This document shows, one piece after another, positions 1 through 53,497 of a DNA stretch of 53,497 nt. A program made the position numbers and the translations under genes. The stretch covers positions 1 through 53,497 of the forward strand of contig QHSR01000023.1 of NCBI GenBank assembly GCA_003221635.1. The letters are read 5' to 3'. The notes below the pieces were generated by a model. That model was not told the DNA's origin. It was given only the letters and a program-made list of their open reading frames with translations, and made no database searches. The stretch's first letter is position 1, and the number at the start of each line of letters is the position of its first letter. Origin of the DNA: Candidatus Rokuibacteriota bacterium (GTDB lineage Bacteria; Methylomirabilota; Methylomirabilia; Rokubacteriales; CSP1-6).

Positions 1-614
1 GATCCGCTGTCGGGCGCCCACGCCGGATCCGCGTCGGAAAAATCGCCGTCGGTGAGCTGGATCGGCGCCGCACCGTCGGTCGAGACGACGAAGACGTGCG
101 GGCGCCGATCGTAGATGAAGCCCTCGCCGTTGAAGCGGTACTTGACGGAGGTGATGACCCGCGCGGGCCGCGACTTCCGCTTGTCTTCCTCGCTCTCCGG
201 CTCGCGCTGGCCGCCGACCGGGGATACGAAGGCGAGGCGGCGACCGTCCGGCGACCACGTCACGCTCGCCACGCCGTTCTCCAGAGTCGTCAGCCTCGCC
301 GGCTCGCCGCCGTCGGCCGGCATCACGTAGAGCTGGAGCTTTTCCCTGGGCGCACGCTCGGACAGGAATGCGAGCTGCGTGCCGTCGGGCGACCACCGGG
401 GCTCGGTGTCGCGCCGCGGCCCGGCGGTGAAGCGACGAGGCTCGCCGCCGGCCGCGTCGACGATCCAGATGTTGGAGAGATATTCATCACGCTCCTCGGA
501 CAAGGCCGTCGCGACGAACGCGATTCGCCGGCCATCGGGCGACAGCTGCGGATCGGTCACGAACACGATGCGCGTCAAGTCCTCGGGGACCATGCCCCGG
601 CGGTGAGCGCTCAC
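1..614 (-). CDS. S9-type peptidase, beta-propeller part (partial)
   Basis: About 204 residues are visible and the gene runs off the left edge of the window. They form a beta-propeller of the kind that precedes the catalytic domain in S9 serine peptidases (acylaminoacyl-peptidase/DPP type): blades repeat an SPDG signature (LSPDGRRIAF, WSPDGTQLAFLSER, WSPDGRRLAFVSP) followed by GGEPxR(L/F)T turns. The catalytic alpha/beta-hydrolase domain would lie outside the window. I chose the GTG at 614 because it overlaps the stop of the upstream DinB-like gene (GTGA), has GGTGAG just before it, and adds seven residues before an internal ATG at 593. The two genes probably share a transcript. A TolB-like propeller without a peptidase domain is the alternative. 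Confidence 0.75.
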   Translation of the reverse strand, partial: MSAHRRGMVPEDLTRIVFVTDPQLSPDGRRIAFVATALSEERDEYLSNIWIVDAAGGEPRRFTAGPRRDTEPRWSPDGTQLAFLSERAPREKLQLYVMPADGGEPARLTTLENGVASVTWSPDGRRLAFVSPVGGQREPESEEDKRKSRPARVITSVKYRFNGEGFIYDRRPHVFVVSTDGAAPIQLTDGDFSDADPAWAPDSG

Positions 615-1375
615 AGTCTCACCGACGCCAGGCGCTCGGCCAGACGCGCCTCGACCTCGCGGGCGTCCGCGACCGCGCCGAGCCCCTCGACCTCGCCGAT
701 GACCGCGGCGAGGCGTCGCGCGATCCGCCGCCCCTCGGTCTGGCGCCATCCCAGCGCGAGCAGCGTCTTCTCGCACTGAATCGTGTGCTCCACGACGTGG
801 GCGGCGAAGCGGTGGAGGCGGAACCGCACGTCGACGTCGTAGCCCGCCCACACGGCCGGTCGGGTCATCGCCGCCGGCGCCACGTCGCCCAGCCAGCGGT
901 TCGTTTCCGCCCGCGCCTCGGTGAGCCGTGCGAGGATCGCTTCGATCTCGCCGCCGACGTTCGTCGGCGCCGTCGGCGGGAGCCGGTCCTCGGGAATACG
1001 AATAGGCTCTCCATCCGCCCGATCGACCGCATACCGCGTCTGCAATGCGTACCGTTGCTCGACCGCCAGCATGTGACTGAGCGTCTCCCGGAGTGGCCAC
1101 TCACCCGCGCGCGGCGTCTTGTCGAGCAGCGCTCCGGGCAGGCCGGCCACGAGCCCGCGAAGGGCGCCGAACGCGTGCTGCGCCAGCGCGAGGATGCGAC
1201 GCGATTCGGGATGCTCGCCCGCCGACGCGCGCACGTGCGCCTCCTGCGCGTCCTCGAGCGTCCGGTACAGCGCGTACCGGACGTCCGTCTGACGGCCACG
1301 CCACGTCCACGGGCGCGCCAGCGCCTCCTCGTCGAGCGCCGCGCACCCGATCAACGCCGCGTCGAATTCACTCAC
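611..1375 (-). CDS. DinB-superfamily protein
   Basis: A 254-residue protein resembling the DinB/YfiT four-helix-bundle superfamily, which includes metal-dependent thiol S-transferases and many proteins of unknown role. The second half carries the usual spaced histidines on helices (HMLAVEQRY, HVVEHTIQCEK) that bind metal in this fold. The C-terminus is rich in Arg, Glu and Ala and likely helical. I prefer the GTG at 1375 because AAGGA lies eight bases before it; an ATG at 1411 would add 12 residues with no family resemblance. The stop overlaps the start of the S9 peptidase gene, implying translational coupling. Substrate unknown. Confidence 0.7.
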   Translation of the reverse strand: MSEFDAALIGCAALDEEALARPWTWRGRQTDVRYALYRTLEDAQEAHVRASAGEHPESRRILALAQHAFGALRGLVAGLPGALLDKTPRAGEWPLRETLSHMLAVEQRYALQTRYAVDRADGEPIRIPEDRLPPTAPTNVGGEIEAILARLTEARAETNRWLGDVAPAAMTRPAVWAGYDVDVRFRLHRFAAHVVEHTIQCEKTLLALGWRQTEGRRIARRLAAVIGEVEGLGAVADAREVEARLAERLASVRL

Positions 1376-1520
1376 GTTCTCATTCCTTCGCCCGCCGATC
1401 GCTCGCGTCATGTCCCCATCTTCGGGGCTTCCGCGGTTCGCATGGGATGCTGCTCCGCCGCGCGCACAGAGTCAAGAAGCCTGCACACCAGGCGCCGTCG
1501 GCCGCCCAGTGCCAGCCCGG

Positions 1521-1550
1521 GTGACAAGCTCAGGCGGCGCTTGCTATGAT
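1521..1550 (+). promoter_or_regulatory. Predicted sigma70-type promoter
   Basis: GTGACA (1521-1526) and TATGAT (1545-1550) are separated by 18 bases, one mismatch each from the -35 and -10 consensus. It points toward the amidohydrolase-like gene at 1731 and would give a leader of about 170 nt. The divergent intergenic stretch 1376-1730 holds nothing else I can support. Confidence 0.5.
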
Positions 1551-1730
1551 GCGCACTCCGGCGGCGCCGCCACCACCGTCGACAGCCACGGAACCCGTAC
1601 CCTGAGCACAGGAGTCCCTGACATAGTGCACGCGGATCCTGGCCCTCAACGTGCCCCGGGGACGGACTGCGCGACGTTCTCGATCCGAAGCACCGATGAC
1701 GCGCGTGTCGAACGACCGAGGGAGACCGTG

Positions 1731-2612
1731 ATGGTACGAATCATCGACATGGAATGCAGTATTCCGCGCACCGAGACGAGTCAGCCGGAGCCGGGTCATG
1801 ACCAGCCGACGAGCACGGGTCAGCCGGCCGGGTACGGCATGGCGAACTATAGCCGGATCTTCCGCTCTCGCCGCGAAGGCGCCGACCACCGCCCCGACGT
1901 GGGCCTGGACGCGTACGTCGACAAGCTCGGCAAGCTCGGAATCGTGCGCTCGGTGCCTTTCGGCATCACGAACGAGGAGGAGACGTCGCTCCTGCGCCGC
2001 TACCCCGACCGCTTCATCGGGCTGGCGCGCATCAGCATCAACGCCTTCAAGGGTATGACCGGTGTCCGCGAGCTCGAGCGGCTGGTCCGCGAGGAGGGCT
2101 TCAAGGCGCTCGGCGTCTCGGCGCTCGTCGACTGCATTCCCGCCAGCGACCGGCGCTACTACCCGCTCTACACGAAGGCGGCGGAGCTCGGCATCCCCGT
2201 GCGGATCTATTCGTCGATGAACTACGCGAACGATCGGCCGTACGATCTCGGCCATCCGCGGCACCTCGACCAGGTCGCGATGGATTTCCCGGAGCTCCGG
2301 ATCATCGGCGGTCTGGGCGGCTGGCCCTGGGTCAACGAGATGGTCGCGCTCGTGCGCCGGCATCCGAACCTCCACATGGACACCTCCGCGCACCGCGCGA
2401 AATACCTCGGTCAGCCCGGTTCCGGCTGGGAGATGCTGATGCAGTTCGGTAACACGCTGATCCAGGACAAGGTGCTCGTGGGTCTCTCGGCGGGGCTGGT
2501 CGGTCAATCGTACGAGACCCTGATCGGCGAGTACATGGACCTGCCGCTGAAGGACGCCGTCAAGGAGAAGTGGCTCTACCGGAACGCCGCGCGAGTGTTC
2601 GGGCTGGACTGA
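1731..2612 (+). CDS. Amidohydrolase-2-like protein lacking metal-binding motifs
   Basis: A 293-residue protein with the amidohydrolase-2 TIM-barrel pattern. The family normally binds one metal through an N-terminal HxH, later histidines and a C-terminal GSD aspartate. Here the N-terminus reads RIIDMECSIPR, with no HxH. The segment usually reading GxHGGxPW reads IGGLGGWPWVNE, and the usual FGSDYP segment is replaced by VGLSAGLVGQ. The fold signature is kept (RHPNLHMDTSA; RNAARVFGLD at the end). It is therefore probably not a classical hydrolase or decarboxylase. The ATG at 1731 has GAGGGAGA upstream. The CoA-transferase gene starts ten bases after its stop, so the two are likely one operon. 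Confidence 0.8.
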   Translation: MVRIIDMECSIPRTETSQPEPGHDQPTSTGQPAGYGMANYSRIFRSRREGADHRPDVGLDAYVDKLGKLGIVRSVPFGITNEEETSLLRRYPDRFIGLARISINAFKGMTGVRELERLVREEGFKALGVSALVDCIPASDRRYYPLYTKAAELGIPVRIYSSMNYANDRPYDLGHPRHLDQVAMDFPELRIIGGLGGWPWVNEMVALVRRHPNLHMDTSAHRAKYLGQPGSGWEMLMQFGNTLIQDKVLVGLSAGLVGQSYETLIGEYMDLPLKDAVKEKWLYRNAARVFGLD

Positions 2613-2622
2613 CGAGCCGATC

Positions 2623-4989
2623 ATGGCCGCGGATCTCGCCGGATTGCCGGGCTCGGACCGCGGCGGCGCGCTCGAGGGCGTCGTGGTCGTCGAGCTGGCC
2701 CAGAGCCTGGCCGGCGAGTTCGCGGGTGGGCTACTCGCCGATCTGGGCGCCACCGTCCTCAAGGTCGAGCCCCGCGAGGGATCGCCGCTCCGGCGACGCG
2801 GCCCGGGCATCGCCGGCGAAGACTCGCTCTACTTCCAGTCGGAGAACCGCGGGAAGTATTCGGTGCTCGCCGAGCTGGCCGACCTTGCGCGGGAGCCCTG
2901 GCTCGCGACCCTGCTCGCGGCCGCCGACGCCGTCGTCGAAGATCTCGGTCCCGGGCGCCTCGAGTCCGTTGGACTCTCGCCGGACGCGCTCCTCGCGACG
3001 AACGCTCGCCTCGCCGTCTTGCGCATCTCACCGTTCGGCCAGACGGGACCACTCGCCGGCGCGCGCGGCGACGACCGCATCGCGCAGGCGTTCTCGGGCA
3101 TGCAGTTCGCCACGGGATTCCCCGATCGCCCGCCGATTCCCGTGACGGTGCCGCTCGCCGATGCCTGGTCAGCCATCCTCGGCGCGAGCGCCCTCCTGAT
3201 GGCGATCTTTCACGCACGGCGGAGCGGCCATGGACAGGTCGTCGACATCGGCCTCTACCAGGCGGGCCTGCGCATGCAGGAAGAGGCGGTCATCCGCCAT
3301 CACCGGACGGGCGCCGTGGCGACGCGCATGGGCACCGAATCTCCGACGGTCGTCCCGGCAAACGTCTATCCGACTCGAGACGGCGGCTGGATGGCGCTCT
3401 CCGGGGCCGGCGACCAGCCGTTCGCTCGCCTGTGCGAGGCGATCGAGGCGCCCGAGGCCGTCCGGGATCCGCGGTTCGCCACCAGCGCCGCGCGCCTCGC
3501 GAATCGCGCCGCCGCCGACGAGCTGGTCAGATCCTGGATCGTCAAGCACGACCTCGCCGACGTGGAGGCGCGCTTCATCGACGCGGGCGTGGCGGGCACC
3601 GCGGTCCGCTCGGTGGACGAGATCATCGCCGACGCTCACGTGCAGGCGCGCCGGTCGGTGTTGCGTCTGACGTCTTCGTCCGGGCGTGACTTCCTCGCTC
3701 CCGCCCCGGCGCCGAGGTTCTCGCGGACGAGCGCTCACGACCCCGTGAGCGCCCCGCGGCTCGGCGAGCACACCGCGGCGGTGCGCGCGAGCGTCGAGCG
3801 GATCGCGGCGCGCACGCGGCCGGACGTGAGATCGGCGGACGCGCGCGGCGCCGGAGCTCTGGCCGGCGTGCGCGTGCTCGACCTGTCGCAGTGGCTCGCG
3901 GGCCCGGCGGCCGCGGCGCTGCTCGGCGACTTCGGCGCCGAGGTGATCATGGTGGAGCTGCCCGCGACCGGCGCGGCGCCGACGGACGGTCCGGGGAGCC
4001 GCGGGCCAGGATTTCCGGTGACCAACCGGAACAAGCGCAGCATCACGCTCGACGTGCGTTCCGCGCGCGGGCGCGACGTGTTCCTGGAGCTGGTGCGGCT
4101 GAGCGACGTGATCGTCGAGAATTTCCGTCCGGGGACGCTCGAGCGGTGGAACCTCGGACCCGCGGCGCTCCACGCCGTCAATCCCCGCCTCGTGCTCCTG
4201 AGATCGTCCGGGTTCGGGCAGAGCGGACCGTACGCGGCGCGCGCGGCGTTCAACCCGGTGGGCCTCGCCTTCGGCGGCATGACGTATCTCAACGGCTCTC
4301 CGGATCGGCCGCCGCTGCGCGACGGCGTGACGGCGGGCGACTATTCGACGGCGCTCTTCAACGTGCTCGGCATCGTCGCCGCGCTGCTGCGGCGCGACCT
4401 CGACGGCGAGGGGCAGGTCGTCGACACGGCCATGTTCGAGTGCGCCCTGCGCCTCACCGGCGATGTGCTCGCCGTGCGGAGCGCCCTGGGCATCCGTCGC
4501 GAGCGCGCCGGTGGCGACTGGCCGGTCTATCCGAGCAGCCTCACCGTCGCGGCCCTCGACGGCCGCTTCGTCGCGGCGTCGAGCTCATGCTGGGACGACT
4601 TCTCCGACGCGCTCGAGCGGTTGGGGCGCCCGCGGACTGACGACCCGGTGCGCCTGCGCGAAGACATGGCGAGGCTGGTCGGCACGCTCGCGGCCGACGA
4701 GGCGGTGCGCGCCCTGCGCGGGGCCGGGCTCGCCGCGAGCACCGTCAACTCGGTGGCCGATCTGGCCCGAGAACCCCACCTCTGGAGCCGGGGCGATCTC
4801 GTCCGGCGCTCCGATCCCGAAATGGGCGAGAGCGTCACACAGGGAATCGTGCCCTTGCTCTCGAGAACGCCGGGCCGGCTGACCGACTGGTCGCGCCGTC
4901 CCGGGTCGGACAACGACGCCGTGCTCGGAGCGCTGCTGGATTACACGCCCGAGCGGATTCGCGAGGTCACTTCGGCACCAGCCCCTTGA
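2623..4989 (+). CDS. Double (fused) family III CoA-transferase
   Basis: 788 residues made of two CaiB/BaiF-type CoA-transferase units in tandem, starting near residues 18 and 412. Each opens with the typical strand (GVVVVELAQSLAG; GVRVLDLSQWLAG). Each keeps an aspartate at the place of the catalytic Asp that forms the acyl anhydride (PLADAW near 178; AGDYST near 571), followed by GQVVDxxxxxxxLR. The second unit has the standard NRNKRS motif; in the first it has drifted to SENRGKYS. Single-unit enzymes work as interlocked homodimers, so the fusion could act as a pseudo-dimer, perhaps with one active half. The 3' end overlaps the convergent LLM gene by 23 bases. The acyl substrate cannot be predicted. 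Confidence 0.9.
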   Translation: MAADLAGLPGSDRGGALEGVVVVELAQSLAGEFAGGLLADLGATVLKVEPREGSPLRRRGPGIAGEDSLYFQSENRGKYSVLAELADLAREPWLATLLAAADAVVEDLGPGRLESVGLSPDALLATNARLAVLRISPFGQTGPLAGARGDDRIAQAFSGMQFATGFPDRPPIPVTVPLADAWSAILGASALLMAIFHARRSGHGQVVDIGLYQAGLRMQEEAVIRHHRTGAVATRMGTESPTVVPANVYPTRDGGWMALSGAGDQPFARLCEAIEAPEAVRDPRFATSAARLANRAAADELVRSWIVKHDLADVEARFIDAGVAGTAVRSVDEIIADAHVQARRSVLRLTSSSGRDFLAPAPAPRFSRTSAHDPVSAPRLGEHTAAVRASVERIAARTRPDVRSADARGAGALAGVRVLDLSQWLAGPAAAALLGDFGAEVIMVELPATGAAPTDGPGSRGPGFPVTNRNKRSITLDVRSARGRDVFLELVRLSDVIVENFRPGTLERWNLGPAALHAVNPRLVLLRSSGFGQSGPYAARAAFNPVGLAFGGMTYLNGSPDRPPLRDGVTAGDYSTALFNVLGIVAALLRRDLDGEGQVVDTAMFECALRLTGDVLAVRSALGIRRERAGGDWPVYPSSLTVAALDGRFVAASSSCWDDFSDALERLGRPRTDDPVRLREDMARLVGTLAADEAVRALRGAGLAASTVNSVADLAREPHLWSRGDLVRRSDPEMGESVTQGIVPLLSRTPGRLTDWSRRPGSDNDAVLGALLDYTPERIREVTSAPAP

Positions 4990-6103
4990 AGCGCGGCATG
5001 ACCTCGTTCGCCAGCAGCTCGACCGAGTGGCGCCACGCCCCGGGGTTCTCCGCGTAATCGAAGCAGAAGAGCAGGAGCGTGCCGAAGCCGCCGACTTGCT
5101 CGTAGATCGCGTGGAGCTTCTCGGTCACCGTGGCCGGTGAACCCACCAGCCAGTTGTGCCGGGCACAGTACTCGGGCGTGACGTCGGAGTCGGGCACGTC
5201 GGGCGTGTGCTTCAGGAACTCGGTGAACTGGAAGGACGCGAGGAGCGGCAGGAAGTACTCCCGCATCATGCGGCCCATCATGCCCCCGGCGGAGAGCCGC
5301 ATCGCCTCGGCGTCGCTATCGGCGATGAAGACCTCGCGGACCAGGCGCCACTCGGCGCGCTTCGGCGTCCGGCCGCTCCGCGCGGCCCCCTGCTCCACGG
5401 CCTCCCAGTGGCTGCCGACGTAGGCGGGGCTCAGGTTCAAGCTCATCGGCCAGAAGCCGCGCTCGCCGGCGAGCTTCAGCGTGTCGGAGCCCTTGCTCAC
5501 TCCGGCGACGCCGATCGGTGGATGCGGCTTCTGGAGGGGCTTGATGTGCGGCCGCAGCGTGTCGAGCATCGTGGCCGTCTTGGTGACGTGCCAGTACTTG
5601 CCCTTGTGGTCGAACTCCGGCTCGTCGCTCCAGAGGCGCAGGATGATGTCGAGTGCCTCGCGCGTCATCTCCCGGTGCTGACCCGCATTGCCGTCGACGT
5701 TGAACATGGCCCAGTCGCTCGGCAACCCGCTCGCCGCCACACCGAAGTTGAGCCGCCCCTGCGCGAGATGATCGAGCATCGCCACGCGGTTGGCGAGCTC
5801 GGCGGGGTGGTGGTACGGCATGAGGAACCCCCCCGGGCCGATGCGCATGCGGCTGGTCTGCATGAGCGCCTGGGCCACGAGCAGGTCGGGCGACGGATGC
5901 GGCTCCCAGGGCGCCGTGTGGTGCTCGCCGATCCACGCCTCGCTGAAGCCGAGCTCGTCCGCCCAGCGAAGCTGCTGGAGATCCCACTGGTGGCCGTCGT
6001 AGAGGCTCCGCTCGGGCGGATGCGACGGCATCGTGAACCTCGCGCCGGACCCACGCGGAGCGAGCGCCTCGGCGGCGGGGCCAGGCTCGGCGGGCTGGGC
6101 CAC
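4967..6103 (-). CDS. LLM-class flavin-dependent oxidoreductase
   Basis: A bacterial-luciferase-fold (PF00296) flavin oxidoreductase resembling limonene monooxygenase-type proteins. First-strand region ARFTMPSHPPERSL, then EAWIGEHHT, a RIGPGGFLMPYHHP segment, and LNFGVAASGLPSD. These enzymes use FMN or F420 to oxidise small organic molecules; the substrate is unknown. The start is uncertain: an ATG at 6031 would remove part of the first beta strand, so I prefer the GTG at 6103 (378 residues), though no clear ribosome site precedes it. It is divergent from the enoyl-CoA hydratase gene and convergent with the double CoA-transferase. Confidence 0.85.
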   Translation of the reverse strand: MAQPAEPGPAAEALAPRGSGARFTMPSHPPERSLYDGHQWDLQQLRWADELGFSEAWIGEHHTAPWEPHPSPDLLVAQALMQTSRMRIGPGGFLMPYHHPAELANRVAMLDHLAQGRLNFGVAASGLPSDWAMFNVDGNAGQHREMTREALDIILRLWSDEPEFDHKGKYWHVTKTATMLDTLRPHIKPLQKPHPPIGVAGVSKGSDTLKLAGERGFWPMSLNLSPAYVGSHWEAVEQGAARSGRTPKRAEWRLVREVFIADSDAEAMRLSAGGMMGRMMREYFLPLLASFQFTEFLKHTPDVPDSDVTPEYCARHNWLVGSPATVTEKLHAIYEQVGGFGTLLLFCFDYAENPGAWRHSVELLANEVMPRFKGLVPK

Positions 6104-6196
6104 GGTCAGTGGTCGATACGGGTCAGCACGGCGACGCCTCCCGCGGTGTATGCTACACGGCACGGTTGCGCGTGAGCCACTCGCGGGAGGAAATGA

Positions 6197-6979
6197 ATGG
6201 CGGACTGCATTCTCGTCGAAAAAACTCAAGGGGTCGCGATCGTCACCATGAATCGCCCGGAGCAGCTCAACGCGATGAGCTATCAGCTCAGCACCGAGCT
6301 GCACGAGACGGTCCAGCGCATGAGCGAAGACGCCGAGGTCGGGTGCATCGTCATCACGGGCGCCGGGAACCGCGCCTTCTCCGCTGGCGGGGACATCCAC
6401 GAGCAACGCGAGGACGACCGCAAGTACACCCAGGCCGAGCTCGACGCTCGCGGTGCCATCCGCGCGCGCGGCAGCTACGAGATCAGCGCGTGTCCGAAGC
6501 CCACCATCGGGATGATGAACGGCCTGGCGTACGGTGGCGCCGCGGTGCTCGCGTCATCTCTGGATATGCGCATCGGGTGCGAGCATTCGAGCTTCCGCTT
6601 CCTGGCCGCGGCCTACGGCCGCATCAACAGCACCTGGACCCTGCCGAACCAGGTCGGCTGGCCCGTCGCCAAGGAGCTCCTGTTCTCCGCCCGGGTCGTC
6701 GAGGCGGAGGAAGCCCATCGCATCGGGCTGCTCAACCACCTCGTGCCCTGCGCGGAGCTGCGCACCAAGACGCTGTGGCTGGCGACGATGATCGCCAAGA
6801 ACCGGCGCGAGGCCGTCATGGGCGTGAAGGCTCTCCTGCTCCGCGACCTGGGCCGCGATCTGGAAGAGCAGTGGGCGAACGAGCGCGACTACACGACGAA
6901 CGTGGTCCGGGGCGCCAAGGCCGAGGCGGCCTTTCCCGAGTTCATCGCCCGCCGAGGTCGGCCGAGCGAGAACCGGTAG
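6197..6979 (+). CDS. Enoyl-CoA hydratase/isomerase family protein
   Basis: 260 residues of the crotonase fold. GIVTMNRPEQLNAM-type opening (AIVTMNRPEQLNAMS), oxyanion-hole segment FSAGGDIHEQ near residue 62, and second oxyanion segment NGLAYGGAAVLASS near 112. Crotonase proteins hydrate, isomerise or cleave acyl-CoA thioesters in the cytoplasm. The acidic residue that hydratases carry in the second helix is not obvious, so isomerase or other activity is possible. GGGAGGA lies just before the ATG. The gene stands alone; its 3' end runs tail-to-tail into a broken lipoprotein gene. Confidence 0.88.
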   Translation: MADCILVEKTQGVAIVTMNRPEQLNAMSYQLSTELHETVQRMSEDAEVGCIVITGAGNRAFSAGGDIHEQREDDRKYTQAELDARGAIRARGSYEISACPKPTIGMMNGLAYGGAAVLASSLDMRIGCEHSSFRFLAAAYGRINSTWTLPNQVGWPVAKELLFSARVVEAEEAHRIGLLNHLVPCAELRTKTLWLATMIAKNRREAVMGVKALLLRDLGRDLEEQWANERDYTTNVVRGAKAEAAFPEFIARRGRPSENR

Positions 6980-7074
6980 GCCTTCTGCGCCGGGCCTTTC
7001 TGCTCGCAGCCGGCCAGTAACGCGAGGCCGAGCCCCAGGGACAGCATGACGTGACGACGGTCGATGGTCGACAT
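6889..7074 (-). pseudogene. Truncated small lipoprotein gene
   Basis: The first about 31 codons look real: RRH followed by a hydrophobic stretch and the lipobox LLAGC, then EQKGPAQKA, a run typical of small bacterial lipoproteins that continue with a helical GEKID-like tail. After residue 31 the frame becomes the antisense of the end of the enoyl-CoA hydratase gene (from about 6979), so the native tail is missing. It starts 11 bases after the stop of the secreted coiled-coil protein gene, so the two were probably one operon. It could still give a short lipoprotein ending in unrelated residues. Confidence 0.5.
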
Positions 7075-7085
7075 CGCGGTCGCGC

Positions 7086-7520
7086 CTACTTGCGTAGGCG
7101 TGCGGCGATCTTGTCGTAGGCGCTCTGGAGGTCTTTGTACGAGTTGGCAAAGCCGTGCTTCACGCTCTCCCAGGACTCCGCGGACGCACGGCGGAGCTCG
7201 TCGGCTTTTTTCGCGGTCTTGTCCCGCGTGACCTTCAGCTCTTTGAGCTGCCGCTCCAAATCTGCTTTGGCGGCGCTCGTGTCGCGCGAGACCTGAGCCT
7301 CCAGGTCCTTGATCTTGGGGTCGAGGTCGCTCATGAGCTTCTTCGCGTGCGCGACGGCGGCGTTCCTCTTGTCCACGGTGTAGCTCTTGATCGCGTCCAC
7401 CGCCTCAGTGACCTTTTGCGTGGCATCCTTGCCCGAGGTCTGCCCGACGGCCGGCGCCGCGGGGGTCAGGAAGGCGCCCAGGGCGATGGCGAGGATCCCG
7501 AGGGGCACGCGTCGATTCAT
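7086..7520 (-). CDS. Secreted coiled-coil protein
   Basis: 144 residues. Signal peptide 1-27 (MNRRVPLG, hydrophobic core, PAVGQ). The mature part is charged and almost entirely helical: heptad-like runs of Lys, Glu, Asp, Ala and Leu (AKADLERQLKELKVTRDK) suggest a long periplasmic coiled coil. It resembles generic apolipophorin/YtxH-like small proteins but I cannot assign a family. The ATG at 7520 is well supported by GAGGGAGGACGACC directly upstream, and GATACA (7563-7568, reverse strand) could be its -10 box. Confidence 0.75.
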   Translation of the reverse strand: MNRRVPLGILAIALGAFLTPAAPAVGQTSGKDATQKVTEAVDAIKSYTVDKRNAAVAHAKKLMSDLDPKIKDLEAQVSRDTSAAKADLERQLKELKVTRDKTAKKADELRRASAESWESVKHGFANSYKDLQSAYDKIAARLRK

Positions 7521-7578
7521 GGTCGTCCTCCCTCTGTGAGGCTTTGCGTGTGAGGTCCCGACTGTATCACGGTGGTCG

Positions 7579-8654
7579 TCACCGGGGACGCGCACCGAGG
7601 GCCTCGTCGACCACCTCGATCGCCGCCTCGACCAGCAGGGTGCGGGGGACGGTATCGTGGAACAAAAAGCCCATCGCCCGCAGCTCTCGAGTGAGGGGCG
7701 TGGCAACCGCCCAGTGATCGGCGTTGACGTAGCCCAGGAGGCTACCGCGAGACACGAGCTGGTCGTACCAGAAGAGCATGCCGTCGTTGCGCGGCTCCGC
7801 CCGAGCCAGCTCGCGATACACCGCGGTCAACACCGGCGAGAGCCGGTCCGGACGAGGTGTCGTCACGAGCGAGAAGATCGGCACTGACACGGCGGCACGG
7901 TGGCGCCGCCACCATTCGAGACGAACGTCGCGCCGCAGCTGGCCAGGGGCAGGGCGCTCAGCCACTGGCGATACGCGGTCAAGTGTCGATCGGCCAGGAG
8001 GCTGCCGTTGGCGGCGCCCGCCACGCTGACGATTGCCGCGATCCGTGCCGCTGACTCCGGGCGGCGCAGGACGAGCTCCAGAAGATCCGGGAGGCCCTTG
8101 GAGTACGCGAACACGATGAGCGGGCGAGGATCGTCGGGGAGCGCGGCGATCTGTGTCGCCAGGCGCTCCGCATTCGCAGCGGTGCTCCCCCGCCCGGAGA
8201 CGCTGAAGTAATGCGCGTCGACTCCGGCCCGTGAAAGGCCGTCGATGACATCGGAGAAGGGGCGGGCCAGCGCCCGAAGGCACTCGGCGAACAGGCCGGG
8301 AACGAACGCCACACGATAGCGGCGCAACGCGTCGGGCGGTGGAATGTCCGACGGCGGCGCGATCTCGCCGGGCAGGCGAAGGAGCACGTCGTCGCAGCGC
8401 GGGCCGCCCGCCGGTAGGCGGCGGCAGAGGGCGGCTCGGTAGCGCCCGCGGAGATCGGCGATCCCTGCCTCCGCGAGCGTCGTCAGCACCACAGGCGTCG
8501 TCGTGTCCGAGTAGAGCGGGGCCGCGGTCGGCGCGCACGCGGCCAGGACCGCCAGCCCGCTCCCCGCCACGAGGCCGCGCGCGAGCGCGGTCCGCGCCCC
8601 GCCAATGGTCTGTCCGAACGGCAAACGGGGGCAGTGCCCAGGCGCTGGTTCCAC
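7579..8654 (-). pseudogene. Frameshifted lipase-like lipoprotein
   Basis: Two frames together make one alpha/beta-hydrolase-like lipoprotein. The N-terminal part (8654 to about 7940) has a lipobox (AVLAAC) and a nucleophile-elbow-like AYSKG in LIVFAYSKGLPDLLE. The C-terminal part (about 7930 to 7579) reads VSVPIFSLVTTPRPDRLSP ... GYVNADHWAVATPL, with a histidine suited to the catalytic His. Neither frame makes sense across the whole length, so one indel lies near 7930-7940. It may be a true pseudogene or an assembly error. Family: triacylglycerol lipase/esterase-like, substrate unknown. Confidence 0.65.
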
Positions 8655-8684
8655 CGGCTCGCTAGTTTCCTCCGGTGTCTTGGG

Positions 8685-10241
8685 TCACTTCTTGAGCTTG
8701 AGGTCCTCGTAGGGCGACGAGTACGGGTGCAGAGCGATGAGACCGAGCCCCGACTCCTCCACGCGCGGTCCGACGGCGTTCAGAAACCCCAGCTCCCACA
8801 AAGGCGCGTGCATGACCCGCTCGTGGGCCAGCCGCTGGATCTGGTGCAGCAGGGCCTCGCGGCGCCTGGGGTCGAGCTCGCGCGCTTGCTGGATGAACAG
8901 GTCGTCCATGTCGGGATAACCACCCCACGCGTAGAGGCCATCCTTGACGAAGTAGTTCTGGACCCGGGTCGCCGCGTTGCCGAGCCCGCCGGCGCCGGAC
9001 TGTAAGATTCCGGTGATCTTCTTGTCCTTCCAGTTGCCGAGGAAGGCCGCGCGCTCCATCGGCCGCAATTTGGTGCGGATGCCCACCGCGGCCAGGTAGT
9101 TGGCGATGGCTTCGGCGACGCTCGAGTAGGAACTGTCGCAGGCGTACTCGCCGGCGTCGAAACCGTTCGGATAGCCGGCCTCGGCCAGGAGCTTCTTCGC
9201 TTGCGCCGGATCGTACGGATAGGGCGGGATGGCCAGGGCGTACTCGAAGGCAGACGGGATGATGCCGCCGGTCGGCTTGGAGTGTCCCAGGGTCTCCGCC
9301 TGATTGATGGCGTTCTTGTCGAAGGCGAGCGCCGCCGCCAGGCGCACTCGCCGGTCGTGCCAGGGGGATTTAGGGTCCCACTGCAGCTGGCCGAAGCTGA
9401 GCCACTGGGTGCCGGCGATTACTGTGGGGGTCAGCCGGAGCCCGGCCGTGCGCTTCACCTCCTCGCCGAGCAGACCGCGCAGCGAGTACGCGACGTCCAC
9501 CTCGCCGCGCTTGAGCATGGCCAGCCTCGTCAGATCCTCGATTACGACCCGCCACACCAGCCGCTTGACGGCGGGCGTCTTGCGCCAGTAACGGTCGTGC
9601 GCGTCGAGGACGAGCTCCACCCCCGGGTTGAACGACGTCAGCTTGTAGGGGCCGGCGCCGATGGGCGCCTTCTTGAAGCCCTCGTCGCCGACCTTCTCGA
9701 CGTACTTCTTGGGAACGATCCAGCCGGCGCCGCTGGCCGGCGTCGCGTAAAACGTCATGAAGTCCGGCCACGGCTCTTTCAGCCGGAAGCGGACGCGAAA
9801 CGGATCGACGACCTCGACCGCGAGGACTTTCTCCTTGAGCAGCTTCGCGGCGGCGCCCTTGTACCGTTCGAAGGAGAACTTCACGTCCTCGGCGGTCAGG
9901 GCGTCGCCGTTGTGGAAGACGACGCCCCTGCGCACGACGAACTCGTAGCTGAGACCGTCCTTGGCCACCGTCCACGATTCGGCCAGCGACGGGGCCATCG
10001 GGTTGCCCGGCATCGGCTTCACCATCGCGTCGTGCACTGCGTAGAGCACCATCATGAGGGTGATGATCCCCGTGTGCTCGGCAGGGTCGAACCAGACGGG
10101 AGAGAGCGAGACATGCACCGCCCACGTCATTTGCGCCGCGGGCGCGTCCGAGCGCCCCTGCGCGGCTGCAGGAGCGGGAACGAAACTCGCGAGCAGGGTC
10201 AGGGCGAGGACCGGGATCGTCATCAGGCGCCGAGCCTTCAT
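8685..10241 (-). CDS. ABC transporter substrate-binding protein, family 5
   Basis: 518 residues. Signal peptide 1-28 ending AAAQ, then a complete family-5 solute-binding domain (SBP_bac_5; peptide, nickel and other solutes): LAESWTVAKDGLSYEF, LTAEDVKFSFERYKG, GAGPYKLTSFNPG, WDPKSPWHDRRVRLA and the end SPYEDLKLKK. GAGGAG precedes the ATG. No permease or ATPase gene is adjacent. A close paralogue lies at 15268-16794 with the same motifs in the same order, so the pair arose by duplication. Ligand unknown. Confidence 0.92.
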   Translation of the reverse strand: MKARRLMTIPVLALTLLASFVPAPAAAQGRSDAPAAQMTWAVHVSLSPVWFDPAEHTGIITLMMVLYAVHDAMVKPMPGNPMAPSLAESWTVAKDGLSYEFVVRRGVVFHNGDALTAEDVKFSFERYKGAAAKLLKEKVLAVEVVDPFRVRFRLKEPWPDFMTFYATPASGAGWIVPKKYVEKVGDEGFKKAPIGAGPYKLTSFNPGVELVLDAHDRYWRKTPAVKRLVWRVVIEDLTRLAMLKRGEVDVAYSLRGLLGEEVKRTAGLRLTPTVIAGTQWLSFGQLQWDPKSPWHDRRVRLAAALAFDKNAINQAETLGHSKPTGGIIPSAFEYALAIPPYPYDPAQAKKLLAEAGYPNGFDAGEYACDSSYSSVAEAIANYLAAVGIRTKLRPMERAAFLGNWKDKKITGILQSGAGGLGNAATRVQNYFVKDGLYAWGGYPDMDDLFIQQARELDPRRREALLHQIQRLAHERVMHAPLWELGFLNAVGPRVEESGLGLIALHPYSSPYEDLKLKK

Positions 10242-10357
10242 GGGCCGTCTCCTCTCCGCGTTGAGAAGGAAGCCGGTCAGGGTCGCGTAAGCTTACCACG
10301 GTGGTTCTTGACAGGACTGCCTCGCCGCGCTAGGACGTGGCGGGGAGGAGAACATCC

Positions 10358-12019
10358 ATGAAAGTCAAAGCGGCGAACGGCTTCGCGCGAGCCCTCAAGG
10401 CCGAGGGCATTCCCTGGGTGAGCTGCTACCCAACCAACCACGTGAACAACGCGCTCGGGGAAGAGGGCGTGCCCATCCTCATGATGGGGGAGGAGCGCTT
10501 CGCCGTCGCCGTCGCCGATGCCTTTTCGCGCGTCACCTGTGGCAAGCAGATCGGCGTGTGCACCATCATGGCGAATCTGAACGCCGCCGGGATCCAGATG
10601 GCGTTCGGCGCCATCGGCCAGGCCTGGGAGGATTCGTCGCCGCTCCTGGTCATCACGGAAGGCGTGGGCCAGGGGGGGAGCCGGCACACGCACTTCGACA
10701 TGGCCGATGCGCTCAAGTCGGTCACCAAGTGGGTGGGGAAGGTCGACCGCGCCGAGCTCGTGCCGGACTACGTGCGGCGGGCGTTCACGCACCTCCGGTC
10801 GGGCCGGCCGGGGCCCGTGCTGCTCATCATTCCGCGCGACCTCGGCGAATACGAGGAAGACGAGCATCCCTACTCGCCCGTGAAGGGCTGGCGGTCGGGG
10901 CCCGACCCCGACGACGTGAAGACGGCCGTCAAGGCGCTGCTCGCCGCGAAGGATCCGCTGCTCTACGTGGGCGAGGGCGTCTATTACGCCGACGCCACCA
11001 GCGAGCTCCTGAAATTCGCCGAGCTCGCCCAGGTGCCGGTGCTGACGACGCTCAAAGCCAAGGGCGCCTTCCCGGAGAACCATCCGTTGTCGGTCGGCGT
11101 CCGCGGCGCGCTCGCCGATCATTTCCTCCACAAGTGCGACCTCTTGTTCTCGATCGGCTCGAGCCTCTTCCCCAACCGGTTCAGCCACTCCATCCCCAGC
11201 GCGGACAAGAAGACGATCATCCAGTGCACGGTCGACACCCTCGACATCAACCGCAGCTACGAGACGCGCTATGCCGTGATCGGCGACGCCAAGCTCACGC
11301 TGCAGGCGCTCATCAGCGAGGTGTCGGCCCGTGGCGCACGCAAGAAGCCCGGGCTCGTCGAGGAGATCCGGAAGGGCAAAGAGGCGTTCCTCGCGAAGTT
11401 CCGCCCGTGGATGGAGTCGAGCGAGACGCCGATCAACCCGTACCGGGTGCTGGGCGACCTCATGAAGGTGCTCGACCCGAAGAACTCGTTCGTCACCGCG
11501 GATTCGGGGAACACGCGCGATCAGACCAGCACGGTGTACGAGGCGCAGATCCCGCGGGGTCATCTGGGCTGGGGCAACGTGTCCACGCTCGGCTTCAGCC
11601 TGGCCGGAGCCGTCGGGGCCAAGCTCGCGTATCCCGACCGGCAGTGCGTCCACGTCACCGGCGACGCGGGCGTGTGCTATATGATGGGCAACTTCGAGGC
11701 GGTCGCGCGCTACAAGATCGGGATCACGACGCTGCACATCAACAACGGCGGTTACTCCGGCTACGGCCCGGGCTTCTGGGGCGGCGGGCACGATCCCTAC
11801 ACGTGGAAGGTGTCGGATCACTCTTCGGCGTGCATGGCCAACATGGCGAAGGCCGTCGGCTTCCACGCCGAGGACGTGACGGCGCCGTCAGAGGTGATTC
11901 CGGCGCTCAAGCGCGCCTTCGACGAGAACGCCAAAGGCCGGCCGGCGTTCCTGGAATTCATCTGCTCGCACCATCCGGTCCACGGCGGCTGGGTCAGGCC
12001 TGCGGCGAGCGGTCACTAG
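10358..12019 (+). CDS. Thiamine-pyrophosphate-dependent enzyme
   Basis: 553 residues with the three-domain plan of the acetolactate synthase/benzoylformate decarboxylase superfamily. The N-terminal pyrimidine-binding domain contains the glutamate that activates the cofactor (MGEERFAVAVADAFSR, near residue 45). A central domain follows, then the C-terminal diphosphate-binding motif GDAGVCYMMGNFE ... HINNGGYSG near 430-470. These enzymes cleave or join C-C bonds next to a keto group; substrate unclear. The ATG at 10358 is preceded by GGGGAGGAG. It is divergent from the family-5 binding-protein gene and about 70 bases from the HAD gene. Confidence 0.9.
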   Translation: MKVKAANGFARALKAEGIPWVSCYPTNHVNNALGEEGVPILMMGEERFAVAVADAFSRVTCGKQIGVCTIMANLNAAGIQMAFGAIGQAWEDSSPLLVITEGVGQGGSRHTHFDMADALKSVTKWVGKVDRAELVPDYVRRAFTHLRSGRPGPVLLIIPRDLGEYEEDEHPYSPVKGWRSGPDPDDVKTAVKALLAAKDPLLYVGEGVYYADATSELLKFAELAQVPVLTTLKAKGAFPENHPLSVGVRGALADHFLHKCDLLFSIGSSLFPNRFSHSIPSADKKTIIQCTVDTLDINRSYETRYAVIGDAKLTLQALISEVSARGARKKPGLVEEIRKGKEAFLAKFRPWMESSETPINPYRVLGDLMKVLDPKNSFVTADSGNTRDQTSTVYEAQIPRGHLGWGNVSTLGFSLAGAVGAKLAYPDRQCVHVTGDAGVCYMMGNFEAVARYKIGITTLHINNGGYSGYGPGFWGGGHDPYTWKVSDHSSACMANMAKAVGFHAEDVTAPSEVIPALKRAFDENAKGRPAFLEFICSHHPVHGGWVRPAASGH

Positions 12020-12089
12020 GGGGCGGTGACGGCTGACGGCCGAGGGCTCGAGTCAGCTCGCGATCGGGCGTGTCGGCGCCGGCGCGCTG

Positions 12090-12734
12090 GTGATCGACTC
12101 GGTCGTCTTCGACCTCGATGGCACGCTGTGGGACACGTCGGCGACGTGCGCCATCGGATGGAACCGCGTGCTCGACCGGCACGGCATTGCCTTCCGGCCG
12201 ATCACCGAGCACGACGTCAGGCGGGTCACCGGCCAGCCGCACGATGCATGCATCCGCGAGGTCTTCGCCGGGCTTCCCGAGGCGCACGTTCTCACGCTCA
12301 TGGCCGAAACTCAGCTCGAGGACAACAAACTGGTCGCCCAGCTCGGCGGCGAGCTCTTCCCGCACGTCGAGGCTGGCCTGAGACGGCTCGCCGCGCGGTA
12401 TCCGCTCTTCATCGTGAGCAATTGCCAGGCCGGCTACATCGAGGCCTTCATCCAATGGTCCGGGCTCCGGGCGTGCTTCCGGGACTTCGAGTGCTGGGGC
12501 AACACCGGCTTCACCAAGGCGGGCAACCTCCGCGCGTTGGTCGAGCGCAACCGGATTCGTCACCCGCTCTTCGTCGGTGATACCCCCGGTGACCAAGCAG
12601 CGGCGCGCGAGTGCGGCGTGCCCTTCCTGTACGTCGACTACGGCTTCGGCGTCTGTCGCGACGTCGATCGCCGTTTCTCCTCCTTCGCCGATCTGACGAC
12701 CTGGCTCCTCGATCCGACCCCCCCCACGCCCTGA
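12090..12734 (+). CDS. HAD-family hydrolase
   Basis: 214 residues. HAD motif I is DLDGTLWDT (residues 8-16, nucleophile D8), motif II is FIVSNC near 104, and motif IV is FVGDTPGD near 165. A helical cap follows motif I, as in phosphoglycolate-phosphatase-like phosphatases. Likely a cytoplasmic phosphatase of a small phosphorylated metabolite. The start is a GTG without a clear ribosome site. The 3' flank carries repeat copy 1. Confidence 0.88.
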   Translation: MIDSVVFDLDGTLWDTSATCAIGWNRVLDRHGIAFRPITEHDVRRVTGQPHDACIREVFAGLPEAHVLTLMAETQLEDNKLVAQLGGELFPHVEAGLRRLAARYPLFIVSNCQAGYIEAFIQWSGLRACFRDFECWGNTGFTKAGNLRALVERNRIRHPLFVGDTPGDQAAARECGVPFLYVDYGFGVCRDVDRRFSSFADLTTWLLDPTPPTP

Positions 12735-12768
12735 GCCCGGCCCGGGGTCAAGGCGCCTCGTCCGACCA

Positions 12769-12936
12769 GGGCAGTAGGTCGGGTCGACGGATGCGGCGGG
12801 GGTCGAAGCGACCCGTCCCCGGCACGCGACGACGGGAGTTGCGCGCCCGGATGGAGCCCAGCCGCACCGGAGCAACGGACGCGTGCCGCGTGGTCGTCTC
12901 GACCCCCGCCGCGTCCGTCGACCTGACCTACTGCCC
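12769..12936 (+). repeat. Structured intergenic repeat, copy 1
   Basis: Bases 12769-12806 pair with 12899-12936 in a 38-position stem with no mismatch and only two G-U pairs, enclosing a 92-nt core. The core contains GCGCCCGGATGGAGCCC and ACGCGTGCCGCGTGGT, found again in copies 2 and 3. Inside the core, 12820-12828 pairs with 12880-12888 and CCCGTC (12812-12817) pairs with GACGGG (12831-12836); the two helices cross, as in a pseudoknot. It lies between two co-directional genes. Family not recognised. Confidence 0.8.
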
Positions 12937-13018
12937 GGCCGGGCCGCCGACTTGACGTCGGGTCCTCAAATCCCGTATACGGGCCTGACGAGCGGTGCGC
13001 GAACGGAGGGAGAGCATC

Positions 13019-13492
13019 ATGGCCATGTACTGGAAGGAGATCACGGTCAACTGGGGCGAGTCGGACCCCTTCGGGCTCGTGTACTATCCCCGGATCGTCG
13101 CCTGGTTCAACGACACCGAGCACGAGCTGTTCCGCGTCATCGGCTACCCGATCGAGCAGATGATCAAGAACGACCGCACGACCTTCGTGATGGGCGAGAT
13201 CCACTTCCGCTTCATCGGTCCGGCGGCCTACGGCGACCGCATCGTGAACACCATCACCCTCGCCGAGGTCGGCGCCCGCACCCTGCACTGGAACTGCAAG
13301 GCGAAGAACGCCGTCACCGGGGCACCGGTCAGCGAGGGCAAGGCCACCCGGGTGTACGCCCGGATCAACGAAGACGGCTCGCTGAGCTCGCAGCCGATTC
13401 CCCTGGAGATGCTGACCGCGCTCCAGGAGCTGGGGAGCCTGACGCATCTGAAGACGAACAGCGGAGCGACGAAGCTCGGCGCCGAACGCTGA
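13019..13492 (+). CDS. Acyl-CoA thioesterase (hot-dog fold)
   Basis: 157 residues of the 4-hydroxybenzoyl-CoA thioesterase/YbgC type. Near residue 17 it carries WGESDPFGLVYYPRIVAWF, the form of the catalytic (S/C)DxxGxVYYxxY motif whose Asp attacks the thioester. It hydrolyses acyl- or aryl-CoA in the cytoplasm. The ATG at 13019 has GGAGGG eight bases upstream. It follows repeat copy 1 and is convergent with msrB. Specificity (aromatic or short acyl) cannot be read from the sequence. Confidence 0.88.
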   Translation: MAMYWKEITVNWGESDPFGLVYYPRIVAWFNDTEHELFRVIGYPIEQMIKNDRTTFVMGEIHFRFIGPAAYGDRIVNTITLAEVGARTLHWNCKAKNAVTGAPVSEGKATRVYARINEDGSLSSQPIPLEMLTALQELGSLTHLKTNSGATKLGAER

Positions 13493-13520
13493 CGCAATCC
13501 GCGGGCGGAAATCGGCTCCC

Positions 13521-13979
13521 CTACCGAGCCGGCTTCACCTTCTCGAAGAGCGCCCGGTACTTGCCGTACCCGGCCTCCTCGAGCTTCGCGAGCGGAATGA
13601 ACCGCAGCGAGGCCGAGTTGATGCAGTAGCGGAGGCCGTGCGGGCCCGGGCCGTCGGGAAAGACGTGACCGAGATGCGAATCGGCGTTCGCCGACCGCAC
13701 TTCGACGCGGCGCATCCCGTGCGTCGTGTCGGAGAGCTCTGTCACGTTGTCCTTCTCGATCGGTCGTACGAAGCTGGGCCAGCCAGTGCCGGAGTCGAAC
13801 TTGTCGGTCGACGAGAACAGCGGCTCGCCCGAAACGACGTCCACGTAGATCCCGGGCTCGTGGTGGTCCCAGAACTCGTTCCGGAACGGTGGCTCGGTCG
13901 CGCTGCACTGGGTGACGTCATACTGCGCCGGGGTGAGCTTCGCCTTCACCTCGACATCGGTCGGCTTCCGGTAGGTCAT
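13521..13979 (-). CDS. msrB: Peptide-methionine (R)-S-oxide reductase
   Basis: 152 residues, a full-length single-domain MsrB that reduces methionine-R-sulfoxide in proteins. It shows [47 protein letters not shown], and the catalytic-cysteine motif [11 protein letters not shown]. The paired CxxC zinc ligands found in many MsrBs are absent; the only other cysteine is in [11 protein letters not shown], which could act as resolving cysteine. Single gene, convergent with the thioesterase. Confidence 0.95.
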
Positions 13980-14028
13980 GGCCTGTCTCTCCTGTCAGAG
14001 GATTAGAGCACGGCGGGCGGCCGTCCGA

Positions 14029-14394
14029 TCATCCCTTCACGTAGGCGAGCTTCTCGGCCACCTTGCCGTCGCGTACCCGTATCACATCGACTCCCCGCAC
14101 GTGTCCTCCCCGGTCATCCCAGCGGAACACCCACCGGACGACCCCGCGGTCGGCGACGGCGAAGATCTCCTCGGTCTCGAAGCACGCGCCGGGTGTGGAC
14201 AGGAAGAAGCGCTGCCAGAAGGTCCGCACCGCAGTGGCCCCTTCGAACCGCTCGCCGTCCGGCGCCGGCAACGTGTTCTCGAACACGCAGTCCGCCGTCA
14301 TCAGCGCCATCACGCCGTCCACGTCGTGGCGATTGAACGCGTCGTTGAACCGATTGATGACGTCGCGCGTGGCGTGGGTCTCGGAGTCCGGCAT
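14029..14394 (-). CDS. SnoaL-like (NTF2-fold) protein
   Basis: 121 residues of the cystatin-like alpha+beta-barrel fold. It opens with DVINRFNDAFNRHDVDGVMALMTADCVFEN, the typical SnoaL-like helix pair, and ends VRDGKVAEKLAYVKG. Members are cyclases, isomerases or binding proteins for small hydrophobic molecules. The ATG at 14394 has GAGGTG upstream and lies five bases after the stop of the methyltransferase gene, so both are in one operon and may act on one compound. Confidence 0.82.
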   Translation of the reverse strand: MPDSETHATRDVINRFNDAFNRHDVDGVMALMTADCVFENTLPAPDGERFEGATAVRTFWQRFFLSTPGACFETEEIFAVADRGVVRWVFRWDDRGGHVRGVDVIRVRDGKVAEKLAYVKG

Positions 14395-14399
14395 GCCGG

Positions 14400-15251
14400 T
14401 CACCTCATGGGGGATGTTCGAGGTGGTGGAGCCGAAGCGGGAGGGGAGCGCCGCTCCGCCACCGCCTGGATCATGAGGATCCGTCCCTCTTCGCGGTTGC
14501 GCTGCCCGGCCCGAACGATCGCGTCGAGGGCCTCGCCCATGACGATGCGCTGGACGCCGTGGGCCGGACCGGAGGCGCCGGTGCTCGGTCCCACCGCTTC
14601 CGCGGTGACGTCGTCCCAGGCGCGGACCTGGAACCCGGTCGCCGCGATCACGCCGCGCATCTCGCCCGGCGGGCGAAGGAAGCTCGCCGCCGCGTCCCGC
14701 GCCCACATGACCGGGAACACCACCGGCTGGACCGGGCCCGCCATCGGCTCCTGGAGCGCCAGCAATCCGCCCGGGCGCAGCACCCGCGCGAAACCGGCAT
14801 AGAGCCGCTCCTTGTCGGCGATGTTCATGCCGCTGTTCTGCGTCCACACCACGTCGAACGTGCCGGCGCCCACGTCCAGCGCCAGCGCGTCGCCGACGCG
14901 ATGCCGGACGCGATCGGCGAGGCGCAACCGTGCCGTGAGCGCCTCGCCGGTCTGCACGTACGATTCGGTGAGATCGACCACGGTGACGTCACAGCCGAAC
15001 TCGACGGCCAGCGTGCGCGCGGGGCCACCCAGCCCGCCGCCCACGTCGAGGACGCGCATGCCCGGGCGCAGGTTGGCGAGGCGCGCCAGCCGCTGGGTCG
15101 CGTTCTTTCCACCGCTGTGGAACTGGTCGGCCGGCGCCAGATCGTCGATCGTCAGCGCGTCGACGTGCTTCCCGGCGGCGGCCAGCGCCTCGAGGATCAA
15201 GCGCTCCAGTCCGGTACGTCCCCAGTAGGCGTTGGTGGCGCGCGCGTCCAT
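14400..15251 (-). CDS. Class I SAM-dependent methyltransferase
   Basis: 283 residues. The SAM-binding glycine loop is VLDVGGGLGGPAR near residue 68, followed by the acidic end of strand 2 (VTVVDLTESYVQ) and motif IV-like FDVVWTQNSGMNI. The YVQTGEALTARLRLADR block resembles small-molecule methyltransferases of the sarcosine/dimethylglycine or ubiquinone-biosynthesis types. Substrate not predictable. It lies directly upstream of the SnoaL-like gene and 16 bases downstream of the family-5 binding-protein gene, so all three may be co-transcribed. Confidence 0.87.
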   Translation of the reverse strand: MDARATNAYWGRTGLERLILEALAAAGKHVDALTIDDLAPADQFHSGGKNATQRLARLANLRPGMRVLDVGGGLGGPARTLAVEFGCDVTVVDLTESYVQTGEALTARLRLADRVRHRVGDALALDVGAGTFDVVWTQNSGMNIADKERLYAGFARVLRPGGLLALQEPMAGPVQPVVFPVMWARDAAASFLRPPGEMRGVIAATGFQVRAWDDVTAEAVGPSTGASGPAHGVQRIVMGEALDAIVRAGQRNREEGRILMIQAVAERRSPPASAPPPRTSPMR

Positions 15252-15267
15252 GAAGGCGATCAGGAGG

Positions 15268-16794
15268 TCACCTGGCTTTGAGCTTCAGGTCCTCGTAGGG
15301 CGCCGAGTAGGCGTGACCGGGGATGAGGCCGAGCCCCGACTCCTGCACCCGCGGGCCGTGGCCGTTGATGAAGGCAAGCTCCCAGATCGGGATGTGCATC
15401 ACCTTGTCGCGCATGAGCTGCTGGATCTTGTGCAGGAGCGCCTCACGCTTCTTGCGATCGAGCTCGGCCGCCTGGTCCTTGAAGAGCGAGTCGATGTCCC
15501 CGTAGCTGCCGTAGACATAGGTCCCGCCGTTGACGACGAAGGACTCGATCCGCGTCGCCGCGTTGCCGAACGCCCCGCTCGCGGTGTACGCGAGGTTCTT
15601 GTACTTCTTGTCCGCGTAGGTGCTCCAGTGCGATGCCCGCTCGCGCGACACCAGCTTGGTGCGGATGCCGACCTGCTGGAGGTAGCTGGCGATCGCCTCC
15701 TGCACGTTCGCGTACGAGATATCCAGATAGTAGTCGCCCGCGTCGAAGCCGTTCGGGAAGCCCGCCTCGGCGAGGAGCTTCTTGGCCTGGGCCGGATCGA
15801 ACTCATAAGCGGGCGGCTGCCAGTAGAAATCGAAGGTGCTCGGAATGATGCTATAGGTCAGCCTCGAGTGGCCGAGCGTGATCGCCTGGTTGATCGCCTT
15901 GCGGTCGATCGCCAGGTTGGCCGCCAGGCGCACCCGCTTGTCGTGCCAGGGAGACTTGGGGTCCCACTGGTCCAGCATGCTGACCCACTGGGGAGCCTGG
16001 ATCACCGTCGGCTTCAGCGCGAGCCCGGGAGTCCGCAGGAGCTCTTCGGCGAGCTCCCCGCGGATCGAGTACACGATGTCCACCTCGGCGCGTTTCAACG
16101 CGGCGAGGCGGGTCGACTCGTCGGTGATGACCTTGAAGACCAGCCGCTTCACGCTCGGCGTCTTCCGCCAGTACCCCTCGAAGGCCTCCATGACCAGCTC
16201 GACGCCGGGGTTGAACGAGACGAACTTGTAGGGTCCGGCGCCGACCGGCGCCTTCTTGAACGCGTCGTCGCCGACCTTTTCGACATACTTCTTCGGCACG
16301 ATCCAGCCCGCGCCGCTGGCCGCGGTGTAGAACGTCATGAAGTCGGGCCAGGGGTTCTTCAGGCGGAACCTCACCTGCAAGGGGCCCGGCGTCTCGACGG
16401 CGGCGACGCGCTCATGGATGGCCTTGGCGGAAGCGCCCTTGTAGCGCTCGAACGAGAACTTCACGTCCTCGGCCGTGAGCGCGGCGCCGTTGTGGAACTT
16501 CACGCCCTTGCGGAGCGTGAAGTCGTACACGCGCCCGTCCGGCGATACCTGCCACGACTCGGCCAGGCTCGGCGCGGTCGGGTTGCCGGGCATGGCCTTG
16601 GCCAGCGCGTCGTGCAGCGCGTACATGACCATGAAGGGCGTGATGATGCCGAGCGTCTCGGCCGGGTCGAACCATGTCGGCGCGAGCGAGATGTGCACGC
16701 CCCACGTCAGCTGGCCCTCGGGGGCGGCGGCAGCGACCGGGACGACGGCGAGCAGGGCACTCAGGACCCCCACGGCAAGTCGAAGACGGCGCAT
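15268..16794 (-). CDS. ABC transporter substrate-binding protein, family 5
   Basis: 508 residues, paralogue of the protein at 8685-10241. Signal peptide 1-23 (hydrophobic run, VAAAAPEG), then the same motifs: SLAESWQVSPDGRVYDF, LTAEDVKFSFERYKG, GAGPYKFVSFNPG, WDPKSPWHDKRVRLA and the end APYEDLKLKAR. No permease or ATPase gene adjoins it. A GATAAT hexamer (16860-16865, reverse strand) could be its -10 box. Confidence 0.92.
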   Translation of the reverse strand: MRRLRLAVGVLSALLAVVPVAAAAPEGQLTWGVHISLAPTWFDPAETLGIITPFMVMYALHDALAKAMPGNPTAPSLAESWQVSPDGRVYDFTLRKGVKFHNGAALTAEDVKFSFERYKGASAKAIHERVAAVETPGPLQVRFRLKNPWPDFMTFYTAASGAGWIVPKKYVEKVGDDAFKKAPVGAGPYKFVSFNPGVELVMEAFEGYWRKTPSVKRLVFKVITDESTRLAALKRAEVDIVYSIRGELAEELLRTPGLALKPTVIQAPQWVSMLDQWDPKSPWHDKRVRLAANLAIDRKAINQAITLGHSRLTYSIIPSTFDFYWQPPAYEFDPAQAKKLLAEAGFPNGFDAGDYYLDISYANVQEAIASYLQQVGIRTKLVSRERASHWSTYADKKYKNLAYTASGAFGNAATRIESFVVNGGTYVYGSYGDIDSLFKDQAAELDRKKREALLHKIQQLMRDKVMHIPIWELAFINGHGPRVQESGLGLIPGHAYSAPYEDLKLKAR

Positions 16795-16941
16795 CGTCTG
16801 CCTCCTCAGCAGTACGTTGATGTTTCGGGTGCGCGCGGAGCGCGCCGAGCGGCGGCGTCATTATCCTCGCACGACGACGACCCCGAATCGCGGCGCGGCG
16901 CGACGCTGGCGTTACTGCGCATGCTGAGCGACGGCGCGATC

Positions 16942-17958
16942 CTAGCGACGCGACGGCTCGCCGGCAAACGCGGGCATGATCTCCTTCGCGAAGCGGCGCA
17001 GCGTCTCGATCCCTCCCGTGCTGTTGAGCAGCACGTATTCGGCGCCCACGTCGCGAAGCGTCTGGAGCTTGGTGACGATCTCGTCGGGCGTGCCATAGAG
17101 CGCGCCCGCTTCGGCGGCCTCGAGCGTATTCGCGTAGGTCATGATCGTCGACTTGTTCTGTCCGTCCGGACGCTGCGCGAGGTCGTGGACGCGTCGCCGC
17201 GCCGCCATGCGTGTCTCGAGCGCCTTCTGACGCTCGGCGGCCGTCATCGCCACGTTGATCGAGCGCGTGACCGCGACGCTCATCGGGTCGAAGCGACGAC
17301 CACGCGCCTGCACCTCCGCCTTGAAGAGGGCGATCCGCTCGCCGATCTGCTCGATCGGCGCGAACTGGTCCAGGAGCAGACGGTAGCCGAGATCCGCGAC
17401 CTTCTTGATCGACGCCGGCCGCCCCGCGCCCATCCAGAGCGGCGGATGGGGCTTCTGGGCGGTCGGGGGCTCGACGACGACGTTGTCGAATTGCCAGTAC
17501 TTGCCGCGATGGGACCACGGCGTGTCCGAGGTCCACGCCTTGAGCAGGACTTCCAGGGATTCGTCGAACCGCTCGTCCGCCTCCTCCATAGGAATGCAGA
17601 ACCCGGCGAACTCGTTGTGGCGATAGCCCTGGCCGATGCCGAAGTCGACGCGGCCGCCCGACAGCAGGTCGATCGTCGCGACCTGCTCGGCCAGCAGCAC
17701 CGGGTTGTGCCAGGGCAGCGTGATCACGGCGGTGCCGAGCCGTAGCGTCGTCGTGCGCGCTGCGACCCACGTCAGCAGATTCAAAGTCGCCGAGATCTGG
17801 CCGAAGCCGGTGAAATGGTGCTCGACGACGAAGGAGCTCACGTAGCCGAGCGCCTCGGCCTTGACGTTGTTCTCGACGAACTCCCTGAATCCGGCTCCGC
17901 TGTCGACGTCGGGGCCGCCCCGCTTCGCCTGCGCGCTTCCGAAGATCCCGAACCTCAT
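16942..17958 (-). CDS. LLM-class flavin-dependent oxidoreductase
   Basis: 338 residues, luciferase fold. It starts MRFGIFGSAQA, continues SSFVVEHHFTGFG (the HH pair near the flavin is typical), RLGTAVITLPWHNP, and VDFGIGQGYRHNEF. The ATG at 17958 overlaps by one base (TGATG) the stop of a 26-codon reading frame with a strong ribosome site, so it is probably translated by coupling. Cofactor is probably FMN; substrate unknown. Confidence 0.88.
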   Translation of the reverse strand: MRFGIFGSAQAKRGGPDVDSGAGFREFVENNVKAEALGYVSSFVVEHHFTGFGQISATLNLLTWVAARTTTLRLGTAVITLPWHNPVLLAEQVATIDLLSGGRVDFGIGQGYRHNEFAGFCIPMEEADERFDESLEVLLKAWTSDTPWSHRGKYWQFDNVVVEPPTAQKPHPPLWMGAGRPASIKKVADLGYRLLLDQFAPIEQIGERIALFKAEVQARGRRFDPMSVAVTRSINVAMTAAERQKALETRMAARRRVHDLAQRPDGQNKSTIMTYANTLEAAEAGALYGTPDEIVTKLQTLRDVGAEYVLLNSTGGIETLRRFAKEIMPAFAGEPSRR

Positions 17959-18038
17959 CAGGCGACTCCGTTCTGCTTGGCGGCTTTGAGGGCCGCCTGC
18001 ATCTTCTCGACGTCCGTGTTCGGAATGTCGGTGGCCAT
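17958..18038 (-). CDS. 26-residue small ORF coupled to the LLM gene
   Basis: Begins MATDIPNTDVEKMQAAL and ends NGVA; the middle could form an amphipathic helix. It has the strongest Shine-Dalgarno of the area (GAGGGAGGGAG, four bases before the ATG), and its TGA overlaps the ATG of the LLM gene. It may be a translated leader peptide that sets LLM translation, a real micro-protein, or the surviving start of a deleted gene. No family recognised. Confidence 0.5.
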   Translation of the reverse strand: MATDIPNTDVEKMQAALKAAKQNGVA

Positions 18039-18152
18039 GACTCCCTCCCTCGCACATGAGGCGCGACTGCGCCGTAGCCTACCATACCGTGCCCAACCTC
18101 GAGCCCGGAGGCCGATGGCTCCCCCATCCCCGGTGTGATAAGTACGGCAGCG

Positions 18153-19175
18153 GTGGAGATCGGGTTCTTCTTCTGGCCGTTCACGGTCGATCTGACGCTG
18201 CGCATGGCGGCGGCGGCCGAACGATTCGGGTGGGACATGATCGGGGTCGCCGACACCCCCGGCAACGCCATGGACCCCTGGGTCGCGGCCACGCTCGTCG
18301 CCGAGCACACGAGACGGCCGAAGGTCGCGGTGTGTGTCACGAATCTCGTGACTCGCCACCCGGCGGTGACGGCGGCCGCCATCGCGTCGCTCGACCTGCT
18401 CTCCCGCGGTCGCGCGGTCCTGGGCGTGGGCGCGGGCCACAGCGGCACCAAGAATCTCGGGGTGAAGGGCTCGTCGGCGGCCGCGCTGGCCGAGGGCGTG
18501 ACCGTCATCAAGCAACTCCTCACCGGCCAGCCCGCCGACTACCGCGGAGGCACCGCCCACCTACCCTGGGTGACGCACGCACCCCGGGTCTTCCAGGCGG
18601 CGTCCGTGCCAAAGTCGCTCGCCGCGGCGGGCGCGGCGGCCGACGGTGTGTTCATCAACTACGGGCTCGATGCGGTCAGCCTGCGGGTATCGGCCGGACA
18701 CGTCGCTCGGGGCGCGGAGTCGGTCGGTCGGCCCGCCGACGATCTCGAGGTCTGGCAGATCGCATGCCTGGACTGTCACCTCGAGCGTGACGTGGCGCGA
18801 CGAACGCTGGGCGCGATCCTGGCGTTCGTGTCGAGCTACGTGATCGGCGGCGGCGACGACCTCGCCGCCCGCGGGGTGCCGGCCCCCTTCGTCGAGCCGC
18901 TACGCGAGCTGCGGCGTCGGTACAGCACGCGGCCGGGTGACGCGGACGCGCGCCTGGTCGAGGAGCTCGGCCTCTTCGAGTATCTGGCCAGACGACTGGC
19001 GCTCTGGGGAGATCCGGAGGATTGCCTGCGCCAGGCGCTGGAGGCGAAGGCGGCCGGTGTGAAACGGCTCATGCTCACGGTGAGCCTCGCCGCCGACCCA
19101 GTCGGAACGGTCGAGCTGTTCGGAGCGCAGGTCTTGCCCGCGTTACGGCGCGTCGATGACGCGCGTCCGAAGTAG
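18153..19175 (+). CDS. LLM-class (F420-type) oxidoreductase
   Basis: 340 residues resembling the methylenetetrahydromethanopterin-reductase-like branch of the luciferase superfamily: EIGFFFWPFTVDLTLRMA at the start, VAVCVTNLVTRHPAV, AVLGVGAGHSGTKNLGV and GVKRLMLTVSLAADP near the end. Many in this branch use F420; a GTG at 18135 would add six residues before the first beta strand, so I prefer 18153. It is divergent from the coupled small ORF/LLM pair. Its 3' end overlaps the remnant CoA-transferase gene by 33 bases. Confidence 0.85.
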   Translation: MEIGFFFWPFTVDLTLRMAAAAERFGWDMIGVADTPGNAMDPWVAATLVAEHTRRPKVAVCVTNLVTRHPAVTAAAIASLDLLSRGRAVLGVGAGHSGTKNLGVKGSSAAALAEGVTVIKQLLTGQPADYRGGTAHLPWVTHAPRVFQAASVPKSLAAAGAAADGVFINYGLDAVSLRVSAGHVARGAESVGRPADDLEVWQIACLDCHLERDVARRTLGAILAFVSSYVIGGGDDLAARGVPAPFVEPLRELRRRYSTRPGDADARLVEELGLFEYLARRLALWGDPEDCLRQALEAKAAGVKRLMLTVSLAADPVGTVELFGAQVLPALRRVDDARPK

Positions 19176-19372
19176 CTCGGCGATGCGCTCGGCGGGATAG
19201 CCGAGGAGGCCACCGAGCACCGCGCGCGTGTGCTCGCCGACGCGATACGCCGCGGGGCCGCGCGGTCCCAGGGACTCGCCATCGACGTGATACGGGCTGG
19301 CGGACCCGCCAGGACCCGGGTCAGATCCAGGATGGTGACGCCGACCAGGGGCAGATCGTCCGGGGCGCTCAG
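19143..19372 (-). pseudogene. Internally deleted CoA-transferase remnant
   Basis: Two ends of a family III CoA-transferase without its middle. On the reverse strand the N-terminal part reads LPLVGVTILDLTRVLAGP (to about 19306), the standard first strand and loop. In another frame the C-terminal part reads GPAAYRVGEHTRAVLGG ... AERIAEL and stops at 19143, the standard last helices of the family. About 300 residues are missing between them and the frames do not match. The N-terminal part may have started at a CTG overlapping the stop of the acid phosphatase gene. Confidence 0.75.
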
Positions 19373-20247
19373 GGGCCGGGCCAGGCGTCCAGCACGCCGC
19401 GCTTCAACCTGCGTCGCTCGCCGTCGGACAGCTTGAAATCGTGGCCGAAGGGCGCCGACTCGAAGGAGCCGTAGGCCGGGTTCGCGATCATGATCCACTC
19501 GCGACCCCAGCGATCCTTGTGCTGCTCCAGCACCTTCAGGCGCTCCGCCTCGGTGCCGCGGTACTCGTCGACGAAGTCGCCGAAGTTGTCGCCGACGTTG
19601 AGAAGGACGCGGTAGCTCCTGGCAACGTGGGCGCGGCGGGTTCCCTTCGCCGAGCCCCAGTGGGGCTGCTTGCGGGCCATGAGCATGGTGTCGACCTTGC
19701 CGCCCATCGGGAAGCCGAACCTCTCGAGGTTCTTACGCGTCGCTGGCTCTTCCTCGGCGGTGCGGTTGGAGATGTAGAACACCTTCACCCCCTTCGCGTC
19801 CGCGTACCGGGCGAACTCGAGCGCGCCGGGAATCGGAGGCGACGCCACGGTGTTGACGTACGCATTCCAGGTTTTCGCGTCGAACGTCGTGCCCTTGAGC
19901 GCCATCCACGCCTGATATCCGGAGTTGTCGAGAATCGTCTCGTCGATGTCGAGGATCACGGCGGTGGGAAACGACTGGTAAGCGCCGGCTTGCTCCTTCG
20001 GGGCGCCGGTCCAGCTCGGGTCCGCCAGCGCCTGGTCGAGACGGATCCGTGCCAGCGCGAAGGCCGTGAGGGCGCTGGCCTTGAACTCGACGGACCGCTG
20101 CATCCACAGGACGGCGTTGAGGAGGTCGCTGGCGGGCGGATCCGGGGCCTGCTGGGCCAGGGCCGGCGCGCTCGATCCGAGCGCGGCGATCAGAGCCAGG
20201 ATCGCCAGCCACCCGCCCTGTCGGCGTCTGTCGTGCGCAGCGATCAT
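19369..20247 (-). CDS. Secreted acid phosphatase (HAD, e(P4)-like)
   Basis: 292 residues. Signal peptide 1-32 (WLAILALIAALG ... ALAQ). HAD subfamily IIIB: motif I VILDIDETILDN with D100 and D102, motif II VFYISNRT, and motif IV region VGDNFGDF. The family includes lipoprotein e(P4) and class B-like periplasmic phosphatases that strip phosphate from nucleotides, including NMN. The lipobox cysteine of e(P4) is absent, so it is probably soluble in the periplasm. It follows the nucleoside deoxyribosyltransferase gene by 12 bases, which suggests nucleotide scavenging. Confidence 0.88.
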   Translation of the reverse strand: MIAAHDRRRQGGWLAILALIAALGSSAPALAQQAPDPPASDLLNAVLWMQRSVEFKASALTAFALARIRLDQALADPSWTGAPKEQAGAYQSFPTAVILDIDETILDNSGYQAWMALKGTTFDAKTWNAYVNTVASPPIPGALEFARYADAKGVKVFYISNRTAEEEPATRKNLERFGFPMGGKVDTMLMARKQPHWGSAKGTRRAHVARSYRVLLNVGDNFGDFVDEYRGTEAERLKVLEQHKDRWGREWIMIANPAYGSFESAPFGHDFKLSDGERRRLKRGVLDAWPGP

Positions 20248-20259
20248 GTCGGCTCTCCC

Positions 20260-20760
20260 TCAGGGCGCCGTCGCGCGCAGGTGGCGCAGGCTCGGCCCCA
20301 GATCCTCGTAGCGACTCACGATAGTACCGCCGCTCTCGCGAATGAAGAACTCGACCTGAAGGTTGACGGTGGAGCCCTCGTTGTCGGCGCTCAGCCGGAC
20401 GTCGCCCCGGTAGCCGACGATGAGCTTTCCGCGCGCGAACGCGTAGCCGATCTCCGCCGCGGTGCCGCTGTCCACGTCGGTGCCGTCGAGAATGGCGACC
20501 ACGCCGTGCGCCCGATCGATCGCGGCCCGATTGGTGGCGCCCATCTCCCGATTGAGCTTCCGCCACGCCTCGCGCTTTTCCGGTCCGTAGGGCAACCGCT
20601 GAACCGTCTCGATCTTCCGCGAATCGGTCAGGGCCCAGGGGTCGAGGACCTCGTATCCGAGACTCGTCACGAAGGGAACGAGGACCGCGTGGTAGAAGTG
20701 GCGCCCCGCCTCCGAGAAGCCCAGCGGCCCGGCCATGTAGATCCGCGGCGTGGCATCCAC
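20260..20760 (-). CDS. Nucleoside 2-deoxyribosyltransferase
   Basis: 166 residues. Opening IYMAGPLGFSEAGRHFY matches the family's substrate-binding loop, and DSGTAAEIGYAFARGK near residue 100 holds the catalytic glutamate in its conserved GTAxExGxA context. DGTDVDSG precedes it. The enzyme moves deoxyribose between bases or hydrolyses deoxynucleosides in the cytoplasm. It is co-oriented with the acid phosphatase and divergent from the BMP-family binding-protein gene 60 bases away, tying it to nucleoside uptake. Confidence 0.92.
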   Translation of the reverse strand: MDATPRIYMAGPLGFSEAGRHFYHAVLVPFVTSLGYEVLDPWALTDSRKIETVQRLPYGPEKREAWRKLNREMGATNRAAIDRAHGVVAILDGTDVDSGTAAEIGYAFARGKLIVGYRGDVRLSADNEGSTVNLQVEFFIRESGGTIVSRYEDLGPSLRHLRATAP

Positions 20761-20806
20761 GAGGCTCCGAGAATAGCCGACGGCCAGCGACCTCGCCAGT
20801 CGATGC

Positions 20807-20812
20807 TATATC
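20807..20812 (+). promoter_or_regulatory. -10-like box before the BMP gene
   Basis: TATATC lies eight bases before the ATG at 20821, with no Shine-Dalgarno and no recognisable -35. A transcript from it would have almost no leader. Confidence 0.35.
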
Positions 20813-20820
20813 ATCGGGCC

Positions 20821-21807
20821 ATGCGCACCCTGAGGACGCTCGCCGTCGTGATCGTTACCGCGACGGCGCTGACCGGCCACGTCCTGGCCCAGGAGTTCGT
20901 CCCGGCGATCGTGTTCGACATGGGCGGGAAGTTCGACAAGTCCTTCAACGAGGCCGCGTACACCGGCGCCGAACGCTTCAAGAAGGAGACGGGAATCGCG
21001 TATCGCGAGTTCGAGGTGACGAACGAGGCGCAGCGCGAGCAGGCGCTGCGCAACATGGCGCGACGCGGCTCCCAGGTGGTCGTGGGGATCGGCTTCGGTC
21101 AGGCCAGCGGCGTCGAGAAGGTGGCCCGGGAATTCCCTGCGCTCAAGTTCGTCATCATCGACGCGATCGTGAGCCTGCCCAACGTCCAGTCGGTCGTCTT
21201 CAAGGAGCACGAGGGCTCGTTCCTGGTGGGCATGGCGGCGGCGATGGCGTCGAAGACCGGCAAGATCGGCTTCGTCGGCGGGATGGACATCCCGTTGATC
21301 CGCCGCTTCGCCCTCGGGTACGAGGAAGGGGCGAAGCACGTCAACCCGAGGATCGAGATCTACCAGAACATGACGGGGACGACGCCCGCGGCCTGGAACG
21401 ACCCGACCCGCGGCGGCGAGCTGGCGCGGAGCCAGTTCGATCGCGGGGCCGATATCATCTATGCGGCCGCCGGCGCCACCGGGCTCGGCGTGCTCCAGGC
21501 GGCCAAAGACAAGGGGCGACTCGCCATCGGCGTCGACTCGAATCAGAACCACATCCATCCCGGGTCTGTCCTGACCTCGATGATCAAGCGGGTCGACCTG
21601 GCCGTCTTCGAGACCTTCAAGGCCGCGAAGGACGGAACGTGGAGAGCGGGCGTGCGCTCGCTGGGCGTCGCCGAGGGCGGGGTCAGCTTCTCGCTCGATC
21701 AGCACAATCGGGGCTTGATCACCCCGGAGATGGAGAAGCGGCTCCAGCAGGCGCGAGCCGACATCGTCGCCGGCAAGATCAAGGTCACGGACTACATGGC
21801 CAAGTAG
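20821..21807 (+). CDS. BMP-family nucleoside-type ABC binding protein
   Basis: 328 residues. Signal peptide 1-23 (hydrophobic run, HVLAQ), then the basic-membrane-protein (PF02608) fold: IVFDMGGKFDKSFNEAAYTG, QVVVGIGFGQASGVEKVA, GKIGFVGGMDIPLIRRFALGYEEG, and IIYAAAGATGLGVLQAA. BMP proteins bind purine or pyrimidine nucleosides in the periplasm and hand them to an ABC importer. The matching ATPase (24748) and permeases (32326, 33438) lie downstream on the same strand, separated by foreign genes. The start is probably leaderless. Confidence 0.92.
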   Translation: MRTLRTLAVVIVTATALTGHVLAQEFVPAIVFDMGGKFDKSFNEAAYTGAERFKKETGIAYREFEVTNEAQREQALRNMARRGSQVVVGIGFGQASGVEKVAREFPALKFVIIDAIVSLPNVQSVVFKEHEGSFLVGMAAAMASKTGKIGFVGGMDIPLIRRFALGYEEGAKHVNPRIEIYQNMTGTTPAAWNDPTRGGELARSQFDRGADIIYAAAGATGLGVLQAAKDKGRLAIGVDSNQNHIHPGSVLTSMIKRVDLAVFETFKAAKDGTWRAGVRSLGVAEGGVSFSLDQHNRGLITPEMEKRLQQARADIVAGKIKVTDYMAK

Positions 21808-21843
21808 CTGACCGATCGTCGCCAATGCTGATCGGTCTGAGTG

Positions 21844-21861
21844 AACGCCTTTACGCGTTTT
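21844..21861 (+). terminator. Weak intrinsic terminator candidate
   Basis: AACGC (21844-21848) and GCGTT (21855-21859) form a five-pair hairpin with a six-base loop followed by TT, 37 bases after the BMP stop codon. The stem is short and the T run is poor, so this is tentative. Confidence 0.25.
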
Positions 21862-21898
21862 GAGAGTCGCTCCATCGGAAAGGCCATGAGGTAGTGAC

Positions 21899-22759
21899 AT
21901 GTGGGTGCGCGTCAATGGTGTGCGGCTCTTCTTTGATGTCGAGGGCCCGAGCCTGGTGTCCGACGGTCCCGCGATGCGGGAGAGGCCGACGATCGTTCTC
22001 CTCCACGGTGGTCCAGGATTTGACCACTCGATCTATAAACCGTCGCTCTCCTCCTTAGCCGATATCGCCCAGGTGGTGTTTGTCGACCAGCGCGGGAACG
22101 GCCGCAGCGATCCTGGCCCCCAGGAGAGTTGGACCTTGGCCCAGTGGGGCGACGACGTGCGTGCCTTCTGCGAGGAGCTCGGAATCGTGCGGCCGATCGT
22201 TCTGGGCATGTCGTTTGGTGGGACGGTTGCCCTGGCGTACGCCACGCGCCATCCGGCCCACCCCGCCAAGCTGATTCTCGGGAACACTGAAGCCGCCGGC
22301 GGGACGTATCGAGAGCGTCGAGTTGCGCTGTTCGAGCGCTTCGGCGGACCGGAGGTCGGCGCGCTGGCCCGCCGTCGGTTCCTCGACGGGCATACGGACG
22401 CAGCGACGCTCGAAGCCTGGATCCGCTTGGCCTTCCCTCTCTACAGTCGGACGCCACGCGATCCTGACGTGATCCGACGCGTCATCCGCCATCCTGAGGT
22501 CACGCGCTGGTTCACACGACCCGGTGGCGAGGGTCACACGTTCGACTTCTTCCAGACCCTTCCTCAGATTCAATGTCCGACCCTCGTGTTAGGCGGGGAG
22601 GAAGACCCGATGACTCCCATCGAGTGTCAGGAGGATATCGCGGCGGCTCTGCCGGCACATCTGGTTCGTTTCGAGCGCTTTCCAGGCTGTGGCCACACTG
22701 TGCTCGTCGACGCACCCGAGCGCGCCATGGCAGTGATCCGGGACTTCATCGCTCACTGA
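21899..22759 (+). CDS. Alpha/beta hydrolase (proline-iminopeptidase-like)
   Basis: 286 residues. Oxyanion loop LLHGGPGFDHS near residue 38 (the HGGPG motif typical of proline iminopeptidases), FVDQRGNGRSD, nucleophile elbow GMSFGG near 113, acid in GGEEDPMTP and His in CGHTVL. It probably hydrolyses a small ester or N-terminal peptide bond in the cytoplasm. First gene of a lower-GC block that separates the BMP gene from its ATPase gene; codon third positions are visibly less GC-biased than in the neighbours. Confidence 0.88.
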   Translation: MWVRVNGVRLFFDVEGPSLVSDGPAMRERPTIVLLHGGPGFDHSIYKPSLSSLADIAQVVFVDQRGNGRSDPGPQESWTLAQWGDDVRAFCEELGIVRPIVLGMSFGGTVALAYATRHPAHPAKLILGNTEAAGGTYRERRVALFERFGGPEVGALARRRFLDGHTDAATLEAWIRLAFPLYSRTPRDPDVIRRVIRHPEVTRWFTRPGGEGHTFDFFQTLPQIQCPTLVLGGEEDPMTPIECQEDIAAALPAHLVRFERFPGCGHTVLVDAPERAMAVIRDFIAH

Positions 22760-22886
22760 GATGGCTCAAGGGCGGGAACGCCTCGCCGATCAAGCCGTCT
22801 CACGCCGCCCGCAACTTGCCGAGGGGTTCACCAAGAACACGTTCACCGCGATGGTCATGACTAGACTCGAACGAGGAGAAAACACC

Positions 22887-23384
22887 ATGCAAGCTGCTCA
22901 AAGGATCACCCCGTGTTTGTGGTTCGATGACCAAGCTGAAGAGGCCGTAAAGTTCTATGCCGCGATCTTCAGAAATTCAAAGGTCGTAAACGTTGCCCGG
23001 TACGGGGAAGCTGGACGTGAGGTCCACGGAAAACCAGCGGGCACGGTAATGACCGTGGCATTCGAGCTTGATGGGCAGGCGTTCACCGCACTCAACGGTG
23101 GCCCGATGTTCAAATTCAACGAGGCCATCTCGTTCCAAGTCAATTGCGAGACGCAGGCGGACGTGGACTATTACTGGGACAAACTATCGGAAGGCGGGGA
23201 TAAACAGGCACAGCAGTGCGGCTGGCTCAAGGACAAATACGGCGTTTCGTGGCAAGTTGTTCCCCGAGTTTTGCTCGAGATGATTCAGGACCCCGATTCC
23301 CAGAAATCCCAAAGAGCCATGGAGGCCATGCTGAAAATGAAGAAGATCGACATTCAAGCGCTAAAGCGCGCCTACGCTGGATAG
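22887..23384 (+). CDS. VOC-superfamily (PhnB/YjdN-like) protein
   Basis: 165 residues. Opens ITPCLWFDDQAEEAVKFYAAIF, the hallmark of the PhnB-like branch of the vicinal-oxygen-chelate fold; then VAFELDGQAFTALNGGP and YWDKLSEGG with GWLKDKYGVSWQVVP. Members are often annotated as 3-demethylubiquinone methyltransferase-domain proteins, but their activity is mostly unknown. The ATG at 22887 has GAGGAG upstream. It has the lowest GC of the window (many A and T at third positions), supporting a separate origin. Confidence 0.88.
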   Translation: MQAAQRITPCLWFDDQAEEAVKFYAAIFRNSKVVNVARYGEAGREVHGKPAGTVMTVAFELDGQAFTALNGGPMFKFNEAISFQVNCETQADVDYYWDKLSEGGDKQAQQCGWLKDKYGVSWQVVPRVLLEMIQDPDSQKSQRAMEAMLKMKKIDIQALKRAYAG

Positions 23385-23402
23385 CATCGCGCAACGAGGC
23401 CA

Positions 23403-24500
23403 ATGATGACACGTGTCCAGCTGACGTTGAAGAGCGTTCGAGCGCGGCCTGTGGTCGTGCCCTTGAAGCGGCCCGTGGTCTCGAAAGTCGGCCTATTCCG
23501 AGACTGGCCCATGATCCTGATCGACCTGTACACCAGCGAAGGCGTGGTCGGTCACAGCTACCTCGAGCCCTATCTCAAGCAGTCGATGCGTTACATCATC
23601 GCGGCGATCGAGGATCTTGCCGACGCGGCGAAGGGCCAGCCGGTGGCGCCATTCGACGGGTACCGTCGAGGCATCGGCTCGCTCCATCTCGTTGGCCGGG
23701 AAGGCGTATCCCTGATCGCCGTGTCCGGTCTCGATATGGCCGCCTGGGATGCCTTGGCCAAGGCGGCCGACATGCCGCTCGCCGTTTTCCTCGGCGGGAC
23801 CGTTGGACCGGTGCCCGCCTACAACAGCAACGGGCTCTGGTTGACGCCGGTCGATGAATTAGCCTCCGAGGCGGCTGCGCTCGTCGCCGAAGGAGGATTC
23901 ACCGGGCTCAAGCTCCGACTGGGACGAGAACAGGTAGCCGATGATCTCGCGGCCATCGCTGCCGTGCGCGAAGCGGCCGGCGCCACCATCAAGCTCATGT
24001 GCGATTTCAATCAGGGGTTGGCGTTGGGGGACGCGCTCGTGCGATGCCATGCGCTCGACGATCAGGGGCTTTATTGGTTCGAGGAACCTACCACCTACGA
24101 CAACATTCCGGGCCACGCCCAGCTTGCGCGTGAGCTGAAGACTCCCGTTCAACTGGGGGAGAACTTTTACGGGCCTCGCCTGCTGTATCAGGCGGTGCTT
24201 GCCGGTGCGAGCGACTACGTTATGCCCGACCTCATGCGGATCGGCGGTGTGACCGGGTGGCTACGGGCGGCCGCGATCACCAGCGCGGCGGGTATTCCCA
24301 TGTCCACGCATCTCTACCCGGAGATCGCCGCGCATCTGATGCGTGTCACCGATACCGCGCACTGGCTCGAGTGGCAGGATTGGGCCTACCCGATACTGTC
24401 CGAGCCGTTCAGACTCGCGAACGGTCACCTCACGGTTCCGGACAGGCCGGGCCAAGGCATCGCGTGGGACGAGAAGGCTGTCGCCAAATTCACGCAATGA
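23403..24500 (+). CDS. Enolase-superfamily enzyme (mandelate-racemase-like)
   Basis: 365 residues. Capping domain about 1-130, then a barrel with LKLRLG (base position), metal ligands in MCDFNQG, WFEEPT and QLGENFYG, and STHLYPE with the histidine of the second base. Such enzymes remove the alpha-proton of a carboxylate to racemise or dehydrate it. It carries the full set of catalytic residues. The ATG of the next, broken gene overlaps its stop (ATGA). Substrate unknown. Confidence 0.9.
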   Translation: MMTRVQLTLKSVRARPVVVPLKRPVVSKVGLFRDWPMILIDLYTSEGVVGHSYLEPYLKQSMRYIIAAIEDLADAAKGQPVAPFDGYRRGIGSLHLVGREGVSLIAVSGLDMAAWDALAKAADMPLAVFLGGTVGPVPAYNSNGLWLTPVDELASEAAALVAEGGFTGLKLRLGREQVADDLAAIAAVREAAGATIKLMCDFNQGLALGDALVRCHALDDQGLYWFEEPTTYDNIPGHAQLARELKTPVQLGENFYGPRLLYQAVLAGASDYVMPDLMRIGGVTGWLRAAAITSAAGIPMSTHLYPEIAAHLMRVTDTAHWLEWQDWAYPILSEPFRLANGHLTVPDRPGQGIAWDEKAVAKFTQ

Positions 24501-24751
24501 GTAACAGAGCTGCGAGATTTGGACGAGTTGCGAGAGCCATCCTCGGGCGTGATCTGCTTCCCAGCGATGGGACGCCTGAGCAGCGGATCCGTGCGACCGA
24601 AGAGAGGCTTCGAATCGGCCTGCCTGCCGCGATGCGCGAGTACTACCTTGCCGCCGGCGAGGCCGATCGGTTGAGCCGAGCTCATCACCTCCTCTTCCGG
24701 CCTGAGGATTCAGGAGCCTTGAGGACCTCGTCCAGGAGCCGAACAGCGTGA
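24497..24751 (+). pseudogene. Truncated SMI1/KNR4 (SUKH)-like gene
   Basis: 84 codons. Residues 28-70 (RATEERLRIGLPAAMREYYLAAG ... in outline) match the start of SUKH-type proteins, in which an acidic helix is followed by LPxxxREYY. After LLFRPED the similarity stops and the frame runs into the upstream region of the ABC ATPase gene, so the rest of the domain is lost. Start overlaps the enolase-superfamily stop (ATGA). Probably the damaged right edge of the inserted block. Confidence 0.5.
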
Positions 24752-26358
24752 GTGCCGTGGCCCCGCCGGCGATCGAGCTGCGGAGCATCGACAAGCGGTT
24801 CGGCGACGTTCACGCCAACCGCGACGTGTCGCTCGTCGTGCGCCGAGGCACGATCCACGGCCTCGTCGGCGAGAACGGCGCCGGCAAGTCGACCCTCATG
24901 GGCATCGTGTACGGCTACTACCAGCCCGACCGCGGCGAGATCCTCGTGCGCGGCCGGCCCGCGGCCATCCGCAGCGCCCAGGGCGCGCTCGCCGCCGGGA
25001 TCGGGATGGTCCACCAGCATTTCATGCTGGTCGAGCCGTTCACGGTCCTGGAAAACGTCGTCCTCGGAATGGAGGGCGGCTTTCGCCTCGGGGCGGGTCT
25101 GGCGCGGGCGCGCGCCGAGCTGCAGCGGCTCGGGCGCGAGTACCACCTGGAGGTCGATCCCGATGCGCGGGTCGCGGATCTCTCCGTGGGCCAGCGCCAG
25201 CGCGTCGAGATCCTCAAGGCGCTCTATCGGGGCGCCGAGCTTCTCGTCCTCGACGAGCCGACCGCGGTGCTGACGCCCCAGGAGGCCGACCATCTCTTCC
25301 GGATCCTCGCGTCCCTGCGCAGCGAGGGGAAGACCGTCTTGCTCAGCACCCACAAGCTGCGCGAGATCCGCGAGGTCACCGACGTCGTCACCGTGATGCG
25401 GCAGGGGCGAGTCGTCGCCACGCTTCCCACCGCCGGGACGACGCCCGAGCAACTCGCCGAGCTGATGGTGGGCCGCACGGTGCGCCTGCACGTCGACCGG
25501 CGTCCCGCTCGGCCGGGCGACCCGGTGCTCGAGGTGACCGGGCTCGTGGTCGAGGACTCGCTCGGGGTGGAGCGCGTCAAAGGCGTCAGCTTCACGGTGC
25601 GGCGTGGCGAGATCGTGGGAGTGGCGGGCGTCGCCGGCAACGGTCAGTCGGAGCTGCTCGAGGCGCTCGCGGGCATCCGGTCGGTGAAGTCGGGGCACAT
25701 TCGCCTGAGAACCGACGACCTCACCGGGGCGGCGGCGCGCTCGCCGCGACACCTGCGAAAGCTCGGCCTCGCCCACGTGCCGGAGGACCGCCAGCGCGTG
25801 GGGCTCATCATGTCGTTCACGGCGCGCGAAAGCGCCATCCTCGGCTATCACGACGACAGCGCCTACAACGGCGTGATCCGCCTCCGCCGAGCCGCGGTCG
25901 CGTCGAGCTTCGATCGGCAAGTCACCGAGTACGATATCCGGCCCGGCGACGGCGCGCTGCCCACGTCGGCGTTCTCGGGCGGCAACCAGCAGAAGATCGT
26001 GCTGGCCCGCGAGCTCGACCGGAACCCCGATCTCCTCCTGATCGGGCAACCGACTCGTGGCGTCGACATCGGCGCGATCGAGTTCATCCATCGCCGCCTG
26101 GTGGCGCTACGCGACGCCGGCAAGGCGCTCCTGCTGATCTCGGTCGAGCTGGACGAGATCCTGGCGCTGTCCGATCGCATTCTGGTCATGCATGATGGGC
26201 GGATCGCCGGGGACGTCCCGGGCGCGGCGGCGACGGAAGGGGTGCTCGGGCTTATGATGGCCGGCGTGACCGAAACCCGGGGAAGTCCCGAGGGGGGCGC
26301 AGGGTGTGCGCCGGCCGCGCACCCGGAGCCTCCCTCGCCCGACACAGGGGGAGAATGA
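24748..26358 (+). CDS. Nucleoside-type ABC importer, double ATPase
   Basis: 536 residues with two ATP-binding domains in one chain, as in sugar/nucleoside (BMP-type) importers. First: Walker A GENGAGKST near 41, Q-loop VHQHFML, signature LSVGQRQR, Walker B LLVLDEPTA near 165. Second: degenerate Walker A AGVAGNGQSE near 293, FSGGNQQKIV, and LLIGQPTRGVD in place of a canonical Walker B DEP. This asymmetry is normal for the family. The last about 30 residues are Pro/Gly-rich and unlike the family. Starts at GTG after GGAGCC; its TGA overlaps the next start (ATGA). Partner of the BMP protein and the permeases at 32326 and 33438. Confidence 0.92.
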   Translation: MSAVAPPAIELRSIDKRFGDVHANRDVSLVVRRGTIHGLVGENGAGKSTLMGIVYGYYQPDRGEILVRGRPAAIRSAQGALAAGIGMVHQHFMLVEPFTVLENVVLGMEGGFRLGAGLARARAELQRLGREYHLEVDPDARVADLSVGQRQRVEILKALYRGAELLVLDEPTAVLTPQEADHLFRILASLRSEGKTVLLSTHKLREIREVTDVVTVMRQGRVVATLPTAGTTPEQLAELMVGRTVRLHVDRRPARPGDPVLEVTGLVVEDSLGVERVKGVSFTVRRGEIVGVAGVAGNGQSELLEALAGIRSVKSGHIRLRTDDLTGAAARSPRHLRKLGLAHVPEDRQRVGLIMSFTARESAILGYHDDSAYNGVIRLRRAAVASSFDRQVTEYDIRPGDGALPTSAFSGGNQQKIVLARELDRNPDLLLIGQPTRGVDIGAIEFIHRRLVALRDAGKALLLISVELDEILALSDRILVMHDGRIAGDVPGAAATEGVLGLMMAGVTETRGSPEGGAGCAPAAHPEPPSPDTGGE

Positions 26359-26963
26359 CCGTGCTCTTCACATGTCCCGGCCCCGCAGCGCGCGGCGGTG
26401 ATTCACGGACGACCAGAGGCCGCCGCCGGCACGTCTGCATCGACGTCCACTGCCACGTCCACTATCCGCCCGCGGACGAGATGGTGCAGAACGCCTTCCG
26501 GCGCGACGCCGAGCCGGCGATGCGGTTCACGAACGACCTGTCGCGCGAGACGAACAAGAAGCAGGCGGAGAACGTGCTCGTCTGCCTCACGTCCGTCGAG
26601 CAGCGGCTCCGCGACATGGACAAGATGGGCGTCGACGTCCAGGCGATCTCGTGCTCGCCGTTTCAGTTCATGTACTCGCTCGACCCGGAGCTCGGCCGCA
26701 AGACCGCCCGCGCCATCAACGAGAACCTGGCGGCGATCGTCCAGATGTACTCGGGCCGCTTGAACCGCCGGATGTGGTTCGACACCGCGCAGAGGCTCAG
26801 GTACACGCTCACCCGGTTCCACGGCGAGAGGTTCGAGGTCGAGGCGTGGACCAGGCACGAGTGGAAAATGATCATCGAGCCCACCGGCCCCTTGGGCGCC
26901 ACGAGACCGCCGCGGGCCACGAGCCGGGTGATCGTGTCGTGGTCGATGGTCCAGAGGGGATAG
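26355..26963 (+). pseudogene. Truncated amidohydrolase-2 gene
   Basis: The first about 130 codons (to about 26740) are a good amidohydrolase-2 N-terminus: metal motif CIDVHCHVHYP, RLRDMDKMGVDVQAISCSP and ARAINENLAAIV. Then the frame becomes the antisense of the C-terminus of the phytanoyl-CoA-dioxygenase-like gene and stops at 26963. About 200 residues, including the later metal ligands, are missing, so it should be inactive. Start overlaps the ATPase stop (ATGA) with GGGGGAGA upstream, so it was the next gene of that operon. Confidence 0.75.
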
Positions 26964-27391
26964 CTGGTCGTCGTGGTGTCGTGCCCGGCCTCGAGCACGC
27001 CCAGCGTGTGGCTGCCGGGGATGAACATCAGCGGGCCGTTGAACTCGTTCACCTCGTTCAGGAAGATCGCCACGTTCATGGCGCGCGCCTCGGGCATCTG
27101 ATCGTCGTTGAACCAGGTGCCGAAGTCCTGGTGCCACTGCCAGACGTCGCCGTCGAAGGCCATCTTGCCGTTGATCTTGAACTGGTGCATGTAGACCGGC
27201 TCGCCGAAGATCTGGACGACCGGGTCGATCATGCGCGGGTGCCGCGCCAGCCGGGCGAACGGGGCGCTGTACATGTGCGCGGCGAAGTTCGTGCGCACGG
27301 CGTCGCTGCCTTTTTCGCGCACGTTCTCCGGCCGGCGCTGCGCGTAGAGGTTCGGCACTTCAAGGCCGATGAACGCGCGCCAATGCCTCAC
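26663..27391 (-). pseudogene. Phytanoyl-CoA-dioxygenase-like gene, damaged at both ends
   Basis: The middle is a clear PhyH-type Fe(II)/2-oxoglutarate oxygenase: VYMHQFKINGKMAFDG, WHQDFGTWF with the HxD iron ligands, FNGPLMFIPGSH, and IIFHSCLVHAS with the distal His. The C-terminus is native up to about 26745 (IRRFKRPEY), then runs antisense into the amidohydrolase fragment. At the N-terminus, family resemblance begins at EVPNLYAQRRPENV, so about 30-50 expected residues are absent. A GTG overlapping the epimerase stop (GTGA, 27448-27450) starts a 20-codon reading frame in a different frame, perhaps the original start. Confidence 0.65.
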
Positions 27392-27446
27392 GCGCCGGTC
27401 CCGCTGACCTCGTCGATTGCGCCGAGTGCGCCGCCCGCGACGACTG

Positions 27447-28313
27447 TCACGTCTTCGGGGCTTTGCGCGCGATCGCGGCGATGGCGTCGGCGAAGTTCAC
27501 CTGGCTGTCGTCCTGGGGCTCGTAGCCGATTTTCGTCTTGGCGCTGGCCAGGCTCCAGAACCGATGCGTGTTGCCGCTGATGCCGTAGACGATCAGGAAC
27601 GGCACGCCGTGCTCGTCTCGGATGTCCTCGGTCTCCACCATGCGGATGGCCTGCTGGACCTGGTCGCGCCGCGAGAGATAGGCGCCGAGCGCCCGGTGCA
27701 TCACCTGGATGTCCCCCGGCTTCACGTGCTCGATGTCATCGTCGCGGGGCCCGCCGATGCGCCACTGCACCACCTCGAGCGTGCGGCCGTCGACCTTCCC
27801 GGTGGCGAAGACGAAGCCGAGCAGCTCATAGGCCGCCTTGGCCCAGCCGTACCAGTTGTCCGAGCGCGGCGGCATCTCGGGCGTGACCATGTCGACCCGC
27901 CCGTCCCAGACCAGACGCTCGTAGTAGTCCGCGGCGTGGTTGGAGCTGGCCACGACTACGCGGCGCACGCCCTCCTCGAGGGCGACGCGATAGACGTTGT
28001 ACGCGAGGGCGACGTTCTGGTGCTCGGCCCAGAACTTGGCGTCGTTGTTCGCCTGCCACGTCGTGGCGTCCATCCCGGGCGCGCGCACGTAGCCCAGGTG
28101 GATCACCGCGTCGGCGCCGCGAAAGTGCTGCCGGTACTCATTGCGATCCGGCCGGGTCAAGTCGGCGACCACCAGCCCGGGCACCTTCTCGCCGCCCCGG
28201 GCCGTGGGGGTGACGTCGATCGGCACCAGATCCCACCGCTCCGCGAGCTCCTTGAACATCCGCTGGCCCACGTAACCGGCGGCTCCGGTGATCACGACGC
28301 GTCGTTTGGCCAT
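27447..28313 (-). CDS. NAD(P)-dependent epimerase/dehydratase
   Basis: 288 residues, extended short-chain dehydrogenase type. Cofactor loop VVITGAAGYVGQ at residues 6-17, AVIHLGYVRAPG, VVVASSNHAADYY and active-site YGWAK (Tyr-x-x-x-Lys). Resembles uronate dehydrogenase/nucleoside-diphosphate-sugar epimerase-like proteins; substrate probably a sugar or sugar acid, which fits the nearby enolase-superfamily genes that often work on sugar acids. Divergent from the gene at 28449. Confidence 0.88.
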   Translation of the reverse strand: MAKRRVVITGAAGYVGQRMFKELAERWDLVPIDVTPTARGGEKVPGLVVADLTRPDRNEYRQHFRGADAVIHLGYVRAPGMDATTWQANNDAKFWAEHQNVALAYNVYRVALEEGVRRVVVASSNHAADYYERLVWDGRVDMVTPEMPPRSDNWYGWAKAAYELLGFVFATGKVDGRTLEVVQWRIGGPRDDDIEHVKPGDIQVMHRALGAYLSRRDQVQQAIRMVETEDIRDEHGVPFLIVYGISGNTHRFWSLASAKTKIGYEPQDDSQVNFADAIAAIARKAPKT

Positions 28314-28448
28314 CTCCGCCCTCCTCTCGACTACCCGGCTTCAGATCAGCACTATGTATGGCGGAGCGAAACTCGTCAACGAGATGCTCGCGCGGGCTAT
28401 GCTGTCGTTCCGGACCGTGGCCACGGTCGCGGGGCCGAGGAGGAGACC

Positions 28449-29567
28449 GTGAAGATCACGCGCGTGGAGGCGTTTCACGTGAACTGGGGCGCCGGCCGGA
28501 GCCGCAGCGCCTGGGTGCGGATCTGGACCGACGCCGGCGTCTACGGCCTCGGCGAGGCGAGCCCGATGGTGCACGGCAATGCCTCGCTCGAGATCATCGC
28601 CAGCGCCTTCACGCCCGACCTGCTGGGCGCGGACCCGCTGGAGGCGCGCGTGATCCAGGATCGACTGTTTCACCAGCACATCAAGGTCGGGCCGGAAGGC
28701 GCCTACGCGGGCGCGCTGGCCGCCGTTGACATCGCGCTGTGGGATCTCAAGGGCAAGGTGCTCGGCCAGCCCGTGTGGAAGCTCCTCGGCGGGGCGTGGC
28801 GGCGCGAGCTCCCCTTCTACGCGTCGATCGGCGGCAACGGCCAGCGGAGCGTGGACGAGGTGTGTCGCGTGGTCGAGAAGTGGCTCGAGCTCGGGCCCGC
28901 TCAGGTGAAGATTCGGTTCGACGCCGACAAGACCACGCGCGACGTGGATCTCGCCGGCGACATCGCCAAGGCGCGGGCCGTGCGCACGCTGGTGGGTGAC
29001 GGCTTCCCGCTCGCCTTCGATTCCAACAACGGCTATTCCGTGCCGGGGGCGATCCGCGTCGGCCGCGCGCTCGAGGAGCTCGGTTACGTGTGGTTCGAGG
29101 AGCCGGTGCAGCACTATCACGTCGAGAGCTTCGCCAAGGTCGCCGCCGCCCTCGATATCGCGGTCTCCGCCGGCGAGCAAGAGTACACGCTGCAGGGGAT
29201 CACGCGGCTCATCGAGGCGGGCGTCGACATCGTCCAGCCCGACATCGTGAAGACCGGCGGCTTCACCGGCCTCGGCGATATGGCGGCGCTGGCCCGCGCC
29301 TACGGCGTCGATCTCGTGCCGCACCAGACCCAGCCCTCGATCGGACACACCGCGAACCTCCACTTCGTGGCGTCGCTCACCCACTCGCATCACCCGGCGG
29401 AGTACAACGGGCCGTACGAGGTCCAGGACGTGGTGTTCAAGACACCGGTGCGGCCGAAGCACGGCAGGTTCACCCTGTCCGACGCGCCGGGCCTCGGGCT
29501 CGAGCTCGACGAGGGCGAGCTGCAAAAGCGCGTGATCCCATGGAGGTCGTCGGCCGCGAGCGCCTGA
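28449..29567 (+). CDS. Enolase-superfamily enzyme (mandelate-racemase-like)
   Basis: 372 residues. The GTG at 28449 follows GAGGAGGAGAC. Complete active site: VKIRFD, metal ligands in AFDSNNGYS, VWFEEPV and SAGEQEY, PDIVKTGG, and PHQTQPSIGHT with the acid/base His. The family dehydrates or racemises sugar acids or other alpha-hydroxy acids. TATGCT at 28398-28403 may be a -10 box. Divergent from the epimerase, convergent with the next amidohydrolase; the 60-base gap shows no clear terminator. Confidence 0.9.
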   Translation: MKITRVEAFHVNWGAGRSRSAWVRIWTDAGVYGLGEASPMVHGNASLEIIASAFTPDLLGADPLEARVIQDRLFHQHIKVGPEGAYAGALAAVDIALWDLKGKVLGQPVWKLLGGAWRRELPFYASIGGNGQRSVDEVCRVVEKWLELGPAQVKIRFDADKTTRDVDLAGDIAKARAVRTLVGDGFPLAFDSNNGYSVPGAIRVGRALEELGYVWFEEPVQHYHVESFAKVAAALDIAVSAGEQEYTLQGITRLIEAGVDIVQPDIVKTGGFTGLGDMAALARAYGVDLVPHQTQPSIGHTANLHFVASLTHSHHPAEYNGPYEVQDVVFKTPVRPKHGRFTLSDAPGLGLELDEGELQKRVIPWRSSAASA

Positions 29568-29627
29568 GCTGGTGCACCACCTACGACCGAGTCACCGACC
29601 CCGCGTCGGGGCAGATGTACTACACCG

Positions 29628-30842
29628 CTAAGGGGCACTCCACGGGGTGGACGTCAGGCGATAGAAGCGGCTCGCGTTTTCCCACATCAGCTTGCGCGTC
29701 GCCGTCTCACCCAGCGTTTGGCGCCAGCCGATCACCGTGTCCGCGTGGTCCGGGAAAATCGTCTCCGGGTGCGGGTAGTCGGAGGCGAACATGAACGCAT
29801 GATCGCGCAGCACGTCGATCGCTGCCTTCGTCAGCGCCACTCCTTCCGACAGATCGATGCTGACGAACACGCGCCCCATCTGCGCGTACTCGAGGGGCGT
29901 GTGCTTGAGAGCGGGCGACACCGAGCCTCGAACGTAGTCGATCTGTCGGGTCAAGCGCACGAGCCAGTGGGGCAGCCAGCCGTGGCCGCTCTCCAGCGCG
30001 CCGATGCGAAGACGTGGGTAGCGGTCCAGCATCCCTCCCATGAGCATGAAGGAGAGGAAGCGCTGACCGCCCCAGGTCTGGCCGGCGCAGCGGCCCATCG
30101 CCGGGTTGTCCCAGATGTCGCGGTAGCCCGGAAAGTACGGCGTTTCGATCGTGAACGCGTGGTACATGATCGGCAGGTCGGCTTCGTCGGCGGCCGCCCA
30201 GATGGGCTCGAGGTCGGGATCGTCCACCGGCATACCTTCGGGTAGCAGGGGCCACACGGCCGCCACCCAGTTCTCCCGGGCGTGCTCCTTGATCACCTGC
30301 GCGCTCCAGGCCGGGTCGGTCGCGAGCGCCAGAATCATGCTCTTCAGGCGGCGCGAATCCGCCGCGCAGTAGTCCGCCATGTAGCGGTGATAGGCGCGGT
30401 ACAGGCCCCGCGCCAGATGCGGCGCGAGCGCGGGCGCGCCGTAGGCCCATGGGCCCGGAATAATGAAGTCGATGTCGCGGCCTTCGAGGTCCATGTCCCG
30501 CAGCCGGCCCCGGGCGTTGTCCTCCGCCACACGCGAGGTGATGGGTTGTCGCGTGGCCATCTGCGTGCGTCCGGACAGGAAGCCGCGATCACCGTCGGCG
30601 TGCGTCGCCGGCGCCGACTTTTGGCCCGCCACCCGCTGCAGGCGAACGGGCTTGACCGACAGGATCGTGGACGAGCCCACGTCTTCGGCGTCGCCCCGGC
30701 CGGGGACCGTCTTGACCGTCCGCCGGTACGGCTGGAGATCGTCGATCCGCCGCTCGAGATCCTTGTCGGCGTAGCGCAGCAACACGTCCAGCGACGGATT
30801 CACGTGAGTGTCCGAATCGATCACGCGAAAGCCCTGTCTCAT
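29628..30842 (-). CDS. Amidohydrolase-2 family protein
   Basis: 404 residues. FRVIDSDTHVNP replaces the usual DxHxH by DxDxH, which keeps a metal-binding form common in this family; then IMYHAF, ALESGHGWLPHW and FASDYPHPE provide the other His and Asp ligands. Probably a cytoplasmic decarboxylase or hydrolase of the ACMSD/2,3-dihydroxybenzoate-decarboxylase type. The ATG at 30842 has GGAGGG four bases upstream, and GATACT (30864-30869) is a possible -10. Confidence 0.88.
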   Translation of the reverse strand: MRQGFRVIDSDTHVNPSLDVLLRYADKDLERRIDDLQPYRRTVKTVPGRGDAEDVGSSTILSVKPVRLQRVAGQKSAPATHADGDRGFLSGRTQMATRQPITSRVAEDNARGRLRDMDLEGRDIDFIIPGPWAYGAPALAPHLARGLYRAYHRYMADYCAADSRRLKSMILALATDPAWSAQVIKEHARENWVAAVWPLLPEGMPVDDPDLEPIWAAADEADLPIMYHAFTIETPYFPGYRDIWDNPAMGRCAGQTWGGQRFLSFMLMGGMLDRYPRLRIGALESGHGWLPHWLVRLTRQIDYVRGSVSPALKHTPLEYAQMGRVFVSIDLSEGVALTKAAIDVLRDHAFMFASDYPHPETIFPDHADTVIGWRQTLGETATRKLMWENASRFYRLTSTPWSAP

Positions 30843-30863
30843 CGTGCCCTCCGTGGGGCCGAC

Positions 30864-30869
30864 AGTATC
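30864..30869 (-). promoter_or_regulatory. -10-like box before the amidohydrolase gene
   Basis: GATACT on the reverse strand in a TGATACTGTCGG context. A near-identical TGATACAGTCGG occurs before the secreted coiled-coil gene (7563-7568). No good -35 seen. Confidence 0.3.
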
Positions 30870-30910
30870 ACGTGAAGACCAGGCGCCGCGCCCCCAGGCG
30901 CACATTCTGC

Positions 30911-30916
30911 TAGGAT
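30911..30916 (+). promoter_or_regulatory. Extended -10-like box before the MFS gene
   Basis: TGCTAGGAT (extended -10) ends seven bases before the GTG at 30924; there is no Shine-Dalgarno between them. A transcript from it would be leaderless. Confidence 0.35.
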
Positions 30917-30923
30917 CGCGCTG

Positions 30924-32117
30924 GTGCTCGGTCACCCCTCCTTCGCCTTCCTGCTGTGCTCACGGGTACTCGCCAACATGGGATTCAACATGCTGGGCGT
31001 CGCGGTGGGCTGGCAACTCTACGCGCTGACCGGCAGTGCCCTGGACCTGGGCCTGGTCGGCCTTGCGCAGTTCGTGCCGATGGTGCTCCTGACGCTGATC
31101 GTTGGACAGGTCGCCGACCGCTACGATCGTCGCCTCATCGCGGCCCTCTGCCAGCTCACCGAGGCGGCGGCCGCCGCTACGCTCATGATGGGCACCCTCG
31201 GCGGCTGGCATAGCAACACGAGCATCCTTGGCCTCGTGTCGCTCGTCGGCGCCGCGCGGGCGTTCGAGAGTCCCGCCACGACCGCGCTGGTATCCGACGT
31301 CGTGCCCCGGCCGCGCATCGCTCGCGCCATGGCATGGCTGGTCTCGGCGAACCAGACGGCGCAGATCGTCGGACCGGCGCTGGGCGGGTTCCTGTACGCG
31401 CTCGGCGCGGACGCGGCCTACCGCAGCGCGTCCGCGCTGTTCGCCCTCGCCAGCCTGTGCGCCGTCGTCGTCCGGAGCCGGCATGCGGCGCGCGCCACCG
31501 AGCCCCTGACCATGGAAAGCGTATTCTCCGGGGTCGCCTTCATCCGGAGCCGCCGTGTCCTGCTCGGCACGATGTCGCTCGATCTGTTCGCCATCCTGCT
31601 CGGAGGCGCCACGGCGCTCCTGCCCATCTACGCCCGGGACATCCTGGGCACCGGCCCGCGCGGGCTCGGCGTCTTGCGCTCGGCGCCAGCCGTCGGCGCC
31701 CTGGCCACGTCGATATTCCTCGCGCGTCAGCCCCTGCGGCGGCGGATCGGACCGACGCTGTTCCGCGCCGTCATGGTCTTCGGCGCCGCCACCGTGGCAT
31801 TCGGCGTCTCCAAGAACTTCGCGCTCTCGCTCGCCGCGCTCTGCGTCCTGGGCGCGTCGGATGTCGTCAGCGTCGTCATCCGAGCCTCGCTCGTGCAGAT
31901 CCGAACGCCCGACCGGATGCGGGGCCGAGTGAGCGCCATACACTCGTTGTTCACCGGGACCTCGAACCAGCTCGGCGCGTTCGAGTCGGGCCTGGCCGCC
32001 GCCCTCTTCGGCACGGTGCCGGCCGTGCTGCTGGGTGGGCTCGGAACGATCGCCGTGGCGGCGCTCTGGATGCTGCTCTTCCCCGAGCTGCGCCGCATAC
32101 GCCACTTCGAAGAGTGA
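30924..32117 (+). CDS. MFS transporter (EntS-like)
   Basis: 397 residues with about ten to twelve membrane segments. The loop after helix 2 reads GQVADRYDRR, the MFS motif-A region (GxxADRxxRR), and the mid-protein RVSAIHSLFTGTSNQLG is typical of EntS/MFS_3 exporters, which release siderophores or other small molecules. Starts with GTG directly after a -10-like box. The stop codon is part of the outermost paired region of repeat copy 2. Substrate unknown. Confidence 0.87.
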   Translation: MLGHPSFAFLLCSRVLANMGFNMLGVAVGWQLYALTGSALDLGLVGLAQFVPMVLLTLIVGQVADRYDRRLIAALCQLTEAAAAATLMMGTLGGWHSNTSILGLVSLVGAARAFESPATTALVSDVVPRPRIARAMAWLVSANQTAQIVGPALGGFLYALGADAAYRSASALFALASLCAVVVRSRHAARATEPLTMESVFSGVAFIRSRRVLLGTMSLDLFAILLGGATALLPIYARDILGTGPRGLGVLRSAPAVGALATSIFLARQPLRRRIGPTLFRAVMVFGAATVAFGVSKNFALSLAALCVLGASDVVSVVIRASLVQIRTPDRMRGRVSAIHSLFTGTSNQLGAFESGLAAALFGTVPAVLLGGLGTIAVAALWMLLFPELRRIRHFEE

Positions 32118-32316
32118 CGCGTAGTGGCCGTGGGCCGCGGGTCAGGTTGACGGGTGCGCTGGGGGTCGAAGGGACCCGTTCCCGGCACGCGGCGACGGGA
32201 GTGGAGCGCCCGGATGGAGCCCAGCCGCACCGGAGCAGCGAACGCGTGCCGCGTGGTCCTCTCGACCCCCAACGCACCCGTCGACCTGACCCGCGGCCCA
32301 CGGTTACTGCGCGTCG
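32115..32316 (+). repeat. Structured intergenic repeat, copy 2
   Basis: Bases 32128-32169 pair with 32262-32303 over 42 positions with one C-A mismatch and one G-U pair, and the stem can extend outward to 32115/32316 with a few more G-U pairs, taking in the MFS stop codon. The 92-nt core differs from copy 1 at fewer than ten positions. Internal helices: 32183-32191 with 32243-32251, and 32175-32180 with 32194-32199. Same orientation as copy 1. Confidence 0.8.
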
Positions 32317-32325
32317 ACTTCGACG

Positions 32326-33441
32326 ATGGAGAGCGCGATAATCCGCGGGGTGAGAGCGTCGGTTTCGAGTCGCACCCGGCTCCGCTGGGTCGCTCCGGCG
32401 CTGTTGCCGGTGATCAACCTCGTCCTGGCGTTGCTGCTCTCCGCGGCCGTGGTCCGCCTGATCGGCGAGAGTCCCGCGCGGGCCCTCTGGCTTCTCGCGA
32501 GCGGCGCGTTCGGCAGCGCCGAGGCCGTCGGCTACACGCTCTACTACGCGACCAACTTCGTCTTCACGGGTCTGGCCGTCGCCGTCGCCTTTCATGGGGG
32601 GCTGTTCAACATCGGCGCGGAGGGCCAGGCGTACCTCGGCGGTCTCGGCGTGGGGTTGCTCTGCCTCGGGGCCGGCGGCTGGCCGACGGCGCTGGTCGTC
32701 CTAGCCGCCGCCGTCCTGGCGGCGGCCGGCGGCGCGGCCTGGGCGTTCGTGCCCGCCTGGCTCCAGGCCCGACGCGGCAGCCACGTCGTCATCACGACGA
32801 TCATGTTCAACTTCATCGCCTCGGCGCTGATGTCACATCTGCTCGTCAACGTCCTGATCAAGCCGGGTCAGCAATCGCCGGAGACGCGTGAGTTCGATCC
32901 GAGCACGTGGCTGCCCCAGCTCCACGACGTGGCGCGCTCGCTGGGCTGGGAGATCGGCCGCTCGCCGCTCAATCTCTCGTTGGTCGTCGCCCTGGCGGCC
33001 GGCGCCGTGGTCTGGATCTATCTCTGGCACACGCGCTGGGGCTACGAGCTGCGGGCCCTCGGCTACAACGAGACGGCCGCCGTGTACGGCGGCATTCGGC
33101 CCGCGACGACGGTGATCGTGGCGATGTCGATCTCCGGGGCGCTCGCCGGGCTGATGAGCCTCAACGAGGTCATGGGGGTGCAGCATCGTTTGCTCCTCAA
33201 CTTCCCCGGCGGCGCCGGGTACGTCGGTATCGCCGTGGCGTTGATGGGACGCAATCATCCACTGGGAATCGTGCTGGCGGCGATCCTGCTCGGCGCCCTG
33301 TACCAGGGCGGATCCGAGCTGTCGTTCGACATGCCGACCCTCACGCGCGACATGGTCGTGGTCATCCAGGGGCTGATCATTCTCGTCTGCGGCGCCCTCG
33401 AGCACGCGCTCCGCCGGCCCCTGGAGGCTTTCGTCCGATGA
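32326..33441 (+). CDS. Nucleoside-type ABC importer permease 1
   Basis: 371 residues, about eight to ten membrane segments (BPD_transp_2 family). Family signatures: VAFHGGLFNIGAEGQ near residue 90, VVITTIMFNFIASAL, LRALGYNETAAVYGGI, and ALAGLMSLNEVMG. It forms the channel with the next permease. GGAG precedes nothing clear; the start lies ten bases after repeat copy 2. Its TGA overlaps the ATG of permease 2 (ATGA). Confidence 0.92.
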   Translation: MESAIIRGVRASVSSRTRLRWVAPALLPVINLVLALLLSAAVVRLIGESPARALWLLASGAFGSAEAVGYTLYYATNFVFTGLAVAVAFHGGLFNIGAEGQAYLGGLGVGLLCLGAGGWPTALVVLAAAVLAAAGGAAWAFVPAWLQARRGSHVVITTIMFNFIASALMSHLLVNVLIKPGQQSPETREFDPSTWLPQLHDVARSLGWEIGRSPLNLSLVVALAAGAVVWIYLWHTRWGYELRALGYNETAAVYGGIRPATTVIVAMSISGALAGLMSLNEVMGVQHRLLLNFPGGAGYVGIAVALMGRNHPLGIVLAAILLGALYQGGSELSFDMPTLTRDMVVVIQGLIILVCGALEHALRRPLEAFVR

Positions 33442-34412
33442 GCGAAACCTGGTTACTGGTCGCGCTGCTCGCTGCCGCGACAGCGCGCGGGGCCGCGCCG
33501 CTCGCGCTGGCGGCGCTCGGCGGCCTCTTCGCCGAGCGATCGGGCATCGTCGACATCGGCCTCGAGGGCAAGATGCTGGCCTCGGCCTTCATGGCGGCGG
33601 CGACGGCGGCGACGACGGGTTCCGCCTGGGCCGGCCTCGGCGCCGGTGTCGCGGCGTCCGTGCTGGTGAGCCTCGTGCACGGCTTCGCCTGCATCACGCA
33701 CGCGGGCAACCAGGTTGTATCGGGCATGGCGCTCAACATCACGCTCTCGGGATTGACCGCGATGCTGGGTTCAGCGTGGTTCCACGAGGGCGGCCAGACC
33801 CCGCTTCTCGGCCCCGGCGCGCGCTTCGCGCCGATCGAGCTTCCGGGCGCCGTCACGCTCGCGGGCGTGCCGGCAGTGGGCACGGTGTACCGAGAGGTCG
33901 TGAGCGGCCATAACCTGCTCGTCTACGTCGCGGCGGCTGCCGTCCCGATGGTGGCCTGGATCGTGTACCGGACGCGTTTCGGTCTGCGCTTGCGCGCCGT
34001 GGGCGAGAACCCCGACGCGGTCGACACCGCGGGCATCTCCGTGTCCGCCACACGGTACCGCGCGCTCGCCATGAGCGGCGTGCTGTGCGGCGTGTCGGGG
34101 GCGTACCTGTCGATCGCCCACCACGCGTCGTTCATCCGGGACATGTCGGCGGGCAAGGGCTATCTCGCCCTGGCCGCCCTCATCTTCGGGCAGTGGCGTC
34201 CATGGCCGACGCTCGGCGCGTGCCTCCTCTTCGCGTTCGCCGACGTAATCCAGGCCCGCCTTCAGGGGACGCCGCTGCCCCTTGTCGGCGTGGTGCCGGT
34301 CCAGCTCATCCAGGCGATTCCGTACATCCTGACGGTGTGCCTGCTCGCCGGCTTCGTCGGACGCGCGGTGGCGCCTCGCGCCATCGGCGTTCCGTACCTC
34401 AAAGAACGATGA
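33438..34412 (+). CDS. Nucleoside-type ABC importer permease 2
   Basis: 324 residues, about eight to ten membrane segments. GGLFAERSGIVDIGLEGKML near the start is the standard mark of the second permease of BMP-linked importers; then GNQVVSGMALN, LRAVGENPDAVDTAGI and SAGKGYLALAALIFG. ATG overlaps the stop of permease 1, and its stop overlaps the cytidine deaminase start (ATGA), so translation is coupled from transport to catabolism. Confidence 0.92.
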   Translation: MSETWLLVALLAAATARGAAPLALAALGGLFAERSGIVDIGLEGKMLASAFMAAATAATTGSAWAGLGAGVAASVLVSLVHGFACITHAGNQVVSGMALNITLSGLTAMLGSAWFHEGGQTPLLGPGARFAPIELPGAVTLAGVPAVGTVYREVVSGHNLLVYVAAAAVPMVAWIVYRTRFGLRLRAVGENPDAVDTAGISVSATRYRALAMSGVLCGVSGAYLSIAHHASFIRDMSAGKGYLALAALIFGQWRPWPTLGACLLFAFADVIQARLQGTPLPLVGVVPVQLIQAIPYILTVCLLAGFVGRAVAPRAIGVPYLKER

Positions 34413-34873
34413 GCGGCGTCGACCCGATGGGGAGGCCCGAGGGAGGCGCGGCGAGCGCTCCCCTCCACGTCGAAACAATGCTCGAGCTCGCGCGTCGGGC
34501 GCTGGCGAACGCCCACGCGCCTTACTCGCGTTTCAAGATCGGCGCATGCGTTCGAGCCGCGAGCGGCCGCCTGTACGCGGGATGCAACGTGGAGAACGCG
34601 TCGTACCCGGTCACCCAGTGCGCCGAGGCCACCGCCATCGGGGCGATGGTCGCCGCGGGTGACCGTCAGATCGTCGAGGCCGTGATCGTGACCGAGGGCG
34701 CCGAGCCGTGTCCTCCCTGCGGCCGTTGCCGGCAGCAGCTCGCCGAGTTCGCCCCTCTGGACGCGCGCATCCATCTCTGCGGGCCGGAGGGAGTTCGCGT
34801 CACGGCCACCCTGGGCGAGCTCTTACCGATGGCCTTCGGAACGATCCGGCGAATCACCCCGGGAGAGACGTGA
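34409..34873 (+). CDS. cdd: Cytidine deaminase
   Basis: 154 residues. Zinc site: CAEATAIG near residue 70 (Cys ligand and catalytic Glu) and PCPPCGRC near 100 (two Cys ligands); AHAPYSRFKIGACV and GCNVENASYP bind the nucleoside. It converts (deoxy)cytidine to (deoxy)uridine. About 20 residues before the core are extra compared with short Cdd proteins. The ATG overlaps the permease stop, and its TGA shares one base with the next ATG (TGATG). Confidence 0.95.
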   Translation: MSGVDPMGRPEGGAASAPLHVETMLELARRALANAHAPYSRFKIGACVRAASGRLYAGCNVENASYPVTQCAEATAIGAMVAAGDRQIVEAVIVTEGAEPCPPCGRCRQQLAEFAPLDARIHLCGPEGVRVTATLGELLPMAFGTIRRITPGET

Positions 34874-35933
34874 TGGAGCTCGACATCTTTCTGGCGCCCG
34901 CCGCGGATTCCTGGAAGGTCGTGAAGCGCGCGGAGGCGCTGGGCTTCCACCGCGCCTGGTTCTACGACACGCAGCTCCTCAACGCGGAGGTGTTCGTCTC
35001 GATGGCGGCCGCCGCCATGCAGACATCCAGGATCCGCCTCGGCACCGGCGTGCTGATCCCGTCGAATCGCATCGCGCCCGTGGCCGCGAGCGGGCTGGCA
35101 AGCCTGAATGCTCTCGCGCCCGGCCGGATCGACTTCGGCGTCTCCACCGGCTTCACGGCCCGCCGCACGATGGGGCTGCGCCCCGTGAAGCTCGGGGACA
35201 TGGAGGAATACGTCCGGGTCGTGTGTAGCCTGCTCGCGGGCGAGACGCTGGAGTGGACGTTCGAGGCCAAGCGCCGGAAGATCCGATTCCTCAACCCCGA
35301 GATCGGGGCCGTCAACATCAAGGATCCGATTCCGGTGCACATCTCCGCCCTGGGGCCACGCGCCCGTCGGCTCACGGCGAAGCTCGGCGCCGGCTGGATC
35401 CACGCCACGGCCAACGTGGCCCACGCCAAGGCCGCGATCGCCGACATGCAGACCGCCTGGCGAGACGCCGGCCGGGACCAGGCCCGGCTGCACGCGACGG
35501 CGGCCATCGCCGGCTGCGTCCTCGGGGACGGCGAGGCCAGCGACAGCCCCCGGGCGAAGGCCCACGCAGGTCCGACCGCCACCATCGCGCTGCACAGTCT
35601 GGTCGAGCGCGACGAGTTCGGCGATCTGGGGCGCCCGATCCCGCCAGAGCTCGCGCCGCTGATCGAGCAGTATCGCCAGATCTATCTCACGTACGAGCCC
35701 GCGGATGCTCGCTACCTGAGTAACCATCGCGGGCATCTGATGTTCCTGCGGCCGGAAGAGCACGCGATCTGCACCGCCGAGCTGATTCGCGCGACCACCT
35801 TCACCGGGCCCAAGGCCGAGCTGCGAGAGCGGCTCCGCGAGCTGGCGCGGGCCGGATTCGACCACGTCGGACTCACCGTGCGCCACGGATATCCCGAGAT
35901 GCTGGAGGAGTGGGCCGACGTGTTCGAGGGCGT

Positions 35934-35937
<4 letters not shown>
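34873..35937 (+). CDS. LLM-class oxidoreductase in the nucleoside operon
   Basis: 354 residues, luciferase fold: ELDIFLAPAADSWKVVKRAEALG, RIRLGTGVLIPSNRIAPV, RIDFGVSTGFTARRTMGL and VHISALGPRARRLTAKLGAGW. It is nested between cytidine deaminase and thymidine phosphorylase with overlapping ends (TGATG before, GTGA after), so it is made together with them. An LLM flavoenzyme (RutA) opens the uracil ring in Escherichia coli, so a role on a pyrimidine or its product is conceivable, but the sequence shows no direct RutA signature I can name. Confidence 0.87.
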
Positions 35938-37259
<1,322 letters not shown>

Positions 37260-37268
<9 letters not shown>

Positions 37269-37730
37269 CGTGGGCGACGAGGGGGAGCCTGTGTTGGCCC
37301 TCAGAACGACGCTCCGCGCCGCCTGGTCCGCCGCCATCGTCTTCAGTGAGTCCTGCTCCACCGTCAGGACGTGCTTTGCGATCGCCCGATAGGTCCACTG
37401 CCCCGGTCCGGTTTCCGTGTTGAACTGCGCGTCGGTGAGCCCCACGAGAGAGCCGATGAAGCGCGCCCGCTCGACGAGCCACTCGGCCACCAGCCGCTCC
37501 ATCGGTGAGGCGGTGATCCGAGACTCATAGCGTCCTTCGAGCACCTGTCCCGTGTGGATCTTCTCGTGGTCGATGTCATTGGTGATGAGCGTCCAGACGT
37601 CCTTCCCTTGCGCGCACCCGTGAGAGGACGGGACAGAAAGCTCGGGGTCCGACGCCTCCAGGAGCGCGCCCATGGTGACCATCGTCTGTTCGATGAGCTC
37701 GCGGATCGCTCCACGCACGGTCGCTGCCAT
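37260..37730 (-). CDS. DinB-superfamily protein
   Basis: 156 residues, four-helix DinB-like fold. Metal-binding His candidates in NDIDHEKIHTGQV and AKHVLTVEQDS; QWTYRAIAKHVL is a typical DinB helix. Function unknown; it may be a metal-dependent thiol-linked transferase or hydrolase. It follows the dienelactone-hydrolase-like gene by 24 bases on the same strand, so they may be co-transcribed. Confidence 0.8.
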
Positions 37731-37754
37731 ATGTCTCTCCCGTCCTGCCGGCGC

Positions 37755-38651
37755 CTACTTGAGGTGCCGGCCGAAGAACTCGACGACCTCCCGAATGCTG
37801 TCGGCCCAGGCCGCGGGGTCGCCGCCCGTCGTGGCGCCGCGCCCGTTGGGCGAGCTGGGGTTGATGCGTGCCTCGACGTAGCGCACGGGCCTGTCGCTGT
37901 CGAACGAGTGGTGCGCGCCAGGATAAATCTTGATCGTCACCGGATATGCGGCCCGCTGCGCCACCTCGGTCAGCTTCCGGCAGGATTCCGCCGGGGTCCA
38001 GTCGTCCTTCTCCCCGATGAGGATCAGCAAGGGTGCGACCGGCCGATACACACCCGAAGCGTCGCCGCGCAACGCACCCCCTCGCGTCGTGCATCGTGGA
38101 TAGAGCGCGACGGCGGCGGCGAACCCCGCCCGCTTGTCACGGGCCAGCGGCTCGCCGTCGCTTTGGGGCGCGATCATCGAGGCCAGCGTCGTCGACCCGC
38201 CGTGCGAGCCGCCCATGAGGCCGACGCGTGATCCGTCGACGTACGACAGCGCCCGGAGATGGGCGAGCGCCGCGTAGGCGTCGCGCGCGCGGCGCTCGGG
38301 GCTGACGTCGATCCCGCGCGTCGATGCGACGGTGCACACGCCGTCGGCGAAGCCGCGGGTCGTGAAGCTGTCGGGGATGAGCACGACATAGCCTCGCCCC
38401 AGAAGCTCCCGCGCCCAGCGGGCGGGCGCGCCGCTCGAGCGAGGGCCGAGACCGCTGCAGTCGTGCACGATCACGACGGCGGGGAACGGGCCCGCGCCGT
38501 CCGGCTTCGACAGGGTGACCGGGATCTGCTCCGAGACTCCGCCGGGCGCGGTCGTCGTGATCGACGGACCGGAGATCGCTCCGCCGCAACCGCTCAGGAT
38601 CGCGGCAGCCATCCCGAGCGCCAGCACGTTGAGCCCGTGGGGGCGCCTCAT
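37755..38651 (-). CDS. Dienelactone-hydrolase-like lipoprotein
   Basis: 298 residues. Lipoprotein signal with lipobox ILSGC near residue 22. Alpha/beta-hydrolase domain: VVIVHDCSGLGPRS, nucleophile elbow GGSHGGS near 150 (the DLH family often has Cys here, this protein has Ser), acid in GEKDDWTP and His in GAHHSFD. Probably a membrane-anchored periplasmic esterase. The ATG lies only about ten bases after a TAGAAT hexamer and has no Shine-Dalgarno. Confidence 0.88.
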   Translation of the reverse strand: MRRPHGLNVLALGMAAAILSGCGGAISGPSITTTAPGGVSEQIPVTLSKPDGAGPFPAVVIVHDCSGLGPRSSGAPARWARELLGRGYVVLIPDSFTTRGFADGVCTVASTRGIDVSPERRARDAYAALAHLRALSYVDGSRVGLMGGSHGGSTTLASMIAPQSDGEPLARDKRAGFAAAVALYPRCTTRGGALRGDASGVYRPVAPLLILIGEKDDWTPAESCRKLTEVAQRAAYPVTIKIYPGAHHSFDSDRPVRYVEARINPSSPNGRGATTGGDPAAWADSIREVVEFFGRHLK

Positions 38652-38660
38652 CGCGAGACG

Positions 38661-38666
38661 ATTCTA
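38661..38666 (-). promoter_or_regulatory. -10 box before the dienelactone-hydrolase-like gene
   Basis: TAGAAT on the reverse strand (in GCATAGAATCG), nine bases before the ATG at 38651. It would give a leader of about three nucleotides. No clear -35. Confidence 0.4.
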
Positions 38667-38760
38667 TGCCGACCGGCATCCCCTGCGCTTGACTACGCCG
38701 CGGCGGAGCGCGATTGTGTTCGCAGATGACACGCGGGAGGCCCCGTCGAGGACTCGATCA

Positions 38761-39885
38761 ATGAACGGAGCGCTGTCGGGAATCCGCGTCGTCGACATCA
38801 CGAACAATCAGGCCGGTCCCTCGTGTGGCCAGATGCTGGCCTGGCTCGGGGCCGACGTGATCAAGGTCGAGGAGCCGATCAAGGGCGACCCCGCCCGATC
38901 GATGTTGAAGGATAGGCCGGACGCGGACAGCCTGTTCTACCTGTCCTTCAACGCGAACAAGCGCAGCCTGACGCTCAACCTCAAGAACTCTCGCGCCAAG
39001 GATGTGTTTCGTACGCTGCTCCGGACTGCCGATGTGCTCCTGGAGAACTTCGGCCCGGGCGTCCTCGAGCGTCTCGGCTTCGGCTATCCCGAAGTCCGGG
39101 CGCTCAACCCGCGGCTCGTGTACGCGAGCATCAAGGGATTCGGGTCGTACGGGCCGTATCGCGACTACAAGAGCTACGAGCCGATCGCGCAGGCGATGGG
39201 CGGGGCCATGAGCGTCACCGGGTTCCCCGACAGCCCGCCGACCTACGTCTGGCCGTCCATCGGCGATTCGGGGACGGGCATGCACTGCGTGATCGGGATC
39301 CTGGCCGCGCTCATGCAACGCCACGCGACCGGCGAGGGTCAGCAGGTCGAGGTGTCGATGCAGGACGCGGTGGTGAACCTCTGCCGCGTGAGCCTGCGTG
39401 ATCACCAGCGGATGGGCAAGCCGCCGGAGCGAAACGGAAATCAGCTCGGCACGGCGGTGCCCGGCAACACGTATCGCTGCCATCCCGGCGGACCCAACGA
39501 CTACGTGTTCATCTTCACGCAGCAGCAGATGTGGCATCCCTTCCTCCGCGCCATGGGCCGCGAGGACCTCATCGGCGACGCGCGTTACGAGGCCGGCGAT
39601 GCGCGCTGGCGCAACCGCGACGAGGTCAACACCATGGTCGAGGCGTGGACCATGGAACGCTCGAAGCACGAGGTCATGAAGATCCTGGCCGGCGACATGA
39701 TCGTCGAGGTCGAGCACCCGGTGCGAGGGCGCTACATCACCGCGGGTAACCCGGTCAAGCTCTCCGCCTCACCGACGAAGATCTCGACCGCCCCCCTGCT
39801 CGGCCAGCACCGCCGCGAGATCCTCGCCGAGCTGGGATACAGCGAGGCTGACATCGACGCCCTCGCCGCTGACGGATCGATCTAA
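38761..39885 (+). CDS. Family III CoA-transferase with in-frame deletion
   Basis: 374 residues, resembling formyl-CoA:oxalate CoA-transferase-like enzymes. GIRVVDITNNQAGPSCGQ, NANKRSLTLNLK, LLENFGPGVLERLG, and the catalytic-Asp motif IGDSGTGMH near 169 are intact. Near residue 308 the chain passes directly from KHEVMKILAG to DMIVEVEHPVRG. Relatives, including both halves of the double CoA-transferase in this window, have a further 20-30 residues there (a GVxxxxV ... DxHxxxR segment). The frame is kept, so a shorter protein may be made. Substrate unknown; start ATG at 38761. Confidence 0.88.
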   Translation: MNGALSGIRVVDITNNQAGPSCGQMLAWLGADVIKVEEPIKGDPARSMLKDRPDADSLFYLSFNANKRSLTLNLKNSRAKDVFRTLLRTADVLLENFGPGVLERLGFGYPEVRALNPRLVYASIKGFGSYGPYRDYKSYEPIAQAMGGAMSVTGFPDSPPTYVWPSIGDSGTGMHCVIGILAALMQRHATGEGQQVEVSMQDAVVNLCRVSLRDHQRMGKPPERNGNQLGTAVPGNTYRCHPGGPNDYVFIFTQQQMWHPFLRAMGREDLIGDARYEAGDARWRNRDEVNTMVEAWTMERSKHEVMKILAGDMIVEVEHPVRGRYITAGNPVKLSASPTKISTAPLLGQHRREILAELGYSEADIDALAADGSI

Positions 39886-39907
39886 CGCAGGGTCCCGTCC
39901 GCGAACT

Positions 39908-40070
39908 GGGGCGACCGGCGGCCAGGCGTGTACGGCAGGGGCCGCACCACGCGGCACGCGTGCGCTGCTCCGGGGTTGCCGGGCTCCATCCGGGCGCTCC
40001 GCGCCCGTCGCCGCGTTTTGGGAACGGGTCCGGTCGCCGCTCCCGCACACGCCTGGCCGCCGGTCGCCTC
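39908..40070 (-). repeat. Structured intergenic repeat, copy 3 (inverted)
   Basis: Bases 39908-39931 pair with 40047-40070 over 24 positions with no mismatch. Read on the reverse strand, the core again holds GCGCCCGGATGGAGCCC and ACGCGTGCCGCGTGGT, with CCCGTT/GACGGG facing each other as in copies 1 and 2. The interior between the stem arms is longer (115 nt), and the terminal stem is a third, unrelated sequence. It lies between the CoA-transferase and alanine racemase genes, opposite in orientation to both. Confidence 0.75.
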
Positions 40071-40104
40071 CTGAGCGCTAACATGGTTTTGGAGATGGGA
40101 CATA

Positions 40105-41235
40105 GTGGCTGAGCGCATTCGGCCGACCGTTGCGCGCGTCGATCTCGGCGCGCTCAAGTCGAATTACCGTGCGATCGTCGACCATCTCAGCCGCGAGCGG
40201 CCGGTGGGAATGCCTGGAGTGATCGCGGTCGTCAAGGCGAATGCCTACGGTCACGGCGCCGCGCAGGTTGGGCGGGCGCTCGAGGACGCTGGCGCCGACC
40301 TCCTGGCATGCGCCGACATCGAGGAAGGCGCGGCGCTACGGGCGGCGGGCGTGCGCGCCGAGATCCTGATCTTCGGTGCGCTCAGCGTCAGCGACCTCGA
40401 TGGGCTGTTCGACTGTCGGCTTACGCCGACGATCTCGTCGCCGGGCGCCGCCCGGGCCGTGCAGGCGGCCGCGGCGCGGCGCACGCAGCGTCTCCGCTAC
40501 CATCTGAAGATCGACACCGGCATGAACCGACTCGGTTTCCGCTTCGACAACCTGCGGCGCACGCTGCCCGAGCTACTCCGGAGCGAGAACCTCGATCTCG
40601 ACGCGGTCTTCACGCACTTCGCGACGGCCGACGATCCCGCGTCATCGCTCTTCGACGAGCAGCGCCGGCGCTTCGACCAGGCGCTCGCAGATCTGAACGT
40701 GCTGGGCGCGCGGCCGCGCTACCGGCATGCGGCCAACAGCGCCGCACTCGTGCGCGACCCGCGCGTCTGGTTCGATCGCGTGCGGCCGGGCCTCTTGCTC
40801 TACGGGATGGTGCCCCCGCCCCTCACGTCGACGATCGCGCTCGCCCCGGTCATGACGCTCGCCAGCCGCGTGACCGCCGTCAAGGGCATGCGGGCGGGCG
40901 AGGTCACCGGCTATGGCGCCCGCTTTGCCGCCACGCGCCCGACGACGATCGCGATCGTGCCGGCGGGCTACGCCGACGGGCTCGACCTGCGGCTGGCGGG
41001 CCGCGGCGCCGTGCTCATCCGAGGCCGCCGGGCGCCGATCGTCGGATCGGTCTGCATGGACATGCTCATGGCGGACGTGACCGGTCTGGACGCGTCGCCC
41101 GGTGACGAGGTCGTCATCATTGGGCGCCAGGGCAGCGACACAATCGACGCCCGTGAGATGGCCGACACCATCGGGTCGATTCCCTGGGAGATCGTCTGCC
41201 GCGTCGGCAGCCGGATCGAGCGCGTCTACGCTTGA
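40105..41235 (+). CDS. alr: Alanine racemase
   Basis: 376 residues, full length. PLP-binding lysine in AVVKANAYGHG near 44, RYHLKIDTGMNRLGF, HAANSAAL, RPGLLLYGM, the second catalytic residue in TGYGARF near 269, and IVGSVCMDMLMADVT. It makes D-alanine for peptidoglycan. Starts at GTG with GGAGATGGGA upstream; TAACAT (40079-40084) could be the -10. Preceded by repeat copy 3. Confidence 0.96.
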   Translation: MAERIRPTVARVDLGALKSNYRAIVDHLSRERPVGMPGVIAVVKANAYGHGAAQVGRALEDAGADLLACADIEEGAALRAAGVRAEILIFGALSVSDLDGLFDCRLTPTISSPGAARAVQAAAARRTQRLRYHLKIDTGMNRLGFRFDNLRRTLPELLRSENLDLDAVFTHFATADDPASSLFDEQRRRFDQALADLNVLGARPRYRHAANSAALVRDPRVWFDRVRPGLLLYGMVPPPLTSTIALAPVMTLASRVTAVKGMRAGEVTGYGARFAATRPTTIAIVPAGYADGLDLRLAGRGAVLIRGRRAPIVGSVCMDMLMADVTGLDASPGDEVVIIGRQGSDTIDAREMADTIGSIPWEIVCRVGSRIERVYA

Positions 41236-41261
41236 ATCTCAGAATTGGGAAGGACCCTCCT

Positions 41262-41659
41262 TCAGGATCTCGGCACGATCCAGAGATAGACCTGAGCCGG
41301 GCGATCCCTGGTCTCGACCCGGATCGTCCGGAGAGATCCCCTTCACGAAAAGTCACGCGCTCACCCACCCCGGCGCGCCGCGCCGACTCGGCGCTCTGGG
41401 CGACCAGGCGCGGGTCGATCTCGATGCCCACACCGCGCGCGCCGAAGTCGCGCGCCGCCGCAATGACGAGTCGTCCGTCACCCGAGCCCAGGTCGTAGAC
41501 GATGTCGCTCCCCTCCACGCGGGCTAGGCGCAACATCTCGATCACGACTTCGTTCGGGGTCTGCACGTACGGCACGTCCGCGCCGGGGTGCATACAGTCG
41601 GCGGCCCCGACGAGCGCCATGCCGACGCGAAAGGCGAGGCGGCTTCCGCGGTACGTCAT
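41262..41659 (-). pseudogene. Methyltransferase gene with internal deletion
   Basis: The N-terminal part (41659 to about 41335) is a class I methyltransferase start: PYVQTPNEVVIEMLRLA, SAM loop VYDLGSGDGRLVIAAA, GVGIEIDPRLVAQS and ERVTFREGD. The C-terminal part appears in another frame and ends RDRPAQVYLWIVPRS at 41262, the usual last strand of this type. About 50-70 residues between are missing. The family (DOT1/SAM-fold small bacterial methyltransferases) often has a signal peptide; none is clear here. Confidence 0.7.
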
Positions 41660-41679
41660 CGAGTGTCTGACGGCCGAAA

Positions 41680-42918
41680 TTATCGCGGGCGTGCGGTCAT
41701 GTGCCCCGGGTCCATGCCGTAGAAGAGCGGGGCGCCGCCCTCGCCGGGTCGCGGCCAGGGATGCTCGCGCAGCACGCGCTCATCGATGTCCGCTCCCCAG
41801 CCCGGCGCGTCGCTGAGCCAGATGTGGCCGTCGCGGATGAGCGGCGGCTTCGTGACCAGCGGCCCCTTCCACGGCACGTCGTCGATGTCGATCTCCATGA
41901 TCCGCACGTTCGGCAGCACGGCGCAGAGATGCAGCGAGTGCAGGTCGGCCAGGTGGCTGTAGTAGTTGTGCGGCGCGACGTTGATCTCGCACGCCTCGGC
42001 CAGCCGGCCGATCTGCACGGCCTGCGAGAAGCCGTTCCATGGCACGTCGATGATCGCCACGTCCACCGCGTGGCGCTCCAGGAAGGGCCGGTACTGGCGC
42101 AGCGTCACCAGGCTCTCGCACGACGCCAGGCGCGTGGACGTGGACTGCTTGATCTGGAGCAGCGCGTCCGGGTCCCAGTTGTCGTACTCGACCCATTGCA
42201 TGTCGTAGCGCTCGAGGAGCTTGGCGATGCGGAGCACGCCCTCGGTGCGGAAGTTGTAGTTGAGGTCGAGACACAGGCCGACCTTCGGCCCCACCGCGGC
42301 GCGAAACGTGCCGATCAGTCGGTCGATGGCGTCCAGGATCTCGACCGTCGGCGCGCCGTCGGTCGTGTTGATGCCGCTCGCGAACCCGGGGAAGTACACG
42401 GTGGCGGGCTCCCCCGGAATGACCATGTTGGTCTTGAGCGCGGTGAAGCCCCGCGCCACCACCTCGCGGCCGAGCGCCGCGATGTCGTCGTAGGTCTTGA
42501 GCGGCGGTGTCCCGAGGAACGTCCCCATGCGCGCCCGCGTCGTCCCGCAGTGCGACCAGTAGAGACGCATGCGGTCGCGCAGCGGACCGCCGAAAAGCTC
42601 ATAGACCGGCACGCCGAGCGCCTTGGCCTTGATGTCCCACAACGCGAGCTCGATGCCAGCCATCGCCTTGTGGGAGACGCCGCCGCTGTTCTGGCGTACG
42701 CGGCGCAGCATGTCCCAGTACAGGCGCTCGACGGGCCGCGGGTCCTGCCCGACCAGGAGGTCGGCGAGGTCACGAACGCAACCGGCGATCCCGTGCGGGC
42801 TTCGATTGTCGCTGCACTCGCCCCAGCCGACCAGACCGTTGTCGGTCTCGATGCGCACGAACGTCCACGGCCGCCAGCCGCCGTCGCAGTGGAGCGCTTC
42901 GACCCGCGCGATCCTCAT
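41680..42918 (-). CDS. Enolase-superfamily enzyme (mandelate-racemase-like)
   Basis: 412 residues. RIARVEALHCDGGWRPWTFVR opens the capping domain; barrel residues TALKTNM (base), LCLDLNYNF, WVEYDNWDP and ASCESLV (metal ligands) and VAPHNYYSHLADL (His). The layout resembles galactonate/sugar-acid dehydratase-like members. Four bases separate its start from the stop of the LLM gene, so the pair is an operon and may act on one compound. Confidence 0.9.
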   Translation of the reverse strand: MRIARVEALHCDGGWRPWTFVRIETDNGLVGWGECSDNRSPHGIAGCVRDLADLLVGQDPRPVERLYWDMLRRVRQNSGGVSHKAMAGIELALWDIKAKALGVPVYELFGGPLRDRMRLYWSHCGTTRARMGTFLGTPPLKTYDDIAALGREVVARGFTALKTNMVIPGEPATVYFPGFASGINTTDGAPTVEILDAIDRLIGTFRAAVGPKVGLCLDLNYNFRTEGVLRIAKLLERYDMQWVEYDNWDPDALLQIKQSTSTRLASCESLVTLRQYRPFLERHAVDVAIIDVPWNGFSQAVQIGRLAEACEINVAPHNYYSHLADLHSLHLCAVLPNVRIMEIDIDDVPWKGPLVTKPPLIRDGHIWLSDAPGWGADIDERVLREHPWPRPGEGGAPLFYGMDPGHMTARPR

Positions 42919-42922
42919 GGTC

Positions 42923-43783
42923 TCAGGCCGCCGTGAGGCCGAGCGCGCGGCCGGTCTCGGCGGCGAAGCGCTCGAGCGCCGCCGCGTCCATCTCGGGGCG
43001 TGGTCTCAGGATGAGCCGGTCGACTCCGGCCGCCGCGTAGGCCTCGCGCATCGCCTTGTCCGGGACGTCGTAGCCGGGCGGCGTCACGCTGATCTCGAGG
43101 GGGCCGAGGTGGGCCGGCCGCGAGTGCTTCTGGCCGGCGTCGCGCAAGGCCGCCACGAGCTTCTGCGTCTCGTCGAGATCCAGCCCGAATCCGTACCAGC
43201 CGTGGCCCTGGGTCACCGCGCGGCGGAAGGCCGGTGGCGTCCGTCCGCCCACGACGATGGGAGGCGTCGGCGTCTGCATCGGACGGGGCATCGCCTGGAC
43301 GCCGTCGAACGACACGTAGGGGCCGCGATACGACGGCTTCGGCTGAGTCCACACGGCGCGCATGGCCGCGAGGTAGTCGTCGGCGACGCGACCGCGCTCG
43401 GCGAACGGCGCGCCGACCGAGCGCATTTCCGGTTCGCACCAGCCGACGCCGAGCCCGAAGATGAGCCGGCCGTTCGACAGCACGTCGAGCGACGCGAGCT
43501 GCTTGGCGAGCACCAGCGCCTGCCGCTGCGGCAGGATGATCACGCCGGTCGCGAGCCGGATGCGCGTCGTGTGCGCGGCCAGGAACGTCAGCGCGACGAT
43601 CGGATCGAGCAGCCGCTGATCCGGCGCCATCGGGCGGCCGGGCACCGGCGGGTCGGGCAGCACCACGTGGTCGGCGACCCAGAGGGACTCGAAGCCGGCG
43701 GCCTCGGCCGCCCGGCCGACGCGCGCGGCGGCGTCGGGATAACCGCAGGTGTGGAGATTGACGGAATGCAGTCCGAATTTCAT
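42923..43783 (-). CDS. F420-type LLM oxidoreductase
   Basis: 286 residues, short form of the luciferase fold as in Rv2161c-type F420-dependent proteins. FGLHSVNLHTCGYPDAA, SLWVADHVVLPDPPVPG, RIRLATGVIILPQRQAL, LIFGLGVGWCEPE and PPIVVGGRTPPAFRRAV. F420 use is inferred from subfamily resemblance. First gene of a pair with the enolase-superfamily enzyme. Confidence 0.88.
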   Translation of the reverse strand: MKFGLHSVNLHTCGYPDAAARVGRAAEAAGFESLWVADHVVLPDPPVPGRPMAPDQRLLDPIVALTFLAAHTTRIRLATGVIILPQRQALVLAKQLASLDVLSNGRLIFGLGVGWCEPEMRSVGAPFAERGRVADDYLAAMRAVWTQPKPSYRGPYVSFDGVQAMPRPMQTPTPPIVVGGRTPPAFRRAVTQGHGWYGFGLDLDETQKLVAALRDAGQKHSRPAHLGPLEISVTPPGYDVPDKAMREAYAAAGVDRLILRPRPEMDAAALERFAAETGRALGLTAA

Positions 43784-43853
43784 CGCGTCCTCCCCGGAGC
43801 CGAAGAGCTCGGCGCTCGCGAGCGGGTCGTAGTCTATCAGAAGCTCGGCGGGG

Positions 43854-46800
43854 TCATTCGAGCGAGCGAATCTTCAGACGGATCTCGTTGACGTGCTGCG
43901 CCCGGATCACGGTGCCGGACGTCACGGTGGTGAGGCTGATGGCCCCGCGGAGTGCCTGCATGTGGACGGCCAGCACCGGAACGCCCACGGCCGGCGCGGG
44001 ACTCGGCCAGCTCAGGTTCGTTCCGGGCTGAGCCAGATTGATCGCGTCGAGGAGCTCCCGGAGATGGACCGCCTTGATCGGGGTCGCATCCGGCAACAGA
44101 TCCGAGGACGTCGCGTCGGTGAAGATCATCGAGAACGTGGCCGTCACCGATCGAGCGTCGGTCAGGGTCAGCATGCACGCCGTCGCGGTCCCGCTGCAGG
44201 CTCCGCTCCAGCCCTTGAAGCGCGCCGTGGCGCCCGGCGCCGCCGTCAGCGTCACGACGGTCCCGGCGGTGAAGCTCCCCGAGCAGGTCGGCGCGCAGCC
44301 GATCCCGGTCGGGCTGCTGGTGACGGTGCCCGCGGCGGATCCCCGGACGATCACGGAGAGCGCGATCGGCGCGGGAATCGCCGGCGTGATCGCTGTCGCC
44401 TCGTTGGAATAGGGAGAGCAGCCCACGGCGTTGCACGCGCGTACGCGATAGACGAACGTGGTGCTCGGGCTCAGTCCCGTGTCCGAGGACGTGACGACGT
44501 TCGCGCCGGTCGTGGTGATCTGGGCGAACGTCCCCCCGGCCCCCCTCTTCCGCTCGATTCGGGATTGCGTCTCGTTTCCGTTGGCGTCGTGCCACGTCAG
44601 ATCGATCTGGCTCGGCGAAGCCGCCCTCGCCGCCAGGCCGGTCGGCGCCGTGGCCGGAGACACCGAGATGCCGCCCCCGATCACCCCGCGGGTGATTCCC
44701 CCGGCTCCGCTGAACGTCACGGCGCCGCTGGAGGTTCCCGCCGCGAGCGGACTGAACCGCACCGTCACGAGCTGGCTCTGCCCCGTCGACAGGGACCACG
44801 AGCCTCCCGACACGATCGAGAACGGAAGGCTCGTGGTCGCGAATCCGGACAGGACGCCGCCGCCGACGTTCTGCACGGTGAAGGTCCGGTCCTCCGTGCT
44901 GCCCACCGGGACACTGCCGAAGTTCCGGGAGCTCGGATTGACGCCCATTGTCGCCGGCGGCATCGTGCTCCACAGGAGCGAGAGGCCGTCACTCAGACTC
45001 TGGGTATTGAAGCTGTACTGGGCGCCACGCTGCGTGCTCGTCTGCACTCCGACCGTGGCGGAGCCGCCGCGATCGGCGGACGCACACAGACCGCCGAAGA
45101 CGGTATCCGCATAGTTGAACCGGAAGTTGTTGCTGCCCTCGAAGAACACGACCTGGAACTTGATCGTCGCGGCGGCGCTCGACCGGCAGGCGGCGAGCCG
45201 AACGTCCCGCCACTCGACCACCAGCTCCCGGTTCGGCGCCGAGCCGATCACGTCCCAGAAGACGTTCTGAGGGGTTCCGGGCACGGGAACGAGATCGTCC
45301 CACCACGGAGCCACCAGGGTGGCGACCTGGGACGTGGGAATGGACGCGTTGGCCGACGTCGCGAACGGGCTCGAGAAATTCACGTTGCCGTTGGCGCTGA
45401 CATACGCGCCGGTGAACCGACCGCCGCCGAAGAAGATCTCGAAGGGCGAGGCGACAAAGGCGCCTCCGTCGTCATCCAGATTCAGGCTCGCGCCGGCGAT
45501 GGTCCGATAGCTGAACGTCGTCTGCGACGGCCGATAGTCGCCGAGCACCTGCACCTGCACCACCTCGCCCGTCGGAAACGCGAGGGAATAGGTCCCGGCC
45601 GTCGAGGGCGTCCAGCGGCCGGAATAGACGCCGTCTCCCCCCGCCCGATCGGGTCCGAGACCGTCGTCGACCAGGGTGACGCTCTGCCCTCCCGGCTCCA
45701 CTCCGACGACGAGGTTTCCATTCGGGCTGGCGCAGTTGATGTTCAGGACGGCGAGGTCGATGGACGTCCCGACCGCGCCCGTGATACTGGAGCCGAGCGG
45801 AAGCAGTCGGGAGAGAACAGGAGAGTTGGAACAGCTGAGGGCCCCACGGGCATTGAGCCTCTTCCGCGTGACCGTGTTCCCCAGCGCCGGAATAGTGTCG
45901 CCGCCGGCCAGAATCAGATTCTTGATGGCGCGCCAATCGCGCGAGGGGTCCTGAGCCTTCAGGAGGGCCGCGACCCCGGTGACGTGGGGCGTGGCCATCG
46001 ACGTCCCGCTGAACACGCTATAGGTATTGCCCGGCGTCGTACTGAGAATCGCCGCGCCCGGAGCGCCGAGGTCGACCGTCTGGCGGCCGAAGTTCGAGAA
46101 CGACGCCAGGGCGTCGGTGCGCGTCGTGGCCGCCACCGAAATGACGTTCGGGAGATTGTAGCCGGCCGGGTAGAACGGCGTCGTGTCGTTGTTCGTGCCG
46201 TTGTTCCCCGCGGCGGCGACGAAGAGGATCCCGCGCTGCAGAAGCGCCTCGATGGCGTCGAACAGGGATTGGGAGAATCCGCCGCCGCCCCAGCTGTTGT
46301 TGGTCGCCACGACATCGATACCGCGATCCTTCATGAGCTTGACGTATTCCAGACAATCGATCGCGTCGGCGGTGGTGCCGCTGCCGGTGGCCGCCAGAAA
46401 CTTGCAGGCCATGATCCGGACCGTCCAGTTGACACCGACGACCCCGACGCCGTCGTTGCCGACCGCCCCGATCGTCCCGGCGACGTGGGTGCCGTGGTTG
46501 TTGTCGTCCATGGGATTCGAGGTATTGTTGGCGGTGTCGATGCCGAAGCAGTCGTCGACCTGGCCGTTGCCGTCGTCGTCGACTCCGTTGCTGTTGCAGT
46601 CCGGCGCGTTACGGAACATGTTCGCGGACAGGTCCGGGTGGTTCCAGTCGACACCCGAGTCGATCACCGCGACGACGACCGCGCTGCTTCCGGTCGTCAG
46701 GTTCCACGCCTCGAGGACATCGATGTCCGCATCCGGGACCCCGCCGCTCTGGCCCGAGTTATTGAGCGCCCACAGCTCACCGAAGCGCGGATCGTTGGGA

Positions 46801-47147
46801 GTCACCTGGCGTTCCACGATCCAGTTGGGCTCTGCGTAGAGAACTGCGGGAAGGCGCTGGTAGAACGCGATGGCGTCTTTGACGGTCATGCCGAGCGGGA
46901 CTCGCACGACCTGAAGCCCTTCGACGATGGTGAAGCGCTTGCGGACGTTCGCGCCCGCCAGCGCGTGCGCCTGCGCCCGCTCCCCCGGCAGCGCGGTCGA
47001 CCTGAACCTCACCAGAATGGTGTCCGGCGCATGCCGGGACGTCGATTGCGCGACAACACCGGGGACGGGGAGGAGCAGCAACCAGAGGACCAGCCAGAGC
47101 CCGCTCCGCGCGATCGCACGCCGTCGCGTCGGTCCGGCGATCGTCAT
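43854..47147 (-). CDS. Secreted multidomain subtilisin-like protease
   Basis: 1097 residues. Signal peptide 1-34 (VVAQS), inhibitor-like propeptide about 40-110, then an S8 domain with D163 (VAVIDSGVDWNHP), H218 (NNHGTHVAGT), oxyanion Asn in VAAAGNNGT and S383 (SGTSMATPH). A calcium-site-like insert (SNGVDDDGNGQVDD) sits between Asp and His. C-terminal to it: choice-of-anchor/beta-sandwich region, an immunoglobulin-like region, a fibronectin III-like domain (TAPTGLAARAASPSQIDLTW), a FKGWSGACSG beta-repeat, and three (I/V)xAxHxxxLRxxI repeats at the very end. Its ATG overlaps the stop of the PrcB-domain gene (ATGA). A very long open frame exists on the opposite strand and is a codon-bias shadow. 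Confidence 0.93.
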   Translation of the reverse strand: MTIAGPTRRRAIARSGLWLVLWLLLLPVPGVVAQSTSRHAPDTILVRFRSTALPGERAQAHALAGANVRKRFTIVEGLQVVRVPLGMTVKDAIAFYQRLPAVLYAEPNWIVERQVTPNDPRFGELWALNNSGQSGGVPDADIDVLEAWNLTTGSSAVVVAVIDSGVDWNHPDLSANMFRNAPDCNSNGVDDDGNGQVDDCFGIDTANNTSNPMDDNNHGTHVAGTIGAVGNDGVGVVGVNWTVRIMACKFLAATGSGTTADAIDCLEYVKLMKDRGIDVVATNNSWGGGGFSQSLFDAIEALLQRGILFVAAAGNNGTNNDTTPFYPAGYNLPNVISVAATTRTDALASFSNFGRQTVDLGAPGAAILSTTPGNTYSVFSGTSMATPHVTGVAALLKAQDPSRDWRAIKNLILAGGDTIPALGNTVTRKRLNARGALSCSNSPVLSRLLPLGSSITGAVGTSIDLAVLNINCASPNGNLVVGVEPGGQSVTLVDDGLGPDRAGGDGVYSGRWTPSTAGTYSLAFPTGEVVQVQVLGDYRPSQTTFSYRTIAGASLNLDDDGGAFVASPFEIFFGGGRFTGAYVSANGNVNFSSPFATSANASIPTSQVATLVAPWWDDLVPVPGTPQNVFWDVIGSAPNRELVVEWRDVRLAACRSSAAATIKFQVVFFEGSNNFRFNYADTVFGGLCASADRGGSATVGVQTSTQRGAQYSFNTQSLSDGLSLLWSTMPPATMGVNPSSRNFGSVPVGSTEDRTFTVQNVGGGVLSGFATTSLPFSIVSGGSWSLSTGQSQLVTVRFSPLAAGTSSGAVTFSGAGGITRGVIGGGISVSPATAPTGLAARAASPSQIDLTWHDANGNETQSRIERKRGAGGTFAQITTTGANVVTSSDTGLSPSTTFVYRVRACNAVGCSPYSNEATAITPAIPAPIALSVIVRGSAAGTVTSSPTGIGCAPTCSGSFTAGTVVTLTAAPGATARFKGWSGACSGTATACMLTLTDARSVTATFSMIFTDATSSDLLPDATPIKAVHLRELLDAINLAQPGTNLSWPSPAPAVGVPVLAVHMQALRGAISLTTVTSGTVIRAQHVNEIRLKIRSLE

Positions 47148-47365
47148 CGCGACGGACTCTCGACGAACATCACGGGGCCGTCGACCCTGGGGAGCCTGAT
47201 CACGTGAAAGGGCTGGGTCAGGGCCTGGGCGAGCAGCGCGCCGGGATCGGGACCCCGGGTCCGATAGTGAATCGCGAGGCTCGAGTCGGTCCACTCGACC
47301 CTCGTGATCTCGATCGCGTGGCCGGCCGTTCCCCGCTCGCCCATGAAAAGCACGGCGCAGCGCAT
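47144..47365 (-). CDS. PrcB-like domain protein
   Basis: 73 residues covering most of a PrcB C-terminal domain: AVLFMGERGTAGHAIEI, a central strand IHYRTRGPDPGALL, then AQALTQPFHVIRLPR and DGPVMFV. In Treponema, PrcB is part of the dentilisin complex with a subtilisin-like protease; here the gene is coupled to a subtilase by ATGA overlap. Typical PrcB proteins are longer and secreted; no signal peptide is visible, so the N-terminus may be lost or the start misjudged. TAGAAT lies 14 bases before the ATG at 47365. Confidence 0.7.
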   Translation of the reverse strand: MRCAVLFMGERGTAGHAIEITRVEWTDSSLAIHYRTRGPDPGALLAQALTQPFHVIRLPRVDGPVMFVESPSR

Positions 47366-47379
47366 GTGGTCCACGTCCC

Positions 47380-47385
47380 ATTCTA
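47380..47385 (-). promoter_or_regulatory. -10 box before the PrcB-like gene
   Basis: TAGAAT on the reverse strand, 14 bases before the ATG at 47365, giving a leader of about eight nucleotides. Supports the short form of the gene. No clear -35. Confidence 0.35.
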
Positions 47386-47496
47386 AGGGCGCCCGCGGCC
47401 GAGTGTGAGAACCATCGGTCGTGTCTCGGGGCGATCGAGACACCACGGAGGGGCGGAGATGCCGGACGCGCTCGGAGAGCGCGCCCGGCGGGCGGG

Positions 47497-47757
47497 CTAG
47501 GGTTTGATGCCGAGCGTCGCCATCGTCTCCTTGGCGGCCTTCTCCGCTTCGGCGGTCTTGCCATCCTTGCACATCTTCGTGATCTCTTCGACCTTCATCC
47601 GGGCGGCGTGGCTGGCTTCATCCGCACGAACGCCAACTTCGGTGTTGATCTTGGCGATCCACTTGTCGCAGTCGCTCATCGACTGCTGAGCCATCGCAGG
47701 AGCCGAGAGCCACGCAAGGCAGGTCAGGGCCAAGAGCACAGTGATCGTCCGCACCAT
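47497..47757 (-). CDS. Small secreted protein
   Basis: 86 residues. Signal peptide 1-24 (VLLALTCLAWLSAPAMAQ), then a helical, charged 60-residue domain with two cysteines (SDCDKW and KMCKDG) about 35 residues apart that could form a disulfide. Strong ribosome site GGGGGGAGGTGATGAC before the ATG. Family not recognised; periplasmic. Confidence 0.75.
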   Translation of the reverse strand: MVRTITVLLALTCLAWLSAPAMAQQSMSDCDKWIAKINTEVGVRADEASHAARMKVEEITKMCKDGKTAEAEKAAKETMATLGIKP

Positions 47758-47891
47758 GTCATCACCTCCCCCCCTGTGTGAGATCGATCGGCGTGGGGCT
47801 GGGCTCCCGGCCGACCGTGCTTCCGCACGGCCCCGCTGTCGAGAACACGACAGCGTCGGTCAGTTCCTACCGCGGTGGAGCGACCGTGAAC

Positions 47892-48206
47892 CTAGAGCGA
47901 GGGAGTGGGAGGAGCGCGTTCCTGAAAGGGACGGAGCGGTCGCACGTCGAGAACGGAGAAGGAGGCGCCGCCGGGGCGATCGGCACCGGGTTGGGGCGGC
48001 GCGATCGAGGCCGGTGGTCCGACGACGATGGCGGGCGGCTCTTCCACCGACGTCGCGACGTCGACGTCCTCGACGTGCTGAGCCGCGTAGTAGCGCACTT
48101 GGAGCACGAGGAGCGCGAGGAGCGGCACCAGGATACCCGCTGCGACACGACGCCAGGCGATGTTCCGATTCGACGCGAGACGTCCGAAGCGTGAGCGAAT
48201 CGTCAT
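47892..48206 (-). CDS. Small single-pass membrane protein
   Basis: 104 residues. Basic N-terminus, one membrane segment about 21-40 (VAAGILVPLLALLVLQV), then an acidic and proline-rich extracytoplasmic tail. TATAAG (48221-48226, reverse strand) lies 14 bases before the ATG, in the same arrangement as other genes here with short leaders. No homologue recognised; if it is not real, 47758-48301 would be an empty 540-base gap. Confidence 0.5.
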   Translation of the reverse strand: MTIRSRFGRLASNRNIAWRRVAAGILVPLLALLVLQVRYYAAQHVEDVDVATSVEEPPAIVVGPPASIAPPQPGADRPGGASFSVLDVRPLRPFQERAPPTPSL

Positions 48207-48220
48207 TCCGATCTCGACTA

Positions 48221-48226
48221 CTTATA
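48221..48226 (-). promoter_or_regulatory. -10 box before the small membrane protein gene
   Basis: TATAAG on the reverse strand; predicted leader of about eight nucleotides. TTAGGT 18 bases further upstream is a weak -35. Confidence 0.35.
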
Positions 48227-48301
48227 CCACCAACATCACGCGAGACCTAAGCGATGGCGCCGTCGTCATGAAAGGCTCCCTCGTCGGCGGGCCGGGACCG
48301 C

Positions 48302-49123
48302 TCAGCCCTTCACCGCGCCTGCCGTCAGCCCCTGCACCATGTACTTGTGCAGGTAAATATAGACCACGATGACCGGCAGCGAGGCCAGCGCGGCCGCCGC
48401 CATCAGCTGGCCCCAGAACGCGAAGTCGGAGACGACGAACTCCGAGAGTCCGACGGGCAGCGTCTTCAGGCTGTCGTCCGCGATGAAGATCAACGCGTAG
48501 AGGAACTCGTTCCAGGACAGCGTGAAGCAGAAGAGGCCCGCCGCCAGCAGGCCCGGCGCGGCCAGCGGCAGCACGACCCGCACCATCGCCTGGACGCGCG
48601 TGGCGCCGTCGACCAGCGCGGCCTCCTCGAGCTCGCGCGGGATGGAGCGGAAGAACCCCATGAGAAGCCACGTCACGAACGGGACCAGGAAGGTCGGGTA
48701 CGCGAGGATCAGGGTGCCGAGCGAATTCGTGTAGCCGAGGCCGATGAAGGTCCGGTAGAGCGGGATGAACATGAGCCCGGGCGGCACGAGATAGGTGACG
48801 AGCACGATGCCGCCGAAGGTCCGGCGCCCCGGAAACGACAGGCGCGTGAGCGAGTAGGCGCCGGCGGTGCCGATGAGGAGCGAGAGCAGCGTGCTGGCGC
48901 TGGCGGTGATGGCGCTGTTGCGGATCCACAAGGCGAAGCGGCTTTCCTCGAAGAGGTAGACGTAGTTGTCCAGGGTGAACGGCCGAGGCACGTAGACGCT
49001 CTGCGAGAGGAGAATCTGGCGTCCCGTCTTGAACGAGGTCACGACGATCCAGTACATGGGCACGAAGACGATGGCCAGAATCAGCGCGAGCACGATCCAG
49101 CGCGCGAGCGTGGCGCCACGCAT
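48302..49123 (-). CDS. Sugar-type ABC importer permease (MalG-like)
   Basis: 273 residues, six membrane segments. MYWIVVTSFKTG near the start and the ATPase-contact loop EEAALVDGATRVQAMVRVVLPLAAPG (EAA motif) near 190 are typical of the second permease of carbohydrate importers. Starts two bases after the stop of permease 1. No ATPase gene follows; it must be supplied from elsewhere. Confidence 0.92.
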   Translation of the reverse strand: MRGATLARWIVLALILAIVFVPMYWIVVTSFKTGRQILLSQSVYVPRPFTLDNYVYLFEESRFALWIRNSAITASASTLLSLLIGTAGAYSLTRLSFPGRRTFGGIVLVTYLVPPGLMFIPLYRTFIGLGYTNSLGTLILAYPTFLVPFVTWLLMGFFRSIPRELEEAALVDGATRVQAMVRVVLPLAAPGLLAAGLFCFTLSWNEFLYALIFIADDSLKTLPVGLSEFVVSDFAFWGQLMAAAALASLPVIVVYIYLHKYMVQGLTAGAVKG

Positions 49124-49125
49124 CG

Positions 49126-50010
49126 TCACTCCTCCTCCCGGTGCAGGTAGCGCACGACCCCGACGATGAGCAGCGCCACCAGCGGCAGCGAGGCCATCGA
49201 CGCGGCCATCGCCAGGCCCCAGCGCTGCGACATGATGCCCAGCTCGTAGCTGTACGTGGCGAAGATGTGGGTGGCCGCGCCGGGGCCGCCGCGCGTCATG
49301 ATGTAGACGATGTTGAAGTCGTTCAACGTGACGATGGTGCTGAGCAGGGTCACCACCGCGACCACCCCCTTGATGCTGGGCAGCGTGATGCGCCAGAACT
49401 TGTGCCAGCCGCCGGCTCCGTCCACCGCGGCGGCGTCGTACAGATCCTGGGGCACCGTCTGCATCGCGGCCAGGAACGAGACGCCGAAGAAGGGAAAGCC
49501 CCGCCAGACGTTGGCCATGATGACCGACACCATGGCCAGGGTCGGATCGCCCAGCCAGTGCACGCCGCCCTTCACCGCCCCGACGTCGATCAGCGCCACG
49601 TTGATGAGCCCACGAAAGAGATCCATGAGCCACTTCCACGTGAGCGCGATGACCACGGTGGGGATCACCCACGGCAAGAGGAGGATGCCGCGGATGAACT
49701 GGTTGCCGCGCACGACGTTGTGCAGGGCGAGCGCCATGGCCATGCCGATGACGAGCTTCACCACGATCGAGCCGACGGTGAAGGCGGCGCTGTTCCACGC
49801 CACGATACGGAAGCGCCCGCTCTCGAGGAGCGCGCCGTAGTTCCGCAGCCCCACGAAGTGGGCCGGGTAGCCCACGGTCTTCTCGGTGAGGCTCAGATAG
49901 ATCGCGGAGAGAAAGGGATAGCCGACGAGGCCGCCGAGGAAGATCGCCACCGGGGCGATGAGGGCGTAGCCCAGCAGCCGCTCCCGGTGGCGATCGGTCA
50001 GCGCATTCAC
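49126..50010 (-). CDS. Sugar-type ABC importer permease (UgpA/MalF-like)
   Basis: 294 residues, six membrane segments. ERLLGYALIAPVAIFLGGLVGYP opens helix 1; YDAAAVDGAGGWHKFWRITLPSIKG is the EAA loop; TLNDFNIVYIMTRGGPG is the usual C-terminal mark. The GTG at 50010 overlaps the stop of the binding-protein gene (GTGA). Confidence 0.92.
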   Translation of the reverse strand: MNALTDRHRERLLGYALIAPVAIFLGGLVGYPFLSAIYLSLTEKTVGYPAHFVGLRNYGALLESGRFRIVAWNSAAFTVGSIVVKLVIGMAMALALHNVVRGNQFIRGILLLPWVIPTVVIALTWKWLMDLFRGLINVALIDVGAVKGGVHWLGDPTLAMVSVIMANVWRGFPFFGVSFLAAMQTVPQDLYDAAAVDGAGGWHKFWRITLPSIKGVVAVVTLLSTIVTLNDFNIVYIMTRGGPGAATHIFATYSYELGIMSQRWGLAMAASMASLPLVALLIVGVVRYLHREEE

Positions 50011-51243
50011 TTTACCGGGAGCCGATCGTAGATCTCCTTGATCCGCTTGTTGGCCTCGTCGATCGCCGCCTCGGGCGTCACCTTGTCGACGATCACGCGT
50101 GTGATCATGTCCGTGAGCACGTTGCCCGAGACGACCTCGGCCGCCGCCGGTGTCGTCGGGCCTGGCCAGCCGACCGGATGACCCTGCTTGACCGTGTCGA
50201 CGATGATCTTCCCGGTGGGCGTATTCCAGTAGGGATCGTCCTGCGGCTTGGCGAAGAGCGGCACCATCTGGCGGAACGATCCCGTCATGTACTTCACGAA
50301 ATTCTCGCGGGCCATCACGCATGCGATGAGTCGCGAGGTTGCGGCCGGCCGGTCCCCTCGGCATCAGCTTGATGGCCGTGTCCTTGAGGAGCGGGTGCTG
50401 GGTCGACTCCTCCTGGAAGAGGATGCTCGGCCCGTTCGGCGTGAACGTGATCTTGCCGGCCATGAACGCCTCGTTGTTGGTCGCGCCGGACCAGGACAGA
50501 TAGTCGAACGCGGACGTCTTGTCCGCGAGATAAGCTCGCGTCACGACCTTGAGCGCCTCCAGGCCCTGCGCCTTCGGGATGCCCGTGAATTTTCCGCTCT
50601 TGTCGACCCACGCCGCGCCGTAGCTCCAGAGCAGGCTCATGGCTGGATCGTAGCCGTCGCCGGTACGGTTCCACGGAAAGCCGTTGGGAAATTCCTGCGC
50701 GCCGGCCTTCTTCACCTTTTCGGAGACGCGCTGGATGTCCTCCCAGGTGTCGGGCGGCTCCGCTCCGACCTTGGCGAGAATGTCCGGCCGGTAGAAGAGG
50801 ACCAGTGGAATCGCGTAGTGGGGCACCGCGTAATACTTGCCGCCGAACTTCACCGCCCCGTCGGCATTGGCGAGGATCGGCCCGAGCTCTTTGGTCGCGG
50901 CCGCCACCACGTCCGACACGTCGGCGAGCCGTCCGAGGTTCGCGAGGCGCGCGGGCCCGACGGCGTCGAGCTCCGCGATGTCCGGCAGTGTCTTCGACTC
51001 GATGGCCGCCGTGAACTTCGTCCACATGTCGTCGAAGGTGTAGGTCTGGATGGCGAGCTCGACGCCCGCCTTCTTCGCGCAGTCCTGGGCGTTGGCGTCG
51101 AGAATCTTGTCCGCCGGTGGGATGTAGGTCTTGAGCCGCCAGAGGCTCAACTTGCCCGCGGCGGCCGCAGGCCCGAGTGCCGGCACGACGGCGACGGTGA
51201 GCAGCGCGACCAGGACGGCGAGCCTCGTTGCCAGCGTCCTCAT
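50007..51243 (-). pseudogene. Sugar-type ABC binding protein, frame broken
   Basis: Family-1 solute-binding protein in two frames. The N-terminal part (51243 to about 50345) has a signal peptide (residues 1-29), FDDMWTKFTAAIESKTLPDI, KYYAVPHYAIPLVLFYRPDI and ITFTPNGPSILFQEES, ending IKLMPRGPAGR. The C-terminal part, in another frame, resumes IACVMARENFVKYMTGSF and ends EIYDRLPVK at 50007. About 20-40 residues appear lost with a frame change near 50340. Unless this is an assembly error, the protein is not made and the importer has no binding protein. Confidence 0.75.
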
Positions 51244-51334
51244 GAGTCCCTCCTCTGCTATGGTGGCGGCCGGCGGCGGTGGCCCACGTCTAGCAGCGCG
51301 GTCGTGAAGGTGTCAAGGCAAAAGGGAGGATACC

Positions 51335-52333
51335 GTGCGCAGCATCGACATCCACGCTCATCTGATGCCGCAGTGCCTGTGGCGGACCGTCGACGCCGGG
51401 CGCGAGTGGTACGGGACACGCTTCGAGCCCGGCGAGGGACTCGGCGCCACCGTGACCAACGGCCGGAAGAGCCGTGTCGCGACGCCCAAGGTGCGCTTCA
51501 CGCCGGAGGAGCGACTTCGCGACATGGACGCCCAGGGCATCGACGTGCAAGTGGTCTCCATTCACACACCGCTCTTCGGCTATCACCTGGAGCCCGCCCA
51601 GGGACGGCAATTGGCCCGCGACGTCAACGACGAGATCGCCGCCATGACTCGCCAGTGGCCTCGCCGATTCGCCGGCCTCGCGACGCTCCCCGTGCAGGAC
51701 GTCACGGCGGCGATCGACGAGCTGGAGCGCGCGGTGACGGTCCTCGGCCTCAAGGGCGCGGAGCTCGACACGGCGGTGAACGGCGCCAGCTGGGACGAGC
51801 CACGGTTCCGGCCGCTCTTCAAGGCCGTCGAGGCCATGGGCGCCGTGCTGTTCTTTCATCCCCAGCCGCAGCACAATCTGCTGTTCAAAGCTCCGGACCG
51901 CTACGCCCTGGCCAACAGCGTCGGAGTCATCGTGGAAGACGCGCTGATCGTGGCCACCCTCATCTTCGGCGGGATTCTCGACGCCTGCCCCGGCCTCAAG
52001 GCGTGCATCGCCCACGGTGGCGGTCCGGCCTGCTTTGGTCTGGGGCGCATGGATCACGGCTGGCAGGTCCGCTCCGAAGCTCGCCAGCACATTCGTAAGC
52101 CCCCCAGCGCCTACCTGGGCCGTCTCTACTACGACTGCGTGACCGACAGCGAGGCGGGGCTCCGCTTTCTGCTCGACCACGTCGGCGCCGACCACGTCGT
52201 GCTCGGCAGTGACTGGCCCTTCGTCGGGTGGAACCCCTCGCCCGTGGCCTGGGTGCAGGGGCTCCGGAGCCTGACCGCGGAGGAAAAGAACCGGATCCTC
52301 TGGCAAAACCTGGAAATGCTGCTGGGTCTGTAG
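51335..52333 (+). CDS. Amidohydrolase-2 family protein (ACMSD-like)
   Basis: 332 residues with a complete metal site: SIDIHAHLMP (HxH), FFHPQP, IAHGGGPACFGLGRMDHGW and VLGSDWPFVG (Asp). RFTPEERLRDMDAQGIDVQVVS is the usual helix of aminocarboxymuconate-semialdehyde decarboxylase-like enzymes, which decarboxylate or hydrolyse aromatic-ring-cleavage products. GTG start at 51335 after GGGAGG. Divergent from the sugar ABC genes. Confidence 0.92.
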   Translation: MRSIDIHAHLMPQCLWRTVDAGREWYGTRFEPGEGLGATVTNGRKSRVATPKVRFTPEERLRDMDAQGIDVQVVSIHTPLFGYHLEPAQGRQLARDVNDEIAAMTRQWPRRFAGLATLPVQDVTAAIDELERAVTVLGLKGAELDTAVNGASWDEPRFRPLFKAVEAMGAVLFFHPQPQHNLLFKAPDRYALANSVGVIVEDALIVATLIFGGILDACPGLKACIAHGGGPACFGLGRMDHGWQVRSEARQHIRKPPSAYLGRLYYDCVTDSEAGLRFLLDHVGADHVVLGSDWPFVGWNPSPVAWVQGLRSLTAEEKNRILWQNLEMLLGL

Positions 52334-52353
52334 CTTTGCCGTCACGCTGAGCG

Positions 52354-52383
52354 TTGACAGGCCAGCGCGAACGGGCGTATGCC
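52354..52383 (+). promoter_or_regulatory. Predicted promoter, leaderless MFS gene
   Basis: TTGACA (52354-52359, perfect -35) and TATGCC (52378-52383) with an 18-base spacer. The expected transcription start coincides with the GTG at 52390. Confidence 0.55.
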
Positions 52384-52389
52384 TCGGCC

Positions 52390-53497
52390 GTGCACCCGAG
52401 CGCCTGGGCGGCGCTGCTCGAGCGACCGCACCGTCTCTCCGCCATGGTCGTCGTCCTCGGCATCCTGGCGCCCGCGTTCAGCACGTTCATCACAGCCACG
52501 GTCCTCCCGTCGGCCATCGGCGAGATCGGCGGCGTCGCGATCTACGCGTGGGCCTCCACGGCCTATGCGGTCAGCTCGATCCTCGGGAGCGCCGGGAGCT
52601 CCGTCGTGGTCCGCCGGTCGGGAATGCGCCGCGCCTTCGTCCTGGCCGCTGCCGCCTTCGTCATGGGCGCGGGTGTCTGCGGCGCCGCGCCCACCATGCC
52701 GGTGCTCGTCGCGGGCCGTGGGCTTCAGGGTCTCGGCGGCGGCATGCTGATCGCCGCCGCTCACACGATGGTCCGCGAGGTCTTTCCCGAGGCCCTGTGG
52801 TCTCACATGCTCGCCACGATCTCCCTGGCCTGGGGCATCGCGGCGCTCGGCGGTCCTGCGCTGGGCGGCGTGCTGGCCGGGCTCGGCCTGTGGCGGATGG
52901 CGTTCTGGGCGATCACGCCGATCACCGTCGTCGCCGCCGCGCTGACCTGGCGCATCTTGCGGACGGTCGTGCGCCACGATGCCCATGCGACGAAGGTGCC
53001 GCTGGGGCGCCTCGCGCTCATCTGCGCGAGCGTCCTCAGCATCGGCGCGATCGCGAACACCCAGGCGACGGCCGCGCGCCTCGCCCTCCTTGCCGCCGCG
53101 GTCAGCGCCATCGCCCTCATGCTCCGGCTCGACGGCGCGGCGCCCTCGCGGCTCTTTCCGTCGGGCATGCTCTCGCTCAGGAACCGGATCGGAACGGGAT
53201 TCTGGATGATCTTCCTCCTGGGGATGTCGACGACACCGGGCGGCATCTACGTCCCGCTCTTCGTGCAGGTGCTGCACGGCATTTCCCCCGCGGCCGCCGG
53301 CTATCTCTACGCATCGCAGTCGCTCTCCTGGACGGCCGCCACGCTGCTGAGCGCGCGCGTCCCTACCGCCCGCGTCCATCGGGCGATCGCGCTCGGCCCG
53401 CTTCTCACGGCGTCGGGATTCGTGGGCCTGTTCCTCACGATCGGCTCGGGTCCAGTCCCGGTGATCGCGGCATCCCTGGTGCTGGTCGGCGGCGGCA
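52390..53497 (+). CDS. MFS transporter, DHA2-like (partial)
   Basis: About 369 residues visible, running off the right edge. At least ten hydrophobic segments. After helix 1 it reads STFITATVLPSAIGEIGG; a GRGLQGLGGGMLIAAAH block (motif of drug:H+ antiporters of the EmrB type) and LAWGIAALGGPALGGVLAG (motif C-like, typical of exporters) follow. Probably exports a small hydrophobic compound. GTG start without a Shine-Dalgarno, directly at a predicted transcription start. Confidence 0.85.
   Translation, partial: MHPSAWAALLERPHRLSAMVVVLGILAPAFSTFITATVLPSAIGEIGGVAIYAWASTAYAVSSILGSAGSSVVVRRSGMRRAFVLAAAAFVMGAGVCGAAPTMPVLVAGRGLQGLGGGMLIAAAHTMVREVFPEALWSHMLATISLAWGIAALGGPALGGVLAGLGLWRMAFWAITPITVVAAALTWRILRTVVRHDAHATKVPLGRLALICASVLSIGAIANTQATAARLALLAAAVSAIALMLRLDGAAPSRLFPSGMLSLRNRIGTGFWMIFLLGMSTTPGGIYVPLFVQVLHGISPAAAGYLYASQSLSWTAATLLSARVPTARVHRAIALGPLLTASGFVGLFLTIGSGPVPVIAASLVLVGGG

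Follow-up and report, generated by a model that had tools for sequence, protein, structure and literature searches.

Hairpin repeats between genes of Rokubacteria as very probable MITEs of the IS630 family

Among known elements, the one most similar to the repeats described here is the RUP MITE of Streptococcus pneumoniae, which has been ascribed to IS630-Spn1 and targets sites containing TA (PMC2229807). Like RUP, the Rokubacteria element is a small, intergenic, non-autonomous repeat whose termini match an IS630-family insertion sequence and whose probable target contains TA. RUP is 107 bp long with 9-bp terminal repeats (PMC2229807), whereas the Rokubacteria element measures 235–263 bp with terminal repeats of ~29 bp. 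Unlike RUP, it carries an 86-nt conserved core and hypervariable arms that covary, and it is placed exactly at TAG stops. Duplication of TA is the rule for the IS630 family (PMC2170065). The terminal inverted repeats and the DDE transposase of IS630 and ISY100 have counterparts here, as, probably, do their TA target and the preference for TA within CTAG (Tenzen and Ohtsubo, 1991, cited there). IS630 and ISY100 are autonomous (PMC2170065), while the Rokubacteria element codes for nothing and shares convincingly only its termini with its partner insertion sequence, L439.

Two further systems are similar in part. Nezha of cyanobacteria is an ISNpu3-like MITE that has been proposed to move in trans by means of an insertion sequence with matching termini (cited in PMC3049150). 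The likeness is one of description, not of sequence, and the passage on Nezha there mentions neither stop-codon placement nor covarying arms. SPRITE repeats of the pneumococcus are hairpins enriched near gene 3' ends and suspected of co-option by the host. An 18-bp SPRITE stem is followed by a U-rich tract (PMC3049150), whereas no T-tract lies behind the Rokubacteria stems: a T-run of at least four within 30 nt was seen at 5 of 410 ends, against a background of 1%, and a SPRITE-like intrinsic terminator was rejected. A literature search for MITEs or intergenic repeats of Rokubacteria found no relevant paper.

Three hairpins in the window and their family

The window is the whole 53,497-nt stretch of Candidatus Rokuibacteriota DNA that was analyzed. 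It holds three hairpins that had already been noticed in the first-pass annotation; they are real, with slightly changed limits.

12769–12936, + strand: copy 1, read as an eroded type-A hairpin MITE; arm 12769–12806, core-containing loop, arm 12899–12936
12810–12895, + strand: conserved 86-nt core of copy 1
32128–32303, + strand: copy 2; arm 32128–32169, core-containing loop, arm 32262–32303
32173–32258, + strand: conserved 86-nt core of copy 2
32316–32330, + strand: eroded right terminal repeat of copy 2 (GACTTCGACGATGGA; p=0.003)
39910–40068, − strand: copy 3; arms 39910–39931 and 40047–40068 enclosing the core
39946–40030, − strand: conserved core of copy 3, 85 nt
39889–39905, unstranded: eroded terminal repeat of copy 3 on the window-left side (AGGGTCCCGTCCGCGAA; p=0.003)
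40079–40105, unstranded: eroded terminal repeat of copy 3 on the window-right side (TAACATGGTTTTGGAGATGGGACATAG; p=0.003)

The near-perfect stems of copies 1, 2 and 3 have 38, 42 and 22 pairs and close loops of 92, 92 and 115 nt. The first two stem lengths reproduce those given before, while the third had been put at 24. The 92-nt cores claimed for copies 1 and 2 correspond to the measured loops, whose conserved part is ~86 nt, and both core motifs quoted at that time were found in the copies. Fold z-scores against shuffles are -10.5, -15.8 and -6.9, respectively, and no comparable hairpin occurred in 453 kb of block-shuffled DNA. An enzyme gene accompanying the copies was rejected, as their neighbors are ordinary metabolic genes, and the earlier remark that no transposase lies beside them stands.

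That annotation had also expected many copies per genome, and the source genome (5.17 Mb in 335 contigs, 88.8% complete) contains ~40 distinct copies by BLAST and 51 covariance-model hits. All nine genomes examined in the genus carry 10 to 51 such hits, the relatives' counts being lower bounds because scoring covered just a part of the candidates. Some copies also occur in six other genera of this family. None was found in 16 genomes that belong to the order or class but to different families, nor in the viral contigs, plasmids and phages searched. In a pattern scan of genome contigs, all among the matches listed belonged to Candidatus Rokubacteria/Rokuibacteriota. The genomes used are mostly metagenome assemblies. 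A search of Rfam, which had been suggested earlier, gave no family match at either gathering or permissive thresholds.

Elements turn over among relatives at the identical gene pairs that flank copies 1–3. At the site of copy 1, a type-A element is absent from G003, G005 and G008, and G006 and G007 retain a decayed remnant of the core's 3' part. At the sites of copies 2 and 3, type A is found in some relatives, in one case inverted, and a second hairpin family in others; copy 2 has an orthologous copy in G001. Divergent, head-to-head pairs spaced 250–400 nt apart are frequent (G002:C69:114069/114347, G004:C93:42055/42293, G000:C3:52925/53242, G000:C101:3673/3941 and others).

The conserved core of ~86 nt starts with GACCCGTTCCC and ends with GCGTGCCGCGTGGTC, and around it lies a stem of 30–45 bp in which the letters of the arms differ almost wholly between copies while pairing is retained. 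Among 182 copies, chosen beforehand as having 26 or more of 34 pairs, Watson-Crick pairs make up 92.6%, compared with 43.9% when the 3' letters are redealt among copies. An alignment of 20 sequences has 96.2% of its cells paired (62.8% shuffled, 0 of 500 shuffles reaching the observed value) and a covariation score of 0.815, against 0.177 shuffled and ~0.13 slid. Pairs vary on both sides at 26 of 30 positions, as expected from the earlier description of divergent stems with pairing kept. This covariation and the pairing excess over shuffles argue that the repeats are not due to chance. In type A, G strongly predominates in the 5' arm (2323 G vs. 872 C), and the 3' arm is rich in C, a skew that holds on both strands because the stem is palindromic. 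In some copies, the core has kept just its 3' part (L306:8816–8928, L307:7809–7893, L238 and L241), and a perfect outer stem still closes those at L306 and L307.

Intergenic hairpins near gene 3' ends, often in head-to-head pairs, would suit REP/REPIN-like repeats spread by a Y1 (RAYT) transposase. However, a Y1_Tnp gene was found in 0 of 9 genus genomes, compared with 5 of 14 control genomes, and IS630 termini are present instead. This origin, to which the first-pass annotation could not match the repeats, is thus highly improbable.

Transposon termini and an IS630 partner

The earlier reading was incomplete in that it ended at the hairpin and missed transposon termini outside the stems. Comparing the arms beyond the stems revealed an outward-facing terminal motif, mostly 45–65 nt from the core, that ends in GACGGAACACTAG. 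A search with this motif was positive in 13 of 40 genomes of the family (reversed control, 0), and the motif often forms inverted pairs ~260 bp apart. In better-preserved relatives, the whole element is 235–263 bp long with ~29-bp terminal inverted repeats (CTAGTGTTCCGTCCnCGAAnTCATGTTAA) and the core inside; deletion forms are 107–165 bp. From one end to the other it consists of a terminal repeat (~29 bp, ending in CTAG), a variable arm, the 86-nt core, the complementary arm and the second terminal repeat. Copy 2 had hinted that the arms arose by inverted duplication of the insertion flank, an origin we dropped because the arms lie within complete elements. Insertion of the core into pre-existing terminator hairpins was rejected as well, long hairpins without a core being too rare. 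In one genome, G054, copies are 85–98% identical over exactly 261 bp and have unrelated flanks; precise ends of this kind show recent mobility.

The window copies were compared with a profile built from 36 TIR-bearing elements, none of them from the window. All three match, copy 1 with E=2.8e-24 over 12780–12926, copy 2 with E=5.6e-29 over 32147–32329 and copy 3 with E=2.5e-26 over 39918–40102, and they belong to the same family. Eroded terminal repeats are retained at three of the six window ends, as listed above, with none recognizable at the ends of copy 1. In the source genome as a whole, the terminal motif exceeds the 99% shuffle level at 8 of 84 ends. An ACATGA flank motif was considered as a host promoter and rejected, as no more than 12 of 650 gene-upstream regions contain it and it is sharply placed outside the stems, gene-3' sides included.

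These termini also bound a 1145-bp insertion sequence in G060 (L439). The 352-aa protein that it encodes, at L439:1390–2448 on the minus strand, belongs to the IS630 family of transposases (NCBIfam NF033545, 248 bits vs. a cut-off of 100; Pfam DDE_3). A second transposase gene with an intact terminal repeat is present in G018, and a complete autonomous insertion sequence was found in one genome only. When the small elements were aligned with the insertion sequence by BLAST, the similarity was convincing at the ends only. Since the terminal repeats are common to the small elements and an IS630-family insertion sequence, we conclude that the repeats are very probably gene-less MITEs of the IS630 (Tc1/mariner) family, with a probability of about 0.92. 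What looked like an RNA mystery becomes a family of mobile elements whose partner enzyme can be seen. The label of an unrecognized family is justified as far as Rfam goes, but given the shared termini the repeats are, in kind, elements of a known family. While the kind of element is known, a long stem with conserved pairing and a core that outlasts the transposon ends are unusual.

An IS630-type transposase encoded elsewhere in the cell would cut and paste the element. No DDE_3 gene was found in G000, G045, G049, G054 or G061. The source genome has no DDE_3 match, which is not proof of absence because that assembly is 88.8% complete. Given the nearly identical copies in G054, the active transposase may be encoded on DNA missing from the assemblies, or its loss may be recent. 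A 1180-bp pair of terminal repeats in G054 was rejected as an insertion sequence, as it encloses host coding sequence and no transposase. A separate ~92-bp repeat lies near a MITE at L419:264–356 (G054:C123) and has ~25 copies in G054 at 91–100% identity.

Placement at stop codons

Of 44 complete or shortened elements, 34 have an outer CTAG that coincides base for base with the TAG stop of the neighboring gene. Six of these 34 lie between convergent genes and have TAG stops at both ends, both genes keeping their stop. All intact ends read CTAG, which is why the gene retains its TAG stop, and the coincidence of the terminal CTAG with that stop accounts for the position of the elements right behind genes. 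The target itself is unevenly distributed: in 453 kb of the source genome, where 87% of the sequence is coding, only 22 of 147 CTAG sites are within genes and 50 are stop codons. As CTAG is scarce in genes and common at TAG stops in these GC-rich genomes, copies land on stop codons. Insertion into CTAG would duplicate TA, and the CTAG end of the element would restore the TAG stop of the gene. We infer this chemistry, like the TA duplication, from the termini and their placement, since searches for empty sites returned no clean one. In a GC-rich genome, a transposon that targets CTAG can in this way settle on stop codons without harm, rebuilding the stop. A literature search on IS630, stop codons and CTAG found no title or abstract describing such placement.

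Gene ends in this analysis come from a simple purpose-written caller rather than from annotation. By this measure, the gene ahead of a copy has a TAG stop in 37 of 44 cases outside the genus of the window, against a background of 29% (p=3e-12), and in 37 of 87 cases within that genus, against 28% (p=0.006), a weaker excess that is expected if old copies have since changed their stop. The stops adjacent to the window copies are TGA, TGA and TAA, so stop-codon placement rests on the relatives and not on the window; non-TAG stops are consistent with old age of these copies. The window-left terminal repeat of copy 3 sits 3 nt behind a stop codon at 39883–39885 (CTAA), perhaps a former CTAG, and its window-right repeat touches the start of the next gene. 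Overall, the core lies a median of 67.5 nt from the adjacent stop codon. Copies lie between convergent genes in excess and seldom between divergent ones, and their orientation to the gene ahead is close to random. The copies in the genus of the window look old, with mostly eroded terminal repeats and some altered TAG stops, but with core and pairing still in place.

Persistence of the core and the stem

A MITE origin alone leaves this persistence unexplained. In orthologous copies, the core is 83.8% identical, compared with 72.1% for third codon positions, 69–70% for the arms (near neutral) and 55–66% for the former terminal region; between unrelated copies, the values are ~80% for the core, ~60% for the arms and ~46% for the former terminal region. 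With the core above third codon positions and the ends lowest, core and pairing outlast the ends, although the conservation between orthologues could be inflated by re-insertion at the same site or by gene conversion. The annotation had taken the hairpin to be under selection, which core conservation and covariation make plausible rather than proven, as copying of DNA from arm to arm fits the compensated changes too.

Such copying, by template switching or hairpin repair and without selection, is a possibility that we place slightly short of even odds, and it is compatible with a MITE origin. It would account for the 44 complete Watson-Crick replacements against 14 half-changed pairs, for arms that evolve near the neutral rate, and for G-C to C-G flips being the most frequent double change. 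Among the paired changes there are 20 transitions and 24 transversions, a ratio similar to that of the flanks (ts/tv 0.61). However, it accounts neither for a conserved core that is not palindromic nor for the excess of G-U over A-C mismatches (106 vs. 49).

That excess, which is similar in both orientations to the host gene, would instead suit a structured non-coding RNA, in which core and stem are transcribed and act while the transposon ends are incidental or ancestral; in a weaker form, hairpins of MITEs at gene 3' ends would have been adopted by the host after mobility was lost. The strong covariation and a core more conserved than third codon positions and the former terminal region point the same way, but covariation shows a helix and is not specific to RNA. 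Rfam returned no family, its sole hit being to a long-hairpin miRNA model and lying far under the cut-off of that model. Orientation to the preceding gene is nearly random, paired changes show no preference for transitions through G-U, and the location behind genes already follows from the CTAG target. An RNA role, judged from sequence, therefore seems rather unlikely, and it would not exclude the MITE origin. Covariation statistics alone, it should be cautioned, can make a MITE look like a structured RNA.

The MITE origin that we prefer could also have had a later history. We suggest tentatively, at clearly less than even odds, that after the transposase was lost the host adopted dozens of stop-codon MITEs per genome as maintained 3'-end elements. 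The core would be under purifying selection and the 35–45 bp stem kept paired, possibly aided by arm-to-arm copying of DNA, making these repeats a widespread exapted class in Rokubacteria. With so many copies available, mutual correction of paired DNA arms can be weighed against selection for hairpins.

Other long hairpins occur in the same genomes. In G006 and G008, the same gene ends carry a second family, type B, with a core containing GGGCGAGTGGGTGAC and stems of 36–42 bp. Type B hairpins lie at the following loci:

L356:4508–4670
L360:16502–16652 and 16779–16928
L228
L226
L232

The hairpin at L356 is flanked by inverted CTAGCCGGGATTGTTCATGAAC-like ends and so looks like another CTAG-ended MITE. 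Long hairpins with other cores and stems of 36–47 bp were seen in Rokubacteria at L315:18135–18269, L362:8031–8183, L089:1916–2075 and L139:6086–6223, and a coreless hairpin with a perfect 33-bp stem and a 10-nt loop lies at L312:1093–1168 (G000:C178).
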